Shown here: positions 1 through 64,000 of the stretch, piece by piece | How the letters are laid out: each line of letters begins with the position of its first letter | Position numbering within the stretch: position 1 is the first letter of the stretch | Origin: Thermoplasmata archaeon | GTDB lineage: Archaea > Thermoplasmatota > Thermoplasmata > Thermoplasmatales > GCA-001856825 | Assembly (NCBI GenBank): GCA_023256475.1 | Contig: JAGDXP010000012.1 | Span: 62,001 to 126,000, forward strand | Direction: 5' to 3' | DNA: 64,000 nucleotides | Notes under the pieces: model-generated | The model's database searches: none | What the model was told of the DNA's origin: nothing | The model's input: the letters and a program-made list of their open reading frames with translations, nothing else | Position numbers and translations under genes: made by a program

Positions 1-1
1 G

Positions 2-817
2 ATAGCATTTACAGGTTCCAATGAAGTTGGTAAGAGGATAAGCGAAGTTGCATCATCATCCGTTAAGAGATTATCACTTGAATTGGGTGGAAAGGCTCCA
101 TTCATAGTATTTGATGACGCAGACATCGATGCGGCAACTGAGGGTGCAGTCGTTGGGAGTCTTATAAATAATGGTCAGGACTGCTCTGCAGCTACAAGGA
201 TTTACGTCCATGAGAAGGTATTTGATAAATTCAAAGACCTATTGATAAAGAAATTGAATAATGTGGTAGTTGGAGATCCAAAGGATCCTAAAACAGATAT
301 CGGACCGATGATATCGAAAGAGCAGCTCAAAAAAGTGAAGGAATATATAGAAATTGGCAAGAAGGATGGAGAAGTGCTATTAGATGGGTCTTCATTTTCC
401 CTTGGAGATGGATTTTTCATAAGACCAACACTGATTTATACGGAAAACAACAAATCAAAGATTGTGCAGGAAGAAATTTTCGGACCGGTTCCTGTAATTT
501 TAAAGTTTAACACATATGAGGAGGTAATTGAGAAAGCAAATGATGTAATATATGGCCTTGGGTCTTCTGTGTGGACAAAGGATGTAAAGAAGGCCATGAA
601 TGTCGCAAAAGACCTAAGGTTTGGTACAGTATGGATTAATGATCATGCACCCATTCCCTCAGAACTACCGTGGTCACCAATGAGGAAATCAGGATACGGC
701 GCGTCAACATCCAAATATGCACTGGAGGAATTTACGGTTCTAAAGCATGTGTATGTGGATCTTACAGGGAAAGTAAGGAAGAGCTGGTACTATCAAATAT
801 ATGGTCAAAAGGAGTAA
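2..817 (+). CDS. Aldehyde dehydrogenase, C-terminal part (5' end outside window)
   Basis: This is the last 271 codons of an NAD(P)-dependent aldehyde dehydrogenase; the frame is open from base 2, so the start lies upstream of the window. The fragment begins inside the cofactor domain (FTGSNEVGKRI), carries the ELGGKAP motif with the general-base Glu, and has the catalytic Cys in NNGQDCSAATR. The NAD-contacting EEIFGPVPVI and the C-terminal PWSPMRKSGYG element are also present. The family oxidises aldehydes to acids in the cytoplasm. The QDC context and C-terminal motif resemble aminobutyraldehyde or other semialdehyde dehydrogenases, but the substrate cannot be read from sequence. The next gene is convergent, so it tells nothing about the pathway. 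Confidence 0.93.
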   Translation: MAFTGSNEVGKRISEVASSSVKRLSLELGGKAPFIVFDDADIDAATEGAVVGSLINNGQDCSAATRIYVHEKVFDKFKDLLIKKLNNVVVGDPKDPKTDIGPMISKEQLKKVKEYIEIGKKDGEVLLDGSSFSLGDGFFIRPTLIYTENNKSKIVQEEIFGPVPVILKFNTYEEVIEKANDVIYGLGSSVWTKDVKKAMNVAKDLRFGTVWINDHAPIPSELPWSPMRKSGYGASTSKYALEEFTVLKHVYVDLTGKVRKSWYYQIYGQKE

Positions 818-894
818 ATTTATTCTTTTACTTCATTATGGAAAAATAAGCATAGGGAATCAAATAAATTAAAAAATCAACAAAATTTAAGATT

Positions 895-2307
895 TCAGCT
901 GGGAGCACTTTCAGAAGTGGATTTTAGATTTTCTTCGGTTATCTCTTCCAGGGATGTGTTCTTGGTTTCCTTAAGGCCAAAGGATAGTAATCCACCAATC
1001 AGTGATATGACTGCCAGTCCCATGAGTACCTCTTTTAAGCCGTATTGGAGAAGTAAATAGGTGAAGTAGAATGTAGTTATGGCTGCACCGGCCTTTCCAG
1101 CTGCTGCTGAAATTCCATGTCCCGTAGTTCTAAATTTAACAGGATATATTTCAGCAGGAATTATGAATGTGGTTGTATTTGGTCCGAAATCTATGAAGAA
1201 GAAGGTCAATGCGTAGATGAAGAACATTAAATTCACTGGGAGCAAAAATCCAGTTATCTTGGTTCCCTTTGTAAGCATCTCGGAGGATACTATGAAATAC
1301 AGTATAGCCATTCCAAAGAACCCCAGGATCTGCAGAGTCTTTCTACCCAATTTATCAATAAGTGCCACTGCGGTAAAATACCCGAAGAAACCCACCATGA
1401 ATGGAACTCCAGCCAACACTATTTTCTGTTCAAGAGAGTGAGGTGGAATGATCTGGGATGTTATAGGTCCCGAGAATATTCCAGTTCCATAGAATGCTAT
1501 ATCCAATATGAACCAGCTTCCAGCAGTAACTATTAACATTTTCCAGTAATTGGATATGAATGTTTTAAAGTTGTTTACCTTTGTTTCGCTTATCACAGAG
1601 ACATTTGCATCTGACTTGACAAATTTTGCGGCTCTTTCCGCCTTCTCCTTATCTTTTAAAACGTATGCAGAATACCTTGGAGTTTCTGGCAATTTCCTTC
1701 TTAAATAGATCACTGCCATTGCTGGAATTGCACCAAAACCAAGCATAAGCCTCCATGCTAATTCTGGGGGCAGTGCGGCTACACTTCCCAGGCCAACTGC
1801 AACAGCAGTTAGGGAACCTATACCTTGATTGGCAAATACCAAGGCAATAAGCTTTCCTCTATCCTTGACGTTAGCATACTCACTCATAATGGTGGCACTC
1901 ACTGGATAGTCTCCCCCAATTCCTATACCAAGGATAAATCTGAATGCAAAAAGGGACCAATAATTCCAGGCAAATGCACTCAATATTGCACCAAGAGCAA
2001 GAATTGTTGCTTCTATTCCATATATTGACTTCCTTCCAAATTTATCGGCTAGGGTACCCCACATAAGCTGGCCTATTATAGCAGCAATTATGGCAGATGA
2101 GCCAATTAGGCCGCCACCTACTAGGGCATTTCCTGCAGATATGTGTATACTTGTGCCATAGTTGCCCTCCAACAATATTAACACTATACCTATTATGAAC
2201 AGGTCGTAGGCATCAGTGAAAAAACCCATGCCCGAGGTAAACCATATCTTCAGGTGTTGTAGTCCTAAAGGTACATTGTCAATGTCCTTGAATGTGTTTT
2301 GACCCAT
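895..2307 (-). CDS. MFS transporter, PHS/sugar-porter-like
   Basis: A 470-residue major facilitator carrier with about 12 hydrophobic segments. The N-terminus holds GMGFFTDAYDLFIIG, an arrangement typical of archaeal members close to the phosphate:H+ symporter (PHS) and sugar-porter branches. The loop 2-3 signature appears as GTLADKFGRKSIYG and the loop 8-9 repeat as ALIDKLGRKTLQ. The central cytoplasmic loop is long and charged. Such carriers in acidophiles usually run on the inward proton gradient and import organic acids, sugars or phosphate; the substrate here is unknown. It sits alone, convergent with the aldehyde dehydrogenase, and an Lrp-type regulator lies just upstream on the same strand. 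Confidence 0.88.
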   Translation of the reverse strand: MGQNTFKDIDNVPLGLQHLKIWFTSGMGFFTDAYDLFIIGIVLILLEGNYGTSIHISAGNALVGGGLIGSSAIIAAIIGQLMWGTLADKFGRKSIYGIEATILALGAILSAFAWNYWSLFAFRFILGIGIGGDYPVSATIMSEYANVKDRGKLIALVFANQGIGSLTAVAVGLGSVAALPPELAWRLMLGFGAIPAMAVIYLRRKLPETPRYSAYVLKDKEKAERAAKFVKSDANVSVISETKVNNFKTFISNYWKMLIVTAGSWFILDIAFYGTGIFSGPITSQIIPPHSLEQKIVLAGVPFMVGFFGYFTAVALIDKLGRKTLQILGFFGMAILYFIVSSEMLTKGTKITGFLLPVNLMFFIYALTFFFIDFGPNTTTFIIPAEIYPVKFRTTGHGISAAAGKAGAAITTFYFTYLLLQYGLKEVLMGLAVISLIGGLLSFGLKETKNTSLEEITEENLKSTSESAPS

Positions 2308-2405
2308 AATGGTAAATAATCATATACAAGTTAAGAAATGGGAATATATTGAAAGGTGCGTGAAGTTTAATACTTTCAGGTAATTTTTCTATAAAGAAAA
2401 AATAT

Positions 2406-2888
2406 TTATAGTTGGCTGTTGGAGCTTTCTTCTACAAAATTGATAAAGGAGAAATCCATTTCTTTATGTATTTCCAATATGGTTCTTGTGTCCGATCGTT
2501 CTATCTCAGGTATGGATGATAGTTTATCAAGAATTTTGGTGTATTCATCCTTATTCTTTGTGATTGTATAGATAATAAAATCTACATCACCCAATAGAAA
2601 ATAGATTGATACAACCCCTGGAATTTCTTTGAGCTTGGATGCGATTATATCCTTATAGTTTGGTCCGTATTTACCCCTTATCATGGTTAATGTTTGGAAC
2701 CCAAAACCAAGCTTTGTATAATCAATTTCAGCCCTAATTCTTTTAATGTATCCCTGTTCCTGTAAGTTCTTTATCCTCTTGCTTATGGCAGAAGGGGAAA
2801 ATAATCCGACCTTTAAACCTATTTCCTTTAGAGAAAGATTTGCATCCTCTTGAAGAATTTTTAAAATGCGAAGATCAAACACATCCAT
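2406..2888 (-). CDS. Lrp/AsnC-family transcription regulator
   Basis: A 160-residue regulator. The N-terminal winged helix-turn-helix starts with MDVFDLRILKILQEDANLSL, the usual Lrp opening, and is followed by a RAM-like ligand domain (TMIRGKYGPNYKDI, then GDVDFIIYTITKN). The frame is open further upstream to 2975, but that extension is not Lrp-like and would run into the pyruvate kinase gene, so the ATG at 2888 is preferred. It follows pyruvate kinase by about 50 bp on the same strand and precedes the MFS carrier, so either may be its target. Lrp proteins bind DNA as dimers or octamers and sense amino acids or other small ligands; the effector is not predictable. Confidence 0.87.
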   Translation of the reverse strand: MDVFDLRILKILQEDANLSLKEIGLKVGLFSPSAISKRIKNLQEQGYIKRIRAEIDYTKLGFGFQTLTMIRGKYGPNYKDIIASKLKEIPGVVSIYFLLGDVDFIIYTITKNKDEYTKILDKLSSIPEIERSDTRTILEIHKEMDFSFINFVEESSNSQL

Positions 2889-2938
2889 GCTCGAATATAG
2901 AAGATTAAAGTATAAATTTTTTTGATTATACCCTTCAT

Positions 2939-4564
2939 TCAACAATATAATATCCCAGTTTCCCCATCTAAACAAACATTTTTTCCATCCTCTGGAATAA
3001 ATTTGAAATTAAAATTAGTGCATATGCCTATACCCCTCTCGATTAATCTATCCTTCAAGCTGTTGGGTGGTTCAAACTGGAATAGGACAATCTTGGCTTC
3101 ATTGGGTAAATTCTCTGTATATTGGACAATATGCTTACCAAACTCACCACATAACGTTTTGCCCCTATACTGTCCTCGGCCTATAAATTCACCATTTATG
3201 TGTATCTTAACATCATTTGTCCCACCGAATATAAAATAGTCTTCTCCAGATACAATAACGAACTTCCTACCCTTCTCAAATGCTATCTTTTCTGATATTT
3301 CTTTAACATATGCTGAAACGTCATTGTTTTCATTGAAATTTACGAGAACAGGGGTTACATTATGGTATGCGAGCATCTGTCTATATAATCCCTCATTGTA
3401 GGTGATTCCGTAAATATTATTTCGTGGTCTCAAGGATGAAATTATCTTAATTGTGGAACCGTTCTTGGTAAATGCCACAATGTCAATTCCCAGATTATCG
3501 CTTATAAGAGACGCAGACTCTCCCATGGAGAAGGAGATTGGGTTGTAATCATAATTTTCCACATTTGCCTTGAAACTTTGGAACTCCTCGGAGTAATTTA
3601 TGGTATCAATCAGGAACTTTACTGCCTCTATAGGATAGTTACCAATTGCAGTTTCATCCGTGAGCAAAAAGGAATCAACTCCATCATAAACTGCATTGGT
3701 TATATCGGATACTTCAGCTCTTGTGGGCTCATCCCTCAGAACCATAGACTCCAGTATCTGTGTGGCCAGTATAACCTGCTTACCCATCCTCTTTACCTCT
3801 TGAGTAATCCTTTTTTGAGCTACAGCAACCTCATTTAATGGTAATTCTACTCCCAAATCTCCTCGGGCTACCATTACAAAATCACTATACCTAGATATAT
3901 TTGAAGAATTTTTTACCCCAATTGCAGTTTCAATCTTTGCAACAACCAATTGGTTGCCACCGAATTCAGTTATAATATCTCTCAGAGATTTTACATCTTC
4001 TTCATCCTGGGTAAAAGATAATGCAAAAAAGTCTACACCTTGATTCACTCCTTCCCGCAGGAATTGCTTATCCCTTTCCGTTAAGGAACCTAAATCCAAT
4101 TTTATTCCGGGTACATTGACTCTTGCTTTTGATCTCAAAATTCCATTGTCCAAGGATTCAGATATTATAAGGTTATCATCATTGCCTATAACCCTAAGCC
4201 TTATCTTTCCATCATTAAGATAGATAATGTCACCTGCATTAAGCTGCTTAAGTATTTCATTGTTGTTTAATTGAATATCTCCTTTCTCACCTATTTTGTA
4301 TTTATAGCCCTTAAAAATCTGAAATTGCCCTTTGGGGAAATCGTTAGCCCTTAATTCTGGGCCCTTTAAATCAATCATAACCGCAAATTCATTTCTCGAT
4401 TCATAGGCTCCTTGTATTAATCTTATGTAATTACCTATATCTGCAATATCCATGTGTGCACTGTTAAATCTAAAATTTTTTATGCCTAAATTTCTGAGTT
4501 GAAGGAGCTTTTCATGATCCATAATGGATGGGCCCAGGGTTACAATTATTTTGGATTTCATCAA
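2939..4564 (-). CDS. pyk: Pyruvate kinase with C-terminal extension
   Basis: This enzyme converts phosphoenolpyruvate and ADP to pyruvate and ATP at the end of glycolysis. Family motifs are clear: KIIVTLGPS at the N-terminus, IDLKGPELR, VVAKIETAIG, VMVARGDLGVELP and ILATQILESM. At 541 residues it is longer than the usual 470-480. The last ~100 residues (from about IFGGTNDVKIHING to GETGILYC) form an extra domain that ends like the PEP-utiliser mobile domains of some bacillar enzymes, but I see no phospho-His motif. The monovalent-cation loop reads RFNSAH rather than RxNFSH, and the usual DTKGPE is DLKGPE, so two side chains that normally bind K+ appear changed. It is divergent from the small gene at 4670; ATG at 4564 or 4561 is possible. 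Confidence 0.93.
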   Translation of the reverse strand: MMKSKIIVTLGPSIMDHEKLLQLRNLGIKNFRFNSAHMDIADIGNYIRLIQGAYESRNEFAVMIDLKGPELRANDFPKGQFQIFKGYKYKIGEKGDIQLNNNEILKQLNAGDIIYLNDGKIRLRVIGNDDNLIISESLDNGILRSKARVNVPGIKLDLGSLTERDKQFLREGVNQGVDFFALSFTQDEEDVKSLRDIITEFGGNQLVVAKIETAIGVKNSSNISRYSDFVMVARGDLGVELPLNEVAVAQKRITQEVKRMGKQVILATQILESMVLRDEPTRAEVSDITNAVYDGVDSFLLTDETAIGNYPIEAVKFLIDTINYSEEFQSFKANVENYDYNPISFSMGESASLISDNLGIDIVAFTKNGSTIKIISSLRPRNNIYGITYNEGLYRQMLAYHNVTPVLVNFNENNDVSAYVKEISEKIAFEKGRKFVIVSGEDYFIFGGTNDVKIHINGEFIGRGQYRGKTLCGEFGKHIVQYTENLPNEAKIVLFQFEPPNSLKDRLIERGIGICTNFNFKFIPEDGKNVCLDGETGILYC

Positions 4565-4669
4565 ATGAGATAATTTAATCTAAAGTTTATCTTTTTGGGG
4601 CCGCTTCAAACTTTTTAAAATATAAGTATATAGAAACAATCCGGAAATACGAACGCCACAGAACTTACT

Positions 4670-4939
4670 TTGAATGCTGTAAAATGTCCACTTTGCAATT
4701 TCCTACATAATTACAAGGTTACTGTAAAGTATGATACCACTCCTCCGGAGGATGGTAAACCTTACTTCAACATGGCTAAAACAATTGAAAATGTTAATGG
4801 AAAATTAATGGAGATCACAGTATACGAAATCGAAGCAAGATGCCCCTATCGTGGTATCCCCTTTAGGATTCTAGTAGATCCAAAGCTGCCAGAGGGAACA
4901 TACCCAGTTGAGTTCATTGTGGAGGCAATATTTCCATAG
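4670..4939 (+). CDS. Small Cys-containing protein of unknown function
   Basis: An 89-residue protein that I do not recognise. It opens with a CPLC pair and has one further Cys in RCPYRG, so it could carry a half zinc site. The remainder looks beta-rich with no membrane segment. The only usable start in frame is TTG at 4670; an in-frame stop at 4631 rules out a longer protein. An AT-rich TATA-like stretch (about 4611-4632) precedes it. Its 3' end overlaps the convergent nicotinamidase-like gene by 26 bp. Steady codon use and sensible composition favour a real gene, but the TTG start keeps confidence moderate. Confidence 0.6.
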   Translation: MNAVKCPLCNFLHNYKVTVKYDTTPPEDGKPYFNMAKTIENVNGKLMEITVYEIEARCPYRGIPFRILVDPKLPEGTYPVEFIVEAIFP

Positions 4940-5477
4940 CCTTGTTTGCTTTTAAAATATTTTCTAACTGGTTAATTGATATAACCTCAGTTCCATAGAC
5001 TTTCTTATAATAATTTTCCCAGTTTTTATCTATGTATGCTGCCACTGCCTCCTTGATAACGAATGTCCTATATCCTCTGAAAAATGCATCGGCCACAGTG
5101 TGCCTGACGCATATATCTGCATCAAGACCTATGAAAAACAGTGAATTGGCATTAAGTGCTCTTAGATAATTGTCTAAAATAGTCCCATAAAAACCGCTAT
5201 ACGTATGTTTATTGATAACTATATCTCCTTTTTCCGGTTTCAATTCATCAATTATCTCTGAAGAGGGATCATTTTCCATAGAATGGTTACCCCAGACATC
5301 AAGTTCGAAATCTAGAGGAGTATGAGAATCTTTAAGATAAACTATTTTTTCTCCAAATCTTCTAAAATTACCCACAGCCAAAACAGATGGCTCTACAACG
5401 GCCTTAGATTGCTCCGTACTCAGCCTTCCACGTACGAATTCATTTACCATATCAACAACTATCAAGACCGGCTTCAT
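4914..5477 (-). CDS. Isochorismatase/nicotinamidase-family cysteine hydrolase
   Basis: A 187-residue hydrolase of the isochorismatase fold. The catalytic triad is visible as Asp in VVDMVNEF, Lys in VINKHTYSGF and Cys in GLDADICVRHT; KDSHTP supplies a likely metal-binding stretch. The sequence is strikingly like Thermoplasma TA0454, the structurally characterised archaeal member. Nicotinamidases deamidate nicotinamide to nicotinate for NAD salvage, so that is the most likely role, though other amides are possible. The ATG at 5477 gives the family-like start MKPVLIVVDM; an ATG three codons earlier (5486) is the alternative. It follows the histidine phosphatase gene on the same strand by about 20 bp, so the two probably share a transcript. 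Confidence 0.9.
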   Translation of the reverse strand: MKPVLIVVDMVNEFVRGRLSTEQSKAVVEPSVLAVGNFRRFGEKIVYLKDSHTPLDFELDVWGNHSMENDPSSEIIDELKPEKGDIVINKHTYSGFYGTILDNYLRALNANSLFFIGLDADICVRHTVADAFFRGYRTFVIKEAVAAYIDKNWENYYKKVYGTEVISINQLENILKANKAMEILPPQ

Positions 5478-5499
5478 AATGTACATATCTAATTGTCAA

Positions 5500-5961
5500 T
5501 CATATATCTTTCGAACACGTGTTCGAGTAAATGATGGATGGTTGTATCACAGCAATTATCTTGGGCTCCTCCATAATTTCCAAATAGATAAAGCCAGAAG
5601 GTTCCAGGTCCACATCACACAAATCCAATTTATGGAGAATAATATCAATCTGAGGTTTATGAGTAACCAAAATAGAGTTTATTCCTTTAGCCAACAAATC
5701 ATCTAAAAAGGAGTCCACTTCATTGTAACTGCTTTTCTCATCCAATGAGTCAGAAATCCTAATTCTAGAAGCATCTATTATATAGCTTGAGGTCTGAATA
5801 CATCTTTTTGCCGGGCTTGAAAATACCTCATAATCTTCCCTTCTGAAAATATTCTTTAGTATCTCAACGGATTTTAACAACCTGTCGATTCCGTGAGTTG
5901 ATAGAGGTTTTTCCGGTAAATTCCTGTCGTATTCTCCATGCCTCATTAGTATCAATTTCAC
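5500..5961 (-). CDS. Histidine phosphatase superfamily protein (SixA-like)
   Basis: A 153-residue phosphatase. The phospho-accepting His lies in LILMRHGEYD at the N-terminus and the second catalytic His in SILVTHKPQI near residue 100. The Arg of SSPAKRCIQTS (about residue 55) completes the phosphate pocket. Size and layout match SixA-type phosphohistidine phosphatases rather than phosphoglycerate mutase, but the natural substrate is unknown. It is first in a likely two-gene transcript with the nicotinamidase-like gene. A perfect 16-bp palindrome falls within its last codons. Confidence 0.85.
   Translation of the reverse strand: MKLILMRHGEYDRNLPEKPLSTHGIDRLLKSVEILKNIFRREDYEVFSSPAKRCIQTSSYIIDASRIRISDSLDEKSSYNEVDSFLDDLLAKGINSILVTHKPQIDIILHKLDLCDVDLEPSGFIYLEIMEEPKIIAVIQPSIIYSNTCSKDI
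5511..5526. repeat. Perfect 16-bp palindrome upstream of the nicotinamidase-like gene
   Basis: TCGAACACGTGTTCGA is its own reverse complement. It lies inside the final codons of the histidine phosphatase gene, about 34 bp before the ATG of the next gene on that strand. It could be an operator for a dimeric regulator. One such palindrome is expected by chance in roughly this much sequence, so position is the only support. Confidence 0.3.
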
Positions 5962-5997
5962 AATTTATGAAATACCTCATGGAATTTGTAGTAATTT

Positions 5998-6450
5998 ATG
6001 ATGGATAAATCATATATTCGTAATCATACTTTTATTTCAATGAATCTTTCAGTTAAAGGATATAAAGACAAAGATGGAGAACGTTCACTACCATTAAGAG
6101 GCATCACAATTTACAGAATTCAAGATAATCACGCTATGAAAAACGTAAATGGCATTGCAGAGTATTCGAAAATTTGCTTAGATATCGGAGAAAATGGACA
6201 AAGACTTATAATTAGATACAAAATAGATCATAGAGATTCTTACTCTTCAACCTACAGATTTAATGCAATAACCAAAGCGGAATATGATATCTTACCAAAT
6301 TTTTCAGCGACCTATCTTAAAAGAAGGAATATTCTTGAAATCGCTAAGCGAAATTCTCATACAATAAGGTTAACTGATCAATCTATAGAAATTGGAATGG
6401 CTTCATTCTATAAGTCAAATGACTCAGATATTAGCAGGAGGGTGAATTGA
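5998..6450 (+). CDS. Hypothetical protein, first gene of an ABC exporter operon
   Basis: A 150-residue soluble protein that I do not recognise. It is rich in Lys, Arg, Ile and Asn, has no transmembrane segment and no Cys pair, and looks mixed alpha/beta. Its stop is directly followed by the ATG of the ABC ATPase gene, and the GGAGGGTGA stretch at its 3' end supplies that gene's ribosome binding site. Tight spacing argues for co-expression with the exporter. A regulatory or substrate-related role for the transporter is possible but is only inference. ATG at 5998 or 6001 can be the start. Confidence 0.7.
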   Translation: MMDKSYIRNHTFISMNLSVKGYKDKDGERSLPLRGITIYRIQDNHAMKNVNGIAEYSKICLDIGENGQRLIIRYKIDHRDSYSSTYRFNAITKAEYDILPNFSATYLKRRNILEIAKRNSHTIRLTDQSIEIGMASFYKSNDSDISRRVN

Positions 6451-7443
6451 ATGTATTCAGTTGAAACTTTCAATCTTACGAAGTTTTATTCAAATGGAAT
6501 AAAAGCCGTTGATAAGATAAATCTACAGATAAATGAGGGGGAAATATATGGTCTATTAGGGCCTAATGGAGCCGGGAAGACAACTACAATAAAGATGCTA
6601 ACTACGGCATTAAAACCTACGGAAGGCACTGCCAAGGTGGCCGGTTTCGATATTATAAAGGAATCCATGATGGTTAGGAGGAATGTTGGAATAGTTCCTC
6701 AGGATCTTACTGCTGATGAGGATTTAACTGGAATAGAAAATCTATTGATGGTTTCAAGATTCTATAATGTACCATATGGAAGGGCAAAGGAAAGTATTGA
6801 TAGACTTGTAAAATTGGTAGATTTAAAGGATGCCATAAATAAGCCGGTGGGGCAATATTCTGGTGGAATGAGGCGAAGACTTGAATTAATAATGGGCCTA
6901 GTTCATAATCCCAAAGTGCTTTTCCTGGATGAACCTACTCTAGGGCTTGACGTCCAGACAAGATCACTGATGTGGGAATACATCAGGAATATCCAGCAAC
7001 TTCAGAATATAACAATCATTCTAACTAGCCATTATCTGGAAGAGGTGGATGCCCTCTCAAATCGTCTATCCATTATTAACAAGGGTAAAATAGTAGTAAC
7101 AGGCACTCCAGAAGAATTAAAAAAGAGCATAGGGGGTGATATAGTTATGCTAACATTCAAGTATGGCAAAGAAGCTTTGCAAGCAGCAGATATTTTGAAA
7201 TCATATAAAGCTTCAAGAATTACTGAGCTCACAATAAAAATAAAATCATCTGATTTCTCGAAAGATTCTCAGATTATTCTGAGTATACTGAAGCAATCCA
7301 ATCTTGAACCTATAAGAATACAGGTGGAAAAACCATCCTTGGACACAGTTTTCCTAGAATATGTGGGAAGGAGTTTGCCTGAAGAGGAAGGAGATTCAGA
7401 TTCAAGGAAAATGATGCTAATGATGAGGAGGCTGAGAAGGTGA
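6451..7443 (+). CDS. ABC transporter ATP-binding protein (DrrA/CcmA type)
   Basis: A 330-residue ATPase subunit. It has Walker A GPNGAGKTT at residues 37-45, a Q-loop near GIVPQDL, the signature YSGGMRRR near residue 140, Walker B VLFLDEPTLGLD, and the switch His in LTSHYLEE. A C-terminal region of about 100 residues after the nucleotide-binding domain is typical of the DrrA-like exporter group. It works with the ABC-2 permease encoded next, whose GTG start overlaps this gene's stop by four bases. Such systems export drugs, lipids or polysaccharides from the cytoplasm; the cargo is unknown. Confidence 0.93.
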   Translation: MYSVETFNLTKFYSNGIKAVDKINLQINEGEIYGLLGPNGAGKTTTIKMLTTALKPTEGTAKVAGFDIIKESMMVRRNVGIVPQDLTADEDLTGIENLLMVSRFYNVPYGRAKESIDRLVKLVDLKDAINKPVGQYSGGMRRRLELIMGLVHNPKVLFLDEPTLGLDVQTRSLMWEYIRNIQQLQNITIILTSHYLEEVDALSNRLSIINKGKIVVTGTPEELKKSIGGDIVMLTFKYGKEALQAADILKSYKASRITELTIKIKSSDFSKDSQIILSILKQSNLEPIRIQVEKPSLDTVFLEYVGRSLPEEEGDSDSRKMMLMMRRLRR

Positions 7444-8243
7444 GCGGCTTAATTCCACTCACAATGAGAGAAATTAAGAAATGGTACAGAAATCCAATTT
7501 TCTTCGTTGTCGGTCTCTTGCAACCTCTATTTTGGATAGCATTGTTCGGAAGTGCTTTTGACATAACTAGAGCCGTCCCACAGTATTCATTCTATATATT
7601 GCAAGGAGCTCCCGACTACATAACTTTCATTATTGGTGGTATAGCTACAACTACGGCACTATTTACCGGAATGTTTGCAGGAATGAATATTATATGGGAC
7701 AGAAGATTAGGTCCATTAAGCAGGTTCTTGGCCTCACCAATAAGAAGGAGTTCCATTGTTATGTCCAAGGTTCTAGGTGCGACAGTTAGAATAATGGTTC
7801 AGGTTCTAATATTGTTTGTAGCAGCTCTGTTACTTCCTTCAGGTCTAATATTGCCAAAGGGTTTCAATATTATTGATGTCTTCATAATTGCACTGACAGT
7901 ATTGTTAATTGGAATTCTTTTTGCATCATTATTTTCTGCAATAGCCATAAGAATAACCAGACAAGAAACAATAATGGGAATTGTTAACCTGGTTAATCTA
8001 CCACTCATGTTTGCAAGCTACGCTTTATTTCCAAAGAACTTGATGGCACCTTGGATAGGAGATATAGCACAATATAATCCAGTCTCCTGGTCTGCCGTCA
8101 TAATAAGGACTCTAGTAATAAACGGCAAATTATCAGGAGCACAATGGAGCACAGTATTGAATAACTTAATCTATTTGATATCGACAACAATATTGGTGGT
8201 ATTGATTACAATAATACTGGCTGAAAAGGAAATTAGAAACTAA
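7440..8243 (+). CDS. ABC-2 type permease
   Basis: A 267-residue membrane subunit with about six hydrophobic helices, of the ABC-2 family that pairs with DrrA-like ATPases. The charged stretch IIWDRRLGPLSRFLASPIRR between helices 2 and 3 is the typical cytoplasmic coupling motif. It starts with GTG inside the end of the ATPase gene (overlap of four bases), so translational coupling is likely. The operon appears to end here; the next gene begins after about 110 bp. Confidence 0.92.
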   Translation: MSGLIPLTMREIKKWYRNPIFFVVGLLQPLFWIALFGSAFDITRAVPQYSFYILQGAPDYITFIIGGIATTTALFTGMFAGMNIIWDRRLGPLSRFLASPIRRSSIVMSKVLGATVRIMVQVLILFVAALLLPSGLILPKGFNIIDVFIIALTVLLIGILFASLFSAIAIRITRQETIMGIVNLVNLPLMFASYALFPKNLMAPWIGDIAQYNPVSWSAVIIRTLVINGKLSGAQWSTVLNNLIYLISTTILVVLITIILAEKEIRN

Positions 8244-8357
8244 TCTTTTTGAATTCTTTTGAATCATTAATAGCATGCCAGAGTTTTAATTGAAAGGGGA
8301 TATCAAATTTGTATAACATTGATCATTATTTAAATATGGAATGTTAATAGGTTCCCG

Positions 8358-8636
8358 ATGGATGTCCTTACAATAATCCTCTTGTTCTTTGGTGGGCTGT
8401 TTCTGGGGCTAGCAATAAAGAAGGGAGTGGTATCTATAATTCTATTTATAATTGCAGTACTGATATTGTCATATGCAGGTATACACTTTGCCAACATATC
8501 TTATTATAGTGTTTTACATATTATATTCTATGAATTCAATAAACATTTTTCAATAATGTATTCGAATATGCCCTCACTTGGCACGGATTTTATTGTATTC
8601 ATAATAGGATTTGCACTAGGGCTGTGGAAAGGCTAA
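8358..8636 (+). CDS. Small membrane protein
   Basis: A 92-residue, very hydrophobic protein with about three predicted transmembrane helices (roughly residues 3-20, 23-45 and 76-90) and a more polar loop between the second and third. I recognise no family. It is separated from the ABC operon by about 110 bp with its own AT-rich upstream stretch, and converges on the symporter gene. Confidence 0.65.
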   Translation: MDVLTIILLFFGGLFLGLAIKKGVVSIILFIIAVLILSYAGIHFANISYYSVLHIIFYEFNKHFSIMYSNMPSLGTDFIVFIIGFALGLWKG

Positions 8637-8699
8637 TTATGGAATTGTAATTTTAAGATTTAAACTATTTAAAAATTTCAAAAAAATTAATGAAAATAC

Positions 8700-10205
8700 T
8701 TAATTTTCTACAACTGCATTTTTATTGGTAAATGGGAGCGCTATAAGTGAGATTACTAGGACAACTACAAGGTTCGCAACTAGCGCAATGAGTCCAATGA
8801 ATAAGGGGAAATTGAATGGCGGCAGAGTTATCAAAGTCGTTGTCCATGTTTTGAAATGGTTCGCTTCTTCCATCAAATAAAGGCCATACCCAATCCCGAC
8901 GATTAGCCCAGCCATTAGACCATACTTATTGAGTTTATTCGTTATCAATCCCAAGAATATGGAAGGCAGGGTCTGCAATATTAAAATTCCACCCAGGAGT
9001 TGTAACTGAACTGAATAGGAGAGTGGGAATAGGAAAACAAAACCTAAGGCCAGGAATAGGAAAACTATAGTGCCCACCTTTGCAACCAAAGCTTCCCCCT
9101 TAGATGTTAAATTGGGTTTTATCTCTTTTATTATATTTCTTGTAAGGAGGTTGCTCTGGGATATGGCCATTATGGAAGCCGGAACTAGACCACCAATGAA
9201 TATACCTAAAAATGCAACGCCCGTTAACCAGGATGGCAGAGAGTAGAATATCAGAGCAGGTACTACATAAGTTCCTCTTGAGGCTGCCGGTATCTTTAGC
9301 AGGAATGCATGAGCTGATGAGCTACCATATACCAGTATACCAAATAGAGCCAGTAGGGCTAGACCCACTCCGTAAAGTGGTAGAAGTGATTGACTGATCC
9401 TCAAGGATTTTGGATCTTTTGCACTGAGGGAACCAGTTATAGCATGAGGATATAAGTAAAGGGCCAGAGCACTCATAAGGAAAAGACTCCAATATGCATT
9501 AACTTGCAATGGCAATAGATGATAGTATTTTACTGGCAAACTCTGGAATGATTTGGTAAAACCAATATTAAGTACTGCTACAATTATAACTAGGGCCACA
9601 GTAAAAAGTATCAAAGCATCCTTGAAAATAGCTGTAAGAGTTGCTCCTCTCAATCCACTGAAGTAAGTGAATACTGCCAGGATCAAGAATGAAAGTATCA
9701 GTGCTAGGTCGGATACGAGTTTAATGCTCCCCAGACCATATAGCATTACAAACATAACTGAAAGCATGCCCACAATCTGCAATGCAATATATGGCAGTTC
9801 AGCTACTATTCCAACTAATGCTACCAAAATGGCCAATGACCTGCTGTTGAAATGTTTTCTAACAAAGTCAGCTCCAGTGACGTGACCCTCTTTCTTTGAA
9901 ACTTTCCAAAGTTTTGGCATAGCCCACATAGCTATACCAAATGTTACTGCGACGTAAGGAACGGCAAAGAAGTAAATTGCGCCAATGCTAAATACTGAGG
10001 AAGGTATTGCAATAAAAGTATAAGCAGTATAGAGATCCGCACCTACTAGGAACCATACTATGAACGCTCCGAATCTTCTGCCACCAAGAGCCCATTCATC
10101 CAATTTTGAAAGGTCTCCCTTTCTCCAAAACCTTCCATAGAAACCCAACAAGAGGAAAACGGCAAATAATACTGCAAAAGTAATTATGCCGGCTAATTGT
10201 AGCAT
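8700..10205 (-). CDS. Sodium:solute symporter family protein
   Basis: A 501-residue membrane carrier of the SSS (LeuT-fold) family with about 13 hydrophobic segments. Features include GADLYTAYTFIAIPSSVF in an early helix, FSGLRGATLTAIFKDALI in the middle, and GGLVPASIMAISQSNLLTRNI later, all in family-typical positions. Relatives carry pantothenate, proline or carboxylates with Na+ or H+; the solute is not identifiable here. Its ATG begins immediately after the stop of a DUF3311 gene. This pairing is common for this symporter subgroup and suggests a two-component carrier. Confidence 0.92.
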   Translation of the reverse strand: MLQLAGIITFAVLFAVFLLLGFYGRFWRKGDLSKLDEWALGGRRFGAFIVWFLVGADLYTAYTFIAIPSSVFSIGAIYFFAVPYVAVTFGIAMWAMPKLWKVSKKEGHVTGADFVRKHFNSRSLAILVALVGIVAELPYIALQIVGMLSVMFVMLYGLGSIKLVSDLALILSFLILAVFTYFSGLRGATLTAIFKDALILFTVALVIIVAVLNIGFTKSFQSLPVKYYHLLPLQVNAYWSLFLMSALALYLYPHAITGSLSAKDPKSLRISQSLLPLYGVGLALLALFGILVYGSSSAHAFLLKIPAASRGTYVVPALIFYSLPSWLTGVAFLGIFIGGLVPASIMAISQSNLLTRNIIKEIKPNLTSKGEALVAKVGTIVFLFLALGFVFLFPLSYSVQLQLLGGILILQTLPSIFLGLITNKLNKYGLMAGLIVGIGYGLYLMEEANHFKTWTTTLITLPPFNFPLFIGLIALVANLVVVLVISLIALPFTNKNAVVEN

Positions 10206-10442
10206 TTACTCACCTCCGTATCTATTGTATAGTACACCAGCGGTTGCAAACAAGGCTGCAGCTAAAAAAAGCCATAAGATCTGGTACCAATAGAAGAAAG
10301 GCAATCCACCTAGCTCAGGATTGGTTCTGTTGTAGAATGGTATATCAATCAATGCTATAAAGGGTATAATTGTCAGGACAGCGGAAGTTATGATAATCAA
10401 CCGATTTCGCTTGCTCCCATCTAAAGAATGATCAGACATCAC
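10206..10442 (-). CDS. DUF3311 small membrane protein, symporter partner
   Basis: A 78-residue protein with two predicted membrane helices. It carries the DUF3311 pattern: IPFYNRTNPELGGLPFFYWY followed by a hydrophobic helix. Such proteins are usually encoded directly before an SSS-type symporter, as YhdT is before PanF, and probably assist it. The stop is contiguous with the symporter's ATG, so the genes are surely co-translated. The start may be the ATG at 10442 or 10439. Confidence 0.85.
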   Translation of the reverse strand: MMSDHSLDGSKRNRLIIITSAVLTIIPFIALIDIPFYNRTNPELGGLPFFYWYQILWLFLAAALFATAGVLYNRYGGE

Positions 10443-10535
10443 AAATAAATATTGTTTATTATATTAATGTTTCCAATGCTAAATTTTAAATTTTTATGCG
10501 ATAAGGTTAATTATATCTAAACAATTTTTAGCGCA

Positions 10536-11111
10536 ATGGTAGAAATTCCAATATATTTCCTTCTCTTCGGATACTTACTGGGTATATCGCTGGCTGCTCC
10601 TCCAGGACCAGTTAATGCAATGATAGCCAATGAATCTTTGAAGTCGAAACTACACGGTACCTCTGTGGGCGCCGGTGCCATGACCGCTGATTTAATTTTC
10701 TTCATTATAATGTTCCAGATTAAGAAGTACATCACATTGACCTTTCTGCACATACTCTACCTCATAGGTGGATTCTATTTACTATATCTTTCTCTAGGTA
10801 TATTACGGTCAAAAATGCCATCTAAGAAGATATCTGGAAATTTCTTTGTTGGACTTACAATGGGCCTCACTAATCCATTTCAGATAACATGGTGGATAAC
10901 AGTGGGTTTATTCATGCTGAATCAATTTTCCTATATATCAGCAGTAGGGTTTTTCCTGGGAATTATAACGTGGATAACAGTCTTCCCTCTAGGGATAAAC
11001 AAATTCCTTTCCGGTAGATTCAGCGAGCTTGTTAAAATATTTTCGTTTCTAACGGTACTGATATTTGCTTTAATAATATTGTACTACGGTGTTCTCTATT
11101 TTATTCGATGA
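10536..11111 (+). CDS. LysE/RhtB-type amino acid exporter
   Basis: A 191-residue membrane protein with about six helices. The first helix contains SLAAPPGPVNAM, the hallmark of the LysE superfamily, and LTNPFQITWW appears in the middle as expected. These proteins export amino acids such as lysine, threonine or homoserine by proton exchange. It is divergently oriented to the symporter pair. A small membrane protein follows after about 40 bp. Confidence 0.85.
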   Translation: MVEIPIYFLLFGYLLGISLAAPPGPVNAMIANESLKSKLHGTSVGAGAMTADLIFFIIMFQIKKYITLTFLHILYLIGGFYLLYLSLGILRSKMPSKKISGNFFVGLTMGLTNPFQITWWITVGLFMLNQFSYISAVGFFLGIITWITVFPLGINKFLSGRFSELVKIFSFLTVLIFALIILYYGVLYFIR

Positions 11112-11153
11112 TCTATTCCACAAAAATAAACTATCCCTTGGCATTATAGCTTT

Positions 11154-11507
11154 GTGAAAAGGAGACATAGAGGTCTATTATTCATTTTGGGGTTTATTCT
11201 ATTTTCCATGTCCTCGGTCTATTTGCTTTCTAATTATCCGAAACTGGACTATCTAATGTTCATAGCAGGAGTAATAAGCCTTTTCTTTGCCGAATTGTCA
11301 GTAAAATCACGGATGAATTTGGAAAGGTTTGTTGGAACCGTAATTCTTGTGATTATGGGTTTATTCCTGCTTTATTACTCGGCGATGAAGTTCATTAATC
11401 TGATAGCCATGAACACAACCAATCAGATTCTTGGATTAATCTATATAACAGGGTGGATTTTAATGTTCTACTCGGGAAAAGTGCTGAAATTAAGCAAAAT
11501 ATTTTGA
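11154..11507 (+). CDS. Hypothetical four-helix membrane protein
   Basis: A 117-residue protein beginning with GTG (MKRRHRGLLF). A positively charged N-terminus is followed by about four hydrophobic helices, so the N-terminus is predicted to be cytoplasmic. No family was recognised. It follows the LysE-type exporter by about 40 bp on the same strand and may share its transcript. It converges on the HTa gene. Confidence 0.65.
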   Translation: MKRRHRGLLFILGFILFSMSSVYLLSNYPKLDYLMFIAGVISLFFAELSVKSRMNLERFVGTVILVIMGLFLLYYSAMKFINLIAMNTTNQILGLIYITGWILMFYSGKVLKLSKIF

Positions 11508-11532
11508 AAAATAAAATGGAAAAATAATAAAT

Positions 11533-11802
11533 TTATTTATATTTGACTTTCTGGGACGCACTGAAGTGCAGTTTATTCTTGGCAGGTACTTTAATTGGTT
11601 GCTTTGTTCTTGGATTCTTGGCTGTTCTGGCCTTGGTCATCTTCCTTGAGAATATGCCAAAGCCGGCAATCCTAACCTTCTCTCCCTTGTCAACGTGGGC
11701 AACAATCTTCTGGAATGCCTTCCTTATGACCTCTTCCGCACTTTTTACAGAAACGTTTGCATCTTTCGCAACTTCCCTTGCGAGGTCGTTTATTCCAACC
11801 AT
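11533..11802 (-). CDS. HTa, HU-family histone-like protein
   Basis: An 89-residue basic DNA-binding protein of the bacterial HU/IHF family. VRIAGFGIFSRKM precedes the DNA-grasping arm, whose tip has KNPRTKQPIKVPAKN including the intercalating Pro, and the tail HFSASQKVKYK is typical. Thermoplasma acidophilum HTa is a close relative by eye. In Thermoplasmatales this protein replaces archaeal histones and packages the chromosome; it is regarded as an ancient gain from bacteria. It is a single-gene unit with a strong AT-rich promoter and a start that appears leaderless. Confidence 0.95.
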   Translation of the reverse strand: MVGINDLAREVAKDANVSVKSAEEVIRKAFQKIVAHVDKGEKVRIAGFGIFSRKMTKARTAKNPRTKQPIKVPAKNKLHFSASQKVKYK

Positions 11803-11816
11803 ATTGATAATATATT

Positions 11817-11832
11817 ATTTTAATATATAACC
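11817..11832 (-). promoter_or_regulatory. TATA box of the HTa gene
   Basis: Read on the minus strand, GGTTATATATTAAAA is centred about 24 nt before the ATG at 11802. That is the archaeal spacing from TATA box to transcription start, so the mRNA is probably leaderless. No GGTGA-type ribosome binding site precedes the ATG. Confidence 0.6.
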
Positions 11833-11920
11833 TTATCGCTATTTTTGATAATTAGGTCTAATGCCAATTTTTAAATTTAATCCAAAATATGTTATGAAAA
11901 ATCGCAAATAAAATACGAAA

Positions 11921-12376
11921 TCAGTTCAATTTTTCAAGGTCCGGGATAAAAAATTCTTCATTTTTCTGCAATTTCTTGTGGGTTTCCATGATGCATACTC
12001 CATAAATTATGTTTAATCCGAGTTCCAATGCCAATTTTATGGCCTCCTTACTCTCTGCCCCAAGTTGAAGCCAAACTGCTCTCGGATTCAAATTTACCGA
12101 TTCTTTTATCACTTCCTTTGAGGCTTCTGGATTCCTGAAGACATCAACTATATCTACCTTGATGTTCTTAGGAATGCTTTCTAGATCAGGGTAGCTCTTC
12201 TGTCCATAGATCTCCTTTACCGTTGGATTTACTGGTATCACAGTGTATCCCATATCCATGAGGTATTTTCCAACTTTATTGCTGTCTCTCTCCGGGTTAG
12301 GTGACATTCCAACTACTGCTATAACCTTACTTTCATCTAGTAATTTCTTAATCTCTGAAGGATCCGATATTATCAT
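11921..12376 (-). CDS. CoA-binding domain protein (YccU-like)
   Basis: A 151-residue single-domain Rossmann protein. The N-terminus has VIAVVGMSPNPERDSNKVGKY, a nucleotide/CoA-binding turn, followed by GYTVIPVNPTVKEIYG and later RAVWLQLGAES, the three landmarks of the CoA-binding family related to succinyl-CoA synthetase alpha. The exact role is unknown, though homologues bind CoA or acyl-CoA. It follows the unknown gene at 12381 by only four bases, in an apparent operon with threonine dehydrogenase. Confidence 0.87.
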   Translation of the reverse strand: MIISDPSEIKKLLDESKVIAVVGMSPNPERDSNKVGKYLMDMGYTVIPVNPTVKEIYGQKSYPDLESIPKNIKVDIVDVFRNPEASKEVIKESVNLNPRAVWLQLGAESKEAIKLALELGLNIIYGVCIMETHKKLQKNEEFFIPDLEKLN

Positions 12377-12380
12377 GAAA

Positions 12381-13274
12381 TTAAATAATAAACACAGATA
12401 AATCTTTATCTAAGTTCGAAGAGAGAAAATCCAAGGATTTATTATACCTTTCAACTAGACTACAAATATCTTTGAAAAGATTATTGGTAAAAGTAATAAC
12501 CTTATCTTCACTCCTGATTTGCATTATGGCAGGCCCCAAAGGGTTCCTAATCCCAAACACTGTAAGGCCACTTTCAAAAATTTCATTGTAGATACCGGTA
12601 ACCTTTCTGAATTTGTAATAGGCATTTTCAATTCCTATATTGGTATCAACCATTTCCAACCACATGACATCAGAGAAATCAGCATTGGAGAAGATGAAAA
12701 ATTCAATTCTACCTTTAGTGTCTCTAAGCTCGCCTATGGAAACATTATAGGGGCCAAATTTATCTGGAAGCAAATGCCAATTGGCTAATGCGATTCTTTT
12801 TTCCTCAAACCAATCCCATTTTTTTGACCTCGCATGAAAACTCCTTATGTGAAATGGTGAATTGATCAATTTCTCATTTTCATATTCACTAAGTTCAGAG
12901 ATTAATGCTTCAAAATCCTCCATTTTATAATTGTTTAAAGCTTCAATTTCTATTTGCGTCCCTTTATGATATATGCTTGCGGCATGAAGGTTTTTGTAAT
13001 CTAAACCAAAAAATACATTGAATTCACCAATTTTTTTAAAAATAATCCTAGAATAAGTTTCCATGAAATTTTTCATTAAGGACTTTGGGTAACCTGTATA
13101 GAACCAGTCTAGGAAGAACTCCTTAAATCTATATTTTATACCTTTATAATCACAAACGAACCTGAGTGTAGACCATTTTTCACCTTCTTCTCTGAAACTA
13201 AAATCATTTAATTCGCAAGATTGAGGTAAGTAGAAATTAAAATTGGATCTTCTAAGGAAAGTATTAATGTCCAT
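12381..13274 (-). CDS. Hypothetical protein between tdh and a CoA-binding protein
   Basis: A 297-residue soluble protein that I do not recognise. It is rich in aromatic residues (many Phe, Tyr and Trp), has no signal peptide or transmembrane helix, and looks alpha/beta with mostly beta segments. Its start overlaps the 3' end of the threonine dehydrogenase gene by 11 bp, and the CoA-binding gene follows after four bases, so the three are probably co-transcribed. I can name no motif. A role near threonine or CoA metabolism is only guilt by association. Confidence 0.75.
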   Translation of the reverse strand: MDINTFLRRSNFNFYLPQSCELNDFSFREEGEKWSTLRFVCDYKGIKYRFKEFFLDWFYTGYPKSLMKNFMETYSRIIFKKIGEFNVFFGLDYKNLHAASIYHKGTQIEIEALNNYKMEDFEALISELSEYENEKLINSPFHIRSFHARSKKWDWFEEKRIALANWHLLPDKFGPYNVSIGELRDTKGRIEFFIFSNADFSDVMWLEMVDTNIGIENAYYKFRKVTGIYNEIFESGLTVFGIRNPLGPAIMQIRSEDKVITFTNNLFKDICSLVERYNKSLDFLSSNLDKDLSVFII

Positions 13275-14205
13275 AAATTTCCTGCAAATGGTATATCATA
13301 TCCTTAACAGTTTCCTTGAACCCATATTTTGGAGAAAAACCCCACTCCCTCATAGCAGCTGATGCATCTAGAGATTCTGGCCACGAATCAGCTATTTCCT
13401 GCCTAAAATCTGGTTTATATATTACTGAAAATTCGGGATAATAATTTGAGATTTCCTGCGCCAGTTCTCTAGGAGAAAATGAGAAACTTGTGAGATTAAA
13501 GTCAGTGTGATGTATTAACCTTTCCAATGGAGCTTCGGATAATTTGAGTATGGATTCAAGTGCATCGGGCATATACATCATAGGTAAAACAGTATCTTCC
13601 CTTAAGAAGCAGGTATAATTCTGTTTTCTAACTGCACTTATCATCATCTCAATTGCATAATCAGTTGTGCCGCCGCCTGGAGGGGACTTGTAGCTAATTA
13701 GGCCAGGAAACCTTACTCCCCTAACATCCAATGAAAATTTTCTAAAATAATAATTTCCCAGATGCTCGGCAAAAACCTTTGTGATTCCATACAAGGTAGT
13801 GGGTCTTGTAATAGTTTCTATGGGGACATTCCTCCTAGGTGTTTCAGGTCCAAAAACACCTATGGTGCTAGGGATGAATACCTGTGATACTTTATTTATT
13901 CTAGCTGTTTCAAGTACATTATGGAGCCCATCTACGTTGACGCGATATGCCAAATCTGGATATTTTTCCCCTGTTGCGGATAAAATCGCTGCCAAATGGT
14001 AGATTGTATCAATTTTATATTTCTCCACCAAGAAATTCAGGGAATTGAAGTCGGTTACATCAACCTTCTTATATCTAGGATCATTTTTTTCCTTGATATC
14101 TGAAATAATTATTCTTTCCTTACCAAATATTTCGGAGAGATATTGATCCAGCTCTGAGCCTATTTGGCCCAAGGCACCAGTTATAAGTATTTTCTCAAAA
14201 GTCAT
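13264..14205 (-). CDS. L-threonine 3-dehydrogenase, short-chain (epimerase-like) type
   Basis: A 313-residue NAD-dependent enzyme of the extended short-chain dehydrogenase family. It has the nucleotide-binding ITGALGQIGSEL at the N-terminus, YHLAAILSA, catalytic Ser-Thr in IPSTIGVFG and the active-site Tyr-Lys in TTLYGITKVFAEHL. Sequence and length fit the epimerase-like TDH described from Thermoplasma volcanium, which oxidises L-threonine to 2-amino-3-ketobutyrate. The divergent neighbour is KBL, the enzyme that uses this product, which strongly supports the call over UDP-sugar epimerase. The intergenic space of about 115 bp holds both promoters. Confidence 0.9.
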   Translation of the reverse strand: MTFEKILITGALGQIGSELDQYLSEIFGKERIIISDIKEKNDPRYKKVDVTDFNSLNFLVEKYKIDTIYHLAAILSATGEKYPDLAYRVNVDGLHNVLETARINKVSQVFIPSTIGVFGPETPRRNVPIETITRPTTLYGITKVFAEHLGNYYFRKFSLDVRGVRFPGLISYKSPPGGGTTDYAIEMMISAVRKQNYTCFLREDTVLPMMYMPDALESILKLSEAPLERLIHHTDFNLTSFSFSPRELAQEISNYYPEFSVIYKPDFRQEIADSWPESLDASAAMREWGFSPKYGFKETVKDMIYHLQEIYGH

Positions 14206-14290
14206 ACGTGTAAATAAATACTATCACAAATATTAAACGGAGTATTTAACCGATTTTTAAAAAATGAAGGGAAATAAAATACATTGAAAA

Positions 14291-14300
14291 GCAATTATAA
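14291..14300 (+). promoter_or_regulatory. TATA box of the kbl-ftcd-fhs-ilvA operon
   Basis: CAATTATAAA is centred about 26 nt before the ATG at 14322. The spacing implies that transcription starts at or next to the start codon, so the first gene is likely leaderless, while the following genes carry GGTGA ribosome binding sites. Confidence 0.55.
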
Positions 14301-14321
14301 ACATTCAAACAATATACAATT

Positions 14322-15500
14322 ATGAGCAAGATGGATTGGGTGAAAGATGAATTAAATCAACTGAAGCAATCCGGTAGATATGTACCCATAAGGGTTTTAC
14401 AAGGTCCACAGGGGGCATGGGTGAAAATTGACGGGAGAAATTTACTGAACATGTGCAGTAACAATTATCTTGGGTTGGCTAACCACCCCGAAGTTAGGGA
14501 GGCAATGAAAAAAGCTGTTGATGAATACGGTGTTGGTGCAGGTGCAGTTAGGAGCATTGCCGGAACGATGGAAATTCACATAAAGCTTGAGGAAAAAATT
14601 GCACGATTTAAACACATGGAGGATTCAATAGTTTATCAGGGTGGCCTCCTCGCGAACCTTGGGACAATACCTGCTTTAGTTGGCAAGGAAGATCTTATAT
14701 TCAGCGAGGAACTCAATCACGCATCCATAATAGATGGAGTGAGACTTAGTGGAGCCACCAAGATAGTTTATTCACACTTAGATACTAGAGATCTGGAGAA
14801 TAAATTAAAGGAAAATAGGAGAAATGGTAAAAAAGCCCTAATAGTCACTGATGGAGTATTTAGCATGGATGGGGACATTGCACCCTTAAATGAAATAGCT
14901 GAATTGGGCCTTAAATACGATTCAATGGTCTATGTGGATGATGCACACGGTGAGGGGGTACTAGGTCGGAATGGAAGGGGAATTGTTGACCACTTCAATT
15001 TGGTAGATAAGGTTGACATTGAAATGGGCACATTTTCCAAGGCAATTGGAGTTATGGGAGGATTTGTTGCTGGATCACACGATCTTGTGGACTATTTAAA
15101 ACAAAGAGCTAGACCATTTCTGTTCTCTTCAGCCCTAAATCCACCTGAAATAGCTGCAATTATGAAAAGCATCGAAATTATGGAAAGAGATGATTCTCTC
15201 CTTAAGAAGTTGTGGGAAAACTCAAGGTTATTAAAGGAAGGACTTTCTGCATTGGGTTTCAATACAGGTAATAGCAAAACGCCCATCACACCAGTTATAA
15301 TTGGTGACGAGAAGAAGACTGTGGAATTTAGCAATGCACTTTACAGAGAAGGGGTTTTCGCATCTCCAATAGTTTACCCAACGGTACCGAAGGGAACAGC
15401 TAGGATAAGGCTTATGCCTTCTGCCATACATTCCAAAGAGGACATCCAATTCGCAATTGACAAATTCCACAAAATTGGGAAAGAAATGAAAATAATATGA
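14322..15500 (+). CDS. kbl: 2-amino-3-ketobutyrate CoA ligase (glycine C-acetyltransferase)
   Basis: A 392-residue PLP-dependent alpha-oxoamine synthase. MCSNNYLGLANHPEV near residue 45 and YVDDAHGEGVLG near residue 210 are the family landmarks, and the PLP Lys lies in MGTFSKAIGVMGG. It cleaves 2-amino-3-ketobutyrate with CoA into glycine and acetyl-CoA. The divergent threonine dehydrogenase makes that substrate. The close relative 8-amino-7-oxononanoate synthase (biotin) is the alternative, but no biotin genes are near. It is the first gene of a four-gene operon ending in threonine deaminase. Confidence 0.9.
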   Translation: MSKMDWVKDELNQLKQSGRYVPIRVLQGPQGAWVKIDGRNLLNMCSNNYLGLANHPEVREAMKKAVDEYGVGAGAVRSIAGTMEIHIKLEEKIARFKHMEDSIVYQGGLLANLGTIPALVGKEDLIFSEELNHASIIDGVRLSGATKIVYSHLDTRDLENKLKENRRNGKKALIVTDGVFSMDGDIAPLNEIAELGLKYDSMVYVDDAHGEGVLGRNGRGIVDHFNLVDKVDIEMGTFSKAIGVMGGFVAGSHDLVDYLKQRARPFLFSSALNPPEIAAIMKSIEIMERDDSLLKKLWENSRLLKEGLSALGFNTGNSKTPITPVIIGDEKKTVEFSNALYREGVFASPIVYPTVPKGTARIRLMPSAIHSKEDIQFAIDKFHKIGKEMKII

Positions 15501-15509
15501 GGTGATAAA

Positions 15510-17027
15510 ATGTATTTCGTAGAGTCCGTTCCAAATTTCAGCGAGGGGAGGGACAAAAGCAAGATAGATAGGATAGTAAATGCCATGAAGAAATTCCCAG
15601 TAGAGATATTAGACATAGAGATGAATGCTGATCATAACAGAAGTGTAATCACGCTTGTAGGAGATGGAGAGTCTGTAAAGGGAGCATTATTTGAAGCTAT
15701 AAAAGAAGCTGCATCTATAATAGATATGGATGAGCACAAGGGGGAACATCCCAGATTTGGAGCGGCAGATGTAGTTCCATTTGTTCCATTATTAAACACT
15801 CCAATGGAATACTGCATTAGGCTCGCCAAAGAACTTGGAAAGGAAGTGGGCGAAAATCTTGAAATTCCAGTTTATCTGTATGGTGAAGCAGCAAATTTCC
15901 CTTATAGGAAAAACTTAGCTGATATTAGGAATGAGAGCACACAGTATGAGGAACTTAAAATTTTGATCAATACTGATGAAAGATACAAGCCTGATTACGG
16001 GCCATCAGTAGTAGGGAAAGCAGGTGCAACCATAATAGGTGCAAGGGAATTTCTCATTGCATTTAACGTTGATTTTAGCTCCAAAAATCTCAAGGGGGCA
16101 AAGGAAATTGCAAAAAGGGTTAGAGAAAAGACAGGCGGACTTAAGAATGTAAGGGCATTGGGATTTGAATTAAAAGAGACAAACGAGGTACAAGTGTCCA
16201 TGAACCTCATTAACTTTAAAGAAACACCCATACCACAAGTATTTGAATTTGTCAAAAGGGAGGGTCAGGCTAGGGGAATGCCGATTTCCAGAAGCGAACT
16301 CATAGGCATGATTCCCATTGAAGCATTCAATGAAATATATAGGTTCTATTTACAAAACTATGACTTCAAAATAGATCAGGTAATAGAGAAACGGCTCATA
16401 GATATCCTTTATAAACAAAGCATAAGGTTCTATCTTGATGATCTTGCAAGCAATAAACCAGCACCTGGCGGAGGCTCCGCAAGTGCATTGGTAGGAGCAG
16501 CAGGAGCAGCTCTTATATCAATGGTTGCAGGGCTAACCAAAGACAAAAAAGGTTATGAAGAACATCGTGAAACAATGGTAAACATCGAGAATGAAGCTAA
16601 GAAAGTAATGAATCTTCTTTACCTACAGAGTATCAAGGATGTTGAAGCTTTCAACAGACTTTCAGAGGCCATGTCCATGCCCAAGGAAACGGAGGAACAA
16701 AAGAAGCTGAGGTCTGAAAAAATACAGCTGAGACTCAAGGATGCAACCCTAGTACCTTTGGAGACTGCAGAATTGGCATTTTCAATGATGGAAAAATCAC
16801 TAATAATAATAGAAAAAGGAAACAAGAATGCAATTTCAGATGGGTATTGCTCATTGCTATTCCTTAAGGCCAGTTTGGACGGTTCACTGTTGAATGTTAA
16901 TATAAACCTAAAATTAATAAAGGATGAGGAGTTTAAAAAGCCAATTATAGAAAGGGCGAAATTTTTAAGGGAAAGAAGCGATAATCTTCTGTCAAAATTG
17001 TATGAAAAAATGTTTGAGGATCTATGA
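15510..17027 (+). CDS. Glutamate formiminotransferase / formiminotetrahydrofolate cyclodeaminase fusion
   Basis: A 505-residue bifunctional enzyme. The N-terminal part (about 1-300) is formiminotransferase, with VESVPNFSEGRD at the start, NRSVITLVGD, and HPRFGAADVVPFVP. The C-terminal part (about 310-505) is cyclodeaminase, with DDLASNKPAPGGGSASALVG. It moves the formimino group from formiminoglutamate, a histidine breakdown product, to tetrahydrofolate and then releases ammonia to give methenyl-THF. A GGTGA site lies just before its ATG, 10 bp after kbl. The formate-THF ligase gene follows, so the operon feeds and drains the one-carbon folate pool. Confidence 0.93.
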   Translation: MYFVESVPNFSEGRDKSKIDRIVNAMKKFPVEILDIEMNADHNRSVITLVGDGESVKGALFEAIKEAASIIDMDEHKGEHPRFGAADVVPFVPLLNTPMEYCIRLAKELGKEVGENLEIPVYLYGEAANFPYRKNLADIRNESTQYEELKILINTDERYKPDYGPSVVGKAGATIIGAREFLIAFNVDFSSKNLKGAKEIAKRVREKTGGLKNVRALGFELKETNEVQVSMNLINFKETPIPQVFEFVKREGQARGMPISRSELIGMIPIEAFNEIYRFYLQNYDFKIDQVIEKRLIDILYKQSIRFYLDDLASNKPAPGGGSASALVGAAGAALISMVAGLTKDKKGYEEHRETMVNIENEAKKVMNLLYLQSIKDVEAFNRLSEAMSMPKETEEQKKLRSEKIQLRLKDATLVPLETAELAFSMMEKSLIIIEKGNKNAISDGYCSLLFLKASLDGSLLNVNINLKLIKDEEFKKPIIERAKFLRERSDNLLSKLYEKMFEDL

Positions 17028-17036
17028 GGTGAGAGA

Positions 17037-18659
17037 ATGAAAGAAATTAATGAAATAGCCAAGGAAATAGGTATTTTAGATAGTGAATTAGAGTTCTATG
17101 GAAGATACATGGCAAAAGTAAATCCAAAGATTCTCGAAAGATTAAAGGACAGAAAAAACGGGAAACTTATACTTGTAACAGCAATGAATCCCACATCAGC
17201 TGGAGAAGGTAAGACCACAACTACCATAGCACTTTCACAGGGATTGAGATATCTCGGCAAAAAAGTAATGATAACCTTGAGGGAGCCATCCCTGGGACCA
17301 AACTTCGGCGTCAAAGGTGGAGGTACAGGTGGAGGAAAATGTCAGGTTTTACCATCAGACGAAATAAATCTAAATTTCACCGGGGATTTCCATGCGATAT
17401 CAGCTGCGCATAACCTGCTATCCGCACTTATAAATAATCACATTTTCCATGGCAATGAGTTAAACCTTAACTTGAAGGAACTAAGATGGAAGAGGACCAT
17501 TGATATGAATGATAGATCTTTGAGAAGCATCATAGTTGGAATGGGAAATCAGGGGGGAGCTCTTGCGGAGGATTCATTCCTTATAACACCAGCATCTGAA
17601 ATTATGGCTATAATGGGTTTTGCTGAGAATTACAGGCAGCTGAAGGAAATGCTGGGGAATATAATAATAGGTTACGATAAGGAAGGAAAACAAATAAGAG
17701 CTAAGGACCTTAAAGCCCAGGGAGCCATGGCAGCGCTTCTTAAAAATGTTATAAAGCCAAACCTGGTACAGACCACAGAAGGTGTGCCAGCCTTTGTTCA
17801 CATTGGTCCATTTGGAAACATAGCACATGGTCATAACAGTGTACTGGCTGATAAAATTGCCTTAAAGCTAGCTGATTATGTAGTTACAGAGGCAGGTTTT
17901 GGCTCGGATTTAGGGGCTCAAAAATTTGTGGATATAGTATTAAGGAGGGGAGGATACAATATTGATTTAGCGGTCATAGTTATCACAATAAAGGCAATAA
18001 AGCATCACGGAGGAATGAAGAAGGAGGACAAATTCGAATACTTAGTTAAGGGAATGGAGAACGTTTATTATCATATTGAGAATATGAAAAGATATGGTGT
18101 ACCCGTTGTTGTATCACTGAATAAATTCAAGGATGATAAGGAAGAGGAAATTCAGTACATAAGAAAGGAATTGGAAAGCAGAGGAGTAGAATTTGCAGTC
18201 AATGAAGGATACCTAAAGGGTGGAGTAGGAGCTGCTGAACTGGCAAGCAAGGTTCTCAAGGTTTTAGATGAAGGTAGGGAAGTCAAAATAAAATTCACCT
18301 ATGAACCCACAGATAAAGTCAAGGATAAGATCGAAAAGATAGCAAAAATGGTCTATGGAGCAGAAGGTGTGGAATATTCTAAAAAAGCGTTATCAGTTCT
18401 GAAGGAAATTGATGAAAACAATCTGAATGATTTCGATGTGTGCATGGCAAAGACTCAATATTCCATATCCGATGACCCGAACAAGCTAGGGTGGCCAAAG
18501 AATTTCACCATAAAGGTGCAGGATATCATGCTATCTGGAGGAGTGAAATTCGCTGTGCCATTAACCGGAGAAATAATGACAATGCCCGGCCTGCCAAAGC
18601 ACCCGATTTCAGAAGAAGTTGACATAGATGATGAGGGAAACATACATGGATTACTCTGA
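17037..18659 (+). CDS. fhs: Formate-tetrahydrofolate ligase
   Basis: A 540-residue formyl-THF synthetase. The ATP loop is MNPTSAGEGKTTTTI near residue 50, followed by REPSLGPNFGVKGGGTGGG, TGDFHAISAAHNLL, and GQGALAEDS-like NQGGALAEDSF; the C-terminal MTMPGLPKHP matches the family. It joins formate to THF at the cost of ATP, or runs backwards to make ATP from 10-formyl-THF. Standard enzymes are about 555 residues, so this is full length. A GGTGA site precedes the ATG, and its 3' end overlaps the threonine deaminase start. Confidence 0.96.
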   Translation: MKEINEIAKEIGILDSELEFYGRYMAKVNPKILERLKDRKNGKLILVTAMNPTSAGEGKTTTTIALSQGLRYLGKKVMITLREPSLGPNFGVKGGGTGGGKCQVLPSDEINLNFTGDFHAISAAHNLLSALINNHIFHGNELNLNLKELRWKRTIDMNDRSLRSIIVGMGNQGGALAEDSFLITPASEIMAIMGFAENYRQLKEMLGNIIIGYDKEGKQIRAKDLKAQGAMAALLKNVIKPNLVQTTEGVPAFVHIGPFGNIAHGHNSVLADKIALKLADYVVTEAGFGSDLGAQKFVDIVLRRGGYNIDLAVIVITIKAIKHHGGMKKEDKFEYLVKGMENVYYHIENMKRYGVPVVVSLNKFKDDKEEEIQYIRKELESRGVEFAVNEGYLKGGVGAAELASKVLKVLDEGREVKIKFTYEPTDKVKDKIEKIAKMVYGAEGVEYSKKALSVLKEIDENNLNDFDVCMAKTQYSISDDPNKLGWPKNFTIKVQDIMLSGGVKFAVPLTGEIMTMPGLPKHPISEEVDIDDEGNIHGLL

Positions 18660-19878
18660 TGTGATTGCCCCAAAGAATATTGAAAGAGTGTATGAAGAGT
18701 TAAAGAGCGTAATAAAGTACACCCCTCTGGAGAGGAGCAGATCCATATCAGAAAAGATCGATGGAGAGGTGTTCCTTAAGCTTGAAAATCTCCAAAGGGG
18801 AGGCTCCTTTAAAATAAGGGGGGCCTATAATTTTCTCAACAATATCAAAAAGGATGTAATAGCGGCAAGTGCCGGAAATCACAGCCAAGGAGTTGCATTG
18901 GCAGCTAAACTGCTTGGCCTGCATGCAACCATTGTTATGCCAGAGTTTGCACCACCAGTAAAGGTTGAAGCCACTAAGAATTATGGTGCGGATGTAATTC
19001 TTTTCGGTAAAACATTTGACGAGGCAACGGAATTTGCAAAAGATATGGCAAGGCACCACGGACTTGTATTTGCACACGCATTTGACAATCCATTTGTTAT
19101 AGCCGGTCAAGGAACCATTGGGGTGGAAATACTGGATAAAGCCATGGATTCGGACTATGTTTTAATTCCAATCGGTGGAGGGGGCCTAATTTCAGGAATT
19201 TCATCTTATTTAAAAGAAAAGGGCTACAAGGGAAAGATTATAGGGGTTGAATCGGAAAAGGCTGCGTCCATGAAGCTAAGTTTCCAAAACGGATTCCCTG
19301 TCAAACTGGAATCAGTATCCACAATAGCTGATGGTATCGCCATAAAATCTCCATCAGAATTAACATTCAATCTTGCTAGAAAATATGTTGATGAAGTTGT
19401 AACAGTTTCAGACAATGAAATTGCCGAGGCTATGTTCATTCTTTTGGAAAGGGGAAAGATAGTAGCCGAGCCAGCTGGTGCAGCATCGGTTGCAGCGTTG
19501 CTAAGTGGAAAGGTTGATGGAAAAGGCAAGAAATCTATAGCACTCATATCGGGAGGTAACGTAGATCTGACCCTTTTAACTCAGATAATTGAGTATAATC
19601 TGCTGAAAATAGGCAGGGAATTTACAATAAAGTTTGTGCTCGATAATAGGCCAGGGGAGCTGAAGAAAGCAGTGGAGACCATAGCCAGCTTAAAATTAAG
19701 CATAGAGGAGCTGAATACAGAGCTGTTCTCATATGAAGTACCTGTGGGAAGGCAGATGGTCACCATGAGACTTAAGGTGTATGGAAACGAAGCACTGTCG
19801 AATCTTGTTGAAAATTTCAAGAAGTACGGCTTTGATATAATCGATATTAGAGGAATCGAAAATATTCCCCAGATGTAA
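18646..19878 (+). CDS. Threonine ammonia-lyase (deaminase) with C-terminal ACT-like domain
   Basis: A 410-residue fold-type II PLP enzyme that turns threonine (or serine) into 2-oxobutyrate (or pyruvate) and ammonia. The PLP Lys lies in GGSFKIRGAYNF, followed by SAGNHSQGVALAAK, and the phosphate loop is IGGGGLISGI. The last ~85 residues (from KFVLDNRPGELKKAV) form an ACT-like regulatory domain. The ATG at 18646 has GAGGG upstream and overlaps fhs by 14 bp; an ATG at 18628 and a GTG at 18661 are alternatives. It closes the operon, giving the cell a second threonine outlet beside TDH-KBL. The stop is followed at once by a strongly folding segment. Confidence 0.92.
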   Translation: MDYSDVIAPKNIERVYEELKSVIKYTPLERSRSISEKIDGEVFLKLENLQRGGSFKIRGAYNFLNNIKKDVIAASAGNHSQGVALAAKLLGLHATIVMPEFAPPVKVEATKNYGADVILFGKTFDEATEFAKDMARHHGLVFAHAFDNPFVIAGQGTIGVEILDKAMDSDYVLIPIGGGGLISGISSYLKEKGYKGKIIGVESEKAASMKLSFQNGFPVKLESVSTIADGIAIKSPSELTFNLARKYVDEVVTVSDNEIAEAMFILLERGKIVAEPAGAASVAALLSGKVDGKGKKSIALISGGNVDLTLLTQIIEYNLLKIGREFTIKFVLDNRPGELKKAVETIASLKLSIEELNTELFSYEVPVGRQMVTMRLKVYGNEALSNLVENFKKYGFDIIDIRGIENIPQM

Positions 19879-20033
19879 CAAGGGGAATCATTATCATCCC
19901 CTTTGACCCATCTGGGGATATGGGGTAAATTCTGGCCTCCTTATCATCGATGGGCGACACACCCTAACTCAGGGAGGGGCCCAATAACCCCTATAGTTCC
20001 CCGTCGTCCAGTGTTTTCATTTTTTCAAACACT
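19866..20033. other. GC-rich, highly foldable segment: possible non-coding RNA or terminator complex
   Basis: The space between threonine deaminase and queF holds nested inverted repeats. TCCCCAGATG (19866-19875) pairs with CATCTGGGGA (19909-19918). Inside it, AAGGGGA (19880-19886) pairs with TCCCCTT (19897-19903). GGCCTCC (about 19937) can pair with GGAGG-GGCC (about 19972) around a GGGCGACACACCC hairpin, and AGTGTTT (20010-20016) pairs with AAACACT (20027-20033). The core is roughly 55% G+C against a much lower local average, typical of stable RNA in AT-rich thermophiles. No tRNA, 5S, SRP or RNase P landmarks were seen. It could be a transcript from either strand or a compound 3' end for both convergent genes. 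Confidence 0.4.
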
Positions 20034-20070
20034 ATTCCAGTGGGAACATTGATATCTATTAAAATCACAT

Positions 20071-20457
20071 TTATATCTTTTGGTATCTGCTGGTTATTGT
20101 AGTCTTAAGCCCACCCCTAATATTAAAAGTCCCCCTGACAACAACAAACTTGGGGTTGGCATATCTGACTATATCCTCCAAGATTTTGTTCACAGCATTT
20201 TCCTGAAATATTCCAAGATTTCTATATTTATATAAATATAACTTAAAGCTTTTCAATTCTATAAGTTTCTTATCTGGAATGTAATCTACCTCTATCCTCG
20301 CAAAATCAGGCAAACCCGTTTTTGGGCAAACAGATGTGAATTCATCTGTTTCTATCTTAATAATGGTATTTTTGTCGGAATATGCAAAATCCACAGTATC
20401 TATTGGCCCCAATTCCAAGTTTCTTATATTATCCTGTAGATGTTCGTAAGTACTCAT
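20071..20457 (-). CDS. queF: QueF-family preQ0 reductase (7-cyano-7-deazaguanine reductase)
   Basis: A 128-residue T-fold enzyme. It has the thioimide-forming Cys44 in FTSVCPKTG, Asp51 in LPDFARI, the NADPH-linked motif ELKSFKLY (67-74), and Glu86 in IFQENAV. Bacterial QueF reduces preQ0 to preQ1 for queuosine. Archaea normally make archaeosine from preQ0, and the crenarchaeal QueF-like amidino enzyme has, as I recall it, a degraded ELKS motif; here the motif is intact. The residue before the substrate Glu is Gln85, where Bacillus QueF has His. It is divergent from the gene at 20515. Confidence 0.88.
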   Translation of the reverse strand: MSTYEHLQDNIRNLELGPIDTVDFAYSDKNTIIKIETDEFTSVCPKTGLPDFARIEVDYIPDKKLIELKSFKLYLYKYRNLGIFQENAVNKILEDIVRYANPKFVVVRGTFNIRGGLKTTITSRYQKI

Positions 20458-20514
20458 TCAACTGTAATACTAACTTATGAAAAATTTTTTCCGCTCATTA
20501 AGTATTATGTTTTA

Positions 20515-21438
20515 ATGAATTACAAAATTATCAGCAGAATTTTCGCAATAGCCATAGTGGTAGGCATACTTTACGTTTCCATGAACATAATTCTTCCCTA
20601 TTATTTTCCACAGACACCAAGGGAATCGGGGACGCATGTATATATCGGGGAAATTTACAATGGGAAAACCGAAAATATTAGCAGCGTAGCTTTTGATGTT
20701 TCAATATCCAGGGCGATTTTCAAAAGCGATTACATAACATATTCAGTATTCTCAATATGGGACAGCAACAGGAGTTACGACCAACTAGGCGTCGCTACCA
20801 TTAACGGGGAGGCCTTTGCAACTTATTCCTATACCGAAGTTGTTAATGGTAGCATAAAGTATGTTTTCAATCCAAAGTGGTTCCCATTGGGAAGTGGTGA
20901 TTATAGAGCCTTCATAAACGCATCCAATGGATTTATACATTTCACAATGGATGGAAAAAGTTTTATAGCAAGGACTGGCGCCAAATATTTATCCCTTAGC
21001 AAAAATGAAGATTTACTCAATGGAAGTTATGCAGGAACTACGGTGTATGAGGAAATATACAACTTTAAATGGAAAATGATACCAGTTGACTTCAATTTTA
21101 CGGATATTGAAGCAGATCAATCGCCAATTGTCAAATGGAATTTATTTTTACACAATGTTAGCTTTAATTATTCACAATATGTGTTCCAATTTTATAATAC
21201 AATAAACATTTACGATTCCATACCTTATTTCTTGAAAGGTTATGCATCGTCTAGTTTGAATAATTACATATTCAAAATTTCGGATTTTGATATTCATCTT
21301 TATTCGGGGATAAAATATTCCCTTATGCTGACTGCCTCCAATTACACTTACTATATACTGAATCCTTATAATGACTCTATTGCAAGTTCTGGAAGCATAG
21401 ATTTGCATGGAAATACCTGGCTTAATCTGACCCTATGA
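20515..21438 (+). CDS. Membrane-anchored extracytoplasmic protein, unknown
   Basis: A 307-residue protein starting MNYKIISRIF, with one N-terminal hydrophobic helix (about residues 8-27) that may be a signal anchor. The remainder is polar, Asn/Ser/Tyr-rich and beta-like with many N-x-S/T sites, as in cell-surface glycoproteins of this order. The frame stays open to 20440, but that extension lies across the queF promoter, so the ATG at 20515 is preferred. No domain was recognised. It stands alone just before the L7Ae operon. Confidence 0.75.
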   Translation: MNYKIISRIFAIAIVVGILYVSMNIILPYYFPQTPRESGTHVYIGEIYNGKTENISSVAFDVSISRAIFKSDYITYSVFSIWDSNRSYDQLGVATINGEAFATYSYTEVVNGSIKYVFNPKWFPLGSGDYRAFINASNGFIHFTMDGKSFIARTGAKYLSLSKNEDLLNGSYAGTTVYEEIYNFKWKMIPVDFNFTDIEADQSPIVKWNLFLHNVSFNYSQYVFQFYNTINIYDSIPYFLKGYASSSLNNYIFKISDFDIHLYSGIKYSLMLTASNYTYYILNPYNDSIASSGSIDLHGNTWLNLTL

Positions 21439-21501
21439 AAATATTTATAGTTTAAAGGATTACATTGAAGCCAATGACCGAAATATGAAGGAGGTAAGAA
21501 A

Positions 21502-21867
21502 ATGGTTGGAACATATGTTAAGTTTGAAACTCCAGGTGAGTTAAAGGAAAAGGCTCTGCAGTTAGTAGAAGTATCCAAAGAGACTGGAAAGGTTAAGAAG
21601 GGAACTAACGAAGTTACTAAGGTGGTTGAAAGGGGAGAGGCTAAGCTGGTAATTATTGCCGAAGATGTCGAGCCACCAGAGATAGTGCTTCACCTACCCA
21701 TGCTGTGCGATGAGAAAGGTATACCCTACTTATATGTAGCCAAGAAGGAAGACCTCGGAAAGAGGCTTGATCTAAAAAGTGCCGCCGCAGTAGCTGTTAT
21801 TGAGCCTGGAAATGGGAAGCAGCTGCTAGAAGAATTAACAAATAAGTTTAAAGAAATTAAGAAGTAA
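21502..21867 (+). CDS. rpl7ae: Ribosomal protein L7Ae
   Basis: A 121-residue kink-turn RNA-binding protein. [20 protein letters not shown] and [15 protein letters not shown] are diagnostic. In archaea it is part of the large subunit and also of box C/D and H/ACA guide complexes and RNase P. It opens the conserved archaeal cluster L7Ae-S28e-L24e-Ndk-IF5B. A GGAGGT site precedes the ATG by seven bases, and a TATA-like AAATATTTATAG lies near 21440. Confidence 0.97.
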
Positions 21868-21878
21868 GAGTGATAGAA

Positions 21879-22091
21879 ATGGTAGAAAATGATGCCATTC
21901 CTTGTGAAGTCTTAGAAATAATAGGAAGAACAGGGATGGCTGGTGAGGCTACTCAGGTCAAGATTAAAGTCCTTGCTGGACCTGATCAGGGCAGGGTTCT
22001 TACGAGGAACGTTATGGGTCCTGTTAGAGTTGGGGACATCCTGATGCTGAGGGAGACAGCTAGAGAAGCAAGAAAGCTGTCGGTTAGGTGA
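21879..22091 (+). CDS. rps28e: Ribosomal protein S28e
   Basis: A 70-residue small-subunit protein with the family landmarks [19 protein letters not shown] and the C-terminal [11 protein letters not shown]. The ATG at 21879 is chosen over a GTG three codons earlier because [14 protein letters not shown] matches the family length. It lies 11 bp after L7Ae in the translation cluster. Confidence 0.95.
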
Positions 22092-22096
22092 TCTGA

Positions 22097-22375
22097 ATGG
22101 AAATCAGGTACTGCTCATTTTGCGGCAACAAGATTGAACCAGGAACAGGGAAAATGTTCGTAAGGAAGGATGGAACTATTCTGTTCTTTGATAAATCCAA
22201 GTGTGAAAAAAATTACCTTAAGCTTGGGAGGGAACCAAGGAAGGTAAGGTGGACAAAGGAGTTTGCTGAAACAAAGAGATCCCTTAAGTCAGAGCAGCAG
22301 AATGTTAATGATAAAAATGCCCCTGCAAAGACACCGGAAAGTTCCAATGATAACTTGGAAGATCAGAAGTCCTGA
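22097..22375 (+). CDS. rpl24e: Ribosomal protein L24e, with an altered zinc site
   Basis: A 92-residue large-subunit protein. [18 protein letters not shown] and [10 protein letters not shown] are diagnostic. Family members hold zinc with four Cys (CxxC and CxxxC); here the first Cys of the second pair is Asp32 (FFDKSKC), leaving Cys6, Cys9 and Cys36. The ~25-residue C-terminal tail is Asn-, Ser- and Asp-rich and probably disordered. The ORF lies five bases after S28e. Loss of one zinc ligand does not rule out function, since Asp can bind zinc. Confidence 0.94.
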
Positions 22376-22387
22376 GCAGGTGGTATC

Positions 22388-22828
22388 ATGAGAACTTTGG
22401 TATTAATAAAGCCCGACGGGGTTCAGAGGGCAAAAATAGGTGAAATCATAAGAAGATTTGAAGAAAAAGGGCTGAAGATCGCTGCAATGAAGCTAATGAA
22501 GGTTAACAAAGAGCAGGCGGAAAGGCATTATGCTGTGCATAAAGGGAAACCATTTTACGATTCACTCATAAGCTATATAACATCGGGCCCTGTAGTGGCA
22601 ATGGTGCTGGAAGGCAAGGACGCTATTGAAGTTACGAGAAAGTTAGTTGGGGCTACTAATGGTGCCAAGGCTGAGCCAGGAACAATAAGGGGAGATTTCT
22701 CACTGAGCATTGACTTCAACTTGGTGCATGCAAGTGACTCGGAAAATTCTGCTTTATATGAAATACCCATTTTCTTCGATGAAAAGGAGATCATTGAATA
22801 TAAGAGGGTAGATGAAAATTGGTTGTGA
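22388..22828 (+). CDS. ndk: Nucleoside diphosphate kinase
   Basis: A 146-residue enzyme that transfers the gamma phosphate between nucleoside triphosphates and diphosphates through a phospho-His. LVLIKPDGVQRAKIGEI opens the protein, GATNGAKAEPGTIRGDF follows, and the active-site His lies in NLVHASDSENSA. In this conserved archaeal cluster it sits between L24e and IF5B. A GGTGGTATC stretch precedes the ATG. Confidence 0.97.
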   Translation: MRTLVLIKPDGVQRAKIGEIIRRFEEKGLKIAAMKLMKVNKEQAERHYAVHKGKPFYDSLISYITSGPVVAMVLEGKDAIEVTRKLVGATNGAKAEPGTIRGDFSLSIDFNLVHASDSENSALYEIPIFFDEKEIIEYKRVDENWL

Positions 22829-22834
22829 ATTTAA

Positions 22835-24562
22835 ATGTGGATAAGGCAGCCCATTGTTGGGGTTCTAGGTCATGTAGACCACGGAAAAACATCTCTGCTT
22901 GATAGAATCAGGGGTGGAATGGTCGCCGCCAGGGAGGCTGGCGGTATAACCCAGCATATAGGGGCTACCGAAGTCCCAATCGAAGAGATATATAGAATCT
23001 GTAAAGATATAATCGGTAAGAGAACTTTTAAAATCCCGGGATTGTTGTTTATAGATACACCTGGTCATGAATCATTTAGCTCCCTGAGGATCAGGGGAGG
23101 ATCCATAGCCGATCTTGCAGTATTAGTTATTGATATAAGAGAGGGAATAATGCCCCAAACTAAGGAATCTATTGAGGTTCTCAAGAAATTCAAAACACCT
23201 TTTGTCATAGCAGCCAATAAAGTGGATCTATTGGAGGGATTTTCAGGAGAGAAGGGGGCGTTCCTGATTTCATTGAAAAATATGGACCAGAGGAAGGTAG
23301 AGGTATTAGATGAAAGAATATATGATCTCGCCGGGCAATTATCACGAATAGGTATAAGTGCAGAAAGGTTCGACAGGATTCAAGACTTTACAAGGAACTT
23401 TGCAATAGTTCCGGTCTCCGCGAAGACCGGTTATGGTATTCCAGATTTACTTATGGTTCTTAGCGGCCTGGCCCAAACTTATCTCGAATCGCAGTTAAGG
23501 AACGAAAATGAAACTCCGGAAGGAACTGTATTAGAGGTCAGAGAAGAGAGGGGGATGGGCGAGGTTGCTGACGCCATACTCTACAATGGGATTCTCAGGA
23601 GAGGAGACACTATAATGATTGGCACCATTAATGGAGTTAAGGCCCTGAGAATTAAAGGGATGTTTAAGCCCAAACCCCTTGATGAAATTAGAGATCCAAG
23701 GGATAAGTTTTTGAGCGTAAATGAAGTTAGAGCTGCCTCTGGTGTTAGGTTATTATTACAGGGTGAAGGAGGAATAATACCGGGCAGCCCATTTAAAAAG
23801 GCGGAAGGTGATTTGGTAAAAATAAGAGAAGAAATAGAAAACGCCATAAAGGGATCCTTTAGACTAGAGCCTGAAGGAATTGTGGTTAAGGCAGATACCG
23901 TGGGCAGTCTTGAAGCTTTGGTATACGAATTATCTAGAATAAACATCCCAATTAAGAAAGCTGAAGTAGGTCCTGTCTCAAAAAGGGATTTTACAGATGC
24001 CAAAACAAACAATAAGATCGAAAATAAGATTATCGTAGCCTTTAATGTACCGGTCACGGTGAGGGAAGAGGGCGTAGAAGTCATTGAGGGTAACATAATT
24101 TATGGAATCAAGGATAAGATTGTTGAAGTAATAAACATGTTAAAGCAGAGAGAATTACAAGAAAAAAGAAAGCACATCACCTTCCCTGTAAAAATACAAA
24201 TTCTTCCTGACAGAATCTTTAGGATATCTAAGCCTGCTATTTTTGGGGTGAGAGTATTAGCAGGTACTCTAAGAGTAAAGACGCCTATGATGAGGAGCGA
24301 CGGTAGGGAGCTAGGCCATATAAAGAGCATGAGGAACGGTGACCAGTCTCTTGAGGAGGCAAAGCAGGGTGAAGAAATTGCAGTGGCCATGGACGATGTT
24401 ACTGTTGGCAGACAGGTCAAGGAAAATGACATACTGTATTCTAATTTAAATGAAAGTGATGTTAAGGCGTTGCAGGGGGAGGAACTCACATTAGATGAAA
24501 AGATGGTTTTAGATGAGATTATCAATATTAAAAGGAAGGAAAAGCCCTTCTGGGGTACATAA
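22835..24562 (+). CDS. infB: Translation initiation factor aIF5B (IF2-like GTPase)
   Basis: A 575-residue GTPase that promotes subunit joining and initiator tRNA placement. G1 is GHVDHGKTSLLD at about residue 11, G3 is DTPGHESF, G4 is NKVD, and GGITQHIGATEVP gives switch I. Beta-barrel domains II and IV and the typical GEEIAVAMDDVTVGRQ follow. Its length is normal for archaea, and no intein is seen. It ends the L7Ae cluster. Confidence 0.96.
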   Translation: MWIRQPIVGVLGHVDHGKTSLLDRIRGGMVAAREAGGITQHIGATEVPIEEIYRICKDIIGKRTFKIPGLLFIDTPGHESFSSLRIRGGSIADLAVLVIDIREGIMPQTKESIEVLKKFKTPFVIAANKVDLLEGFSGEKGAFLISLKNMDQRKVEVLDERIYDLAGQLSRIGISAERFDRIQDFTRNFAIVPVSAKTGYGIPDLLMVLSGLAQTYLESQLRNENETPEGTVLEVREERGMGEVADAILYNGILRRGDTIMIGTINGVKALRIKGMFKPKPLDEIRDPRDKFLSVNEVRAASGVRLLLQGEGGIIPGSPFKKAEGDLVKIREEIENAIKGSFRLEPEGIVVKADTVGSLEALVYELSRINIPIKKAEVGPVSKRDFTDAKTNNKIENKIIVAFNVPVTVREEGVEVIEGNIIYGIKDKIVEVINMLKQRELQEKRKHITFPVKIQILPDRIFRISKPAIFGVRVLAGTLRVKTPMMRSDGRELGHIKSMRNGDQSLEEAKQGEEIAVAMDDVTVGRQVKENDILYSNLNESDVKALQGEELTLDEKMVLDEIINIKRKEKPFWGT

Positions 24563-24630
24563 TAATGAATTCAATTTTATCACGGTTGCGTCAGTCATGA
24601 AAAGATTTTATTCTATTATTTATACAGGAA

Positions 24631-24807
24631 ATGATAAAGATGGAGTATCCTGAATATTGTTCATCATGTGGAATAGGGCTAGAAGGAAGGGGTGCAACTT
24701 TCTTTTTATGTCCAAATTGCGGACAGGAAACGATTGCGAGATGTGACAGCTGCAGAGAATTGTCCATAGCCTATGAATGTCCAAAATGTGGCTTCAGGGG
24801 GCCGTGA
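24631..24807 (+). CDS. Zinc-ribbon protein with four CxxC knuckles, upstream of EF-1beta
   Basis: A 58-residue protein. Eight Cys form four CxxC pairs at positions 10/13, 27/30, 38/41 and 50/53 (YCSSCG, LCPNCG, RCDSCR, ECPKCG), enough for two zinc sites. The layout and place directly before EF-1beta match the widespread archaeal small zinc-finger family typified by Haloferax HVO_2753. The start is ATG at 24631 (a second ATG three codons on is possible). The stop lies four bases before the EF-1beta start. Confidence 0.88.
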   Translation: MIKMEYPEYCSSCGIGLEGRGATFFLCPNCGQETIARCDSCRELSIAYECPKCGFRGP

Positions 24808-24811
24808 TAAT

Positions 24812-25081
24812 TTGGGAAAGGTCGCAGCAACAATAAGGGTTATGCCTGAATCTGAGGAAGCTGACATTTTCTCTATTAAGGATAAAATCTCTTCTCTGGT
24901 TAAGGGAGATTATTATATAGGCAGTATAAACATAGAGGATCTAGCCTTTGGTCTCAAGGCAATCAAGCTTGTAGTTGTAATGGATGACAAAGAGGGCTTG
25001 ATGGATAAACTTGAACAGAGCTTAAAGAGTGTTAATGGCGTAGGAGAAGTAGAAGTGGAGGAAGTTTCACTTATTTCATGA
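24812..25081 (+). CDS. Elongation factor aEF-1beta
   Basis: An 89-residue guanine nucleotide exchange factor for EF-1alpha, with GKVAATIRVMPESEEADI at the start and EDLAFGLKAIKLVVVMDD in the middle. The frame has an ATG at 24773, but that lies inside the zinc-ribbon gene and gives a non-family extension. The TTG at 24812 gives the canonical M-GKV start and the usual ~89 residues, so it is preferred. Confidence 0.92.
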   Translation: MGKVAATIRVMPESEEADIFSIKDKISSLVKGDYYIGSINIEDLAFGLKAIKLVVVMDDKEGLMDKLEQSLKSVNGVGEVEVEEVSLIS

Positions 25082-25228
25082 TTTTTGATTCTGAAATTTA
25101 TTAAATGAATTGTGCAAATTTTAACCTTCCCGCTATTATAAAATTAGGGTTATGGGCGTGCTCATAACAATGGTTTAATAGTTAATTCGATTTACAGTCC
25201 GGTATAATCTAATGGAGGTAGTAACAAG

Positions 25229-28099
25229 ATGAGTTGGAAAGCTGGGAAGATCTTAGCACTGGTTGCCATTGCCCTGCTCCTGGCAAGTGGCATGTACTAT
25301 ATGGCAGATGCTCAAGTAAAAGGAGCGAGTCAGGTAAGTTTTGCGTTTATAACCATATCAAATAATGTTCCCATAAGCGGATTAATGGTATATTTAGAAT
25401 CCCCTTCTGGTAATGTACTTCAGACAAATTTAAGTTCACCGTCAGTTGAATTTTCAGCATATCCGGGAAATTATATAATATATATTCCCAGCCAGAAGCT
25501 GAATGGTGAGATTTATAATTATGTAACCATGAATATAGATGTTAATAAGTCTGGGGCATACTATAACGGACAGCAATTGAACTACGTTTCCCTGGAAAAG
25601 TTTCCAGTGAACTCAAATATAATAGTCAAAGTAACCAATGGAGTTCCTCAGTCAGTGTATTCTTACCTTACCACTGGACTTCAACTGCCTTCAGTTCAGA
25701 ACGGGAGCACATTTACTATTAGCACAACCAATATCTCCCAGACAGTGTTTGTCCAGTATAATACTGGTTCTGTTGCCTATTACACCGTAGCCATAACACC
25801 AACAGTTGGTAACAACTATCTCAATATAAGCTTAAGCAATTTAAACGGTATTTCTGGATATGTTACGAGCACAAACGGCTCTGTAATCAAGAATTTGCAG
25901 GTCTCAATATACCAGAATGGAATGCTCTTGGGCAGTCAGACTTTTTCCGGTGGATACTTTCTGTTGACAATGCAGCCTGGTTCCTACTATCTTGTTATAT
26001 CAAGCCCAGGATATCTTCCAACTAGCCTGAATGTTAATGTTCTGAGCAACAGTGGAATTTCATTCCAGACGGTTAAACTTACACCGAGCATCATCCCACA
26101 GACTGAGGTGATGACTTTCTCACAGAACTTTAAATCACTCAAGATTCAGGAGTCAATAACTATAACAAATTCAACAATTCTTCTAACTCTCCCGTATTCA
26201 AATGCAGGATCACTATACGACCAGATGAAGCTGTTGAATATGATAAGCAATGGGAAGAGTACAGTCTGGGAGATAATGAATTATTCAATTCCAACTGAGA
26301 CAGTCAGCAATGTACTGTTCAATTCATATTCCTACAATATTGTAAATTATTCATCACAACTAACTCAATCAAATTACGGTGGGCAATATGGATTTACTTT
26401 CACTTATACTGCCTATTATACACAGGCAATTAATGTGTCCAGCACAAACACTCTCCAGATTTATGTGAACAAGAACGGGGTTTCACAGAATTATATAAAT
26501 TACAATTATATTGTTAATATACCATCAGCATATGAGAGGTCTAATATAATCAACCAAACAGTTGCAACTGTTACCGGTTACACAGGTACTATAAGCATTA
26601 GCAATGCAAACTTCAATGGTTGGTTAACAATTAAGTTAAGCCAGAGGGTAAAACCATCCATAACACTGTCCTCATTAATGTTCAGCTGGAGCGGTTATTT
26701 TGAGTCCCCAATTGTAAATAGTTCAAGCAGCAACTTCACATTTGTTGTACCGGCAAATAGAAACTTTACATTAAACGCATCCAATGTTGCGTTTGATAAT
26801 GTGCTTATGGTTGACAATTACATGCAGATGAAATTTAATTGGAGCATAGCGGGTACAACGCTAACTGGATACAATATTACAGATAATTTACCTGCAGGAA
26901 TATATCATTCCACGTTAATGGTTACAGACGTGGGTGGGAATGTAAATGAGACCAATTTCACAATAATTTCCGATGCTAATACTCCTACCTTCTCACTAAC
27001 AGTTGTACAGGAAGGTAAGACAGTATTCAATAAGACCTCCTCCTCATCCGGAACATATGTACTATGGGTAAATCAGACTGCTCCAGTCTATTTCAACGCC
27101 ATTAGGAGTAAAGATATTTTACCAAACGGCCAGAATAGCAACCTGCCACTATTGCTGAATTGGAACTTCACCGGAACAAAGAGAACGGGTTTGAATGTAA
27201 CGTACACCTTTATAAAACCAACCTTTGGATCTAAATTCCTCTACGTGAATGTGACAGTTGAGAATGCAGCAGGTAATACAATAACATGGAATCTGCAAGT
27301 TCATGTTAATGATACAACCCCACCAATAGCTGCATTTACAATTTACAATTCAACGGGTAAGGCTGTTACATCTGCGAAGGAATATGAGATGTTAACATTC
27401 AACGCATCCAAGTCATTCGCTCCGAATGGAGGATACATAGTATCATACAATTGGACTATATATTATGCCAATGGAACAAAGGCTCCAATAAATGTTGCCT
27501 ACAACATGACTAATGTAACAACAAACATGTCTGTGGTAAAAGTATCCTTTATACAGTATGGAACATTTAAGGTCTCACTTGAAGTAACAGATCAGTCAAA
27601 TCACCATTCCTTTGATAATGTGAGCCTCTTTATATCTGCTGTTAGGCCAGAAGTAGAAATATTGAACGTTACATATCCAAAATCCTTTGAGCAGGGATCA
27701 CCTGCTACCCTAAAGCTAGAATTGAAGAACGTTGGATTGCAGAATGCAAGTCAGTATTACATAACGGTGACATTCAACGGAAAAGTAATTGAAAACAAAT
27801 CCTTTACAACTGTAATCGGTCCAAATAAGGTTATAAATGTAACAATTGTGGTCTATCCGCCAAGCTCTGGCCAGTATACCATGGTAATAAAAGTTTATGC
27901 AGTGGGCCAACCAAGCTTTTTCAATACAAATACTCAGGTAACAAAAGCAGTTTCGGTATCTCAGCCTGCATACCTCCTACCTTTGATAATCGCTGTGGTT
28001 GTTATAGCCATTGGTATTTTGGCATATGCTTACTATAGCTTATCTAGGAGGAAGAAAGAAGGCGGAAAAGAAGAAAAGCAAGTAAGAAAACTTAAATAA
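25229..28099 (+). CDS. Large cell-surface protein with Ig-like domains and C-terminal anchor
   Basis: A 956-residue exported protein. A hydrophobic N-terminus (LALVAIALLLASGMYYMADA) acts as signal peptide or anchor. Residues around 210-280 resemble a carboxypeptidase-regulatory-like beta-sandwich (ISGYVTSTNGSVIKN, then GGYFLLTMQPGSYYL). Around 690-810 is a PKD-like domain (TPPIAAFTIYN, SYNWTIYYANG, VSLEVTDQS), and about 815-905 resembles a CARDB module. A final membrane helix (LIIAVVVIAIGILAYAYY) is followed by a basic cytoplasmic tail. It has very many N-x-S/T sites, as in surface glycoproteins of Thermoplasmatales, which lack a cell wall. Adhesion or a structural surface role is likely; it stands alone. 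Confidence 0.85.
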   Translation: MSWKAGKILALVAIALLLASGMYYMADAQVKGASQVSFAFITISNNVPISGLMVYLESPSGNVLQTNLSSPSVEFSAYPGNYIIYIPSQKLNGEIYNYVTMNIDVNKSGAYYNGQQLNYVSLEKFPVNSNIIVKVTNGVPQSVYSYLTTGLQLPSVQNGSTFTISTTNISQTVFVQYNTGSVAYYTVAITPTVGNNYLNISLSNLNGISGYVTSTNGSVIKNLQVSIYQNGMLLGSQTFSGGYFLLTMQPGSYYLVISSPGYLPTSLNVNVLSNSGISFQTVKLTPSIIPQTEVMTFSQNFKSLKIQESITITNSTILLTLPYSNAGSLYDQMKLLNMISNGKSTVWEIMNYSIPTETVSNVLFNSYSYNIVNYSSQLTQSNYGGQYGFTFTYTAYYTQAINVSSTNTLQIYVNKNGVSQNYINYNYIVNIPSAYERSNIINQTVATVTGYTGTISISNANFNGWLTIKLSQRVKPSITLSSLMFSWSGYFESPIVNSSSSNFTFVVPANRNFTLNASNVAFDNVLMVDNYMQMKFNWSIAGTTLTGYNITDNLPAGIYHSTLMVTDVGGNVNETNFTIISDANTPTFSLTVVQEGKTVFNKTSSSSGTYVLWVNQTAPVYFNAIRSKDILPNGQNSNLPLLLNWNFTGTKRTGLNVTYTFIKPTFGSKFLYVNVTVENAAGNTITWNLQVHVNDTTPPIAAFTIYNSTGKAVTSAKEYEMLTFNASKSFAPNGGYIVSYNWTIYYANGTKAPINVAYNMTNVTTNMSVVKVSFIQYGTFKVSLEVTDQSNHHSFDNVSLFISAVRPEVEILNVTYPKSFEQGSPATLKLELKNVGLQNASQYYITVTFNGKVIENKSFTTVIGPNKVINVTIVVYPPSSGQYTMVIKVYAVGQPSFFNTNTQVTKAVSVSQPAYLLPLIIAVVVIAIGILAYAYYSLSRRKKEGGKEEKQVRKLK

Positions 28100-28111
28100 A
28101 TAATTTTTTTA

Positions 28112-29707
28112 TTATAATTTTTCAGTTATTTCTAATCCCAATGTATCCATGGCATCTTTTAATATCAAATTGAACGCCTTAACTATCTCAAGTCTCCTAT
28201 CTCTATTTTCAGGATCTTTTAGAACGGGGCAATCCCTATAAAACTGATTAAATATTGATGCTAATTCGTAGCTGAAGCGTGCCAATTTATCAGGTCTATA
28301 CGATCTACCTGCCTCTTCCAGAATTTCAGTGTACTCACCCATCTTCTTTATCAGCTCTACTTCTCTTTCCACAAATTTATTATCCCCTCTATGAAGGGAT
28401 TCGGTCTTGTTCAAAATGGAGTTACTTCTCGCGTATGAATACATAATAAAGGGTGCGGATTCTCCTTCGAAATTAAGGGCATCTTCCCAGGTGAAGGTTA
28501 TGGGCTTTTCTGGTGAATATCTAATTATATTGTACCTGATTGCCGAATATCCTATTTTGGTTGCAAGGCTCTTTATGGATTCCTCATCAAGATCTGGATG
28601 CCTTTTTTTCACTTCATCTTCAGCCATACGGACGCTCTCTTCCAGAAGGTCCCTTAAATAAATTACATTACCCCTCCTAGTGCTCATCTTGCCTTCTTTT
28701 GTTATAACATAGGAATAGAATATTACCTTTATATTTTCAATTCCCAGCAACTTAAGTACATATGCAAGGTTCTGGAAATGCAATTTATGATCCTCTCCGA
28801 GTACATCCACTGGAACATCAAAATTTTTTGATTTATATATATGATAGGCTATATCTCTTGTGAAATAGAGTGAAGTCCCATTGCTCCTTTTCAAGTATAT
28901 TTTGTCATTGTTATACTCTATGTATTTGGCTCCATTTTCATCTTTCAAGTAGGGTTCCAGTTTGTCTAAGACCATTTTGACGTCCCCATTTAAGATGAAA
29001 TCACTTTCCCAAACAAATCCATCAAATTTTATACCGATTGAATAGAGATCCTTAAGAACATCTTCCAGCAGTTTCTCGAGCTTGGATCTGGTTGCTTTTA
29101 AGAATTCTCTATCTCCTGTTTCTGCCCTTAGCATGTATTCCTCAATTCTCGCTTTATACTGCTCAATATTTTCGTATACCCTCCTATAAGCTTCTGTGTA
29201 TGGCAAATCCGGAAAGATTTCCATACCAATTAATAGGGCTTCCACCTGGGTGCCAATATCATTCATGTAATACTCTACTCTTACATTGTTTCCCAATCTC
29301 CTCAGGATTCTTGCCACGGTATCCCCAATAATTGAATTTCTAGCCCTTCCAATGTGCAGAGGGCCTGTGGGGTTAGCACTGGTATGTTCTATCAGATATT
29401 TAGGCCCTCCTTCAACTTTTTTAAATTCTCCAGAATTTATGAAGTCAAGCACCATCCTTGAATATTTCTCCGGGTTGAAAACGATATTTACAAATTTTCC
29501 AGCTTTTTGGAATCTTATATTTTCATCATTAAGCTTTTCAATATTTTCACTGGGTATGTCCTGTTTTAATTTCTGGGTATCCCATACAAGGTCTCCGAAT
29601 TTTGGATTTGGTTTATAGATTATTAGTGGATCTTTGATCTGTAGCTCTGCAGCTAATTTTTCTATTTTCTCTCTAGCCAGACCTTCAAAAAACTTTCTTG
29701 GATTCAT
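28112..29707 (-). CDS. argS: Arginyl-tRNA synthetase
   Basis: A class I synthetase of 531 residues that charges tRNA-Arg. The HIGH motif is HIGRARNS and the KMSK motif is KMSTRRG. The C-terminal helical domain includes ARFSYELASIFNQFYRDCPV, the DALR-type anticodon-binding element. The frame is open to 29731, but the ATG at 29707 (MNPRKFFEGL) has GGAG seven bases upstream and follows the DUF72 stop, so it is preferred. It converges on the surface protein gene with a T-rich 12-bp gap. Confidence 0.95.
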   Translation of the reverse strand: MNPRKFFEGLAREKIEKLAAELQIKDPLIIYKPNPKFGDLVWDTQKLKQDIPSENIEKLNDENIRFQKAGKFVNIVFNPEKYSRMVLDFINSGEFKKVEGGPKYLIEHTSANPTGPLHIGRARNSIIGDTVARILRRLGNNVRVEYYMNDIGTQVEALLIGMEIFPDLPYTEAYRRVYENIEQYKARIEEYMLRAETGDREFLKATRSKLEKLLEDVLKDLYSIGIKFDGFVWESDFILNGDVKMVLDKLEPYLKDENGAKYIEYNNDKIYLKRSNGTSLYFTRDIAYHIYKSKNFDVPVDVLGEDHKLHFQNLAYVLKLLGIENIKVIFYSYVITKEGKMSTRRGNVIYLRDLLEESVRMAEDEVKKRHPDLDEESIKSLATKIGYSAIRYNIIRYSPEKPITFTWEDALNFEGESAPFIMYSYARSNSILNKTESLHRGDNKFVEREVELIKKMGEYTEILEEAGRSYRPDKLARFSYELASIFNQFYRDCPVLKDPENRDRRLEIVKAFNLILKDAMDTLGLEITEKL

Positions 29708-29711
29708 AAAA

Positions 29712-30575
29712 TTACTCCATCTCCAGGTCAAAAGATGAAAGGTCTCTTTGATTATAACTCTTTTTATCTATGTTTATGCCCAAAAGTCTAGAAAATTCCA
29801 TTGCGTTTATTGCCGCTTTGGCATACGCATGGTTGTTAAAATAAATGAAAATATCCCCATTCATTCTTTTAACCAGATCTACCCATGGCAAAAGCTCTTC
29901 AACATTGTATAAATAATCATATCTGTTCAGTCTCCCGTCCTCAGTTTCATGCTTAAACCAGATATCATAATTTCTTCCATGAAATCTCACGTAAGAAAAG
30001 TCAGCAGTGGGATAATAGAATGGATTAAATAGTGGCGAATCAACGGATACAAAAGCCACATTATGATCATAAAGTACATCTAGGAAACTCTCCAAAATTC
30101 CTGGGACCAAAAAGCCCTTGTTCCTAATTTCCAAGGAATTTCTGTAATTTTTGACATCTAGGGAATCCAAGAAATTGCTGATCCTTTTGATCACTGAAGG
30201 GTCTTTGTCTGGATTTAAGAATGGGGATAGCTGAATCAAAGCGGCACCAAGCTTTCCTTCCTTTCTGAATGGTTCCAATACATTTTTCTGAAATTCAATA
30301 GCTAAGTCTATGGATTTTCCTCCCAATGCGTCCTGAGAATGCGTAATTTCCTGTGGGTATTTGAAAGAGAACACAAAATTATCAACAGCCCTCGCTTTTC
30401 TAATCCATGATATTACCGTATCCCTTTGAGGAAATGAATAAAATGAAGAGTTAATCTCCGTGGTATTAAAAAATCTGGCATAATAATTGAAAAAGTACCT
30501 CTTATCAAGTCTCTCCGGATAAAATTTCCCAACCCAATCGTCATATTGGAAGCCGGAGCACCCAATGTAAATCAT
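29712..30575 (-). CDS. DUF72 family protein
   Basis: A 287-residue TIM-barrel-like protein. YIGCSGFQYDDWVGKFYPE at the N-terminus and NTTEINSSFYSFP are the family signature, and YVRFHGRNYDIWF with IYFNNHAYAKAA completes it. The molecular function of the family is not established. It lies directly before argS with a four-base gap, so the two are probably co-transcribed. Confidence 0.9.
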   Translation of the reverse strand: MIYIGCSGFQYDDWVGKFYPERLDKRYFFNYYARFFNTTEINSSFYSFPQRDTVISWIRKARAVDNFVFSFKYPQEITHSQDALGGKSIDLAIEFQKNVLEPFRKEGKLGAALIQLSPFLNPDKDPSVIKRISNFLDSLDVKNYRNSLEIRNKGFLVPGILESFLDVLYDHNVAFVSVDSPLFNPFYYPTADFSYVRFHGRNYDIWFKHETEDGRLNRYDYLYNVEELLPWVDLVKRMNGDIFIYFNNHAYAKAAINAMEFSRLLGINIDKKSYNQRDLSSFDLEME

Positions 30576-30635
30576 TAATTAGATATCAAATTTAAAAGAT
30601 AATTATTTTATGCATGTCGCATATCTATTAAGGCA

Positions 30636-30869
30636 ATGGGCGATTCAATCATAAATCTGGACAATATGGATCAGGCTCTAGGTTTCAATATAAGAAAGGA
30701 AGTTTACCTATATTTAACTGCAAAAATATTGTTTGATAATGGTAGCGGTGATCCTGATAAACTCCAAAAATATATGAATGAAAGAATTGATATTATCGAA
30801 AATATAGCTAAGGTGAAGAGGCCATTCAGAGTTGTTGAAAACGGAAAAACATTGATGGAGGTGACATAG
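30636..30869 (+). CDS. Hypothetical protein before a CBS-domain gene
   Basis: A 77-residue, mostly helical, charged protein without membrane helices or Cys. No family was recognised. Its stop is directly followed by the ATG of the CBS/zinc-ribbon gene, whose ribosome binding site (GGAGGTGA) lies in its last codons. The tight link suggests co-translation and possibly a complex with the CBS protein. Confidence 0.7.
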   Translation: MGDSIINLDNMDQALGFNIRKEVYLYLTAKILFDNGSGDPDKLQKYMNERIDIIENIAKVKRPFRVVENGKTLMEVT

Positions 30870-31400
30870 ATGAAAGAAATTAAAGTGGAGGAAGTGATGA
30901 CAAGAAATCCAATAATCATTGAAAAAGGATTGAACATAAAGGATGCTGCAGACCTAATGAGAAGGGAAAGGATAGGCTCTCTAATTGTTAGATTAACCGG
31001 TAATGAATATGGAATAATTACTGAAAGAGATATAATATACAAGGTAGTAGCCGAAGGTTTAGATCCAGTATTGACAAAGGTAGAAAGCGTCATGACATAT
31101 CCAATAATAAGTATAAGTCCAAATTTAAATTTGGAAGATGCAGCCAATATTATGTGGAAGCATAGAATCAGGAGACTTCCAGTCATCAGCAATGGAATAA
31201 TAATTGGAATACTTACAGAAAATGATATAATCAGGCTTTCCCCCGGTCTTATAGAAGTGACTAGGGAAGTATTTGAACAAACGCAGCCACTGGTATCCGG
31301 TGTAAGGGGATATTGTGATAAGTGCAGAAAGTATGATGAGAATTTGATATATAAGGCGGGTAAATACTATTGCCAGGAATGCTTCCTTAAATTGGAATAG
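30870..31400 (+). CDS. CBS-pair protein with C-terminal zinc ribbon
   Basis: A 176-residue protein. Two CBS motifs are visible: VEEVMTRNPIIIEKG with GIITERDIIYKV, and VESVMTYPIISISP with GILTENDIIRL. A C-terminal CDKC...CQEC module (about residues 145-170) should bind zinc. CBS pairs usually sense adenine nucleotides or SAM; a zinc ribbon may add nucleic-acid or protein binding. It lies six bases before the TGT gene, in an operon that ends with tRNA-Cys. Confidence 0.9.
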   Translation: MKEIKVEEVMTRNPIIIEKGLNIKDAADLMRRERIGSLIVRLTGNEYGIITERDIIYKVVAEGLDPVLTKVESVMTYPIISISPNLNLEDAANIMWKHRIRRLPVISNGIIIGILTENDIIRLSPGLIEVTREVFEQTQPLVSGVRGYCDKCRKYDENLIYKAGKYYCQECFLKLE

Positions 31401-31406
31401 ATTTCT

Positions 31407-32471
31407 ATGAGTGATAAAATTCTCAAAACAAAGCATGGAGAGGTAGAACTCCCCATATTTATGCCTGTTGCCACAAGGGGTTTTATAAAAGCAATGCCAT
31501 GGAAAAAGGTAAGTGAAATGGGGATCAAGGTGGTAATATCAAACTCAGTTCATCTATCTATCACTCCAGGTCTGGAAAAAATACAAGCCAGAGGAGGAAT
31601 AAATGGCTATACTGGATTTGAAGGTTCTTATTTCACAGATTCAGGAGGATTTCAGATTATAAGAGAGGAACTTGTGGATATTGATGATGAGGGAATAATT
31701 TTTAAGGATAAGAAATCCGGGATCCAGATAAAGGTAACCCCAGAAAGGAGCTCAGAGATTCAGGAAATAATTAATTCGGACGTTGCTATGATGCTTGATG
31801 ATTGTGCACCATATGGATCACCTAGAGAAAGATATGAACTCTCTGTTCTAAGAACATACAATTGGGGGAAGATATTCTTAGAGAGAAAGATCCATGGTCA
31901 GTTGAGATTTTCCATATTCCAGGGAGGATATGATTATGATCTTAGAAAGAAATCTCTGGAACTCATGCTTACTCTCCCCTCTGATGGAATTGCCATAGGG
32001 GGATTAAAAATAGGCGAACCAAAGGAAGTTACCGATAAGATAATTGATTACGTAGTTCCATTGATTCCAGAGGATATGCCCATTTATTTAATGGGCGTTG
32101 GAGACCCATTGTCCATATATGAATATTCTTTAAAGGGAATAGATATATTTGATTCAACTTATCCAACTAGGAATGCAAGACATGGTTATGCATTAACCTC
32201 CAAGGGACCTATAAATCTGAAGGCCGCTAAGTACTCTTTGGATTTTAATCCTATAGAGCAGGGATGTGAATGTGAGGCTTGCAGATATTATCACAGAAGC
32301 GGTCTCAGGGAACTGCTGAAGAGCGAAGATCCACAATTTCATTACCTAGTAACGGTACACAATTTAACATTCATGCAAAACCTAATGAGGGCATTAAGGG
32401 AAAACCCGGATAAGGCAAAAGAAATGGTAAAACATTATGTAAAGGATCCTAATAACCAGATTCAAGGGTAG
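31407..32471 (+). CDS. tgt: tRNA-guanine transglycosylase, bacterial type
   Basis: A 354-residue base-exchange enzyme. The acid/base Asp lies in FTDSGGFQ, the substrate loop in SIFQGGYDYDLR and GGLKIGEP, and the nucleophile Asp in DIFDSTYPTRNARHG. The zinc site is CECEAC plus the His of LVTVHNLTF. These are hallmarks of the bacterial tRNA-guanine34 enzyme. Archaeal ArcTGT is longer, has a PUA domain, and reads DSGSFQ and FDSASYALYA at these places. Bacterial TGT inserts preQ1 at the wobble base for queuosine. Its stop codon lies inside the acceptor stem of tRNA-Cys. Confidence 0.93.
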   Translation: MSDKILKTKHGEVELPIFMPVATRGFIKAMPWKKVSEMGIKVVISNSVHLSITPGLEKIQARGGINGYTGFEGSYFTDSGGFQIIREELVDIDDEGIIFKDKKSGIQIKVTPERSSEIQEIINSDVAMMLDDCAPYGSPRERYELSVLRTYNWGKIFLERKIHGQLRFSIFQGGYDYDLRKKSLELMLTLPSDGIAIGGLKIGEPKEVTDKIIDYVVPLIPEDMPIYLMGVGDPLSIYEYSLKGIDIFDSTYPTRNARHGYALTSKGPINLKAAKYSLDFNPIEQGCECEACRYYHRSGLRELLKSEDPQFHYLVTVHNLTFMQNLMRALRENPDKAKEMVKHYVKDPNNQIQG

Positions 32472-32537
32472 GTGGCAGAGCGGCGATGCGCGGGACTGCA
32501 GATCCCGTTTATTGGGGTTCGAATCCCCACCTACCCT
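32466..32537 (+). tRNA. tRNA-Cys (GCA)
   Basis: A 72-nt cloverleaf. Acceptor GGGTAGG pairs with CCTACCC, the anticodon stem CGGGA/TCCCG holds the loop CTGCAGA with anticodon GCA, and the T arm is TGGGG-TTCGAAT-CCCCA. The discriminator is T, as expected for tRNA-Cys. No intron. The first six bases overlap the last codons of tgt, so the tRNA must be cut from a tgt transcript or has its own promoter inside tgt. Confidence 0.95.
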
Positions 32538-32702
32538 CTTTTGAATATCATCATTATCTGTCGCATGAGAATTGATAATTGTCCGAGAAATTTTTTTAAG
32601 CAGACAGTTCAATGCGATTTAATCATATAGAATTTTGATTAATGAAAAATTATAAATATTTCTACTTGAATAATGAATCGGTAATAAAAATTGCTCTTCA
32701 AA

Positions 32703-33431
32703 ATGTTCCATAAAAATAATTTAGAGTTTCCAGATATGTATGAATTAGTTGATAGATCTTTCCTCCTGGATAGAGAAGCAATAAACTTGATTTCTGCCTA
32801 TAGGGAACTCGAAGAAAGAGAAAGTAATATCAAAGAGAAGATTAAGTTTGATGGAACTGGCAGCCAGGATATGGGTCAAATTTTATCAATCAAGGACAAC
32901 AAGACCAAATTGAAGATATCATTGATGAAACTAAATTATGAGAAGTGGAATATCAGTATTTTTGAAGATAATCAGGATTCTTTAAACATTGAAAATCAAA
33001 TTAATTCAATAAACATCATCTCTAAAGTTTCATCTGTATTCAAAAATAGGGTGCTTCAAGATCTTTATATTCTTGGAGACTTGGGGATTGTTTTGCACAG
33101 GACTTCAAATTTTCTGAGACCTAATTTTACAATTTATGAGGGAAGTAAACCAGTGGGAATAGCCGAGATCAGAGGAGAAGTTGCATCCATGTTTATAAAA
33201 CTTAGATACGGAGATAGGGAGTACGAATTTCAGCAGCCAATCTTAGCCAAACCCGCTTATGTTATTAGCAACGGGCAGCCCATAGGATATATTCAGCATC
33301 CTATGTCCGGCGGTCCAATCCTGGGAAATCTAAATTTACCATATGAGAAGGAATTCATTACGGGGTTCGCAATTCTAAATGTTCTACGTAAGGATTGGAT
33401 TAGAGGAGACGGAATGCCAAATATTATCTGA
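32703..33431 (+). CDS. Hypothetical protein, possibly of scramblase/LURP-like fold
   Basis: A 242-residue soluble protein that I cannot assign with confidence. The N-terminal ~80 residues are helical and charged; the C-terminal part is beta-rich with paired phrases such as IYEGSKPVGIAEIRGE and ISNGQPIGYIQHP. These recall the repeated strands of tubby/LURP-one/scramblase folds, but that is only an impression. The start may be ATG at 32703 or TTG at 32691. It is isolated between tRNA-Cys and truA. Confidence 0.7.
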   Translation: MFHKNNLEFPDMYELVDRSFLLDREAINLISAYRELEERESNIKEKIKFDGTGSQDMGQILSIKDNKTKLKISLMKLNYEKWNISIFEDNQDSLNIENQINSINIISKVSSVFKNRVLQDLYILGDLGIVLHRTSNFLRPNFTIYEGSKPVGIAEIRGEVASMFIKLRYGDREYEFQQPILAKPAYVISNGQPIGYIQHPMSGGPILGNLNLPYEKEFITGFAILNVLRKDWIRGDGMPNII

Positions 33432-33586
33432 ACAAAAATCAAACCAAATTTGATAATACTGGCTACAATTATTTGTTAGAAAAACTTTTAAAACCATCCT
33501 ATCCAGTTAATAGCTCGAATCAATCATATAAATGACGGAAAAGGATAGATTATTCTTCTAAAATCTGAGTTTTCCCTGCCCCTCTC

Positions 33587-33610
33587 AAAGTTATAGAAAT
33601 CTCTAACTTT
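33587..33610. terminator. Hairpin between convergent genes
   Basis: AAAGTTA pairs with TAACTTT around a 10-base loop, ending just before the truA stop codon. Positioned between two convergent genes, it could mark transcript ends for either. T-rich stretches lie nearby, the main termination signal in archaea. Confidence 0.35.
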
Positions 33611-33613
33611 TCT

Positions 33614-34387
33614 TCAAATGAAATTGCTATTAGCGATTTCTGAAATCTCAATTAAAAAATGTTTATCCATTCCATATAACCAAAGAAATTCAATAATTAT
33701 TTCTATTTGAAGATCTACTAATTTATTCGAACTGTATTTTATCATATCAAATGGAAGTATCGTTCTATACAGTATCAAATTTTTACCGCTCCCTTTGTAC
33801 CTGCATTTTGATTCTCCATTTACTATCTTGACCCATTCTTCATCTCTTATCTTTCCTAGCGATCTATTCAGAATGCATTCTGACGAAATTCTAACAAAAT
33901 TCCAAGAAAAGGATCTACCTCTGAATTTCAAAATTGTTCCGAAATCAAAAATCTTAAAATCTATATTCTCCAAATAAACCTTCCTTGCCGAATCCTTTGA
34001 AAATTTCGAATAATCAGATGATAGGAATTCTGAAATTACAGATCTAATCTTCTCCTCAGCAGGTCTCACCCTTGAAATGTAAAGATATTCTTTTGAGAAC
34101 ATACCCCGCAACGGAATATAGGTTTCCGAGGAAGCATATTCCAAAACATAAATGCCTTTAATAGAATTTATTGCATTGCAAAGGCTTTGGCAATCTTCAT
34201 ATTCTGCCTCGATTAAATTTCCTGAGGCTCTAACAAAAGAGTCAGTCCTGGACGAAGCATAAATTTTCTTAATGCCCATCTTATCAGATAATTTCTTAAT
34301 TTCGCCCATAACTGTTCTAAGTCCAGGTTGGTATTGTAGGCCGTGAAAAGATGAATCATAACCTATTTTGATTAAACAAAACCTCAT
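33614..34387 (-). CDS. truA: tRNA pseudouridine synthase A
   Basis: A 257-residue enzyme that makes pseudouridine at positions 38-40 of the tRNA anticodon arm. The catalytic Asp49 lies in YASSRTDSFVRA, with IGYDSSFHGLQYQ and GLRTVMGEI before it. FRGRSFSWNFVR is the family's C-terminal motif. The gene starts inside the last 32 bases of the AGT-endonuclease V gene, on the same strand, so it is probably translated from the same message. The C-terminal ~35 residues are not recognisable. Confidence 0.9.
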   Translation of the reverse strand: MRFCLIKIGYDSSFHGLQYQPGLRTVMGEIKKLSDKMGIKKIYASSRTDSFVRASGNLIEAEYEDCQSLCNAINSIKGIYVLEYASSETYIPLRGMFSKEYLYISRVRPAEEKIRSVISEFLSSDYSKFSKDSARKVYLENIDFKIFDFGTILKFRGRSFSWNFVRISSECILNRSLGKIRDEEWVKIVNGESKCRYKGSGKNLILYRTILPFDMIKYSSNKLVDLQIEIIIEFLWLYGMDKHFLIEISEIANSNFI

Positions 34388-35270
34388 CCCTATACCTCCT
34401 GGAAAATCTGTCCGGTATTTTTGTTATGGGATCATATTTGATGTTATCTCTTATAACTCTTTCAAGCAATTGCAGACCTTCAAAATTAAATCCATATCCT
34501 ATGGATAAATAGGATCTTCCACTTATCATACCTACGGGTTCTCCATCGACGAGGATAGTATTTTTGAAAACTGTGCCAGTAAGCAATTTTTTAGCCGAAC
34601 CTATGGTTACTGAGTTCTTCAAAAATCCTGATACTGTAGCTAATCCTCTCTTATCTCTATGTATCATACCATTCCCATCTATAATATTGAATTTATCATG
34701 TCTTATTAAATCCATGATAATTTCCCCCTCCCTGAGAAATAGATAATTTGGTATGTATGGAGATTTTGCCCGCTTTATGCTAAATTCAACGGTTCTTTCC
34801 TCCAAATCAAACGCTGCCCCTATACCGGTACGGCCTTCATAAGAAACATCAATTATATTAAAACCTCTGGGTTCAATTTCATTTATCAAATTTTCATCAT
34901 TTTCGATGCCTTTTAAAAAATTCCTAAACTTGATTAGCGGGTAGTCGGTTCTAAAGTCCCTAAATCTTACATTTTGGAAATCCTGAACTTTGCCGTTATT
35001 TATCTTTATTCCCTCGCTCCTAAGTCTTCTAATCTTTTCACTGACACCCAATGGATGCGTGAACCCTCCTACAGACCCATCGTTTCTTACAACCCTATGA
35101 CAGGGTACCTTAATTGGATCGTTATTTTCTGACAGCATTTCACCCACGGCCCTAGATGCTATAATATCTCCAAGTGCCACGGCAATATCTCCATAAGTAG
35201 TTACAAAGCCTTCCGGTATCTGGGCTACCAGTTTTTCAAATCTATCATAAATATCTGGTATCTCAATCAT
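34356..35270 (-). CDS. Fused O6-alkylguanine-DNA alkyltransferase / endonuclease V
   Basis: A 304-residue two-domain DNA repair protein. Residues 1-95 are the alkyltransferase active-site domain, with acceptor Cys in KVPCHRVVRNDGSVGGF and helix-turn-helix Arg in ASRAVGEML. It lacks the usual N-terminal half of AGT. Residues 110-304 are endonuclease V, with catalytic DVSYEG, YIPNYLFLREG and IDGNGMIHRDKRGLA, and the C-terminal YLSIGYGF. A bifunctional protein of this kind was described from Ferroplasma acidarmanus. One half removes alkyl groups; the other nicks near deaminated adenine (inosine). Its 5' end overlaps the RNase Z gene by four bases. Confidence 0.94.
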   Translation of the reverse strand: MIEIPDIYDRFEKLVAQIPEGFVTTYGDIAVALGDIIASRAVGEMLSENNDPIKVPCHRVVRNDGSVGGFTHPLGVSEKIRRLRSEGIKINNGKVQDFQNVRFRDFRTDYPLIKFRNFLKGIENDENLINEIEPRGFNIIDVSYEGRTGIGAAFDLEERTVEFSIKRAKSPYIPNYLFLREGEIIMDLIRHDKFNIIDGNGMIHRDKRGLATVSGFLKNSVTIGSAKKLLTGTVFKNTILVDGEPVGMISGRSYLSIGYGFNFEGLQLLERVIRDNIKYDPITKIPDRFSRRYRDEVLFNQNRL

Positions 35271-36175
35271 AAAGGCACTTCTATTTCCTGAAGGTCCTGT
35301 GAATCATAAGTTTCCGGGAACACCTCTCTGGCTTCATTTATGATAGGTGTAATATCATTATATCTAGGGCTGAAATGTATTAATATAAGTTTTTTAACAT
35401 TGGAAAGTTTAGCAATTTCAGCTGCATCCCTTCCTGTGGAATGTCCGTATTGGTTGATTTTATCGGCTAAACTTGATTCACCTGTTGCTTCATGGATTAA
35501 TACAGTAGAGTCTTTAAATAAATCCACTAATGAAAGATCTTTTCGTGTATCTCCAGAATAAGAAATCTTTCTACCGTAGCGTATTGAAGAGGATAGATCC
35601 TGTATCTTAATGATCTCTCCATTTATTTCTATATAACCTTCTCTGCGTATCCTTTCAAGTAATTTCTTTGGTATTTTTTTCTGCATTATCTTATTCTCAT
35701 CAAATCTATAATTATCCTTCTCCTTTATGGAATATGAGAGGGATGGAATAACATGATTTGACCTCTTATATGATACCTCATATTCTCCAAAATCGAGCTT
35801 TCCTTCATTCCCTAATTCCCTCACTCTAATTTCAAAAGACAGGTCATAATATCCCAATGATAGTGCAGACGTAACAATAACGTCCGCGCCCACCGGTCCA
35901 TAAATCTCAAGGGGATCTTTCCTTCCAAATAGGCTCATGGTTTGGATTAATCCAGGCAGGCCTAGGAAATGATCGCCGTGGAAATGAGTAATAAAGATTT
36001 TCTTAATCTTCATCAATGAGAGTGTACTTTTCATTAGTCTAACTTGAGTGTATTCTCCACAATCAAATAGAATAGCTTCATCATCTAGTCTTATAGCTAC
36101 TCCAGCGGTGCCTCGGAAGGGGGTAGGCCATGATCCTCCGGTTCCAAGAAGGTAAATTCTAATTGACGTTATCAT
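35267..36175 (-). CDS. rnz: Ribonuclease Z (tRNA 3' processing)
   Basis: A 302-residue metallo-beta-lactamase nuclease that trims tRNA 3' trailers. The zinc motif is THFHGDHFLGLPG, with ISYSGDTRKD and HSTGRDAAEIAK later, as in the short RNase Z form. The ATG at 36175 has a perfect GGTGA five bases upstream; the longer start at 36187 would remove that spacing. It overlaps thiI by 17 bp and AGT-EndoV by four bases, within a four-gene repair and tRNA operon. Confidence 0.95.
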   Translation of the reverse strand: MITSIRIYLLGTGGSWPTPFRGTAGVAIRLDDEAILFDCGEYTQVRLMKSTLSLMKIKKIFITHFHGDHFLGLPGLIQTMSLFGRKDPLEIYGPVGADVIVTSALSLGYYDLSFEIRVRELGNEGKLDFGEYEVSYKRSNHVIPSLSYSIKEKDNYRFDENKIMQKKIPKKLLERIRREGYIEINGEIIKIQDLSSSIRYGRKISYSGDTRKDLSLVDLFKDSTVLIHEATGESSLADKINQYGHSTGRDAAEIAKLSNVKKLILIHFSPRYNDITPIINEAREVFPETYDSQDLQEIEVPL

Positions 36176-37265
36176 GCGTTTCACCAATAATTTTGGCTTC
36201 TATTTCTAAAAACTCCTCTGAATCACTCCTGGTCTTGGGCCTAGGTGGAAGGAAGAAACAATCACAAGATGAAGCTACGGAAATAAAGATATCAAAAGCT
36301 CCTATCTTTTCAGAAATTCTCTCAATTTCCAGCTTATCAAATCCAATCAGTGGCCTGAAGATTGGGAAATGGAAATCAGATTCAATGGTAGCAAGATTGT
36401 CCAGAGTCTGGCTGGCCACCTGTCCTAGATTTTCTCCAGTGACTATGGCCCTTGCACCAATTTCCTTTGCGTATTTTTCGGCTTCCTTATACATTAAGTT
36501 CTTACAAAAGAGGCATGTCCATCTTTCCTTACCTTCCTTTCTTAATTTCAGTACTGTGGGTCCCAAAAGTTTTCTATGATCTACTATCTTGATTTCAATG
36601 GGATATGGACTATATTCTTCCAGCAATTCTTTATTCCTAAATACCTTCTCTAGCAATCTAGAACTCTGGAAGTAATGTATCAACGCTATTTCCATTCCTC
36701 TCTTTAGCATAAGGTAGGCTGCAACGGGTGAATCTATACCACCAGAGATTAAGACAACCCCCTTACCTTGAGTTCTGACTGGGATACCGCCTGGGCCCTC
36801 GTAAACATTATCATAAAAATATGCCCAGTCTTCTCCAATATCTAGGCCCAGGTTAATATCGTAGTTCTCCAAATCAACCTTTGCCTCAGGATTGTTTTTT
36901 AAAACTATTTCTCCTAAAATACCTGCGAATTCTTGGCTTGAATACGGGAAGTTCTTTGATCTTCTGTTTACACTAACTCTGAACTTTTTATTTACTCTTA
37001 GAGTTGAGAAGAATTTCTTGATTTCTTCAGGATCAGGTTGAAGTCTATTTACAATTGAGAATGAAGAAATTCCGAAAGTTTTCTGAAGTATGCCTTTGGC
37101 ATCCTCATCCGTACGTAAAACCAACCTTGCCTGCTCTATGCTTACTTCACCAGAAATACCTTTTTCATTCATTTTGGCTTTTATGTTTCTAGCAAGTAGT
37201 CCTTCAAAGAAGGATCTGTTATCGCCTTTTGTCCCTATCTCTGAGTATCTTATTAAATAGAGCAT
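36159..37265 (-). CDS. thiI: tRNA 4-thiouridine sulfurtransferase ThiI
   Basis: A 368-residue enzyme that activates uridine-8 of tRNA with ATP and inserts sulfur. The N-terminal ferredoxin-like and THUMP region includes YLIRYSEIGTKGDNR, and the PP-loop is LISGGIDSPVAAYL. WTCLFCKNLMY holds a CxxC. The rhodanese domain of the E. coli enzyme is absent, as is usual in archaea, so sulfur must come from another donor. The ATG at 37265 gives the family-like start MLYLIRYSEIG; one at 37286 is possible. It heads the thiI-rnz-AGT/EndoV-truA operon. Confidence 0.93.
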   Translation of the reverse strand: MLYLIRYSEIGTKGDNRSFFEGLLARNIKAKMNEKGISGEVSIEQARLVLRTDEDAKGILQKTFGISSFSIVNRLQPDPEEIKKFFSTLRVNKKFRVSVNRRSKNFPYSSQEFAGILGEIVLKNNPEAKVDLENYDINLGLDIGEDWAYFYDNVYEGPGGIPVRTQGKGVVLISGGIDSPVAAYLMLKRGMEIALIHYFQSSRLLEKVFRNKELLEEYSPYPIEIKIVDHRKLLGPTVLKLRKEGKERWTCLFCKNLMYKEAEKYAKEIGARAIVTGENLGQVASQTLDNLATIESDFHFPIFRPLIGFDKLEIERISEKIGAFDIFISVASSCDCFFLPPRPKTRSDSEEFLEIEAKIIGETHDNVN

Positions 37266-37321
37266 CAGGAGATTAAATAAAATCATTATTTAACATTATT
37301 TTCATTGGACCGTTAAAATTT

Positions 37322-37849
37322 TCAATTGAGTGCAAAATTTATCTGACCCACCGTAGGAGAATACGTTATAGTTAGCATCTCACCATGTAAGTCAGCTGTA
37401 GAAATAATGATAATCTGTCCTTGATTGGCTACATAGTTCGAATTCCCAGGATGAATAAATGGAGGCAATATAAGATTCCCAAACTCTGATGTGGCCTGAT
37501 TATTTGGATTGATTATTAGGTAGGAATATCCATTGTACTTGCTTTTAGAAGGCGGGATGCCATTTATTGATATATGGAATTCGTTAATGTTCGTTATATT
37601 TTTTGGGCTAGTGTAATAAAGCGTGAGATTATAAATATAAAATTCCAATTTGCCGGTACCATTTTCTATAAATACGATCGAGCTATTTGTTTCATTAATG
37701 TAACCCTCAATAGGGACCTTGCTAATACCCTGGAGTAAATTAAATGAATATATTAGGAGCGCTATGGATAATATTATGGTTATGGCGATCATTAATAATA
37801 TACCAACTATAGAGGAAACCGCCTCCTCATTCTCATATACAGGTTTCAT
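37322..37849 (-). CDS. Archaeal type IV pilin-like protein
   Basis: A 175-residue protein with the archaeal pilin N-terminal pattern. A short charged leader (MKPVYENEEA) is followed by VSSIVGILLMIAITIILSIA, a hydrophobic helix that normally packs the filament core. The Glu-rich boundary is the expected prepilin peptidase context. The remainder is beta-rich and Asn/Ser-rich, outside the cell. No pilus ATPase, platform protein or peptidase is nearby, so assembly genes must be elsewhere. It may instead be an unassembled surface protein. Confidence 0.8.
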   Translation of the reverse strand: MKPVYENEEAVSSIVGILLMIAITIILSIALLIYSFNLLQGISKVPIEGYINETNSSIVFIENGTGKLEFYIYNLTLYYTSPKNITNINEFHISINGIPPSKSKYNGYSYLIINPNNQATSEFGNLILPPFIHPGNSNYVANQGQIIIISTADLHGEMLTITYSPTVGQINFALN

Positions 37850-38001
37850 TTATACATCTAATTTTATCAAATATAATAATTTTATTGCATATAGATTTTT
37901 CCAACTCCAAGTAATTATAGAATTATTCAGCCAACAAGTCGCGAATGAAGCAAAATATATTGAGGCGAAAAACTTTATTTCAGAGGATAATATTTTCTTA
38001 A

Positions 38002-38373
38002 ATGTCCCAGGTGTTTGAAGATACCAACTTGGAGAATAGGATCCTTGAGTTTGCTCATGATATCAAGAAATACAATTTATTTAGATATCTTGGGTTAATT
38101 GTAGGTCTCTCAGGGACAGGGATTGGTTATTACATAATTTATCTTGCCGAAGTGAATTTTTCAGCATTTTTTAAGATCGGAATGAATCTCTTTATCATAA
38201 TGATGGCATTGATTTTCATTGGTTATGGAATGATCATATACTGGCGCATAAGGTATCGTCAGGTCGTAGAAAGGATTGTAAATAAGAGTTTCAGGGATAT
38301 GACTCCAAATGAACTCAATGCAATCAGAAAGAAAATAAAACATGTGATTAAAGAAAAATATTCAATGAAATAG
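38002..38373 (+). CDS. Two-helix membrane protein, unknown
   Basis: A 123-residue protein with two hydrophobic helices (about residues 28-48 and 57-78), a soluble N-terminal stretch and a basic C-terminal helix. No family was recognised. It is divergent from the pilin-like gene across about 150 bp of AT-rich DNA, and the remnant region follows. Confidence 0.65.
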   Translation: MSQVFEDTNLENRILEFAHDIKKYNLFRYLGLIVGLSGTGIGYYIIYLAEVNFSAFFKIGMNLFIIMMALIFIGYGMIIYWRIRYRQVVERIVNKSFRDMTPNELNAIRKKIKHVIKEKYSMK

Positions 38374-38835
38374 GTTAAAAAAAGAAACAAAATTTTAAAT
38401 TGAATGGAAAATCTTAGCCCGAAACGACAGTAGTCTTCACAAAAGATTATAATTTTTTTATTATTCTCCGAAATAAAATCTTAGTCACTAAAACTAACTT
38501 CTCATAAAGAGCAATTAAATAGTTTCTGAAACTTTAATATGATTTAATGAAGTTTTGCAATAACTATCCGGAGGGTCATGATTAAGCTACCCTTATAGTA
38601 ATATAAATTGCAACAAAATCTTAGCGTTAAAATTATATGAAATTTGGCTATAATCGATGGGATAATTTAAATTATCATGTTCCACTAAACACAGAGCTTA
38701 ATTATTTCAAAAATGAACTGTTCCTATCCGGCTTTAAGTGAGGATAGAGACATGGATAATTTGTAAATTTGCATCATTGATTCTTGAAATTTGGCTAAAT
38801 TATTTTATTTAGAAACAATTCTATGGTTGATAAAA
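38374..38835. other. AT-rich region without a recognisable gene
   Basis: About 460 bp with no open frame of note and no clear RNA. Poly-A and poly-T tracts and short inverted repeats are present, but none stands out. It precedes the transposase-like remnant, and may be older, further decayed parts of the same element. Confidence 0.5.
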
Positions 38836-39216
38836 TAACGAAGCATTTTTTATCCTTTTCCCGTTATTTCTTCAATGATTTCTATAATGGCCATTATACC
38901 TTCTAATCCAATAATGGAGATAAAGGAATTTCATGGACATGACCTAGTTCAGAATAAGTAGATCAACTTTAATTTTCAAGGAGTATAATGAATGTATAAT
39001 ATTTCACAATTTGATCTCTATCTTTCACTTTCCACTTAATTTTACGCCGATCCTGTCACTGACGTTCCTCTATATGGGTCTAAAGATCAAACAACCTTTA
39101 TTCATTATCATGCCATTACGCAGGAAGTTCCTTTATTTGTCCTTGATCAAGAATTAATCTATAGGAAGCTCGAACCCATATGGATTGCCTTTTTAGTCAG
39201 CCCTACTATCAAATAA
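38836..39216 (+). mobile_element. Decayed transposase-like remnant
   Basis: In one frame two protein-like pieces are separated by stops. Bases 38860-38961 read PVISSM...AIIPSNPIMEIKEF and then stop. Bases 39046-39216 read ADPVTDVPLYGSKDQTTF and end after PLFVLDQELIYRKLEP. The pieces recall the IPxNPR segment and the RLF-SELYRKLYK-like 3' part of IS-type DDE transposases. Stops occur at 38959, 38986, 38989 and 39037. No terminal inverted repeats were found. This is recognition by eye of a degraded sequence, so the family is uncertain. The relic ends about 30 bp from tRNA-Thr. Confidence 0.4.
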
Positions 39217-39244
39217 GAAAAACACTGGTAAGTAAGGATATTAA

Positions 39245-39319
39245 AGCCACCGACGGGATTTGGACCCGCGACCTCGTGCTTACCAAGCACGCGCTCGTAC
39301 CAGGCTGAGCTACGGTGGC
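39245..39319 (-). tRNA. tRNA-Thr (GGT)
   Basis: Read on the minus strand, acceptor GCCACCG pairs with CGGTGGC, the anticodon stem CGTGC/GCACG holds loop TTGGTAA with anticodon GGT, and the T arm is CGGGTCCAAATCCCG. The discriminator is T, as in archaeal tRNA-Thr. No intron. CCA is not encoded. Confidence 0.95.
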
Positions 39320-39417
39320 ATTTCAAGCGTTCGGTAATCCATAGAGGATATAATAAATTTTTTAGGCACTAGGCAGAAAAATGCAATCATTATTATGCAC
39401 ATTCTAATTAAGATACC

Positions 39418-39747
39418 ATGTGCCAGAGTTTAGAATTAAAGGAAATATTGAGGATTGAAACCACGTTCTCCAGCAAAGGGGAGGCAAGTGAATTTATTGA
39501 GGAACTCCTCCGGGAAAAATTAATCGCATGTGCACAATCCTTTCCAATAGAAAGCGCATACTGGTGGAAGGGTAACATCGAAAGGTCAAGTGAAATATTG
39601 GTAATTTTGAAACTCAGCAAAGAAAATCTTAATGAAGTCCTTAAAAAATTCAGAGGTCATCCTTATGAGATACCTGAGATAACCATAATAAATGTAAAGA
39701 CCACGGTAGACTATGGAAATTGGGTAGAGAGTGTTAAATCCATTTAG
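39418..39747 (+). CDS. cutA: CutA1-like protein
   Basis: A 109-residue trimeric-type protein. Family landmarks are ACAQSFPIESAYWWKGNIE and GHPYEIPEITII. CutA1 has been linked to divalent-cation tolerance, but its biochemical role is unsettled. It stands alone between tRNA-Thr and the fix operon. Confidence 0.9.
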   Translation: MCQSLELKEILRIETTFSSKGEASEFIEELLREKLIACAQSFPIESAYWWKGNIERSSEILVILKLSKENLNEVLKKFRGHPYEIPEITIINVKTTVDYGNWVESVKSI

Positions 39748-40020
39748 GTTCATGGTAGGTTGGTAGGTTTGCAAATAATTATAATCAATATAATTTCGAT
39801 TAATTGATATGTGAAGTAAAATTGTTGCAACAAGAATTGAAGTGAAATTTTCTATGATTAGAAGCAAATATCTAAAATAGAAATTTAGGAATAATTGAGG
39901 GTGTGATATTGATATGTGACCAATTCCTACATTTTATTAAATTCATTAATTGAATTAAATTTAATAAGTATCTGTTAAACTCAAATAAGTGATATATATG
40001 CAATAGTGATTACTGAGCGA
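39748..40020. promoter_or_regulatory. AT-rich leader of the fix operon
   Basis: About 270 bp without a gene. A direct repeat GGTAGGTT-GGTAGGTT occurs near 39754. A TATA-like AATTAAATTTAATAAG near 39952-39967 is a reasonable promoter for fixC, whose ATG is about 55 bp further on. Confidence 0.35.
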
Positions 40021-41310
40021 ATGTCAGATTTTGATGCCATAGTGGTAGGTGCAGGTAATGCAGGATCATCTGCAGCAATTTATATGGCCAACAAGGGTTT
40101 AAATGTCCTTCTTGTTGATAGAGCTGACCCTCCTGGTGCTAAAAATCTTTCTGGTGGCGTATTATGGGGCAACGACCTTGCCCAAATCTTACCTAAATGG
40201 CAGTCAGAAGCACCGCTGGAGAGATTCATCAATAATAAAAAACTGGGATTTTTAACAGAAAAATCTTCATTCATGTTAGATTTCAAGACGCAAATTTTTG
40301 AGGAAAATAAGGTTGGTTACACAGTATTGAGGTCAAAATTTGATCCTTGGTTGGCAAAAAAGGCAAAGGAAGCCGGTGCGTTAGTGATTCCTGGCATAAC
40401 AGTGGAATCATTAGCAATTAAGGATAGAAAGGTAATTGGCATTGTTGAATCTGGTGATACCATTACTGCAGACGTAACTTTACTCGCCGAAGGCGTTAAT
40501 GCAAGGTTGGCAATAGAAGCGGGACTTAAGAGGCCTCTGAGGGATTCAGATGTGTCTCTGGGAATTAAAGAAATAATAAAGCTAAGCCCACAAAAGATAG
40601 AGGATAGGTTCAACCTAAAAAATAATTCTGGCGTTGCATCTGAATATATATTGGGCTTCCTGGGAGAATTAAATGTAGGAGGTTTCTTATATACTAACAA
40701 GGACAGTATTTCTCTAGGTGTTGTAGTGCCTATGGAAAATTTACGTGAAAATGGAGTAACTCACAGTTATGACTTAATCGAGATGTTTAAGGAGCATCCA
40801 AGTATTGCACCACTGATTGAGGGAGGACAGGTTGCAGAATATGGAGCCCACCTGATCCCAGAGGGTGGTCTTGAAATGATGCCAAAGCTATATGGAAACG
40901 GATATATGATACTCGGGGATGCAGCTGGATTTGCATTCAGTAACGGATTGGTTTTGCAGGGTATGAATTATGCTATATTGTCAGGAATCAAGGCAGCGGA
41001 AACGGCAGTTGAAGCCAAGTTAAGGAATAATTTCTCAGAGCAATCATTGTCCGCTTATGAGGAAAAATTAAACAGTACTTATGTTTTGAAAGATCTTAAG
41101 ACATTCAAGGACATAAGGAAGGTTACAAATAATCCTATGATGTACAACACCTATCCAAAATTGCTCGAATCGATTATGTTAGAAACTCTATGGGAGCGTG
41201 GACAGCCAAAGAAGAAAATAAGGGATGTACTGAGTAGTTGCGCTTCGAATTTGAATATGGGCAAGATAAAGACCCTCAAGGAATTTTATTATATTTATAG
41301 GAGGATGTAA
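40021..41310 (+). CDS. fixC: FixC-like electron-transfer flavoprotein:quinone oxidoreductase
   Basis: A 429-residue FAD protein of the geranylgeranyl-reductase-like/ETF-QO group. The FAD loop is VVGAGNAGSSAAIYM, DRADPPGAKNLSGGVLWG follows, and GDAAGFAFSNGLVLQGMN holds the second FAD motif. It passes electrons from the FixAB flavoprotein to membrane quinone. The ATG at 40021 (MSDFDAIVVG) is chosen over a GTG at 40006. It is the first gene of fixC-fixX-fixA-fixB. Confidence 0.92.
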   Translation: MSDFDAIVVGAGNAGSSAAIYMANKGLNVLLVDRADPPGAKNLSGGVLWGNDLAQILPKWQSEAPLERFINNKKLGFLTEKSSFMLDFKTQIFEENKVGYTVLRSKFDPWLAKKAKEAGALVIPGITVESLAIKDRKVIGIVESGDTITADVTLLAEGVNARLAIEAGLKRPLRDSDVSLGIKEIIKLSPQKIEDRFNLKNNSGVASEYILGFLGELNVGGFLYTNKDSISLGVVVPMENLRENGVTHSYDLIEMFKEHPSIAPLIEGGQVAEYGAHLIPEGGLEMMPKLYGNGYMILGDAAGFAFSNGLVLQGMNYAILSGIKAAETAVEAKLRNNFSEQSLSAYEEKLNSTYVLKDLKTFKDIRKVTNNPMMYNTYPKLLESIMLETLWERGQPKKKIRDVLSSCASNLNMGKIKTLKEFYYIYRRM

Positions 41311-41312
41311 AA

Positions 41313-41588
41313 ATGATGGATATTAAAGAAAGACTAGGTACTTTAAAATATGATGTGGACAAGGAATATGCACACATTACAGTGGATGAAAAGATCTGTG
41401 AAAAATGTCCCCATCATTTCTGTGTGATGGCCTGTCCGGCACAATGTTATACCTTGCAAAACGGCAAGTTGATTTTTAATTACGAGGATTGTGTTGAATG
41501 TGGCACATGCTCCATAGCATGCGATCAGGGATCAGTTACATGGCATTACCCAAAAGCTGGAAAGGGTGTTATATACAAATATGGGTGA
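41313..41588 (+). CDS. fixX: FixX-like ferredoxin
   Basis: A 91-residue iron-sulfur protein. CEKCPHHFCVMACPAQC and CVECGTCSIAC give the Cys set of ETF-QO-type ferredoxin domains, enough for one [4Fe-4S] cluster with part of a second motif. It partners FixC, whose gene ends two bases before. The start may be the ATG at 41313 or 41316. Confidence 0.92.
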   Translation: MMDIKERLGTLKYDVDKEYAHITVDEKICEKCPHHFCVMACPAQCYTLQNGKLIFNYEDCVECGTCSIACDQGSVTWHYPKAGKGVIYKYG

Positions 41589-41594
41589 TGTGAA

Positions 41595-42380
41595 GTGCTA
41601 AGGATGGCTGTAATGATAAAGCAGGTTCCAGATAGCCAAGACATTACAATTGATCCAGTCACAAAAACGCTCAATAGGACTCAGGCCAGAAACATAGTGA
41701 ATCCTCCAGATATGAATGCCCTTGAAGCTGCACTGCAATTGAAAGACAAGTATGGCGGAGAAATTACGGTAATTACTATGGGTCCGCCTATGGCTGATTC
41801 CGCCTTACTGGAGTGTACCTCAAGAGGAGCAGATAAGGCAGTACTGGTTACTGACAGAGTATTTGCGGGTGCAGATACATGGCCAACATCATTTACATTA
41901 GCCACTACTGCAGAATATTTAGGTGGTTTTGATATAATATTTTGCGGAGAGGAAACCACTGATTCATCCACAGGGCATGTGGGTCCAGGAATTGCTGAAT
42001 TTTTAGGCGTGGAGCAGGCAACATATATCCACAGCATAGATTATCAGGATCCTTACTTCATTGTAGAAAGAGAAATTGAAGGCGCTGTGGAAACACTTAA
42101 AATAGGAAAGCCGGCGGTAGTCACTGTGGTTCTCAATGCCAACAACCCAAGAAAGCCAACTCTTAAAAGGAAGATTGAAGCCTTTAGGAAAGGAGTGATA
42201 ACAATCACAAACAAGGAACTCAAGCTCAGGCCAGAATGTGTGGGATTGAAAGGATCACCCACTGTTGTAAAAGATATGAAGACAATCGTTGACAAACCCA
42301 AAGATACAGTTAAGGTAGGTCCGGAGGAAATTCCAAAGGTAGTTGAAGTTTTAACTCAAAGGGGGATTTTAAAATGTTAA
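41595..42380 (+). CDS. fixA: Electron-transfer flavoprotein beta subunit (FixA)
   Basis: A 261-residue subunit. MAVMIKQVPDSQDITIDP opens the protein, and NPPDMNALEAALQLKDK with VITMGPPMADSALLECTSRGADKAVL is diagnostic, as is GEETTDSSTGHVGPGIAE. It forms a heterodimer with FixB that takes electrons from acyl-CoA or other dehydrogenases. GGTGA six bases before the GTG at 41595 supports that start (the ATG at 41604 is the alternative). Confidence 0.94.
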   Translation: MLRMAVMIKQVPDSQDITIDPVTKTLNRTQARNIVNPPDMNALEAALQLKDKYGGEITVITMGPPMADSALLECTSRGADKAVLVTDRVFAGADTWPTSFTLATTAEYLGGFDIIFCGEETTDSSTGHVGPGIAEFLGVEQATYIHSIDYQDPYFIVEREIEGAVETLKIGKPAVVTVVLNANNPRKPTLKRKIEAFRKGVITITNKELKLRPECVGLKGSPTVVKDMKTIVDKPKDTVKVGPEEIPKVVEVLTQRGILKC

Positions 42381-43438
42381 ACGAGAGATGCTCCGATCCA
42401 CCGAAAGATCCAGAGAATTTTAAGGACTTCTGGGTATTCCTCGAACAGAACGATGGAAAACTCTCAAGGGTAGCATTAGAAATGGCAGGTATAGGAAGGA
42501 AATTAGCAGATAAGTCGGGTGAAAAATTGGTGGGAGTCCTTCTTGCAGATGATTCAGGATACGATATGGCAAAGACAGCATTTGAGTATGGAATAGATAA
42601 GGTCATATTCGTGAAAAACCCAGTTTTAAGACATTATAGAACGATACCATATTCAACAATCATAGGTGACCTTATAAAAGAGAGGAAGCCTAACTACTTC
42701 ATACTTGGTGCTACGCACAACGGTAGGGATTTAGCATCTAGAATTGCTGTGAAGGTAACCACAGGAATAACTGCAGACTGCACTGAACTTGATGTAGACC
42801 CAGCAAAGAAATTACTAGAAGCAAGGAGGCCAGCCTTCGGTGGAGCAATTCTGGCAAGCATCCTTTGTGCAAGACACAAGCCACAGATGGCAAGCGCAAG
42901 GCCCGGAATATTCAAGCCTATAGATCCTGTTCCAGGAAGGAAAGGGGAATTGGAGGTAATCGAAAGCAATCTGAAAGAAGATGATGTCGTTTCAAAAGTA
43001 ATTTCAGTAGTAACAAAGGAAGAGGTAGACATAACAACATCAGACATTGTGGTTGCCGGTGGACTCGGACTAGGTAAAAAAGAGGGTTTCGCTATGCTAG
43101 AGGAGCTTGCTAAAGAACTTGGTGGAATAGTGGCTGCCTCTAGGCCGGCTGTAGATGCCGGGTGGATAACAAGAGATAGACAAGTGGGTCAAACAGGAAA
43201 GACTGTTAATCCCAAGCTGTACATTGCAGTTGGAATTTCAGGCGCAATTCAGCATATAGCTGGTATGAAGGGATCCGAATTTGTAATTTCAATAAATAAG
43301 GACCCATCTGCACCCATAATGAAATATTCTGATATTGCAATAATAGGAGACGCTTACGAAATTGTTCCGAAACTAATAGAGGATATAAGGAAAGCAAAAG
43401 CAGGCTTAAAGAACAATGCAACAGCAAAGCCCCAGTGA
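42374..43438 (+). CDS. fixB: Electron-transfer flavoprotein alpha subunit (FixB)
   Basis: A 354-residue subunit. The C-terminal FAD domain has ASRPAVDAGWITRDRQVGQTG, LYIAVGISGAIQHIAGM and SINKDPSAPIMKYSDI, all diagnostic. Its start overlaps fixA by seven bases. FixABCX complexes of nitrogen fixers bifurcate electrons; here no nitrogenase genes are visible, so beta-oxidation or related electron transfer to quinone is more likely. Confidence 0.95.
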   Translation: MLNERCSDPPKDPENFKDFWVFLEQNDGKLSRVALEMAGIGRKLADKSGEKLVGVLLADDSGYDMAKTAFEYGIDKVIFVKNPVLRHYRTIPYSTIIGDLIKERKPNYFILGATHNGRDLASRIAVKVTTGITADCTELDVDPAKKLLEARRPAFGGAILASILCARHKPQMASARPGIFKPIDPVPGRKGELEVIESNLKEDDVVSKVISVVTKEEVDITTSDIVVAGGLGLGKKEGFAMLEELAKELGGIVAASRPAVDAGWITRDRQVGQTGKTVNPKLYIAVGISGAIQHIAGMKGSEFVISINKDPSAPIMKYSDIAIIGDAYEIVPKLIEDIRKAKAGLKNNATAKPQ

Positions 43439-44090
43439 AAAGGAGGCAATAATACAAAATTATTCAAGAATTTTATTTAAAGATTTATTGAAAATTTATG
43501 GTTTTCAATATTGGTGGCCTGCAGATTCTCCTTTATTTGTTATAATTGGTGCAATACTTACTCAGAACTCTAAATGGGACATTGTCGAAAAAGTCATTGC
43601 TAACTTTTATAACTTAGATGATAGAAGTATACTTTCATTAAGTGAAGAAAAATTGCAGAATATAATCAAGGGTATTTCGTATTTTAGAATAAAATCGCGT
43701 TATTTGCTTGAGATATTTAGAATATTTAAAGAGATTGAGAAGGGCTATGAAATAGATCGGGACTCCTTGTTAGAAGTGAAAGGAATTGGGAAGGAAACAG
43801 CAGACTCAATAATGCTCTATGCATTCAATGAAAAGACAATTCCAATCGACATGTATACCATGAGATTTCTGGGAAGATATCTTTCTATATCATTAGCCAA
43901 GAAAGATTATGAGATTATAAGAAAATCAATAATAAAAACTATGGATATCTTAGAACTGAAAGAGTTCCACGCATTAATTGTGAAACATTCAAAAGAAGTC
44001 TGCAGAAGAGAACCACTATGCCATAAATGTCAAATGGTAAATTGTAGATATAAAATTATATCATTGGAGAACAATACCACTTCCGATTAA
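43416..44090 (+). CDS. HhH-GPD DNA glycosylase, 3-methyladenine glycosylase III-like
   Basis: A 224-residue helix-hairpin-helix glycosylase. WWPADSPLFVIIGAILTQNSKW lies near residue 35 and the hairpin motif is EVKGIGKETADSIMLYAF. The catalytic Asp is in PIDMYTMRF. In bifunctional endonuclease III the hairpin reads GRKTAN with a catalytic Lys; here that place is Glu (GKETAD), as in MagIII, so it should be a monofunctional glycosylase. Four Cys at the C-terminus (C-x5-C-x2-C-x4-C) suggest an iron-sulfur cluster with spacing shorter than usual. It overlaps fixB by 23 bp and the convergent IF2gamma gene by 30 bp. Confidence 0.85.
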   Translation: MQQQSPSEKEAIIQNYSRILFKDLLKIYGFQYWWPADSPLFVIIGAILTQNSKWDIVEKVIANFYNLDDRSILSLSEEKLQNIIKGISYFRIKSRYLLEIFRIFKEIEKGYEIDRDSLLEVKGIGKETADSIMLYAFNEKTIPIDMYTMRFLGRYLSISLAKKDYEIIRKSIIKTMDILELKEFHALIVKHSKEVCRREPLCHKCQMVNCRYKIISLENNTTSD

Positions 44091-45290
44091 TCTCCATCTA
44101 TTCTGAATCCTTCTGCTTATTGCCACGTTTTGGCCTTGCAGAGCAATAACTGGGTATTTTAATTCAAGTTCTATTATATCCCCCTTAGTTTGAGTAACGG
44201 TTCCTACTGTAACTGCGGTGGCAACGTTTAATAGCAACGTTTCTTGTTTCCCTATTTTATCTACCTTCATCTCATTTTGACTTCCGACCACTTTATCCAA
44301 GACCCTTGCCTTCAATTTCAGTGTATTAACAGGTTTTGGAAGTGTACCTCTTTTCCCCACTATCTGACCAACTAGATTATCTCCCTTGGTGAGATAAGGG
44401 TCAAGATAGGTTCCAATTCCTACAAGTCCACCCGGCCCCTTTTCTTCTAATTCCATATTACCTGATATTATTGAAGCTATCTTGCTGTAAATTGGAATAT
44501 AGGTTTTTTTATTTCCCTTAGTCTGCATTATCCCAGGAGAAATCTCTATTTCATCTCCAATCCTGAATACTCCTTGAATTATTGATCCTCCAACTACCCC
44601 TCCTTTAAGATCCTCTGGTTTTGTGCCAGGTTTATTTACATCAAAGCTTCTTGCCACATACATCAATGGATTTGCATCTTTTATGAAATTTTTGGTTGGA
44701 ATATAGGTTTGTATCGCTCCAAGCAAGGCATCCAGATTGGTATTGTCAATAGCACTCATGGGAATAATTGGTGAATTTTCAGCAACAGTGCCTTTTACAA
44801 ACTCTTTTATTTCCTTATAACTTTCAAGTGCCCGTTCTTCTGATACGAGGTCTATCTTATTCTGTACTATGATTATCTTATCAATGCCAAGTATGTTCAG
44901 GGCCATCAGATGTTCCCTGGTTTGTGGTTGTGGGCATTTCTCATTTGCTGCTATGACCATTATGGCACCATCCATTATGGCCGCGCCTGAAAGCATGGTG
45001 GCCATAAGTGTTTCATGCCCTGGAGAATCCACAAAACTTACAACCCTTTGAAATTCGGCCCCACCTACACAATCTTTGGGATTTGTAGCATAGAGTGGTC
45101 CCCTGCTAGGATCCCCGCATTTGTATATGGCAGCGTCTGCATAACCTAATTTGATTGAAATCCCTCTTTTAATTTCTTCCGAAAAATAATCAGTCTTAAC
45201 TCCAGTAATTAGCTTGGTCAATGTCGATTTACCATGATCGACGTGACCAACCATTCCTATATTTACTTCAGGTGGCTTGGGGAATTTCAT
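44061..45290 (-). CDS. Translation initiation factor aIF2 gamma subunit
   Basis: A 409-residue GTPase that binds initiator Met-tRNA. G1 is GMVGHVDHGKSTLT, G3 is DSPGHETLMATML, and G4 is NKID. A Cys pair in YKCGDPSRG and NPKDCVGG marks the zinc-loop region, but only two Cys are clear, fewer than in many homologues. It follows S6e with a four-base overlap, a common archaeal pairing. Confidence 0.96.
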   Translation of the reverse strand: MKFPKPPEVNIGMVGHVDHGKSTLTKLITGVKTDYFSEEIKRGISIKLGYADAAIYKCGDPSRGPLYATNPKDCVGGAEFQRVVSFVDSPGHETLMATMLSGAAIMDGAIMVIAANEKCPQPQTREHLMALNILGIDKIIIVQNKIDLVSEERALESYKEIKEFVKGTVAENSPIIPMSAIDNTNLDALLGAIQTYIPTKNFIKDANPLMYVARSFDVNKPGTKPEDLKGGVVGGSIIQGVFRIGDEIEISPGIMQTKGNKKTYIPIYSKIASIISGNMELEEKGPGGLVGIGTYLDPYLTKGDNLVGQIVGKRGTLPKPVNTLKLKARVLDKVVGSQNEMKVDKIGKQETLLLNVATAVTVGTVTQTKGDIIELELKYPVIALQGQNVAISRRIQNRWRLIGSGIVLQ

Positions 45291-45661
45291 TTGGCTTCTC
45301 CTTTTTCTTCCTTAATTTCCCCTTCGATTACAACCATGTTAATTTGAGAAATATCATTTGAAATCGTATTCCCCCTAACACTCTTCTTCTTTCTAAGGCC
45401 ATCTCTTTTTGGATGGAATCCCACTCCACCTGTTAATAGCAACCTTTGCCTTCTCATTCCAGGGAAATCCGGCCTCATGGGAAATCCATCTTCATCACTT
45501 CCACCAGTAATTTTCAATTTTACACCCTGGAAACCAAGGAATGAGCCATCAATTATATCCCCTATTTTCTTTCCAAAGAGGGCAGCCTGCTTTTCTTCAG
45601 GAATTTCTATCTGCCTGCTCTTACCGTCCTTGGTTGAAATTACTGCTCTCATGTTAACCAT
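45287..45661 (-). CDS. rps6e: Ribosomal protein S6e
   Basis: A 124-residue small-subunit protein. KKIGDIIDGSFLGFQGVKLKITGGSDEDGFPMR and PGMRRQRLLLTGGVGF are diagnostic in their shorter pieces (GGSDEDGFPMRPD, RRQRLLLTGG). The ATG at 45661 has a perfect GGTGA eight bases upstream, so it is chosen over the GTG at 45673. It is the first gene of the S6e-IF2gamma pair. Confidence 0.95.
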   Translation of the reverse strand: MVNMRAVISTKDGKSRQIEIPEEKQAALFGKKIGDIIDGSFLGFQGVKLKITGGSDEDGFPMRPDFPGMRRQRLLLTGGVGFHPKRDGLRKKKSVRGNTISNDISQINMVVIEGEIKEEKGEAK

Positions 45662-45831
45662 TAGAGTTATCACCGTTCCATGTGGTATGAGAAAATATTA
45701 TTTAATGTTTTATAAGCTAAGCCCCTATTTTAAAAAACTAAAATGCACGCAGCTGAAATGAATTTGGATTAAACCTAAGGAATATCATTTATTGGAATAT
45801 AATAATTAAATAAATTTTAATAAATTAAAAT

Positions 45832-48507
45832 TTACCCGGGCGTATTTGCTATAAATGGTATTTCCCTCTCGATTACGCCTACCCTGATCCTAAAGTCAAC
45901 CACTTGCGCTCCTTTGCCCTTTTCTAGAACCAGAACAGGATTCAAATCGAGCTCCTTTATCTCAGGTATGTCATGGGCCAGCTTTGCTACTTTCACTATT
46001 ATATCTGCAAGAGCATCTTTATCACCTACTATACCCCCTCTGTATCCATCCAGTATTTGATGGGTCTTTAATTCAGAAATCATTTCTTTAGCCTCTGAAG
46101 GGGTAACCGGTGCAGGCCTTATGGATATATCCTTAATCAGTTCTACAAGTTTTCCTCCAACTCCAGTAACCACAATAGGGCCGAAACTTGGATCCTGTGT
46201 GATTCCTACTATCATTTCAATACCCTCGGGAATCATCTCTTGAACAACAAAATATTCAACTGGATATCCCATGCCCTCAAGATTTTTCTTAATCTCTTCA
46301 GCAACATCCTTGGCCTTGGATGGTTCAACATTAAGCCTAACTGCACCGATATCAGACTTGTGGACAATCTTTGAAGAGTAAGCTTTTATTGCAATCTTGT
46401 TGTTAATGGTGCTTATCTTATTTCCTACTTCTTCGGGGTTGATTGCAATGAAACTTTTGACTACGGGAATTCCATATGAATTGAGTACAATTTTTGCCTC
46501 TTCATACGCTAACCATTCCCTTCCTGCCCTGAGTGCCTTTGAAATTGTTGCTTTTACCAGATCAGGGTCCTTTACCTCCAGTTCTGGTATCTTTTCTTCT
46601 GGTTTGTTCTTCCATCTCCCGTATTCAGTGGCCTTGGCAAGAGCCTTTGCGGCATCCTCAGGGAAAGGGAACGAAGGCAGCTTAATGCTTTCAGAAGTTA
46701 GGATGTCAGGAATTCCTCTATATGCCATAAAAACGCTCACAACGGTCTTTTTATTGTTCATCTTTTTTATGGAATTGAGTATCCTGGAACTCACTAGACT
46801 TTGATCCATCTGCACTGGTGGAATGAATATAACAAGTATGGAATCGAAGGTTTCATCCTGCCCTACTATGTCCAGCACTTTTTCATACATCTCAGGACCG
46901 CCTTGGGCAGTCATATCTATGGGATTCCTAAAACCTGCTATAGGTGGAAGAACCTGCCTTAGCTTTTCCTGTGTTTCTTTCGGGACTTCAGGCACCTTAA
47001 GCCCATATGCTTCGCAAGCATCTGCAGCCAATATGCCTGCTCCCCCTGCATTGGTAACTATAGCAACCCTATCCCCTTTGGGTACTGGCTGGGAAGAAAG
47101 TATTGTAGCAGCGTCAAACATTTCATCAAGAGTTTCTGCACGGATAATCCCACTTTTCTTAAAGAGAGCATCCACAGTAACATCAGAAGATGAGAGCAAT
47201 GCACCGGTGTGAGATTGGGTTGCCCTGAATCCAGCGCTAGATCTTCCTGATTTTACAGCTACAATTGGCTTCCTCTTTGTCACTCTCCTTGCTATGTTTC
47301 CAAACTTTATTGGATTTCCAAAAGATTCTAGATACAGTAAAATTACGTCAGTATTTGGGTCCTGTTCCCAGTACTGAATTAAGTCATTGGCGGAAATATC
47401 TGCTTTATTTCCCACTGATACAAATGATGACATTCCCAATCCCAATTTTGTTGTCAGGTCTATGACCGCTATTCCCAAAGCGCCTGACTGTGATAGGAAT
47501 CCTATCCTACCCCTAATTGCCTTAAATGGTGAAAATTGTCCATTTAAGCTTACTTTTGGATCAGTATTAATAATGCCCATACAATTGGGCCCAATCAACC
47601 TCATTCCATACTGATTGCATATCTCCATGAGTTCCTTCTGCCTTTGAATACCCTCTCCTCCAACCTCGGCAAAGCCAGATGATATTATAACAAGTCCTTT
47701 TACTCCTTTCTTTCCACAATCTCTGGCAACATCATTGACATATTTTGCAGGAACAGCTATAATAGCCATTTCAACCTCATGGGGAATATCCAGTACGGAT
47801 TTGAATGTCTTAATCCCCTGTACGAATTCTCTGTTTGGATTCACTGGGAAAATTGGCCCCTGATAATTGCTCTCTATCAAATTGAAAAGTAGTTGCCCAC
47901 CTATAGTTGATCTGTCTCCCGAGGCGCCTATTAAAGCAATTGATTTCGGCTCAAGGAATATCTTTACAGCATTTGTTGCCCCAATGCTTTCCCTTAGCTG
48001 GAATCTTTCAATTGCCTCTGGCAGCTTTGATGGAGGGAATTCAACTTCAATTAATCCCTGCTTTATATGAGTGTCTATGGGAAATCCAAGGCTCTTAAGG
48101 GCTGTAATCATCTTATAATTCTCTGGTGCCACATATGATTTAACATGAATTATGTTATTCTTGAAGGCATACTCCAGAAGCAATCCCAATATGGAAGTGC
48201 CAAGACCTAGATTTTGAAAAGAATCAAGCACAACTACGGCAACTTCGGCTGAATTATCTGCTCTAATCTCCAACATCCCTTCCCCAATTATTTTGTCATC
48301 TCTTATGGCAACTACATTAAGTCCATCTTTCTTGGAAAGAATTTCAAATGCCTCATCCCTTGAAATAGGTTGAAGGAACCTTCCTATAATGGAAAAATCT
48401 GAAAGTTGATTTACAAATTCTCTCAATTTTGGGGCTAATGTATCTTCATATTTCTGAATCCGCACAACGCTGCCGTCCTTGAGAATCAGGTTACTATCTA
48501 TCTGCAT
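45832..48507 (-). CDS. GNAT acetyltransferase fused to ADP-forming acyl-CoA synthetase
   Basis: An 891-residue fusion. Residues 1-160 are a GNAT domain (EVAVVVLDSFQNLGLGTSIL is the acetyl-CoA loop). Residues 180-640 are the CoA-binding and ligase alpha part (SIALIGASGDRSTIGG) and 665-880 an ATP-grasp beta part. The phospho-His of the ligase is visible in ATQSHTGALLSS; in Pat/YfiQ-type protein acetyltransferases this His is usually lost. So it may make acetyl-CoA or ATP from ADP, or acetylate proteins, or both. It stands alone downstream of S6e-IF2gamma. Confidence 0.9.
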   Translation of the reverse strand: MQIDSNLILKDGSVVRIQKYEDTLAPKLREFVNQLSDFSIIGRFLQPISRDEAFEILSKKDGLNVVAIRDDKIIGEGMLEIRADNSAEVAVVVLDSFQNLGLGTSILGLLLEYAFKNNIIHVKSYVAPENYKMITALKSLGFPIDTHIKQGLIEVEFPPSKLPEAIERFQLRESIGATNAVKIFLEPKSIALIGASGDRSTIGGQLLFNLIESNYQGPIFPVNPNREFVQGIKTFKSVLDIPHEVEMAIIAVPAKYVNDVARDCGKKGVKGLVIISSGFAEVGGEGIQRQKELMEICNQYGMRLIGPNCMGIINTDPKVSLNGQFSPFKAIRGRIGFLSQSGALGIAVIDLTTKLGLGMSSFVSVGNKADISANDLIQYWEQDPNTDVILLYLESFGNPIKFGNIARRVTKRKPIVAVKSGRSSAGFRATQSHTGALLSSSDVTVDALFKKSGIIRAETLDEMFDAATILSSQPVPKGDRVAIVTNAGGAGILAADACEAYGLKVPEVPKETQEKLRQVLPPIAGFRNPIDMTAQGGPEMYEKVLDIVGQDETFDSILVIFIPPVQMDQSLVSSRILNSIKKMNNKKTVVSVFMAYRGIPDILTSESIKLPSFPFPEDAAKALAKATEYGRWKNKPEEKIPELEVKDPDLVKATISKALRAGREWLAYEEAKIVLNSYGIPVVKSFIAINPEEVGNKISTINNKIAIKAYSSKIVHKSDIGAVRLNVEPSKAKDVAEEIKKNLEGMGYPVEYFVVQEMIPEGIEMIVGITQDPSFGPIVVTGVGGKLVELIKDISIRPAPVTPSEAKEMISELKTHQILDGYRGGIVGDKDALADIIVKVAKLAHDIPEIKELDLNPVLVLEKGKGAQVVDFRIRVGVIEREIPFIANTPG

Positions 48508-48540
48508 GATGGTTAATTACAAATGAGTATATTACACAAT

Positions 48541-49179
48541 TCATAACATTTTTAAGAGTTCCTCTTTATCTATTATACTAAACTTCCCGTAGAATTCAGA
48601 AATATTCTCGATTATATCATTCACCAGGTAATTTTCATCGACATCCACATAGCCCATAACATCTGGGTCCAAACCACAAGCCCTAATTCTTTTAAATCCA
48701 TCTAATACCTCAGGAGAAATATTTATAGCGAAACCATGTGCGGATATGCCTTCTCTAATGGCCATCCCTAAAGAAGCTACTTTTTTACCATTTATCCAGA
48801 TTCCAGGTTCTTCTCCAACGTATGCCTCATAACCTGCCTTACTAAGCGATTTAATTACAACGTTCTCCATATTTTTAACAAATGATCTTACATCTAATTT
48901 GTTCCTTAGATCTATGATAGGATAACAAACTAACTGCCCCGGACCGTGATAGGTGACATCGCCACCTCTGTCTACCTCTATTACTTCCACGTCCTTATAA
49001 TTCTCTGGTCTTTTACCTCTACCAACCGTAAAAACGGGTGGATAACGAAAAAATAATACAATATTAGAGATCTTACCGGATTTTACAGCTCCAACTGCTC
49101 GATCCATTATAGACATTGATTCCGGATACTCTACCTTCCCGAAATCAGCGGCTAGATTTAAAGTGGAGCGATTTTCCAT
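48541..49179 (-). CDS. lipB: Octanoyl-[carrier] transferase LipB
   Basis: A 212-residue enzyme that moves octanoate from a carrier protein to the lipoyl domain. DRGGDVTYHGPGQLVCYPI is the signature, the Lys lies in NGKKVASLGMAIR, and the acyl-accepting Cys in KRIRACGLDPDV. It overlaps the 3' end of lpd by 35 bp and is last in the 2-oxoacid dehydrogenase operon. Together with LipA it gives a full endogenous lipoylation route. Thermoplasma itself is known for a two-part LplA salvage ligase, so LipB here is of note. Confidence 0.92.
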   Translation of the reverse strand: MENRSTLNLAADFGKVEYPESMSIMDRAVGAVKSGKISNIVLFFRYPPVFTVGRGKRPENYKDVEVIEVDRGGDVTYHGPGQLVCYPIIDLRNKLDVRSFVKNMENVVIKSLSKAGYEAYVGEEPGIWINGKKVASLGMAIREGISAHGFAINISPEVLDGFKRIRACGLDPDVMGYVDVDENYLVNDIIENISEFYGKFSIIDKEELLKML

Positions 49180-50464
49180 TTATTGCCTCCGCAACTTCCT
49201 GCACACCTTCTGACAAGGTTGGATGCGGGTGTATTGTTAGCCCGATATCCTCGGCGCTTAGGCCAGCCTCAATGGCAAGTGTAATTTCCGATATCAGTTC
49301 CGATGATCTTGGTGCTGCAAAAGCGGCACCTTTTACAACTCCCATGTCATCCACATACATTTTGTATATTCCTTGATTGGAATTCAATCCAAGAGCTCTG
49401 CCGTTGGCAGCTAGTGGAAAATTGGCGTATCTTTCCGTCTTCTCTCCCACGACTGATATCTCCGGATCTGAATAAATGACGAAGGGTATGGCACGATAAT
49501 CAACCACAGAGTTGATTCCAGCAATGTTGTCTGCCACAACTCCTGCCTCATAGAAAGCTTTATGCGCCAGCATAGGCTGCCCACTTACATCTCCCAATGC
49601 ATAGACGTTTTCTTTGCTCGTCCTTTTCCTCCTATCAGTCTTAATGAATTTTCCATCCATTTCTAGGTTAAGATTTTCTAGACCGAACCCCTGTGTATTG
49701 GGTTTTCTTCCAACTGTTACCAGGGCAACTTCTGCCTCAATTTCCTGTTGATTGGAGAGCCTTGCTTTATAATTTTTTCCCTTTTCAAGTTTTTCCAAGG
49801 ATACCCCGGTGATAATTTCTACACCTAGTTGCTTAAGTTTTCTCTCTACATACCTTGAAAGTTCCGCATCAGTTCCTGGCAGAATGTTTGGCATCATTTC
49901 AACAATAGTAACCTTGGAGCCCAGCTTGGCAAAGGCAGTACCAAGCTCTATTCCAATATATCCCCCTCCCACAACTAATAGTGAAGAAGGTATGTGGTCT
50001 ATGTCTAATATCTCTCTATTGTAATAGGCTGATTCTGCCCCTCTTATGACTACAGGTGACGAACCTGTAGCTATGACTAGATTTTTAGCGGTAAATGTTT
50101 CACTATTGACTGTAACACTATTCTCATTGACAATCTTACCATGCCCCATTACAATATCTGTTCCATATGATTTGCACAATTTTTCCACTCCTGATGTTAG
50201 CCTATTGATCATGTCCCACTTCCATTCTACCCATCTTTTCATATCTATGGAAAAATTAACATTTACTCCTGGAAGGCTCCTAAGATAATCGAGCGAATCG
50301 GCCAATTCAATGATGGCCTTGGAAGGTATGCAACCATAATTTAGACATTCCCCCCCAATCTTATTGGCCTCTATCATTAACGCTTTTTTATGATGTTGCC
50401 CTAATCTTATGGCGGTTGAATATCCCGCTGGCCCTCCACCTATAATTATAGCATCATATTCCAT
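49145..50464 (-). CDS. lpd: Dihydrolipoamide dehydrogenase (E3)
   Basis: A 439-residue flavoprotein. The FAD loop is IIIGGGPAGYSTAIRL, the redox disulfide is GGECLNYGCIPSKA, and the catalytic His-Glu lies in TIHPHPTLSEG. It reoxidises the dihydrolipoyl arm of E2 with NAD+. It follows E2 by three bases in the operon. Confidence 0.96.
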   Translation of the reverse strand: MEYDAIIIGGGPAGYSTAIRLGQHHKKALMIEANKIGGECLNYGCIPSKAIIELADSLDYLRSLPGVNVNFSIDMKRWVEWKWDMINRLTSGVEKLCKSYGTDIVMGHGKIVNENSVTVNSETFTAKNLVIATGSSPVVIRGAESAYYNREILDIDHIPSSLLVVGGGYIGIELGTAFAKLGSKVTIVEMMPNILPGTDAELSRYVERKLKQLGVEIITGVSLEKLEKGKNYKARLSNQQEIEAEVALVTVGRKPNTQGFGLENLNLEMDGKFIKTDRRKRTSKENVYALGDVSGQPMLAHKAFYEAGVVADNIAGINSVVDYRAIPFVIYSDPEISVVGEKTERYANFPLAANGRALGLNSNQGIYKMYVDDMGVVKGAAFAAPRSSELISEITLAIEAGLSAEDIGLTIHPHPTLSEGVQEVAEAINGKSLHFKSSR

Positions 50465-50467
50465 GGG

Positions 50468-51646
50468 TCACACCAGCAATGTAATGGGATTTTCTAGATA
50501 ATTTTTTATCCTTACTATGAACCTTGCTGCCATAGCACCATCTATTAGCCTGTGATCGGCTGAAAGTGTTATGTACATGAATTTACCATGAGGTTCATCC
50601 CTAACTCTATGCACGCCCAGTATGGCAACTTCTGGATAATTTATAATTGGGGTTGAGAATATGCCTCCAATTGATCCTACATTTGTAACTGTAAAGGTCG
50701 AATCTTTGACCTCGTCCAGTTTCAATTTGTTATTTCTAGCCCGTTCAGCGAGATCACTTATTTCTGAGGCCAATTGTGACAGTGATTTTTTATCAGCCTC
50801 CTTCACCACAGCAACAGTAAGTCCATCTGGAGTATCCACAGCTATACCTATATTGTAGTAATCGAGGATTTCATAGGATCCGTCTTCCAGGCACCTGGCA
50901 TTTAGATAGGGGAATTCTTTCAGAGCTTTAACCGACGCTAATACAAAGAATGGCGTGAAGGAAATGTTATAATTGGATTTCTTAAGATTTTCCCTCAACT
51001 CCAGTAATGCAGTGACATTTACTTCTTCAGCAACGGTAAAATGTGGGATGGTTTGTTTGGACTTGGTCATCTTTTCAGAAATCAGTCTCCTTAGACCATG
51101 CATTTCAAACCTTCTTCCCCTTGTTACCGTTGGTTGAACAGTTGTGGCTGTAGGAACAGTCTCCACCTTCTTCTGTTTAAGCTGATTAATATAATTGTTA
51201 AAGTCCTCAGTGGTAATCCTGCCATTTTCTCCTGTGCCCTGGATACTTGATAGATTAATTCCCAGTTCCCTAGCCCTTTTCCTTATTGCGGGAGATGCCA
51301 ATATTTTTCCATAATCTATTATGGATTTTTCGGAAACAACCTCCTTGATTTCTTTCGTTTCCTTTTGTTGGGAAGGCTCAAGTTCTTTTGATGGTGGCTC
51401 CTGGACAGAGTCAGATGTTGAAAAATCAACCAGTGGGGTTCCCACTTTGGCAATTTCTCCGGTTTTATAATATATTTTAGCAACTTTACCCTCATAGGGG
51501 GATGGAATTTGGACCGTTACCTTATCAGTCATTATCTCCACAATAACGTCATTTTTCTTTACATAATCCCCTTCTTGAACGTACCATTTTACTATTTCTC
51601 CTTCCTGGATTCCTTCTCCAATGTCAGGCAATTTAAATGTAACCAT
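50468..51646 (-). CDS. Dihydrolipoamide acyltransferase (E2)
   Basis: A 392-residue core enzyme with one lipoyl domain (residues 1-78; lipoyl Lys in EIMTDKVTVQIPSP), a peripheral-subunit-binding domain around 110-150 (LASPAIRKRARELGI) and a catalytic domain ending in SADHRLIDGAMAARF. Linkers are Pro/Glu/Thr-rich. The ATG at 51646 is the family-like start (MVTFKLPDIGEG) with GAGGTG upstream. It transfers the acyl group to CoA. Confidence 0.95.
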   Translation of the reverse strand: MVTFKLPDIGEGIQEGEIVKWYVQEGDYVKKNDVIVEIMTDKVTVQIPSPYEGKVAKIYYKTGEIAKVGTPLVDFSTSDSVQEPPSKELEPSQQKETKEIKEVVSEKSIIDYGKILASPAIRKRARELGINLSSIQGTGENGRITTEDFNNYINQLKQKKVETVPTATTVQPTVTRGRRFEMHGLRRLISEKMTKSKQTIPHFTVAEEVNVTALLELRENLKKSNYNISFTPFFVLASVKALKEFPYLNARCLEDGSYEILDYYNIGIAVDTPDGLTVAVVKEADKKSLSQLASEISDLAERARNNKLKLDEVKDSTFTVTNVGSIGGIFSTPIINYPEVAILGVHRVRDEPHGKFMYITLSADHRLIDGAMAARFIVRIKNYLENPITLLV

Positions 51647-51657
51647 TTTCATGCACC

Positions 51658-52623
51658 TCAATATTCCAGTGATTTCTTGACATATTTCATTATTCTTTCT
51701 TCATCTGGTAAATAATGCTCTTCATTTGCATACGGGAAGGGAGTATCAAACCCGGTCACCCTTAAAATTGGAGCATAAAGATATTCTATTGCCCGCTCTG
51801 AAATCAGTGCTGATATTTCAGCTCCCAAACCCAAAGTTCTTGGAGCTTCGTGAACAATAACTACTCTTCCGGTTTTCTTGACTGATGAGATAATGGTATC
51901 TACATCCATGGGCAATAGGGTTATTAAATCAATGACGTCTGCGTCCAATTTATTTCTATCTACAACATTTAGGACTGTTGGAACCATAGAACCATAGGTT
52001 ATTATTGTTATCTCTTCCCCTTCTCTTAATTTTTTAGCCTTTCCAATAGGTATATTGTACTCTCCCTCTGGGACATCAGATTTTACTGATCTGTAAAGCC
52101 TTTTTGGTTCAAGGAATATTACAGGATCATTCAATTTGTGAGCAGCAAGTAGCAACCCTTTAGCATCGTACGGATTTGATGGCGTGAGTACATAAAGTCC
52201 TGCGGTGTGTACAAAATAGGATTCACCACTCTGTGAATGATATAATCCTCCCCTAATCCCTCCCCCATAGGGAGTTCTTATAATAACGGGAGCATTAAAT
52301 TTTCCTCCAGATCTATACCTAATTTTTGCAGCTTGATTCACTATTTGGTCAAACGCTGGAAATATGAAATCTTGGAATTGAATTTCTGCTATGGGCCTGA
52401 GTCCATATGCTGCCATTCCTATGGCTGTCCCTACTATTCCAAGTTCATTTAAGGGAGTATCGATGACCCTTTCCTTCCCATATTTCTGCAATAATCCATC
52501 GGTGACCCTAAATACTCCTCCATCTCTTCCTATATCTTCTCCTAGTAGCAATGAATATGGATCGCTGCCTAATATAATATCCAAGGCCTCATTCAAAGCT
52601 TGTACCATATTTAACTGCCTCAT
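51658..52623 (-). CDS. 2-oxoacid dehydrogenase E1 beta subunit
   Basis: A 321-residue thiamine-diphosphate enzyme subunit. LLGEDIGRDGGVFRVTDG, AEIQFQDFIFPAFDQ and IVHEAPRTLGLGAEI are characteristic. The ATG at 52623 has GGAGG eight bases upstream; the ATG at 52629 is too close to it. It overlaps E1 alpha's end by four bases. Thermoplasma homologues prefer branched-chain 2-oxoacids and pyruvate. Confidence 0.95.
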   Translation of the reverse strand: MRQLNMVQALNEALDIILGSDPYSLLLGEDIGRDGGVFRVTDGLLQKYGKERVIDTPLNELGIVGTAIGMAAYGLRPIAEIQFQDFIFPAFDQIVNQAAKIRYRSGGKFNAPVIIRTPYGGGIRGGLYHSQSGESYFVHTAGLYVLTPSNPYDAKGLLLAAHKLNDPVIFLEPKRLYRSVKSDVPEGEYNIPIGKAKKLREGEEITIITYGSMVPTVLNVVDRNKLDADVIDLITLLPMDVDTIISSVKKTGRVVIVHEAPRTLGLGAEISALISERAIEYLYAPILRVTGFDTPFPYANEEHYLPDEERIMKYVKKSLEY

Positions 52624-53627
52624 AGCCATTCCCTCCTTTCTTCTTCCTGTATCCATGTCGGATTTTCATATACATCACTAATTATAGTTTCCTTTGGAGG
52701 TGGCGGTATTTTCATCCTATCTTCCAATTTCTTCTCTATGTCATCAACTGCCCATTTTCTGATTTCATTGTCGAGCTCATCGGTCAAAATTCCCAGAGAT
52801 TTCAGTTTATCCCTGAATCTCACAATAGGATCATCACTGGATCCCTGGACTATTTCATCTTTCCTATATTTTTTAGGATCATCAGATGTAGAATGAGGCC
52901 CTATCCTGTATATTCTTGCTTCTACTAAAATTGGACTTTTTTGAGTTCTGACATATTCGAAGGCCTTCATAAATCCCTCAAGAGCACTGAATATATCATT
53001 TCCGTCAAAAGAAATGCCAGGTATTCCATATGCCTCACCTTTTTTCTCAATGGGAGCTTTGGTTTGCTCCGAAGTAGGTAATGAGATAGCATATCCATTA
53101 TTTTCAATAACAAACACTATTGGCATCTTCCACACTGAAGCAAAATTCAATGCAGCATGAAAGTCCCCTGTAGAAGTGCCTCCATCACCGGTGTTGGCAA
53201 GCACTATTCCTTCTTCCTTTTTCATAATCTTGGCATAAGCAGCCCCTACGGCAAATGGCAGGTGCATGGCAACAGGACTCTGGACGCTATAAAAACCATA
53301 TTCTCTATAATTATAATGATCTGGCATATTCCTCCCATGTGAAGAGTCTTTCGAGTTTGCAAGGAAGTGATCAAGCAGACTCTCCACAGGAACTCCTCTG
53401 AAAAGCAGTAGAGTCAGATCCCTGTAGTAATTTATTACTATATCGTCCTTTTCCAGAAGCATACCCATGGCAACCTGAGGAATTTCGTGCCCGGCACTTG
53501 GTGTATGGAATCCAACGATTCCTTGTCTTTGTGCATTCATTATTCTATTATCAAGAGTTCTAGAATAAACAGCTACTCTGTACGCATTCAATAGCTCATT
53601 TTCATCAAATCTATTCAAAAATTTCAA
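52620..53627 (-). CDS. 2-oxoacid dehydrogenase E1 alpha subunit
   Basis: A 335-residue subunit. The ThDP motif is [17 protein letters not shown] with [11 protein letters not shown], and the loop [15 protein letters not shown] is the phosphorylation-loop equivalent. An ATG at 53651 exists in frame, but the TTG at 53627, four bases inside the lipA stop and preceded by GGTGGTGGG, gives a more usual start (the last bases of lipA supply the ribosome binding site). The choice is uncertain. Confidence 0.92.
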
Positions 53628-54475
53628 TGTCCCACCACCATGGATTCCCATGCCTCAGCTGCCTTATAAGAGGTCCTCACAAGTGGACCAGAGGCTACGT
53701 AACTGAAGCCCATGCCATACGCAATCTCCTTTAATTCATTGAATTTTTCAATGTCGTAATATTCCCTTACTGGTAACTGCATCCTTGTGGGTCTCAGATA
53801 TTGCCCTATGGTTACTATTTTTACGCCCACAGACCTAAGGTCTTTCAAAGCTTCAATTATTTCATCAACGGTTTCACCTAAGCCTACCATTATTGATGAT
53901 TTTGTTATAAAACCACGATCGCCTATGTACTTAAGCACCTCTAAGGATTGATCATAGTTAGCCCTGGGATCCCTGACTAATGGGGTTAATCTTCTGACTG
54001 TTTCAATATTATGGGCAACAATGTCCGGGTTTGCCTTTAAAATGTTATCAATTTGATCCTTATTCCCTTTAAAGTCAGGGATGAGCACCTCAATCTTAAC
54101 TCCAAGTTTTTTGACTTCTTCAATCACATGAGCGAAGTGTTTGGAACCACCATCAGGAAGATCATCTCTATCCACGGAAGTTATTACTACGAAATTTAGT
54201 CCCATCTCCCTTGCTGCTTCTGCCACCATTATAGGCTCAAGAGGATCTAGTGGCTCCATATGGCCATGAGTAACTGAGCAGAATCTGCAATTTCTAGAAC
54301 AATTCTTTCCCATTATCATAAATGTGGCTGTCCCATCAGACCAACATTCGGTTCTGTTTGGGCATCTCGCCTCTTCACAGACGGTATGAAGTCTATGGGA
54401 TTTCACCCTATCCTGTGTTAGGAAGAAATTTTCTTCGGTAGGGAGTTTCACCTTTGCATAATCAGGTAACATCAT
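53624..54475 (-). CDS. lipA: Lipoyl synthase
   Basis: A 283-residue radical-SAM enzyme that inserts two sulfurs into octanoyl-lipoyl domains. The SAM-cluster motif is [10 protein letters not shown], and the auxiliary-cluster motif [12 protein letters not shown] precedes it. RSSIMVG-like [11 protein letters not shown] and a Ser near the C-terminus ([15 protein letters not shown]) complete the family pattern. It heads the operon lipA-E1a-E1b-E2-E3-lipB. A TATA-like element lies about 22 nt before the ATG, so the message is probably leaderless. Confidence 0.96.
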
Positions 54476-54707
54476 GGTTAATGTCTCATTAAATTTTAAG
54501 ATTTTGGCGTAGTTAAAATCAAATAATTAACGGAGAGTTTGAGGTCTTTCACTGCACAATTTTCAATATTTTTTAAAGGGTGAAAGATGATAACCATTAA
54601 AAATTCATTACTTCTTAGGAAGACATTTAAATCAATACGAATTATAGAACTTATCAAATTTAAAAACAAAATGATTAATATTAAATTTATAAAAACAATG
54701 ATGTGTA

Positions 54708-56060
54708 ATGTCATACAATAGATTGAAAGAATTATTAAGCAAAACCGGAGAATTCCAAACAGAGAGTGCATTAAATTATTTAATATACAAATCCCTAAAT
54801 GGTGGCCTGGATAAGGAAGATTTAGAAATTCTAAACAATGTCAATAGTGAATTTTCAAAATCAGGAGAAGAAGGAGTTAACTTTGAGAATTATATGCTTT
54901 ACACAAAGCTAAACATTTACAATGGACAAAAGGAAATCTATGATGCACTGATAGACCAGATTGAAGCCCAACTCAACCAGAATTTGCTGCTCCCCGAGGA
55001 CGATATATTCTCTATCTATAAAGGAGTTGCAATACTGGAATCACTAGCAGATAAACATCCAATGGCATTGGATCAAGTCAATGATATTCTTAAAATGATA
55101 TCAGAAAGCGATGTTGATATTTCAGGGATATTAGAGGGTATAGCTGCGAACTTGATAGATAATATACACCTAAGGCAGGAGAATCTTTACCTGTTGGACA
55201 GAATAACAGAGATGGCCGCAATTATCAAGGAGCCTCATATGATTGACAAGTATTGGTCCAATTCTTTATCTAAGCTGCTATTGAGATTGGAAGACAAACC
55301 TACGCTTAACGAAAAAATTGTGAGCTATGTGGAAGCAAATTTGGAAAAGGTGGGGAAGTCAGTGGAGAAACTCGGAATTTATTACGGACTGGCATTACAT
55401 TACCTGGAACTAAACAAAATAAACCCAAATGAAAATACAGGTAAGGCAGAACTTTATCAAAATTTGTTGGCAAAGACTATATCAAGTAGAGCGCCCGTTT
55501 TGGACAAGCTATATCGCGATGTACTTGTTTCAAGACTCAAAGCTAAGAAAGATGAAAACGTAGATGAAAATTTGAGGGGGTTATTTTTAAGATATACTAA
55601 CTTCAAGAAACAAGCCAGTAAGGAAAATGTTGATGCGGCAGTGTACGTAATATCCACAGGTCTCTCCAAGCTTTTAAAGGATTCAAAGTCCGATGACGAA
55701 TTAATTAGGTCGATTTTGAAGGTAATAGATGACGCATCTGATATTGTTAAAATATGGGGCTTGATAGATGTATATACAAAATTAAGTATATTAAGGCATA
55801 AAGAAACAGATGAGATCTTTGGTAGGATTATATCTCTAATTGAAAGCATGGGAGAGGAGAAAGAAGAAATTCTTGAGGACTGGCTAACAAGTAGTCTAGC
55901 AGAAATATATTCAGAGCAACCGGATGAAGGTGTTATTGACAAACTAATAGAGATATCGCAGCTTGAGGGATCCCACCCTGAGGAAATTTATGCAAATTTC
56001 TTCAGCAGCCTTTCATATTTCGCAGAATCCAAGAAGTTTGTTCTGGGGTTCAGTTCTTAA
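54708..56060 (+). CDS. Hypothetical helical protein
   Basis: A 450-residue soluble, almost wholly alpha-helical protein, rich in Leu, Glu, Lys and Asp, with no Cys pairs or membrane helices. No family was recognised. The helices have repeat-like Leu spacing, which suggests a helical-repeat scaffold. It is divergent from lipA and precedes the ABC cluster by about 60 bp. Confidence 0.75.
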   Translation: MSYNRLKELLSKTGEFQTESALNYLIYKSLNGGLDKEDLEILNNVNSEFSKSGEEGVNFENYMLYTKLNIYNGQKEIYDALIDQIEAQLNQNLLLPEDDIFSIYKGVAILESLADKHPMALDQVNDILKMISESDVDISGILEGIAANLIDNIHLRQENLYLLDRITEMAAIIKEPHMIDKYWSNSLSKLLLRLEDKPTLNEKIVSYVEANLEKVGKSVEKLGIYYGLALHYLELNKINPNENTGKAELYQNLLAKTISSRAPVLDKLYRDVLVSRLKAKKDENVDENLRGLFLRYTNFKKQASKENVDAAVYVISTGLSKLLKDSKSDDELIRSILKVIDDASDIVKIWGLIDVYTKLSILRHKETDEIFGRIISLIESMGEEKEEILEDWLTSSLAEIYSEQPDEGVIDKLIEISQLEGSHPEEIYANFFSSLSYFAESKKFVLGFSS

Positions 56061-56120
56061 GCTGTTTCAAATATAATACATAAATCTTTTATCCTTTCTT
56101 TCCATTACATACAAGATACT

Positions 56121-56891
56121 ATGAATTCTAAACTAAAATTATTCATTATAATAGCAGTTGCAATTGCCATAATAGTTCCAGCATCCATTTTCGCCTATAA
56201 TTCATATTTGTCTTCTCAGGTTGGCCCGGATAATTTTATACCTTCTAACTCAACATTTGTTCTCAAGATAAACCAAAACGGCTCCTCATATTATATCTTT
56301 GGAGGGGATTCGGGATTTGCAATATTGACTCCTATCAATTCAGCAATACAGATGCAGAGATCCAACCTTACATTCAATAATACGAGTATACCTCTAACAA
56401 AGTACGGTAATGTAGGAGGTTTCCAGGTTTATGAAATAACCCTATACACAATAATAGATGAGTATCTTATGAATCAATCGGAAAAATATGTGACTTCCTA
56501 TTCTTCATTAAATGATCAATTAATTCAAAATTTAACCAATATGTCGCTGTATATGTATGAACCATATTCCAATCATTTAATATTAGGAACTCTAGGCGAG
56601 ATAAAACAATCGATTTATGCATATAATCACGCAGATAATTTTGTAACTAAGAATAAGTACATTAACAGCAGAGGTCTGGCAGAGTTTTACCTAAATTACG
56701 ATAATAAAACAGTATGGGGAAATATCTCAAATACAAGCATATACGTTTTTATTCATGTAAATAACGGAAATATTTCACAGATATACAATGAAACATCTTA
56801 TCTGAGAGGCTTGGGGGTAAAGGTAATAATTATAAATTCATCAACATTGGAGATAATAATGCCAACATCCTACGCATCCAGGCAATATTAG
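56121..56891 (+). CDS. Membrane-anchored extracytoplasmic protein next to an ABC exporter
   Basis: A 256-residue protein with one N-terminal hydrophobic helix (LFIIIAVAIAIIVPASIFA) and an outside domain rich in Asn, Ser, Tyr and N-x-S/T sites. No family was recognised. It lies 10 bp before the ABC-2 permease, so it is likely a surface partner or a product handled by that transporter. Confidence 0.7.
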   Translation: MNSKLKLFIIIAVAIAIIVPASIFAYNSYLSSQVGPDNFIPSNSTFVLKINQNGSSYYIFGGDSGFAILTPINSAIQMQRSNLTFNNTSIPLTKYGNVGGFQVYEITLYTIIDEYLMNQSEKYVTSYSSLNDQLIQNLTNMSLYMYEPYSNHLILGTLGEIKQSIYAYNHADNFVTKNKYINSRGLAEFYLNYDNKTVWGNISNTSIYVFIHVNNGNISQIYNETSYLRGLGVKVIIINSSTLEIIMPTSYASRQY

Positions 56892-56901
56892 GTGTTATTA
56901 G

Positions 56902-57729
56902 ATGCAGACTAATTTTTTCAATATCTATTTGCATTATTTTAAAAACTATTACAGATCCAAAAGCTTCTACTTAATATTGATAATAGTTGCTTTGGCATCT
57001 TTTCTAATGTCATATCTAACGTTCAAATATTCCAATAGAGTATCTGAAATGCTACCATCTAGATTAATATCTCTCAGCAGGGTTAACAGTGAACTCCTGA
57101 TGATGTACTTGTGGGCATATATAATGTCAGGCCTGCCAGTATTTGCTTCAGTATTCTTTTCATCACCTGCGATAAGTTCCGAGATTGAAATGAGGACAGG
57201 ATACTTCATATTTTCACAGCCAGTGGATAGGACGGTCTTGGTTTTAGCTAAGTACTTTGCTGCTGTAACCGTTACCATAATATCTCTCTTAGTTTACTTA
57301 TTCTCAGAAGTCTTCAGCATCATTTTTGTCTATGGTTTTATTGAATCTGATCAACTATTTTGGTCTACGGCTATGCTTATACTATTCATATTAGCTTTAA
57401 CAGCGTTTACCTTCCTCCTAAGTTCTATATTCAATAAGAATTTATACGCATATATTACGAGCTTCGTAGTTTACTTTGTAATCTTTTACGCTGTAAACCT
57501 CATTCTCTATCTTCTTTATGATTATAACGCATTTTTCCTGCTTAACAATGCCGCGACGATAATAGAACGAGTTTACATTAACATCAATCCCACAATATTT
57601 ACAAACAACTTCTCATTAAATCCTGCCGGATTAAATGACATTGTTCTATCATCCGTCGTATTTATAATCTATACAATAGTTTGTTTGGTTGGAGCCATTG
57701 TAATTGTCGAAAATAAAGAGGTACAGTAA
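56902..57729 (+). CDS. ABC-2 type permease
   Basis: A 275-residue membrane subunit with about six helices, of the ABC-2 family. IEMRTGYFIFSQPVDRTVLV between helices is the expected cytoplasmic element, and a large loop lies near the C-terminus. Its ATPase partner starts one base after the stop. Confidence 0.87.
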   Translation: MQTNFFNIYLHYFKNYYRSKSFYLILIIVALASFLMSYLTFKYSNRVSEMLPSRLISLSRVNSELLMMYLWAYIMSGLPVFASVFFSSPAISSEIEMRTGYFIFSQPVDRTVLVLAKYFAAVTVTIISLLVYLFSEVFSIIFVYGFIESDQLFWSTAMLILFILALTAFTFLLSSIFNKNLYAYITSFVVYFVIFYAVNLILYLLYDYNAFFLLNNAATIIERVYININPTIFTNNFSLNPAGLNDIVLSSVVFIIYTIVCLVGAIVIVENKEVQ

Positions 57730-57730
57730 T

Positions 57731-58606
57731 ATGGAAATCAAATTTGAGAATATCGTCAAAAATTATGGAAAATTTAGGGCATTAGGGCCTTTGAATTTGA
57801 CTATATCTCAGAACGGAATAATTACAATACTCGGTCCAAATGGAGCAGGTAAAACAACTTTACTTAAGGTTTTGGTTGGATTGGCTAAACCAAGTGAGGG
57901 AAAAATATACGTGAATGGCAAAGATTTCCAGAATAGCAGGAAGGAAATACTACAGAAGATGGGAATTTTGGTTGAACAGCCTGAATTCTATCCATATCTG
58001 ACAGGGAGAGAAATATTGGAATTCACCGGGAAACTCAAGGGACTCTGGGGAGAAGATTTGAAAAAGGAAATCCAAAGAGTATCGGAAATTACTGGTTCTG
58101 TGGATTTCTTAGATAAGAAAGTAGGAAAATACTCAAGAGGAATGAAACAGAGACTAGGGATCTCTGTAGCTCTTGTGAATGATCCACCAATTATGATTCT
58201 AGATGAACCCACATTCGGAATTGATCCGCTCGGTTCATTAGAGATAAGGGAAGTGTTGAAGAATTTGAATAAGAATAAAGAGAAAATTATATTATTCACA
58301 ACTCATATAATCGAAGAGGCTTCATACCTCTCAGATAGAATAATAATCCTTGAAAGTGGTCTGATCAGGAGTGATACGCTTAACGATTCTGATTATGTTC
58401 TTATTAAAGTTACAGGAAATTTAACTAATTTAGAAAATTACCGTGGAATTACATTTAAAAAGTTGTCAGAAGATCAGGCTCTGATAAGAATAAAAAGAAA
58501 TGACCTCCCGCATTTCAACCGTGAAATTACTCATAATAATGAAATTATGTTCATCGAAAGGAGCTCTCAGGTAGAAGAGGCCATAAGGGAACTATCCAAT
58601 CATTGA
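57731..58606 (+). CDS. ABC transporter ATP-binding protein
   Basis: A 291-residue ATPase starting MEIKFENIVKNYG. It has Walker A GPNGAGKTT, Q-loop GILVEQPEFYP, signature YSRGMKQRLG, Walker B IMILDEPTFGID and switch TTHIIEEA. The frame extends to 57704 inside the permease, but the ATG at 57731 is family-like and directly follows its stop. It converges with the Fur-family gene, overlapping it by 15 bp. The cargo is unknown. Confidence 0.92.
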   Translation: MEIKFENIVKNYGKFRALGPLNLTISQNGIITILGPNGAGKTTLLKVLVGLAKPSEGKIYVNGKDFQNSRKEILQKMGILVEQPEFYPYLTGREILEFTGKLKGLWGEDLKKEIQRVSEITGSVDFLDKKVGKYSRGMKQRLGISVALVNDPPIMILDEPTFGIDPLGSLEIREVLKNLNKNKEKIILFTTHIIEEASYLSDRIIILESGLIRSDTLNDSDYVLIKVTGNLTNLENYRGITFKKLSEDQALIRIKRNDLPHFNREITHNNEIMFIERSSQVEEAIRELSNH

Positions 58607-59032
58607 AATTTTTTCAAGTTCTTTACAATTATTACATTCAATTTTTATATCAAAAGAGTAGTTAATAATCTTAACCCCGAGCTCCTTTTCTAACTCCTTA
58701 ACTAAATCATCTATTATCTTCCCTCTAAAATCAATGATTTTTTCACATTTATTGCATATTAAATTTAAATGTCCATAGTAATTAAGTTCATACCTGACGT
58801 TCCCTCTAGTATCATAAACAGTCCTTATCATATCTAATTTTTTCAGAAGTTCAAGGGTGTTATAGACCGTTGTGAAACTTATGTTCCTATGTTTTCTCCT
58901 TAGCATCTCATATATTTCTTGTGCTGTAAGATGCGCATTTTTTTCGTTTAAGAATTTAATAATCAATTCCCTTTGCGGAGTTATTCGAATATTCTTTTCT
59001 CTAAGAATTCTTAAAATATCATTGTATTCCAT
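58592..59032 (-). CDS. Fur/PerR-family metalloregulator
   Basis: A 146-residue winged-helix regulator. ITPQRELIIKFLNEKNAHLTAQEIY and SFTTVYNTLELLKKLDMI form the DNA-binding domain, shown here in pieces. Structural zinc Cys pairs are CNKC and CNNC. It lies 30 bp after the peroxiredoxin gene on the same strand, which favours a PerR-like role in peroxide response, though metal type cannot be read. The ATG at 59032 (MEYNDILRIL) is preferred to the one at 59044. Confidence 0.9.
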   Translation of the reverse strand: MEYNDILRILREKNIRITPQRELIIKFLNEKNAHLTAQEIYEMLRRKHRNISFTTVYNTLELLKKLDMIRTVYDTRGNVRYELNYYGHLNLICNKCEKIIDFRGKIIDDLVKELEKELGVKIINYSFDIKIECNNCKELEKISMIG

Positions 59033-59062
59033 CAAAAGCACCAAAAGAAATTAATAATAAAA

Positions 59063-59716
59063 TTATGGTTCCCTATAGGTAATCCACCAATCATAGCCTT
59101 TATACTTCTTTAGAACTTCATTAGCACCTTCAACTGTCCTTGGCGGCGGATTAATTATCTTCGATCCTATTAATTCGTTGTCAGGCCAGTTTGCAGGTAT
59201 AGCTGCTTTATATTTATCTGCGGCCTGAAGCGCCTTTATAACTCTAAGTAGTTCATTTACATTTCTACCGGCTTCCATTGGATAGTACAGTATTAGCCTC
59301 ACTATTGAATTTGGATCTACAATGAACACTGCTCTAACCGTAGCTGTTGGGGATTGTGGCTGCAGCATTCCAAGCCTCCTTGAAACGTTCCCAATGGGAT
59401 CTGCAATTATGGGGAAGGGTATATCTATGTTGAGATGTTCCTTTATCCATTTTACCCATTCAATATGGCTGATTACGCTGTCAACAGATAATCCTATAAG
59501 CTCAGTATTGAGCTCTTTGAATTTTTCATAATTCCTTGCAAAGGAATAGAATTCCGTTGTGCACACAGGTGTGAAATCACCAGGATGAGAAAATAGCATA
59601 AACCATTTTCCTGCATAGTCTTTGGGTAAGTTCTTGAATCCGTGTGTGGTTTCTACTTTTAGCTCTGGAAAATCCTCTCCAATCAGAGGTATCCTAAAAT
59701 TTTCATTTTGTTCCAT
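59063..59716 (-). CDS. Peroxiredoxin (Prx6-type)
   Basis: A 217-residue thiol peroxidase. The peroxidatic Cys lies in [13 protein letters not shown], and the Arg in [11 protein letters not shown] completes the active site. The long C-terminus ([17 protein letters not shown], then [10 protein letters not shown]) is typical of archaeal Prx6-like enzymes that reduce peroxides. It is transcribed with the Fur-family gene. A TATA-like TTTTATTAT lies about 26 nt before the ATG, so it is probably leaderless. Confidence 0.95.
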
Positions 59717-60036
59717 AATTCTGTAATATTTTCAAGATAATAAAACTTTCTAGATTGTAAAAAACATAAATAAACTCAGATTTAGTAGCATAGTACTCAT
59801 TTGGGCACGTCTATTTTCCAACACTAAGGGATTATAAGTTTTATGACAATTTGAGACCGAAGCTGTTAATGTGTTCAATTGATCTCGCATCTAGGATAAT
59901 CTTATATCAGCTATTTGCTATAATAAATGGAATTTGCGGCTCGATCCTCTCAAAATGAAAGAGGCTGTATAATTGCCTCTTGGAATTAATTTCTCAAACA
60001 TGTTAAAGCTCATAATTATGTCATAGATTTAGAATA
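59717..60036. other. AT-rich intergenic region with a small hairpin
   Basis: About 320 bp without a recognised gene. AAGAGGC (59959-59965) pairs with GCCTCTT (59975-59981) around a nine-base loop. Nothing else is clear; the peroxiredoxin promoter occupies its left end. It may be leader of the interrupted GNAT gene that follows. Confidence 0.4.
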
Positions 60037-60561
60037 ATGGATTTCACAATAAGAGGTATAATATGACAGGATTTTCATGATATAATTAACAACTATTATT
60101 CATACTTTAAAGAATTAAATTACAAGCGGGACTTCGGTATAATATTCCCACACGAAAAACCAGAAATTACAGAAGAAATTGAATGGTTCTCAAGTCTCTA
60201 CAAGGATGTTCAGACAGGGAATGCCATTGCAGTAGTAGCGCAGTATGATAATAAGGTGGTCGGTTTATGCGATATCCGCAGGAAGGGACCTAATTCCGAG
60301 CTCGATCACATCGGTATACTGGGTATAACAGTTAGGAGAGAATTTAGGGGAACGGGGATCGGAAAGGCTCTGTTAAAGGATGCACTGCAGAGAAACAAGG
60401 GCGTATTTGAAATTGTGTTGCTCGATGTATTTTCAACAAATCAAATAGCTATCAATCTATATAAAAAGCTCGGTTTTAAAGAATACGGTTATCTTAAGAA
60501 TGCAGTGAAGAGAGGAAATGAATATATAGATGAAATAAAAATGTACTACAATGTCGAATAA
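60037..60561 (+). pseudogene. GNAT acetyltransferase gene interrupted by in-frame TGA
   Basis: From ATG 60037 the frame reads MDFTIRGII, meets TGA at 60064-60066, and goes on QDFHDIINNYY to a normal end at 60561. The expected GNAT opening IRxAxxxD is restored exactly if the TGA counts as one residue. The rest is a full GNAT domain: IGILGITVRREFRGTGIGKAL (acetyl-CoA loop, shown near residue 110), then VFSTNQIAINLYKKLGF. Only GTG at 60256 offers a start downstream of the stop, losing over half of the domain. So it is a recent nonsense pseudogene, or uses an unusual start or readthrough. Confidence 0.75.
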
Positions 60562-60657
60562 TCATAATTACAAACTTTTTTTTAGCGAATTATTTGAGTA
60601 AAATTTAAAATGAGATCATTCAAAGGATATATCTATTTAACAGATTATTTAATGGTA

Positions 60658-60759
60658 TGCCGGGGACGGGAATCGAACCCGCGGCCTTCGGATATCTCAG
60701 AATATAAGTTATTTTTAATCCCTATGAGTCCGACGCTCTACCGACTAAGCCACCCCGGC
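60658..60759 (-). tRNA. tRNA-Met (CAT), elongator, with 29-nt intron
   Basis: On the minus strand acceptor GCCGGGG pairs with CCCCGGC, discriminator A. The 5' exon (60759-60723) ends in GGACTCATA with anticodon CAT. The intron is about 60722-60694, between positions 37 and 38. The 3' exon (60693-60658) resumes ATCCGAAGG and has T arm CGCGGGTTCGATTCCCG (one mismatch or wobble at the stem base). Splicing restores a 73-nt tRNA. The gene starts two bases after the S1e stop codon on the same strand. Confidence 0.9.
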
Positions 60760-60761
60760 TT

Positions 60762-61406
60762 TTAAACCTCAGCTTCAGCTTGAGCTCCTTCCATTGTTTC
60801 CTGTTTATTCCTTTCCCTGATGACTTCAGATTTCCTTAATTCTATTTTTCTGGTTGGATAGATATTCTTTATCTTCTCAAAAGCATCATTGGGATAGTTT
60901 GGAGAAAGCATGTATACGACCAATTGATCTAATGGCAACGAGGATGCCTTTTCCTTTAAAAATTCATTAATTGCATTCCTAATATTGGTTTCAACATTCC
61001 TAATTACCTTTCTATCCAATATTATTAATGGCTTTAATCTGATTTTTACACCATCAGCTGTTGTTACGTCAATAACAGAATCGATTCTGGTCTTTCTTCT
61101 CCTGACCAGTCTCCTGATATAATCTTGATTTATTTCATGGCCCTCGAATTCCGTATATGCTTTATCCCCTTCCACTTTATTTATCCTAAAATAAACCTTA
61201 ACATGGGACAACTTGAAATCTCCTGTAAGGTTAGAAAGATAGGCCTCGGATATCCGTCCTAAAATTTCATCTGGCTCTGATGCAGGGGTTGATCCTATCT
61301 CTTTCTTACCAAAGGATTCAGTAGCAAGAATGGTATACCAAATCTTACTTTTCCATTTATCTTTAACTTTTTTCGCTGCAATCCTAGCTGCCTTTTCCTT
61401 ACTCAA
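60762..61406 (-). CDS. rps3ae: Ribosomal protein S1e (S3Ae)
   Basis: A 214-residue small-subunit protein. DKWKSKIWYTILATESFGKKE and RRLVRRRKTRIDSVIDV are family landmarks in pieces, and PLIILDRKV follows. A Glu/Ala/Gln-rich tail ends the protein. Its stop abuts tRNA-Met, so both are likely on one transcript. It is divergent from pheT. Confidence 0.94.
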   Translation of the reverse strand: MSKEKAARIAAKKVKDKWKSKIWYTILATESFGKKEIGSTPASEPDEILGRISEAYLSNLTGDFKLSHVKVYFRINKVEGDKAYTEFEGHEINQDYIRRLVRRRKTRIDSVIDVTTADGVKIRLKPLIILDRKVIRNVETNIRNAINEFLKEKASSLPLDQLVVYMLSPNYPNDAFEKIKNIYPTRKIELRKSEVIRERNKQETMEGAQAEAEV

Positions 61407-61473
61407 TACCTATCATCTCGCTGGAGGTGAATTAATAAGTTAATAAAAACTTTGTCGATAGGTAGGAAGAATC

Positions 61474-61487
61474 AGTCAAATATAAAA
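61474..61487 (+). promoter_or_regulatory. TATA box of pheT
   Basis: TCAAATATAAAATA is centred about 31 nt before the ATG at 61512 and only about 10 nt before the ATG at 61491. Archaeal spacing favours a transcript beginning near 61507-61512, which makes the second ATG the likely leaderless start. Confidence 0.45.
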
Positions 61488-61511
61488 TAGATGAAAATTA
61501 TAGCCTCAATA

Positions 61512-63083
61512 ATGGTATTAGTTAGATTTAACCCAGCACATCTCGAAGAAATTACTGGGTCGAAGATTGAAGATATAATGGAGGTGCCATGGAAGCTGGG
61601 TGGAGAGTCAAGAATGGAGAACGGTGAATTTATTGCTGAATTTAACCCAGATAGGCCAGATCTCTATTCCATTTGGGGTTTAGCCAGAGCTATAAGGCTG
61701 TACTTGAGTAAGGAGAGCTACAGAGAAATCAAGGTACTGAATTCATCTTATGTATTAGACAATAAGAATCCTTCGGATCGCCCTTATATAGTTTCTGCAG
61801 TGGTTAAAAATTCAGATGCGGGGAAGAATTTGCAGTATTTGATAGATTTTCAGGAAAAGCTACACGCAACTATTGGAAGAAACAGAAGAATTGCCGCAAT
61901 CGGTATCCACGATCTCCATAAGGTAAAATTCCCTCTGACTTATACGGAAGTACCTAGGGATTACAAATTTATACCCTTGGGTGAAACTCAAGAAATGAAC
62001 CTTAAGGAATTCATGCAGAGCAATGAAAAGGCTAAAGAATATGGAAATTTGGTGGGTGAAAACATCCCTGCAATTCTAGATGCGAATGGAAATATCATAT
62101 CCCTCCCTCCGATTTTGAATTCAAATATAACAGCATTGAAAGAGGGGGTTAAAGATTTCTTTATAGATGTGACAGGAATTGATTTATCTACAACTCAAAA
62201 GGTACTAAATCTGTTGGTAGGCTCCTTATCTTACCCAAACGGTGAGGTTTTTGGAGTTAGCGTTTCCGGAATTAAATACCCAATCTTCACCAGAGATAGT
62301 TGGAAAATAGATGAAAGCGAAGTTAGAGAAATAAGCGGCATGGAATTATCACATGAAGAAATCCAAAGATCTCTAATTAAGATGGGATACGAAGTTAAAG
62401 ATCAAGTCGCCTATTCTCCAGAATACAGAATAGATATCTTTGGGAAGGTAGATTTCATAGAAGATGTATTGAAGGGATATGGCTATGAAAACATAAAAGA
62501 ATCAAAGGAGGATTTCACAACAGTTGGAAAGGGGCATGGAATAAGAGATATGCAGTATAAATTAAGGGAGTTAATGGTTGGTTATGGATACGTGGAAACA
62601 TCAAATTTTGCACTGATCAACGGATCTTACAATAAAATTTTTGGATTCTCTAACGAATACATAAAGATATTAAATCCCGTAACTCTTGAACAGGATGTCA
62701 TAAGGCCAAGAATCTCCATATCACTTATTCAATCGCTCTTAAATAACACTAGGAACCCCTATCCTCAAAGGATATTTGAAGTTGGTACTGTTATAAGGAA
62801 TGGAACTCAATATGAAAGCTTGGGAGCGGCAAGTTGTCACCGCCAAGCTTCATTTTCCGAGATTAAGGGTCTATTCATAGGCTTGCTTGAGGATTTAGGT
62901 TTGGAGTATAAGATAGATAAGTTCGAGCACGAATTATTTGTGGAAGGCAGAGCTGCAAAAATATCAATTAGGGGGAATCAGGTAGGATTTCTCGGGGAAG
63001 TGCATCCAAGAATTCTAAAACAAATAGGTCTAAAAATGCCTTTGGCAATTGGCGAGATCGACATAACAGGTGGAATATTATGA
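61512..63083 (+). CDS. pheT: Phenylalanyl-tRNA synthetase beta subunit
   Basis: A 523-residue subunit of archaeal type. It has the B3/4-like segment GRNRRIAAIGIHDL, the B5 domain around 270-330 (IDESEVREISGMELSHEE), and the class II-like fold with LNPVTLEQDVIRP and GEVHPRILKQIGL. It charges tRNA-Phe together with the alpha subunit PheS, which is not in this window. The ATG at 61512 is favoured by promoter spacing; 61491 is the alternative. Its stop overlaps the start of the NOG1-like gene. Confidence 0.94.
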   Translation: MVLVRFNPAHLEEITGSKIEDIMEVPWKLGGESRMENGEFIAEFNPDRPDLYSIWGLARAIRLYLSKESYREIKVLNSSYVLDNKNPSDRPYIVSAVVKNSDAGKNLQYLIDFQEKLHATIGRNRRIAAIGIHDLHKVKFPLTYTEVPRDYKFIPLGETQEMNLKEFMQSNEKAKEYGNLVGENIPAILDANGNIISLPPILNSNITALKEGVKDFFIDVTGIDLSTTQKVLNLLVGSLSYPNGEVFGVSVSGIKYPIFTRDSWKIDESEVREISGMELSHEEIQRSLIKMGYEVKDQVAYSPEYRIDIFGKVDFIEDVLKGYGYENIKESKEDFTTVGKGHGIRDMQYKLRELMVGYGYVETSNFALINGSYNKIFGFSNEYIKILNPVTLEQDVIRPRISISLIQSLLNNTRNPYPQRIFEVGTVIRNGTQYESLGAASCHRQASFSEIKGLFIGLLEDLGLEYKIDKFEHELFVEGRAAKISIRGNQVGFLGEVHPRILKQIGLKMPLAIGEIDITGGIL

Positions 63084-64000
63084 TACCCTCGAGATTGCCA
63101 GGTATCCCAAGATCTCAAGAAATTATAGATAGAGCTTTCAGACAAAGCAATAGAATTCAAGATTTCTATAAAAAGGATTATCTAGAAAAAGACAAGATAA
63201 AGTCCATTCAGAAAATTCAAGTTATAGAGGCTGTAGCAAGGGCAACCCTTAAAAGGATTGTTCAGGGTTATCCTCAGAACAATGATCTAACCGATTTCGA
63301 AAGGAATATGGCATATCTGTTGTTCGATTTCGAAAGCTATGAAAGATCATTAAGAAGATTGAAATGGACCATGAATAAGATATCGGAATTGGCTACGGAA
63401 TACATCAGAAAAATAAAATCTGCAAGCGAGGTTGATAAGGTAGATACCCTAAGGAAAGCATTCTATGGAAGATTTTCCTCATATATTGAAGATTTAGAGG
63501 ATTATTTAGATGACTTAAGAGAAATAAGGCTGCTATTGAGAGAAATACCTTATATTGATGAAAAATTGCCCGTAGTTGTTATAGCCGGATTCCCGAACGT
63601 CGGGAAATCCATGTTAATATCTAAAATAACCCATCTTAAGCCTGAGATAGCAAGCTATCCATTTACCACTAAAAAAATAAACCTGGGGATTTTAGAGGGT
63701 AAACTGGGTAAGATTCAGGTATTAGATGTTCCAGGCATACTAAATAGAAAGAAGAGAAATGTTATAGAACGGAAGGCTTTAATAGCCATAGAAAAAGTTG
63801 CAAATTTAGTTATATTTATAATTGATCCATCAGAGACGTGTGGCTATCCAGTCGATGAGCAGGAAAAATTGCTGTCAGAAATTAAGGCCATAGGAAAGAG
63901 GGTTATCGAAGTAGAAAATAAGTCAGATATACTTAAGAGGAATAACGAAAGACTAAAGATTTCAGCTTTAACAGGGGAAGGAATTGACAGATTGATAAAT
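63080..64000 (+). CDS. NOG1-family GTPase, N-terminal part (3' end outside window)
   Basis: The first 307 codons of a GTPase related to Nog1 (Obg-HflX class). A helical N-terminal domain of about 165 residues begins MIPSRLPGIPRSQEI. G1 is VIAGFPNVGKSMLIS, then ASYPFTTKKINLGIL (switch), DVPGI (G3) and, in the G4 place, ENKSD rather than NKxD with the usual preceding residue. G5 is ISALTGEGI. Eukaryotic Nog1 works in 60S assembly; the archaeal protein probably has a ribosome role. ATG at 63080 overlaps the pheT stop by four bases. The frame runs off the window. Confidence 0.9.
   Translation, partial: MIPSRLPGIPRSQEIIDRAFRQSNRIQDFYKKDYLEKDKIKSIQKIQVIEAVARATLKRIVQGYPQNNDLTDFERNMAYLLFDFESYERSLRRLKWTMNKISELATEYIRKIKSASEVDKVDTLRKAFYGRFSSYIEDLEDYLDDLREIRLLLREIPYIDEKLPVVVIAGFPNVGKSMLISKITHLKPEIASYPFTTKKINLGILEGKLGKIQVLDVPGILNRKKRNVIERKALIAIEKVANLVIFIIDPSETCGYPVDEQEKLLSEIKAIGKRVIEVENKSDILKRNNERLKISALTGEGIDRLIN

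Follow-up and report, generated by a model that had tools for sequence, protein, structure and literature searches.

The window that we analyzed, a stretch of 64,000 nucleotides, is part of a 189-kb contig in a draft MAG (1.39 Mb in 28 contigs, ∼89% complete) and carries two intact ORFs that concern us here. The first, of 354 aa, encodes a bacterial-type tRNA-guanine(34) transglycosylase (TGT; 31407-32471, plus strand), and the second, of 128 aa, encodes a unimodular QueF (20071-20457, minus strand), a predicted preQ0 reductase that would make preQ1. The host is an acid-loving, Thermoplasmatales-type archaeon whose family, called f1 below, consists of I-plasma and relatives. Immediately upstream of TGT is a gene for a CBS-pair protein (30870-31400, plus strand), which is a conserved neighbor across f1 and whose possible role in queuosine (Q) formation is conjectural. 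Directly downstream is tRNA-Cys(GCA) (32466-32538, plus strand), which is not a Q target. The 5′ part of this tRNA gene shares sequence with the 3′ end of the TGT ORF, whose stop codon is contained in the opening bases of the tRNA gene, and a tRNA-Cys follows TGT in 8/9 f1 loci.

The stretch leading from QueF to TGT (20440-31192) is made up of archaeal housekeeping genes, which we named by sequence inspection. The complete gene order is QueF, L7Ae-like, L24e-like, NDK, IF2/eIF5B-like, EF1-beta-like, a large surface protein, ArgRS, DUF72, CBS, and TGT, and it is identical in relatives, including Thermoplasmatales archaeon I-plasma, that are represented by independent MAGs from other sites. Beyond the tRNA we observed two further ORFs on the minus strand, a divergent TruA-like pseudouridine synthase (33614-34387; 56 bits against a cut-off of 143) and a single ORF that fuses an AGT-type DNA-binding domain to an endonuclease V domain (34356-35270).

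Identity and active-site residues of the window TGT and QueF

The window TGT passes the curated equivalog family TIGR00430 (334.6 bits; cut-off, 306.75) and lies far below the cut-off of the archaeosine-TGT family TIGR00432 (109 bits; cut-off, 350). Pfam returned TGT as its only domain, with no PUA domain found. The first-pass annotation had described a bacterial-type enzyme of 354 residues lacking PUA, with the motifs DSGGFQ, GGLKIGEP, and CECEAC; all of these motifs are present, and the family assignment agrees. Based on the TIGR00432 score, the length, and the lack of PUA, we rejected the possibility that this protein is an ArcTGT.

The closest solved relatives are the TGTs of T. maritima and Z. 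mobilis, and an AlphaFold model of the window protein (pLDDT 90) gave TM scores of 0.91-0.92 on the bacterial structures 2ash and 1q2r. Along with the fold, the window TGT shares with its bacterial counterparts (Z. mobilis 1pud/1ozm and T. maritima 2ash) residues Asp102/Asp280, Ser103, Asp156, Cys158, Gln203, Leu231, Glu235, and Met260 as well as the zinc ligands Cys318/320/323/His349 (Z. mobilis numbering). All catalytic, base-recognition, and zinc residues are invariant in the nine f1 sequences. However, identity to the bacterial enzymes is 33-39%, the first ∼20 N-terminal residues are missing, and the gene adjoins tRNA-Cys rather than QueA. With respect to the incoming base, Cys at position 158 marks the preQ1 type, and Gly occupies position 233 in queuine-using eukaryotic TGTs (PMC3660597). 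The window TGT has Cys158 and Ile at position 233; hence preQ1 is favored over queuine as its substrate, and we rejected a queuine-type TGT on the same two residues.

The dimer interface has diverged. In bacterial TGT, the four aromatic residues Phe92/Trp326/Tyr330/His333 form the hot spot of the homodimer (PMC5395182). Position 326 is Tyr. In 9/9 f1 sequences, Tyr330 is replaced by Gly, Lys, Met, or Ala and His333 by Glu, whereas most other Thermoplasmatota TGTs retain both Tyr330 and His333. Together with the missing N-terminal stretch, the loss of these two residues may alter the standard mode of dimerization in the f1 enzyme.

The window QueF scores 140 bits against TIGR03139, for which the cut-off is 86.9. 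It contains Cys44, Asp51, Glu86, and the motif E67-LKSFKL-Y74, matching every feature that defines the family in B. subtilis numbering, namely Cys55, Asp62, Glu97, and the motif with Glu78 (PMC5372742). The earlier statement that Cys44, Asp51, and ELKSFKLY are kept was thus borne out. As in other unimodular QueF enzymes (TIGR03139; B. subtilis 4f8b), the Cys, Asp, Glu, and NADPH motif E(S/L)K(S/A)hK(L/Y)(Y/F/W) are all shared; the differences from B. subtilis QueF are an archaeal host and Gln in place of His96. This Gln85 is specific to f1, while most QueF have His there, and the substitution could possibly affect the second reduction step. A crenarchaeal QueF-like protein, which acts as archaeosine synthase, was rejected because the NADPH motif is present and the match to QueF-L 5jyx is much weaker than that to B. 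subtilis QueF (28 bits, E 1e-5, versus 95 bits).

Queuosine and archaeosine genes in the host genome

Outside the window, the host genome encodes QueA (C5:60302-61354; 290 bits, cut-off 267) and QueG (C18, ending at 182684; 236 bits, cut-off 200). In an alignment with the B. subtilis and S. thermophilus enzymes, QueG retains the surroundings of the catalytic Asp along with both sets of Fe-S cysteines. QueC and QueD are adjacent on C17, QueE is on C18, and a gene for a GCYH-IB/MptA-type cyclohydrolase is on C4. For archaeosine, ArcTGT (C5:45983-47779) scores 454 bits against a cut-off of 350, and a Thermoplasma-type ArcS is at C3:18439-19902. QueE, QueD, and ArcS are distant archaeal members of their families and fall below the curated cut-offs. 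All seven genes that the first-pass annotation had proposed looking for in the whole genome (ArcTGT, ArcS, queC, queE, queD, queA, and queG) were found. The preQ0 supply, QueF, TGT, QueA, and QueG are present in one genome, and the Q pathway looks complete at the gene level.

QueH was found neither in the host genome nor in any f1 genome. Since QueG is cobalamin-dependent, we also note CobS, which is present in 4/6 f1 genomes (the host included) and in 0/4 of the f2 genomes tested; CobS also occurs in f4, a QueH user, so this pattern is consistent with QueG use and is no proof of it.

Candidate substrates are present as well. U33-G34-U35 is present in tRNA-His, tRNA-Asn, and a tRNA-Tyr that carries an intron, and with tRNA-Asp(GUC), which is cut by a contig end, all four GUN tRNAs were found. 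The Tyr and Asp tRNAs were detected by ARAGORN with introns allowed and by pattern search; ARAGORN without introns misses both. With its substrate tRNA genes present, the window TGT is predicted to exchange G34 for preQ1 in GUN tRNAs.

We consider it very probable that the window contributes two steps to a full queuosine pathway, beside which a separate archaeosine branch runs. By homology, GTP would be converted to preQ0 by the cyclohydrolase, QueD, QueE, and QueC, and this common supply would feed archaeosine as well. QueF would reduce preQ0 to preQ1, TGT would place preQ1 at position 34 of the GUN-anticodon tRNAs for Asp, Asn, His, and Tyr in place of guanine, QueA would add an epoxycyclopentane derived from SAM, and QueG, which depends on cobalamin and Fe-S clusters, would turn epoxyqueuosine into queuosine. 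In the other branch, ArcTGT (TIGR00432) would insert preQ0 at position 15, which ArcS would then carry on to archaeosine. What we show directly is the genes and the families to which they belong, together with their catalytic residues, the synteny across f1, the co-occurrence, and the trees; the reactions, their order, the presence of Q34 in the cell and its coexistence there with archaeosine, and the meaning of the interface changes are inferred. The initial proposal that this organism may make preQ1 or Q at the wobble position alongside archaeosine is thus supported at the level of genes, with QueA and QueG found in the same genome as ArcTGT and ArcS; its further suggestion, lateral gain, fared differently, as described below.

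Distribution in Thermoplasmatota and origin of the f1 genes

TGT is above cut-off in 60/390 Thermoplasmatota genomes. Within the order of the host, it is present in every genome of f1 (6/6), f2 (7/7), and f4 (2/2) and in 0/33 genomes of f3. A QueA match accompanies TGT in 56 of the 60 positive genomes, and QueH or QueG is found in 50 of these 56. QueH occurs in 44 TGT-positive genomes, none of them in f1, and QueG is above cut-off, among the TGT-positive genomes, solely in the six f1 genomes (6/6). The reductase of the last step, where found, is therefore QueH everywhere except in f1, which appears to have given up cobalamin-free QueH in favor of QueG, a cobalamin-dependent enzyme. QueF matches came from f1, f2, f22, f45, and others. 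No QueF match was obtained in f4, f11, f12, f19, f24, f28, or f41, which have TGT and QueA, mostly with QueH; salvage of preQ1 or an unknown preQ0 reductase are options for these families.

The four genomes with TGT and without QueA (G196, G249, G094, and G014; TGTs L085, L086, L088, and L089) constitute one distant family, f33, and also lack QueF, QueG, and QueH. Their TGTs carry an insertion that follows GGFQ, are one residue shorter at Leu231, and show Lys at the position of Glu235. In the tree they fall with bacterial TGTs, next to one from an Arthrobacter plasmid (85/92). These enzymes may serve base salvage with a different specificity.

In the unrooted TGT tree, f1 groups with f2+f4 (99/76). 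The QueA tree, also unrooted, independently gave the same grouping (98/91) with bacteria set apart (100/98), and the unrooted concatenation of both genes raised its support to 100/96. Placement of the window TGT inside an archaeosine clade had been named at the outset as an outcome that would count against the proposal; we looked for it, and it did not occur. Since f1 TGT and QueA group with two families of the same order, a recent lateral gain, in which f1 TGT (and QueA and QueG) came directly from bacteria or a DPANN symbiont, is unlikely. A clade of f1 TGT with bacteria is tolerated when TGT is taken alone (AU p 0.245), but the same constraint gave p 0.053 with TGT and QueA concatenated, such that a bacterial tie is disfavored, borderline with both genes. 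A DPANN source was raised by one pattern search, in which Woesearchaeota were the nearest named matches outside the family. DPANN TGTs, however, form a separate clade and differ in the residues of the pocket (Cys103, mostly Met158, and mostly Gln286), and a DPANN origin is disfavored by the tree and these residues alike. QueG did not appear in any TGT-positive genome of the phylum outside f1, which speaks for lateral gain, and QueG itself was thus probably a separate gain. On the trees, we favor descent within the order, accompanied by rapid change in f1 and by loss in f3. A lateral gain by the host itself finds no support in this grouping or in the occurrence of TGT in 60 genomes of the phylum.

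In the Woesearchaeota and Nanoarchaeota TGTs (L179-L197), Ser103 is mostly replaced by Cys and Cys158 mostly by Met (Val in one), and Arg286 gives way to Gln, Lys, or Met.

Pathway endpoint and significance

A second alternative, to which we give slightly less credence than to lateral gain, is that the pathway ends before Q or acts on another base, with diverged TGT, QueF, and QueA yielding preQ1-34 or a novel derivative. The f1 stems are long in both the TGT tree (1.41) and the QueA tree (1.32), and the Gln in place of QueF His96 and the altered TGT dimer hot spot point in the same direction. Changed or lost activity of f1 TGT and QueF is possible on these grounds, despite the invariance of the TGT catalytic residues throughout the family. 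Against a pathway that stops short of Q, intact QueA and QueG above cut-off are present in 6/6 f1 genomes, and the base-recognition residues of TGT are all kept. Lastly, an artifact of binning or assembly that misplaced bacterial genes in an archaeal draft MAG of 28 contigs and ∼89% completeness is extremely improbable, since the constant place of TGT and QueF among translation genes across f1, here inside a 189-kb contig and in independent MAGs alike, argues against contamination, and in GC content and codon usage TGT, QueF, QueA, and QueG all fall inside the spread of the genome.

A queuosine pathway in archaea was previously predicted. In 34 archaeal genomes, of which 12 are DPANN, Castelle et al. 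(2021, PMC8204110) described Q genes, either complete or partial, and they predicted the pathway in DPANN and Methanosarcinales, with a figure on both groups. The first-pass view that archaea never make preQ1 was thus already doubtful. QueA and TGT in archaea are common to that work and ours, and both are predictions. The DPANN and Methanosarcinales prediction involves a QueH-like enzyme and co-localized genes, whereas the host analyzed here has QueG, QueF, and scattered genes; unlike in the earlier prediction, we also checked archaeosine genes in the same genome. In the open-access literature on Q in Thermoplasmata or Aciduliprofundum, we found no earlier account of the present case. What is new here is the spread in Thermoplasmatota, the QueG variant, and the diverged TGT dimer interface. 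Queuosine is still described as bacterial and eukaryotic, with archaeosine as its archaeal counterpart (PMC5485725; PMC13329287, 2026).

Taken together with the co-occurring archaeosine genes, our preferred reading of a complete queuosine pathway suggests that the host may be among the few organisms making both modifications. A fuller picture, which we put forward tentatively and hold at somewhat below even chance, is that f1 cells carry archaeosine-15 and queuosine-34 together, drawn from one preQ0 pool, with a TGT that works without the standard homodimer and with QueG having replaced the QueH of the phylum. Intact sets for both modifications let one ask how a cell divides one preQ0 pool between two positions, a question that is directly testable given the closed genomes available for several relatives in a neighboring family. 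They also raise the question of whether Q decoding evolved early in Thermoplasmatota.
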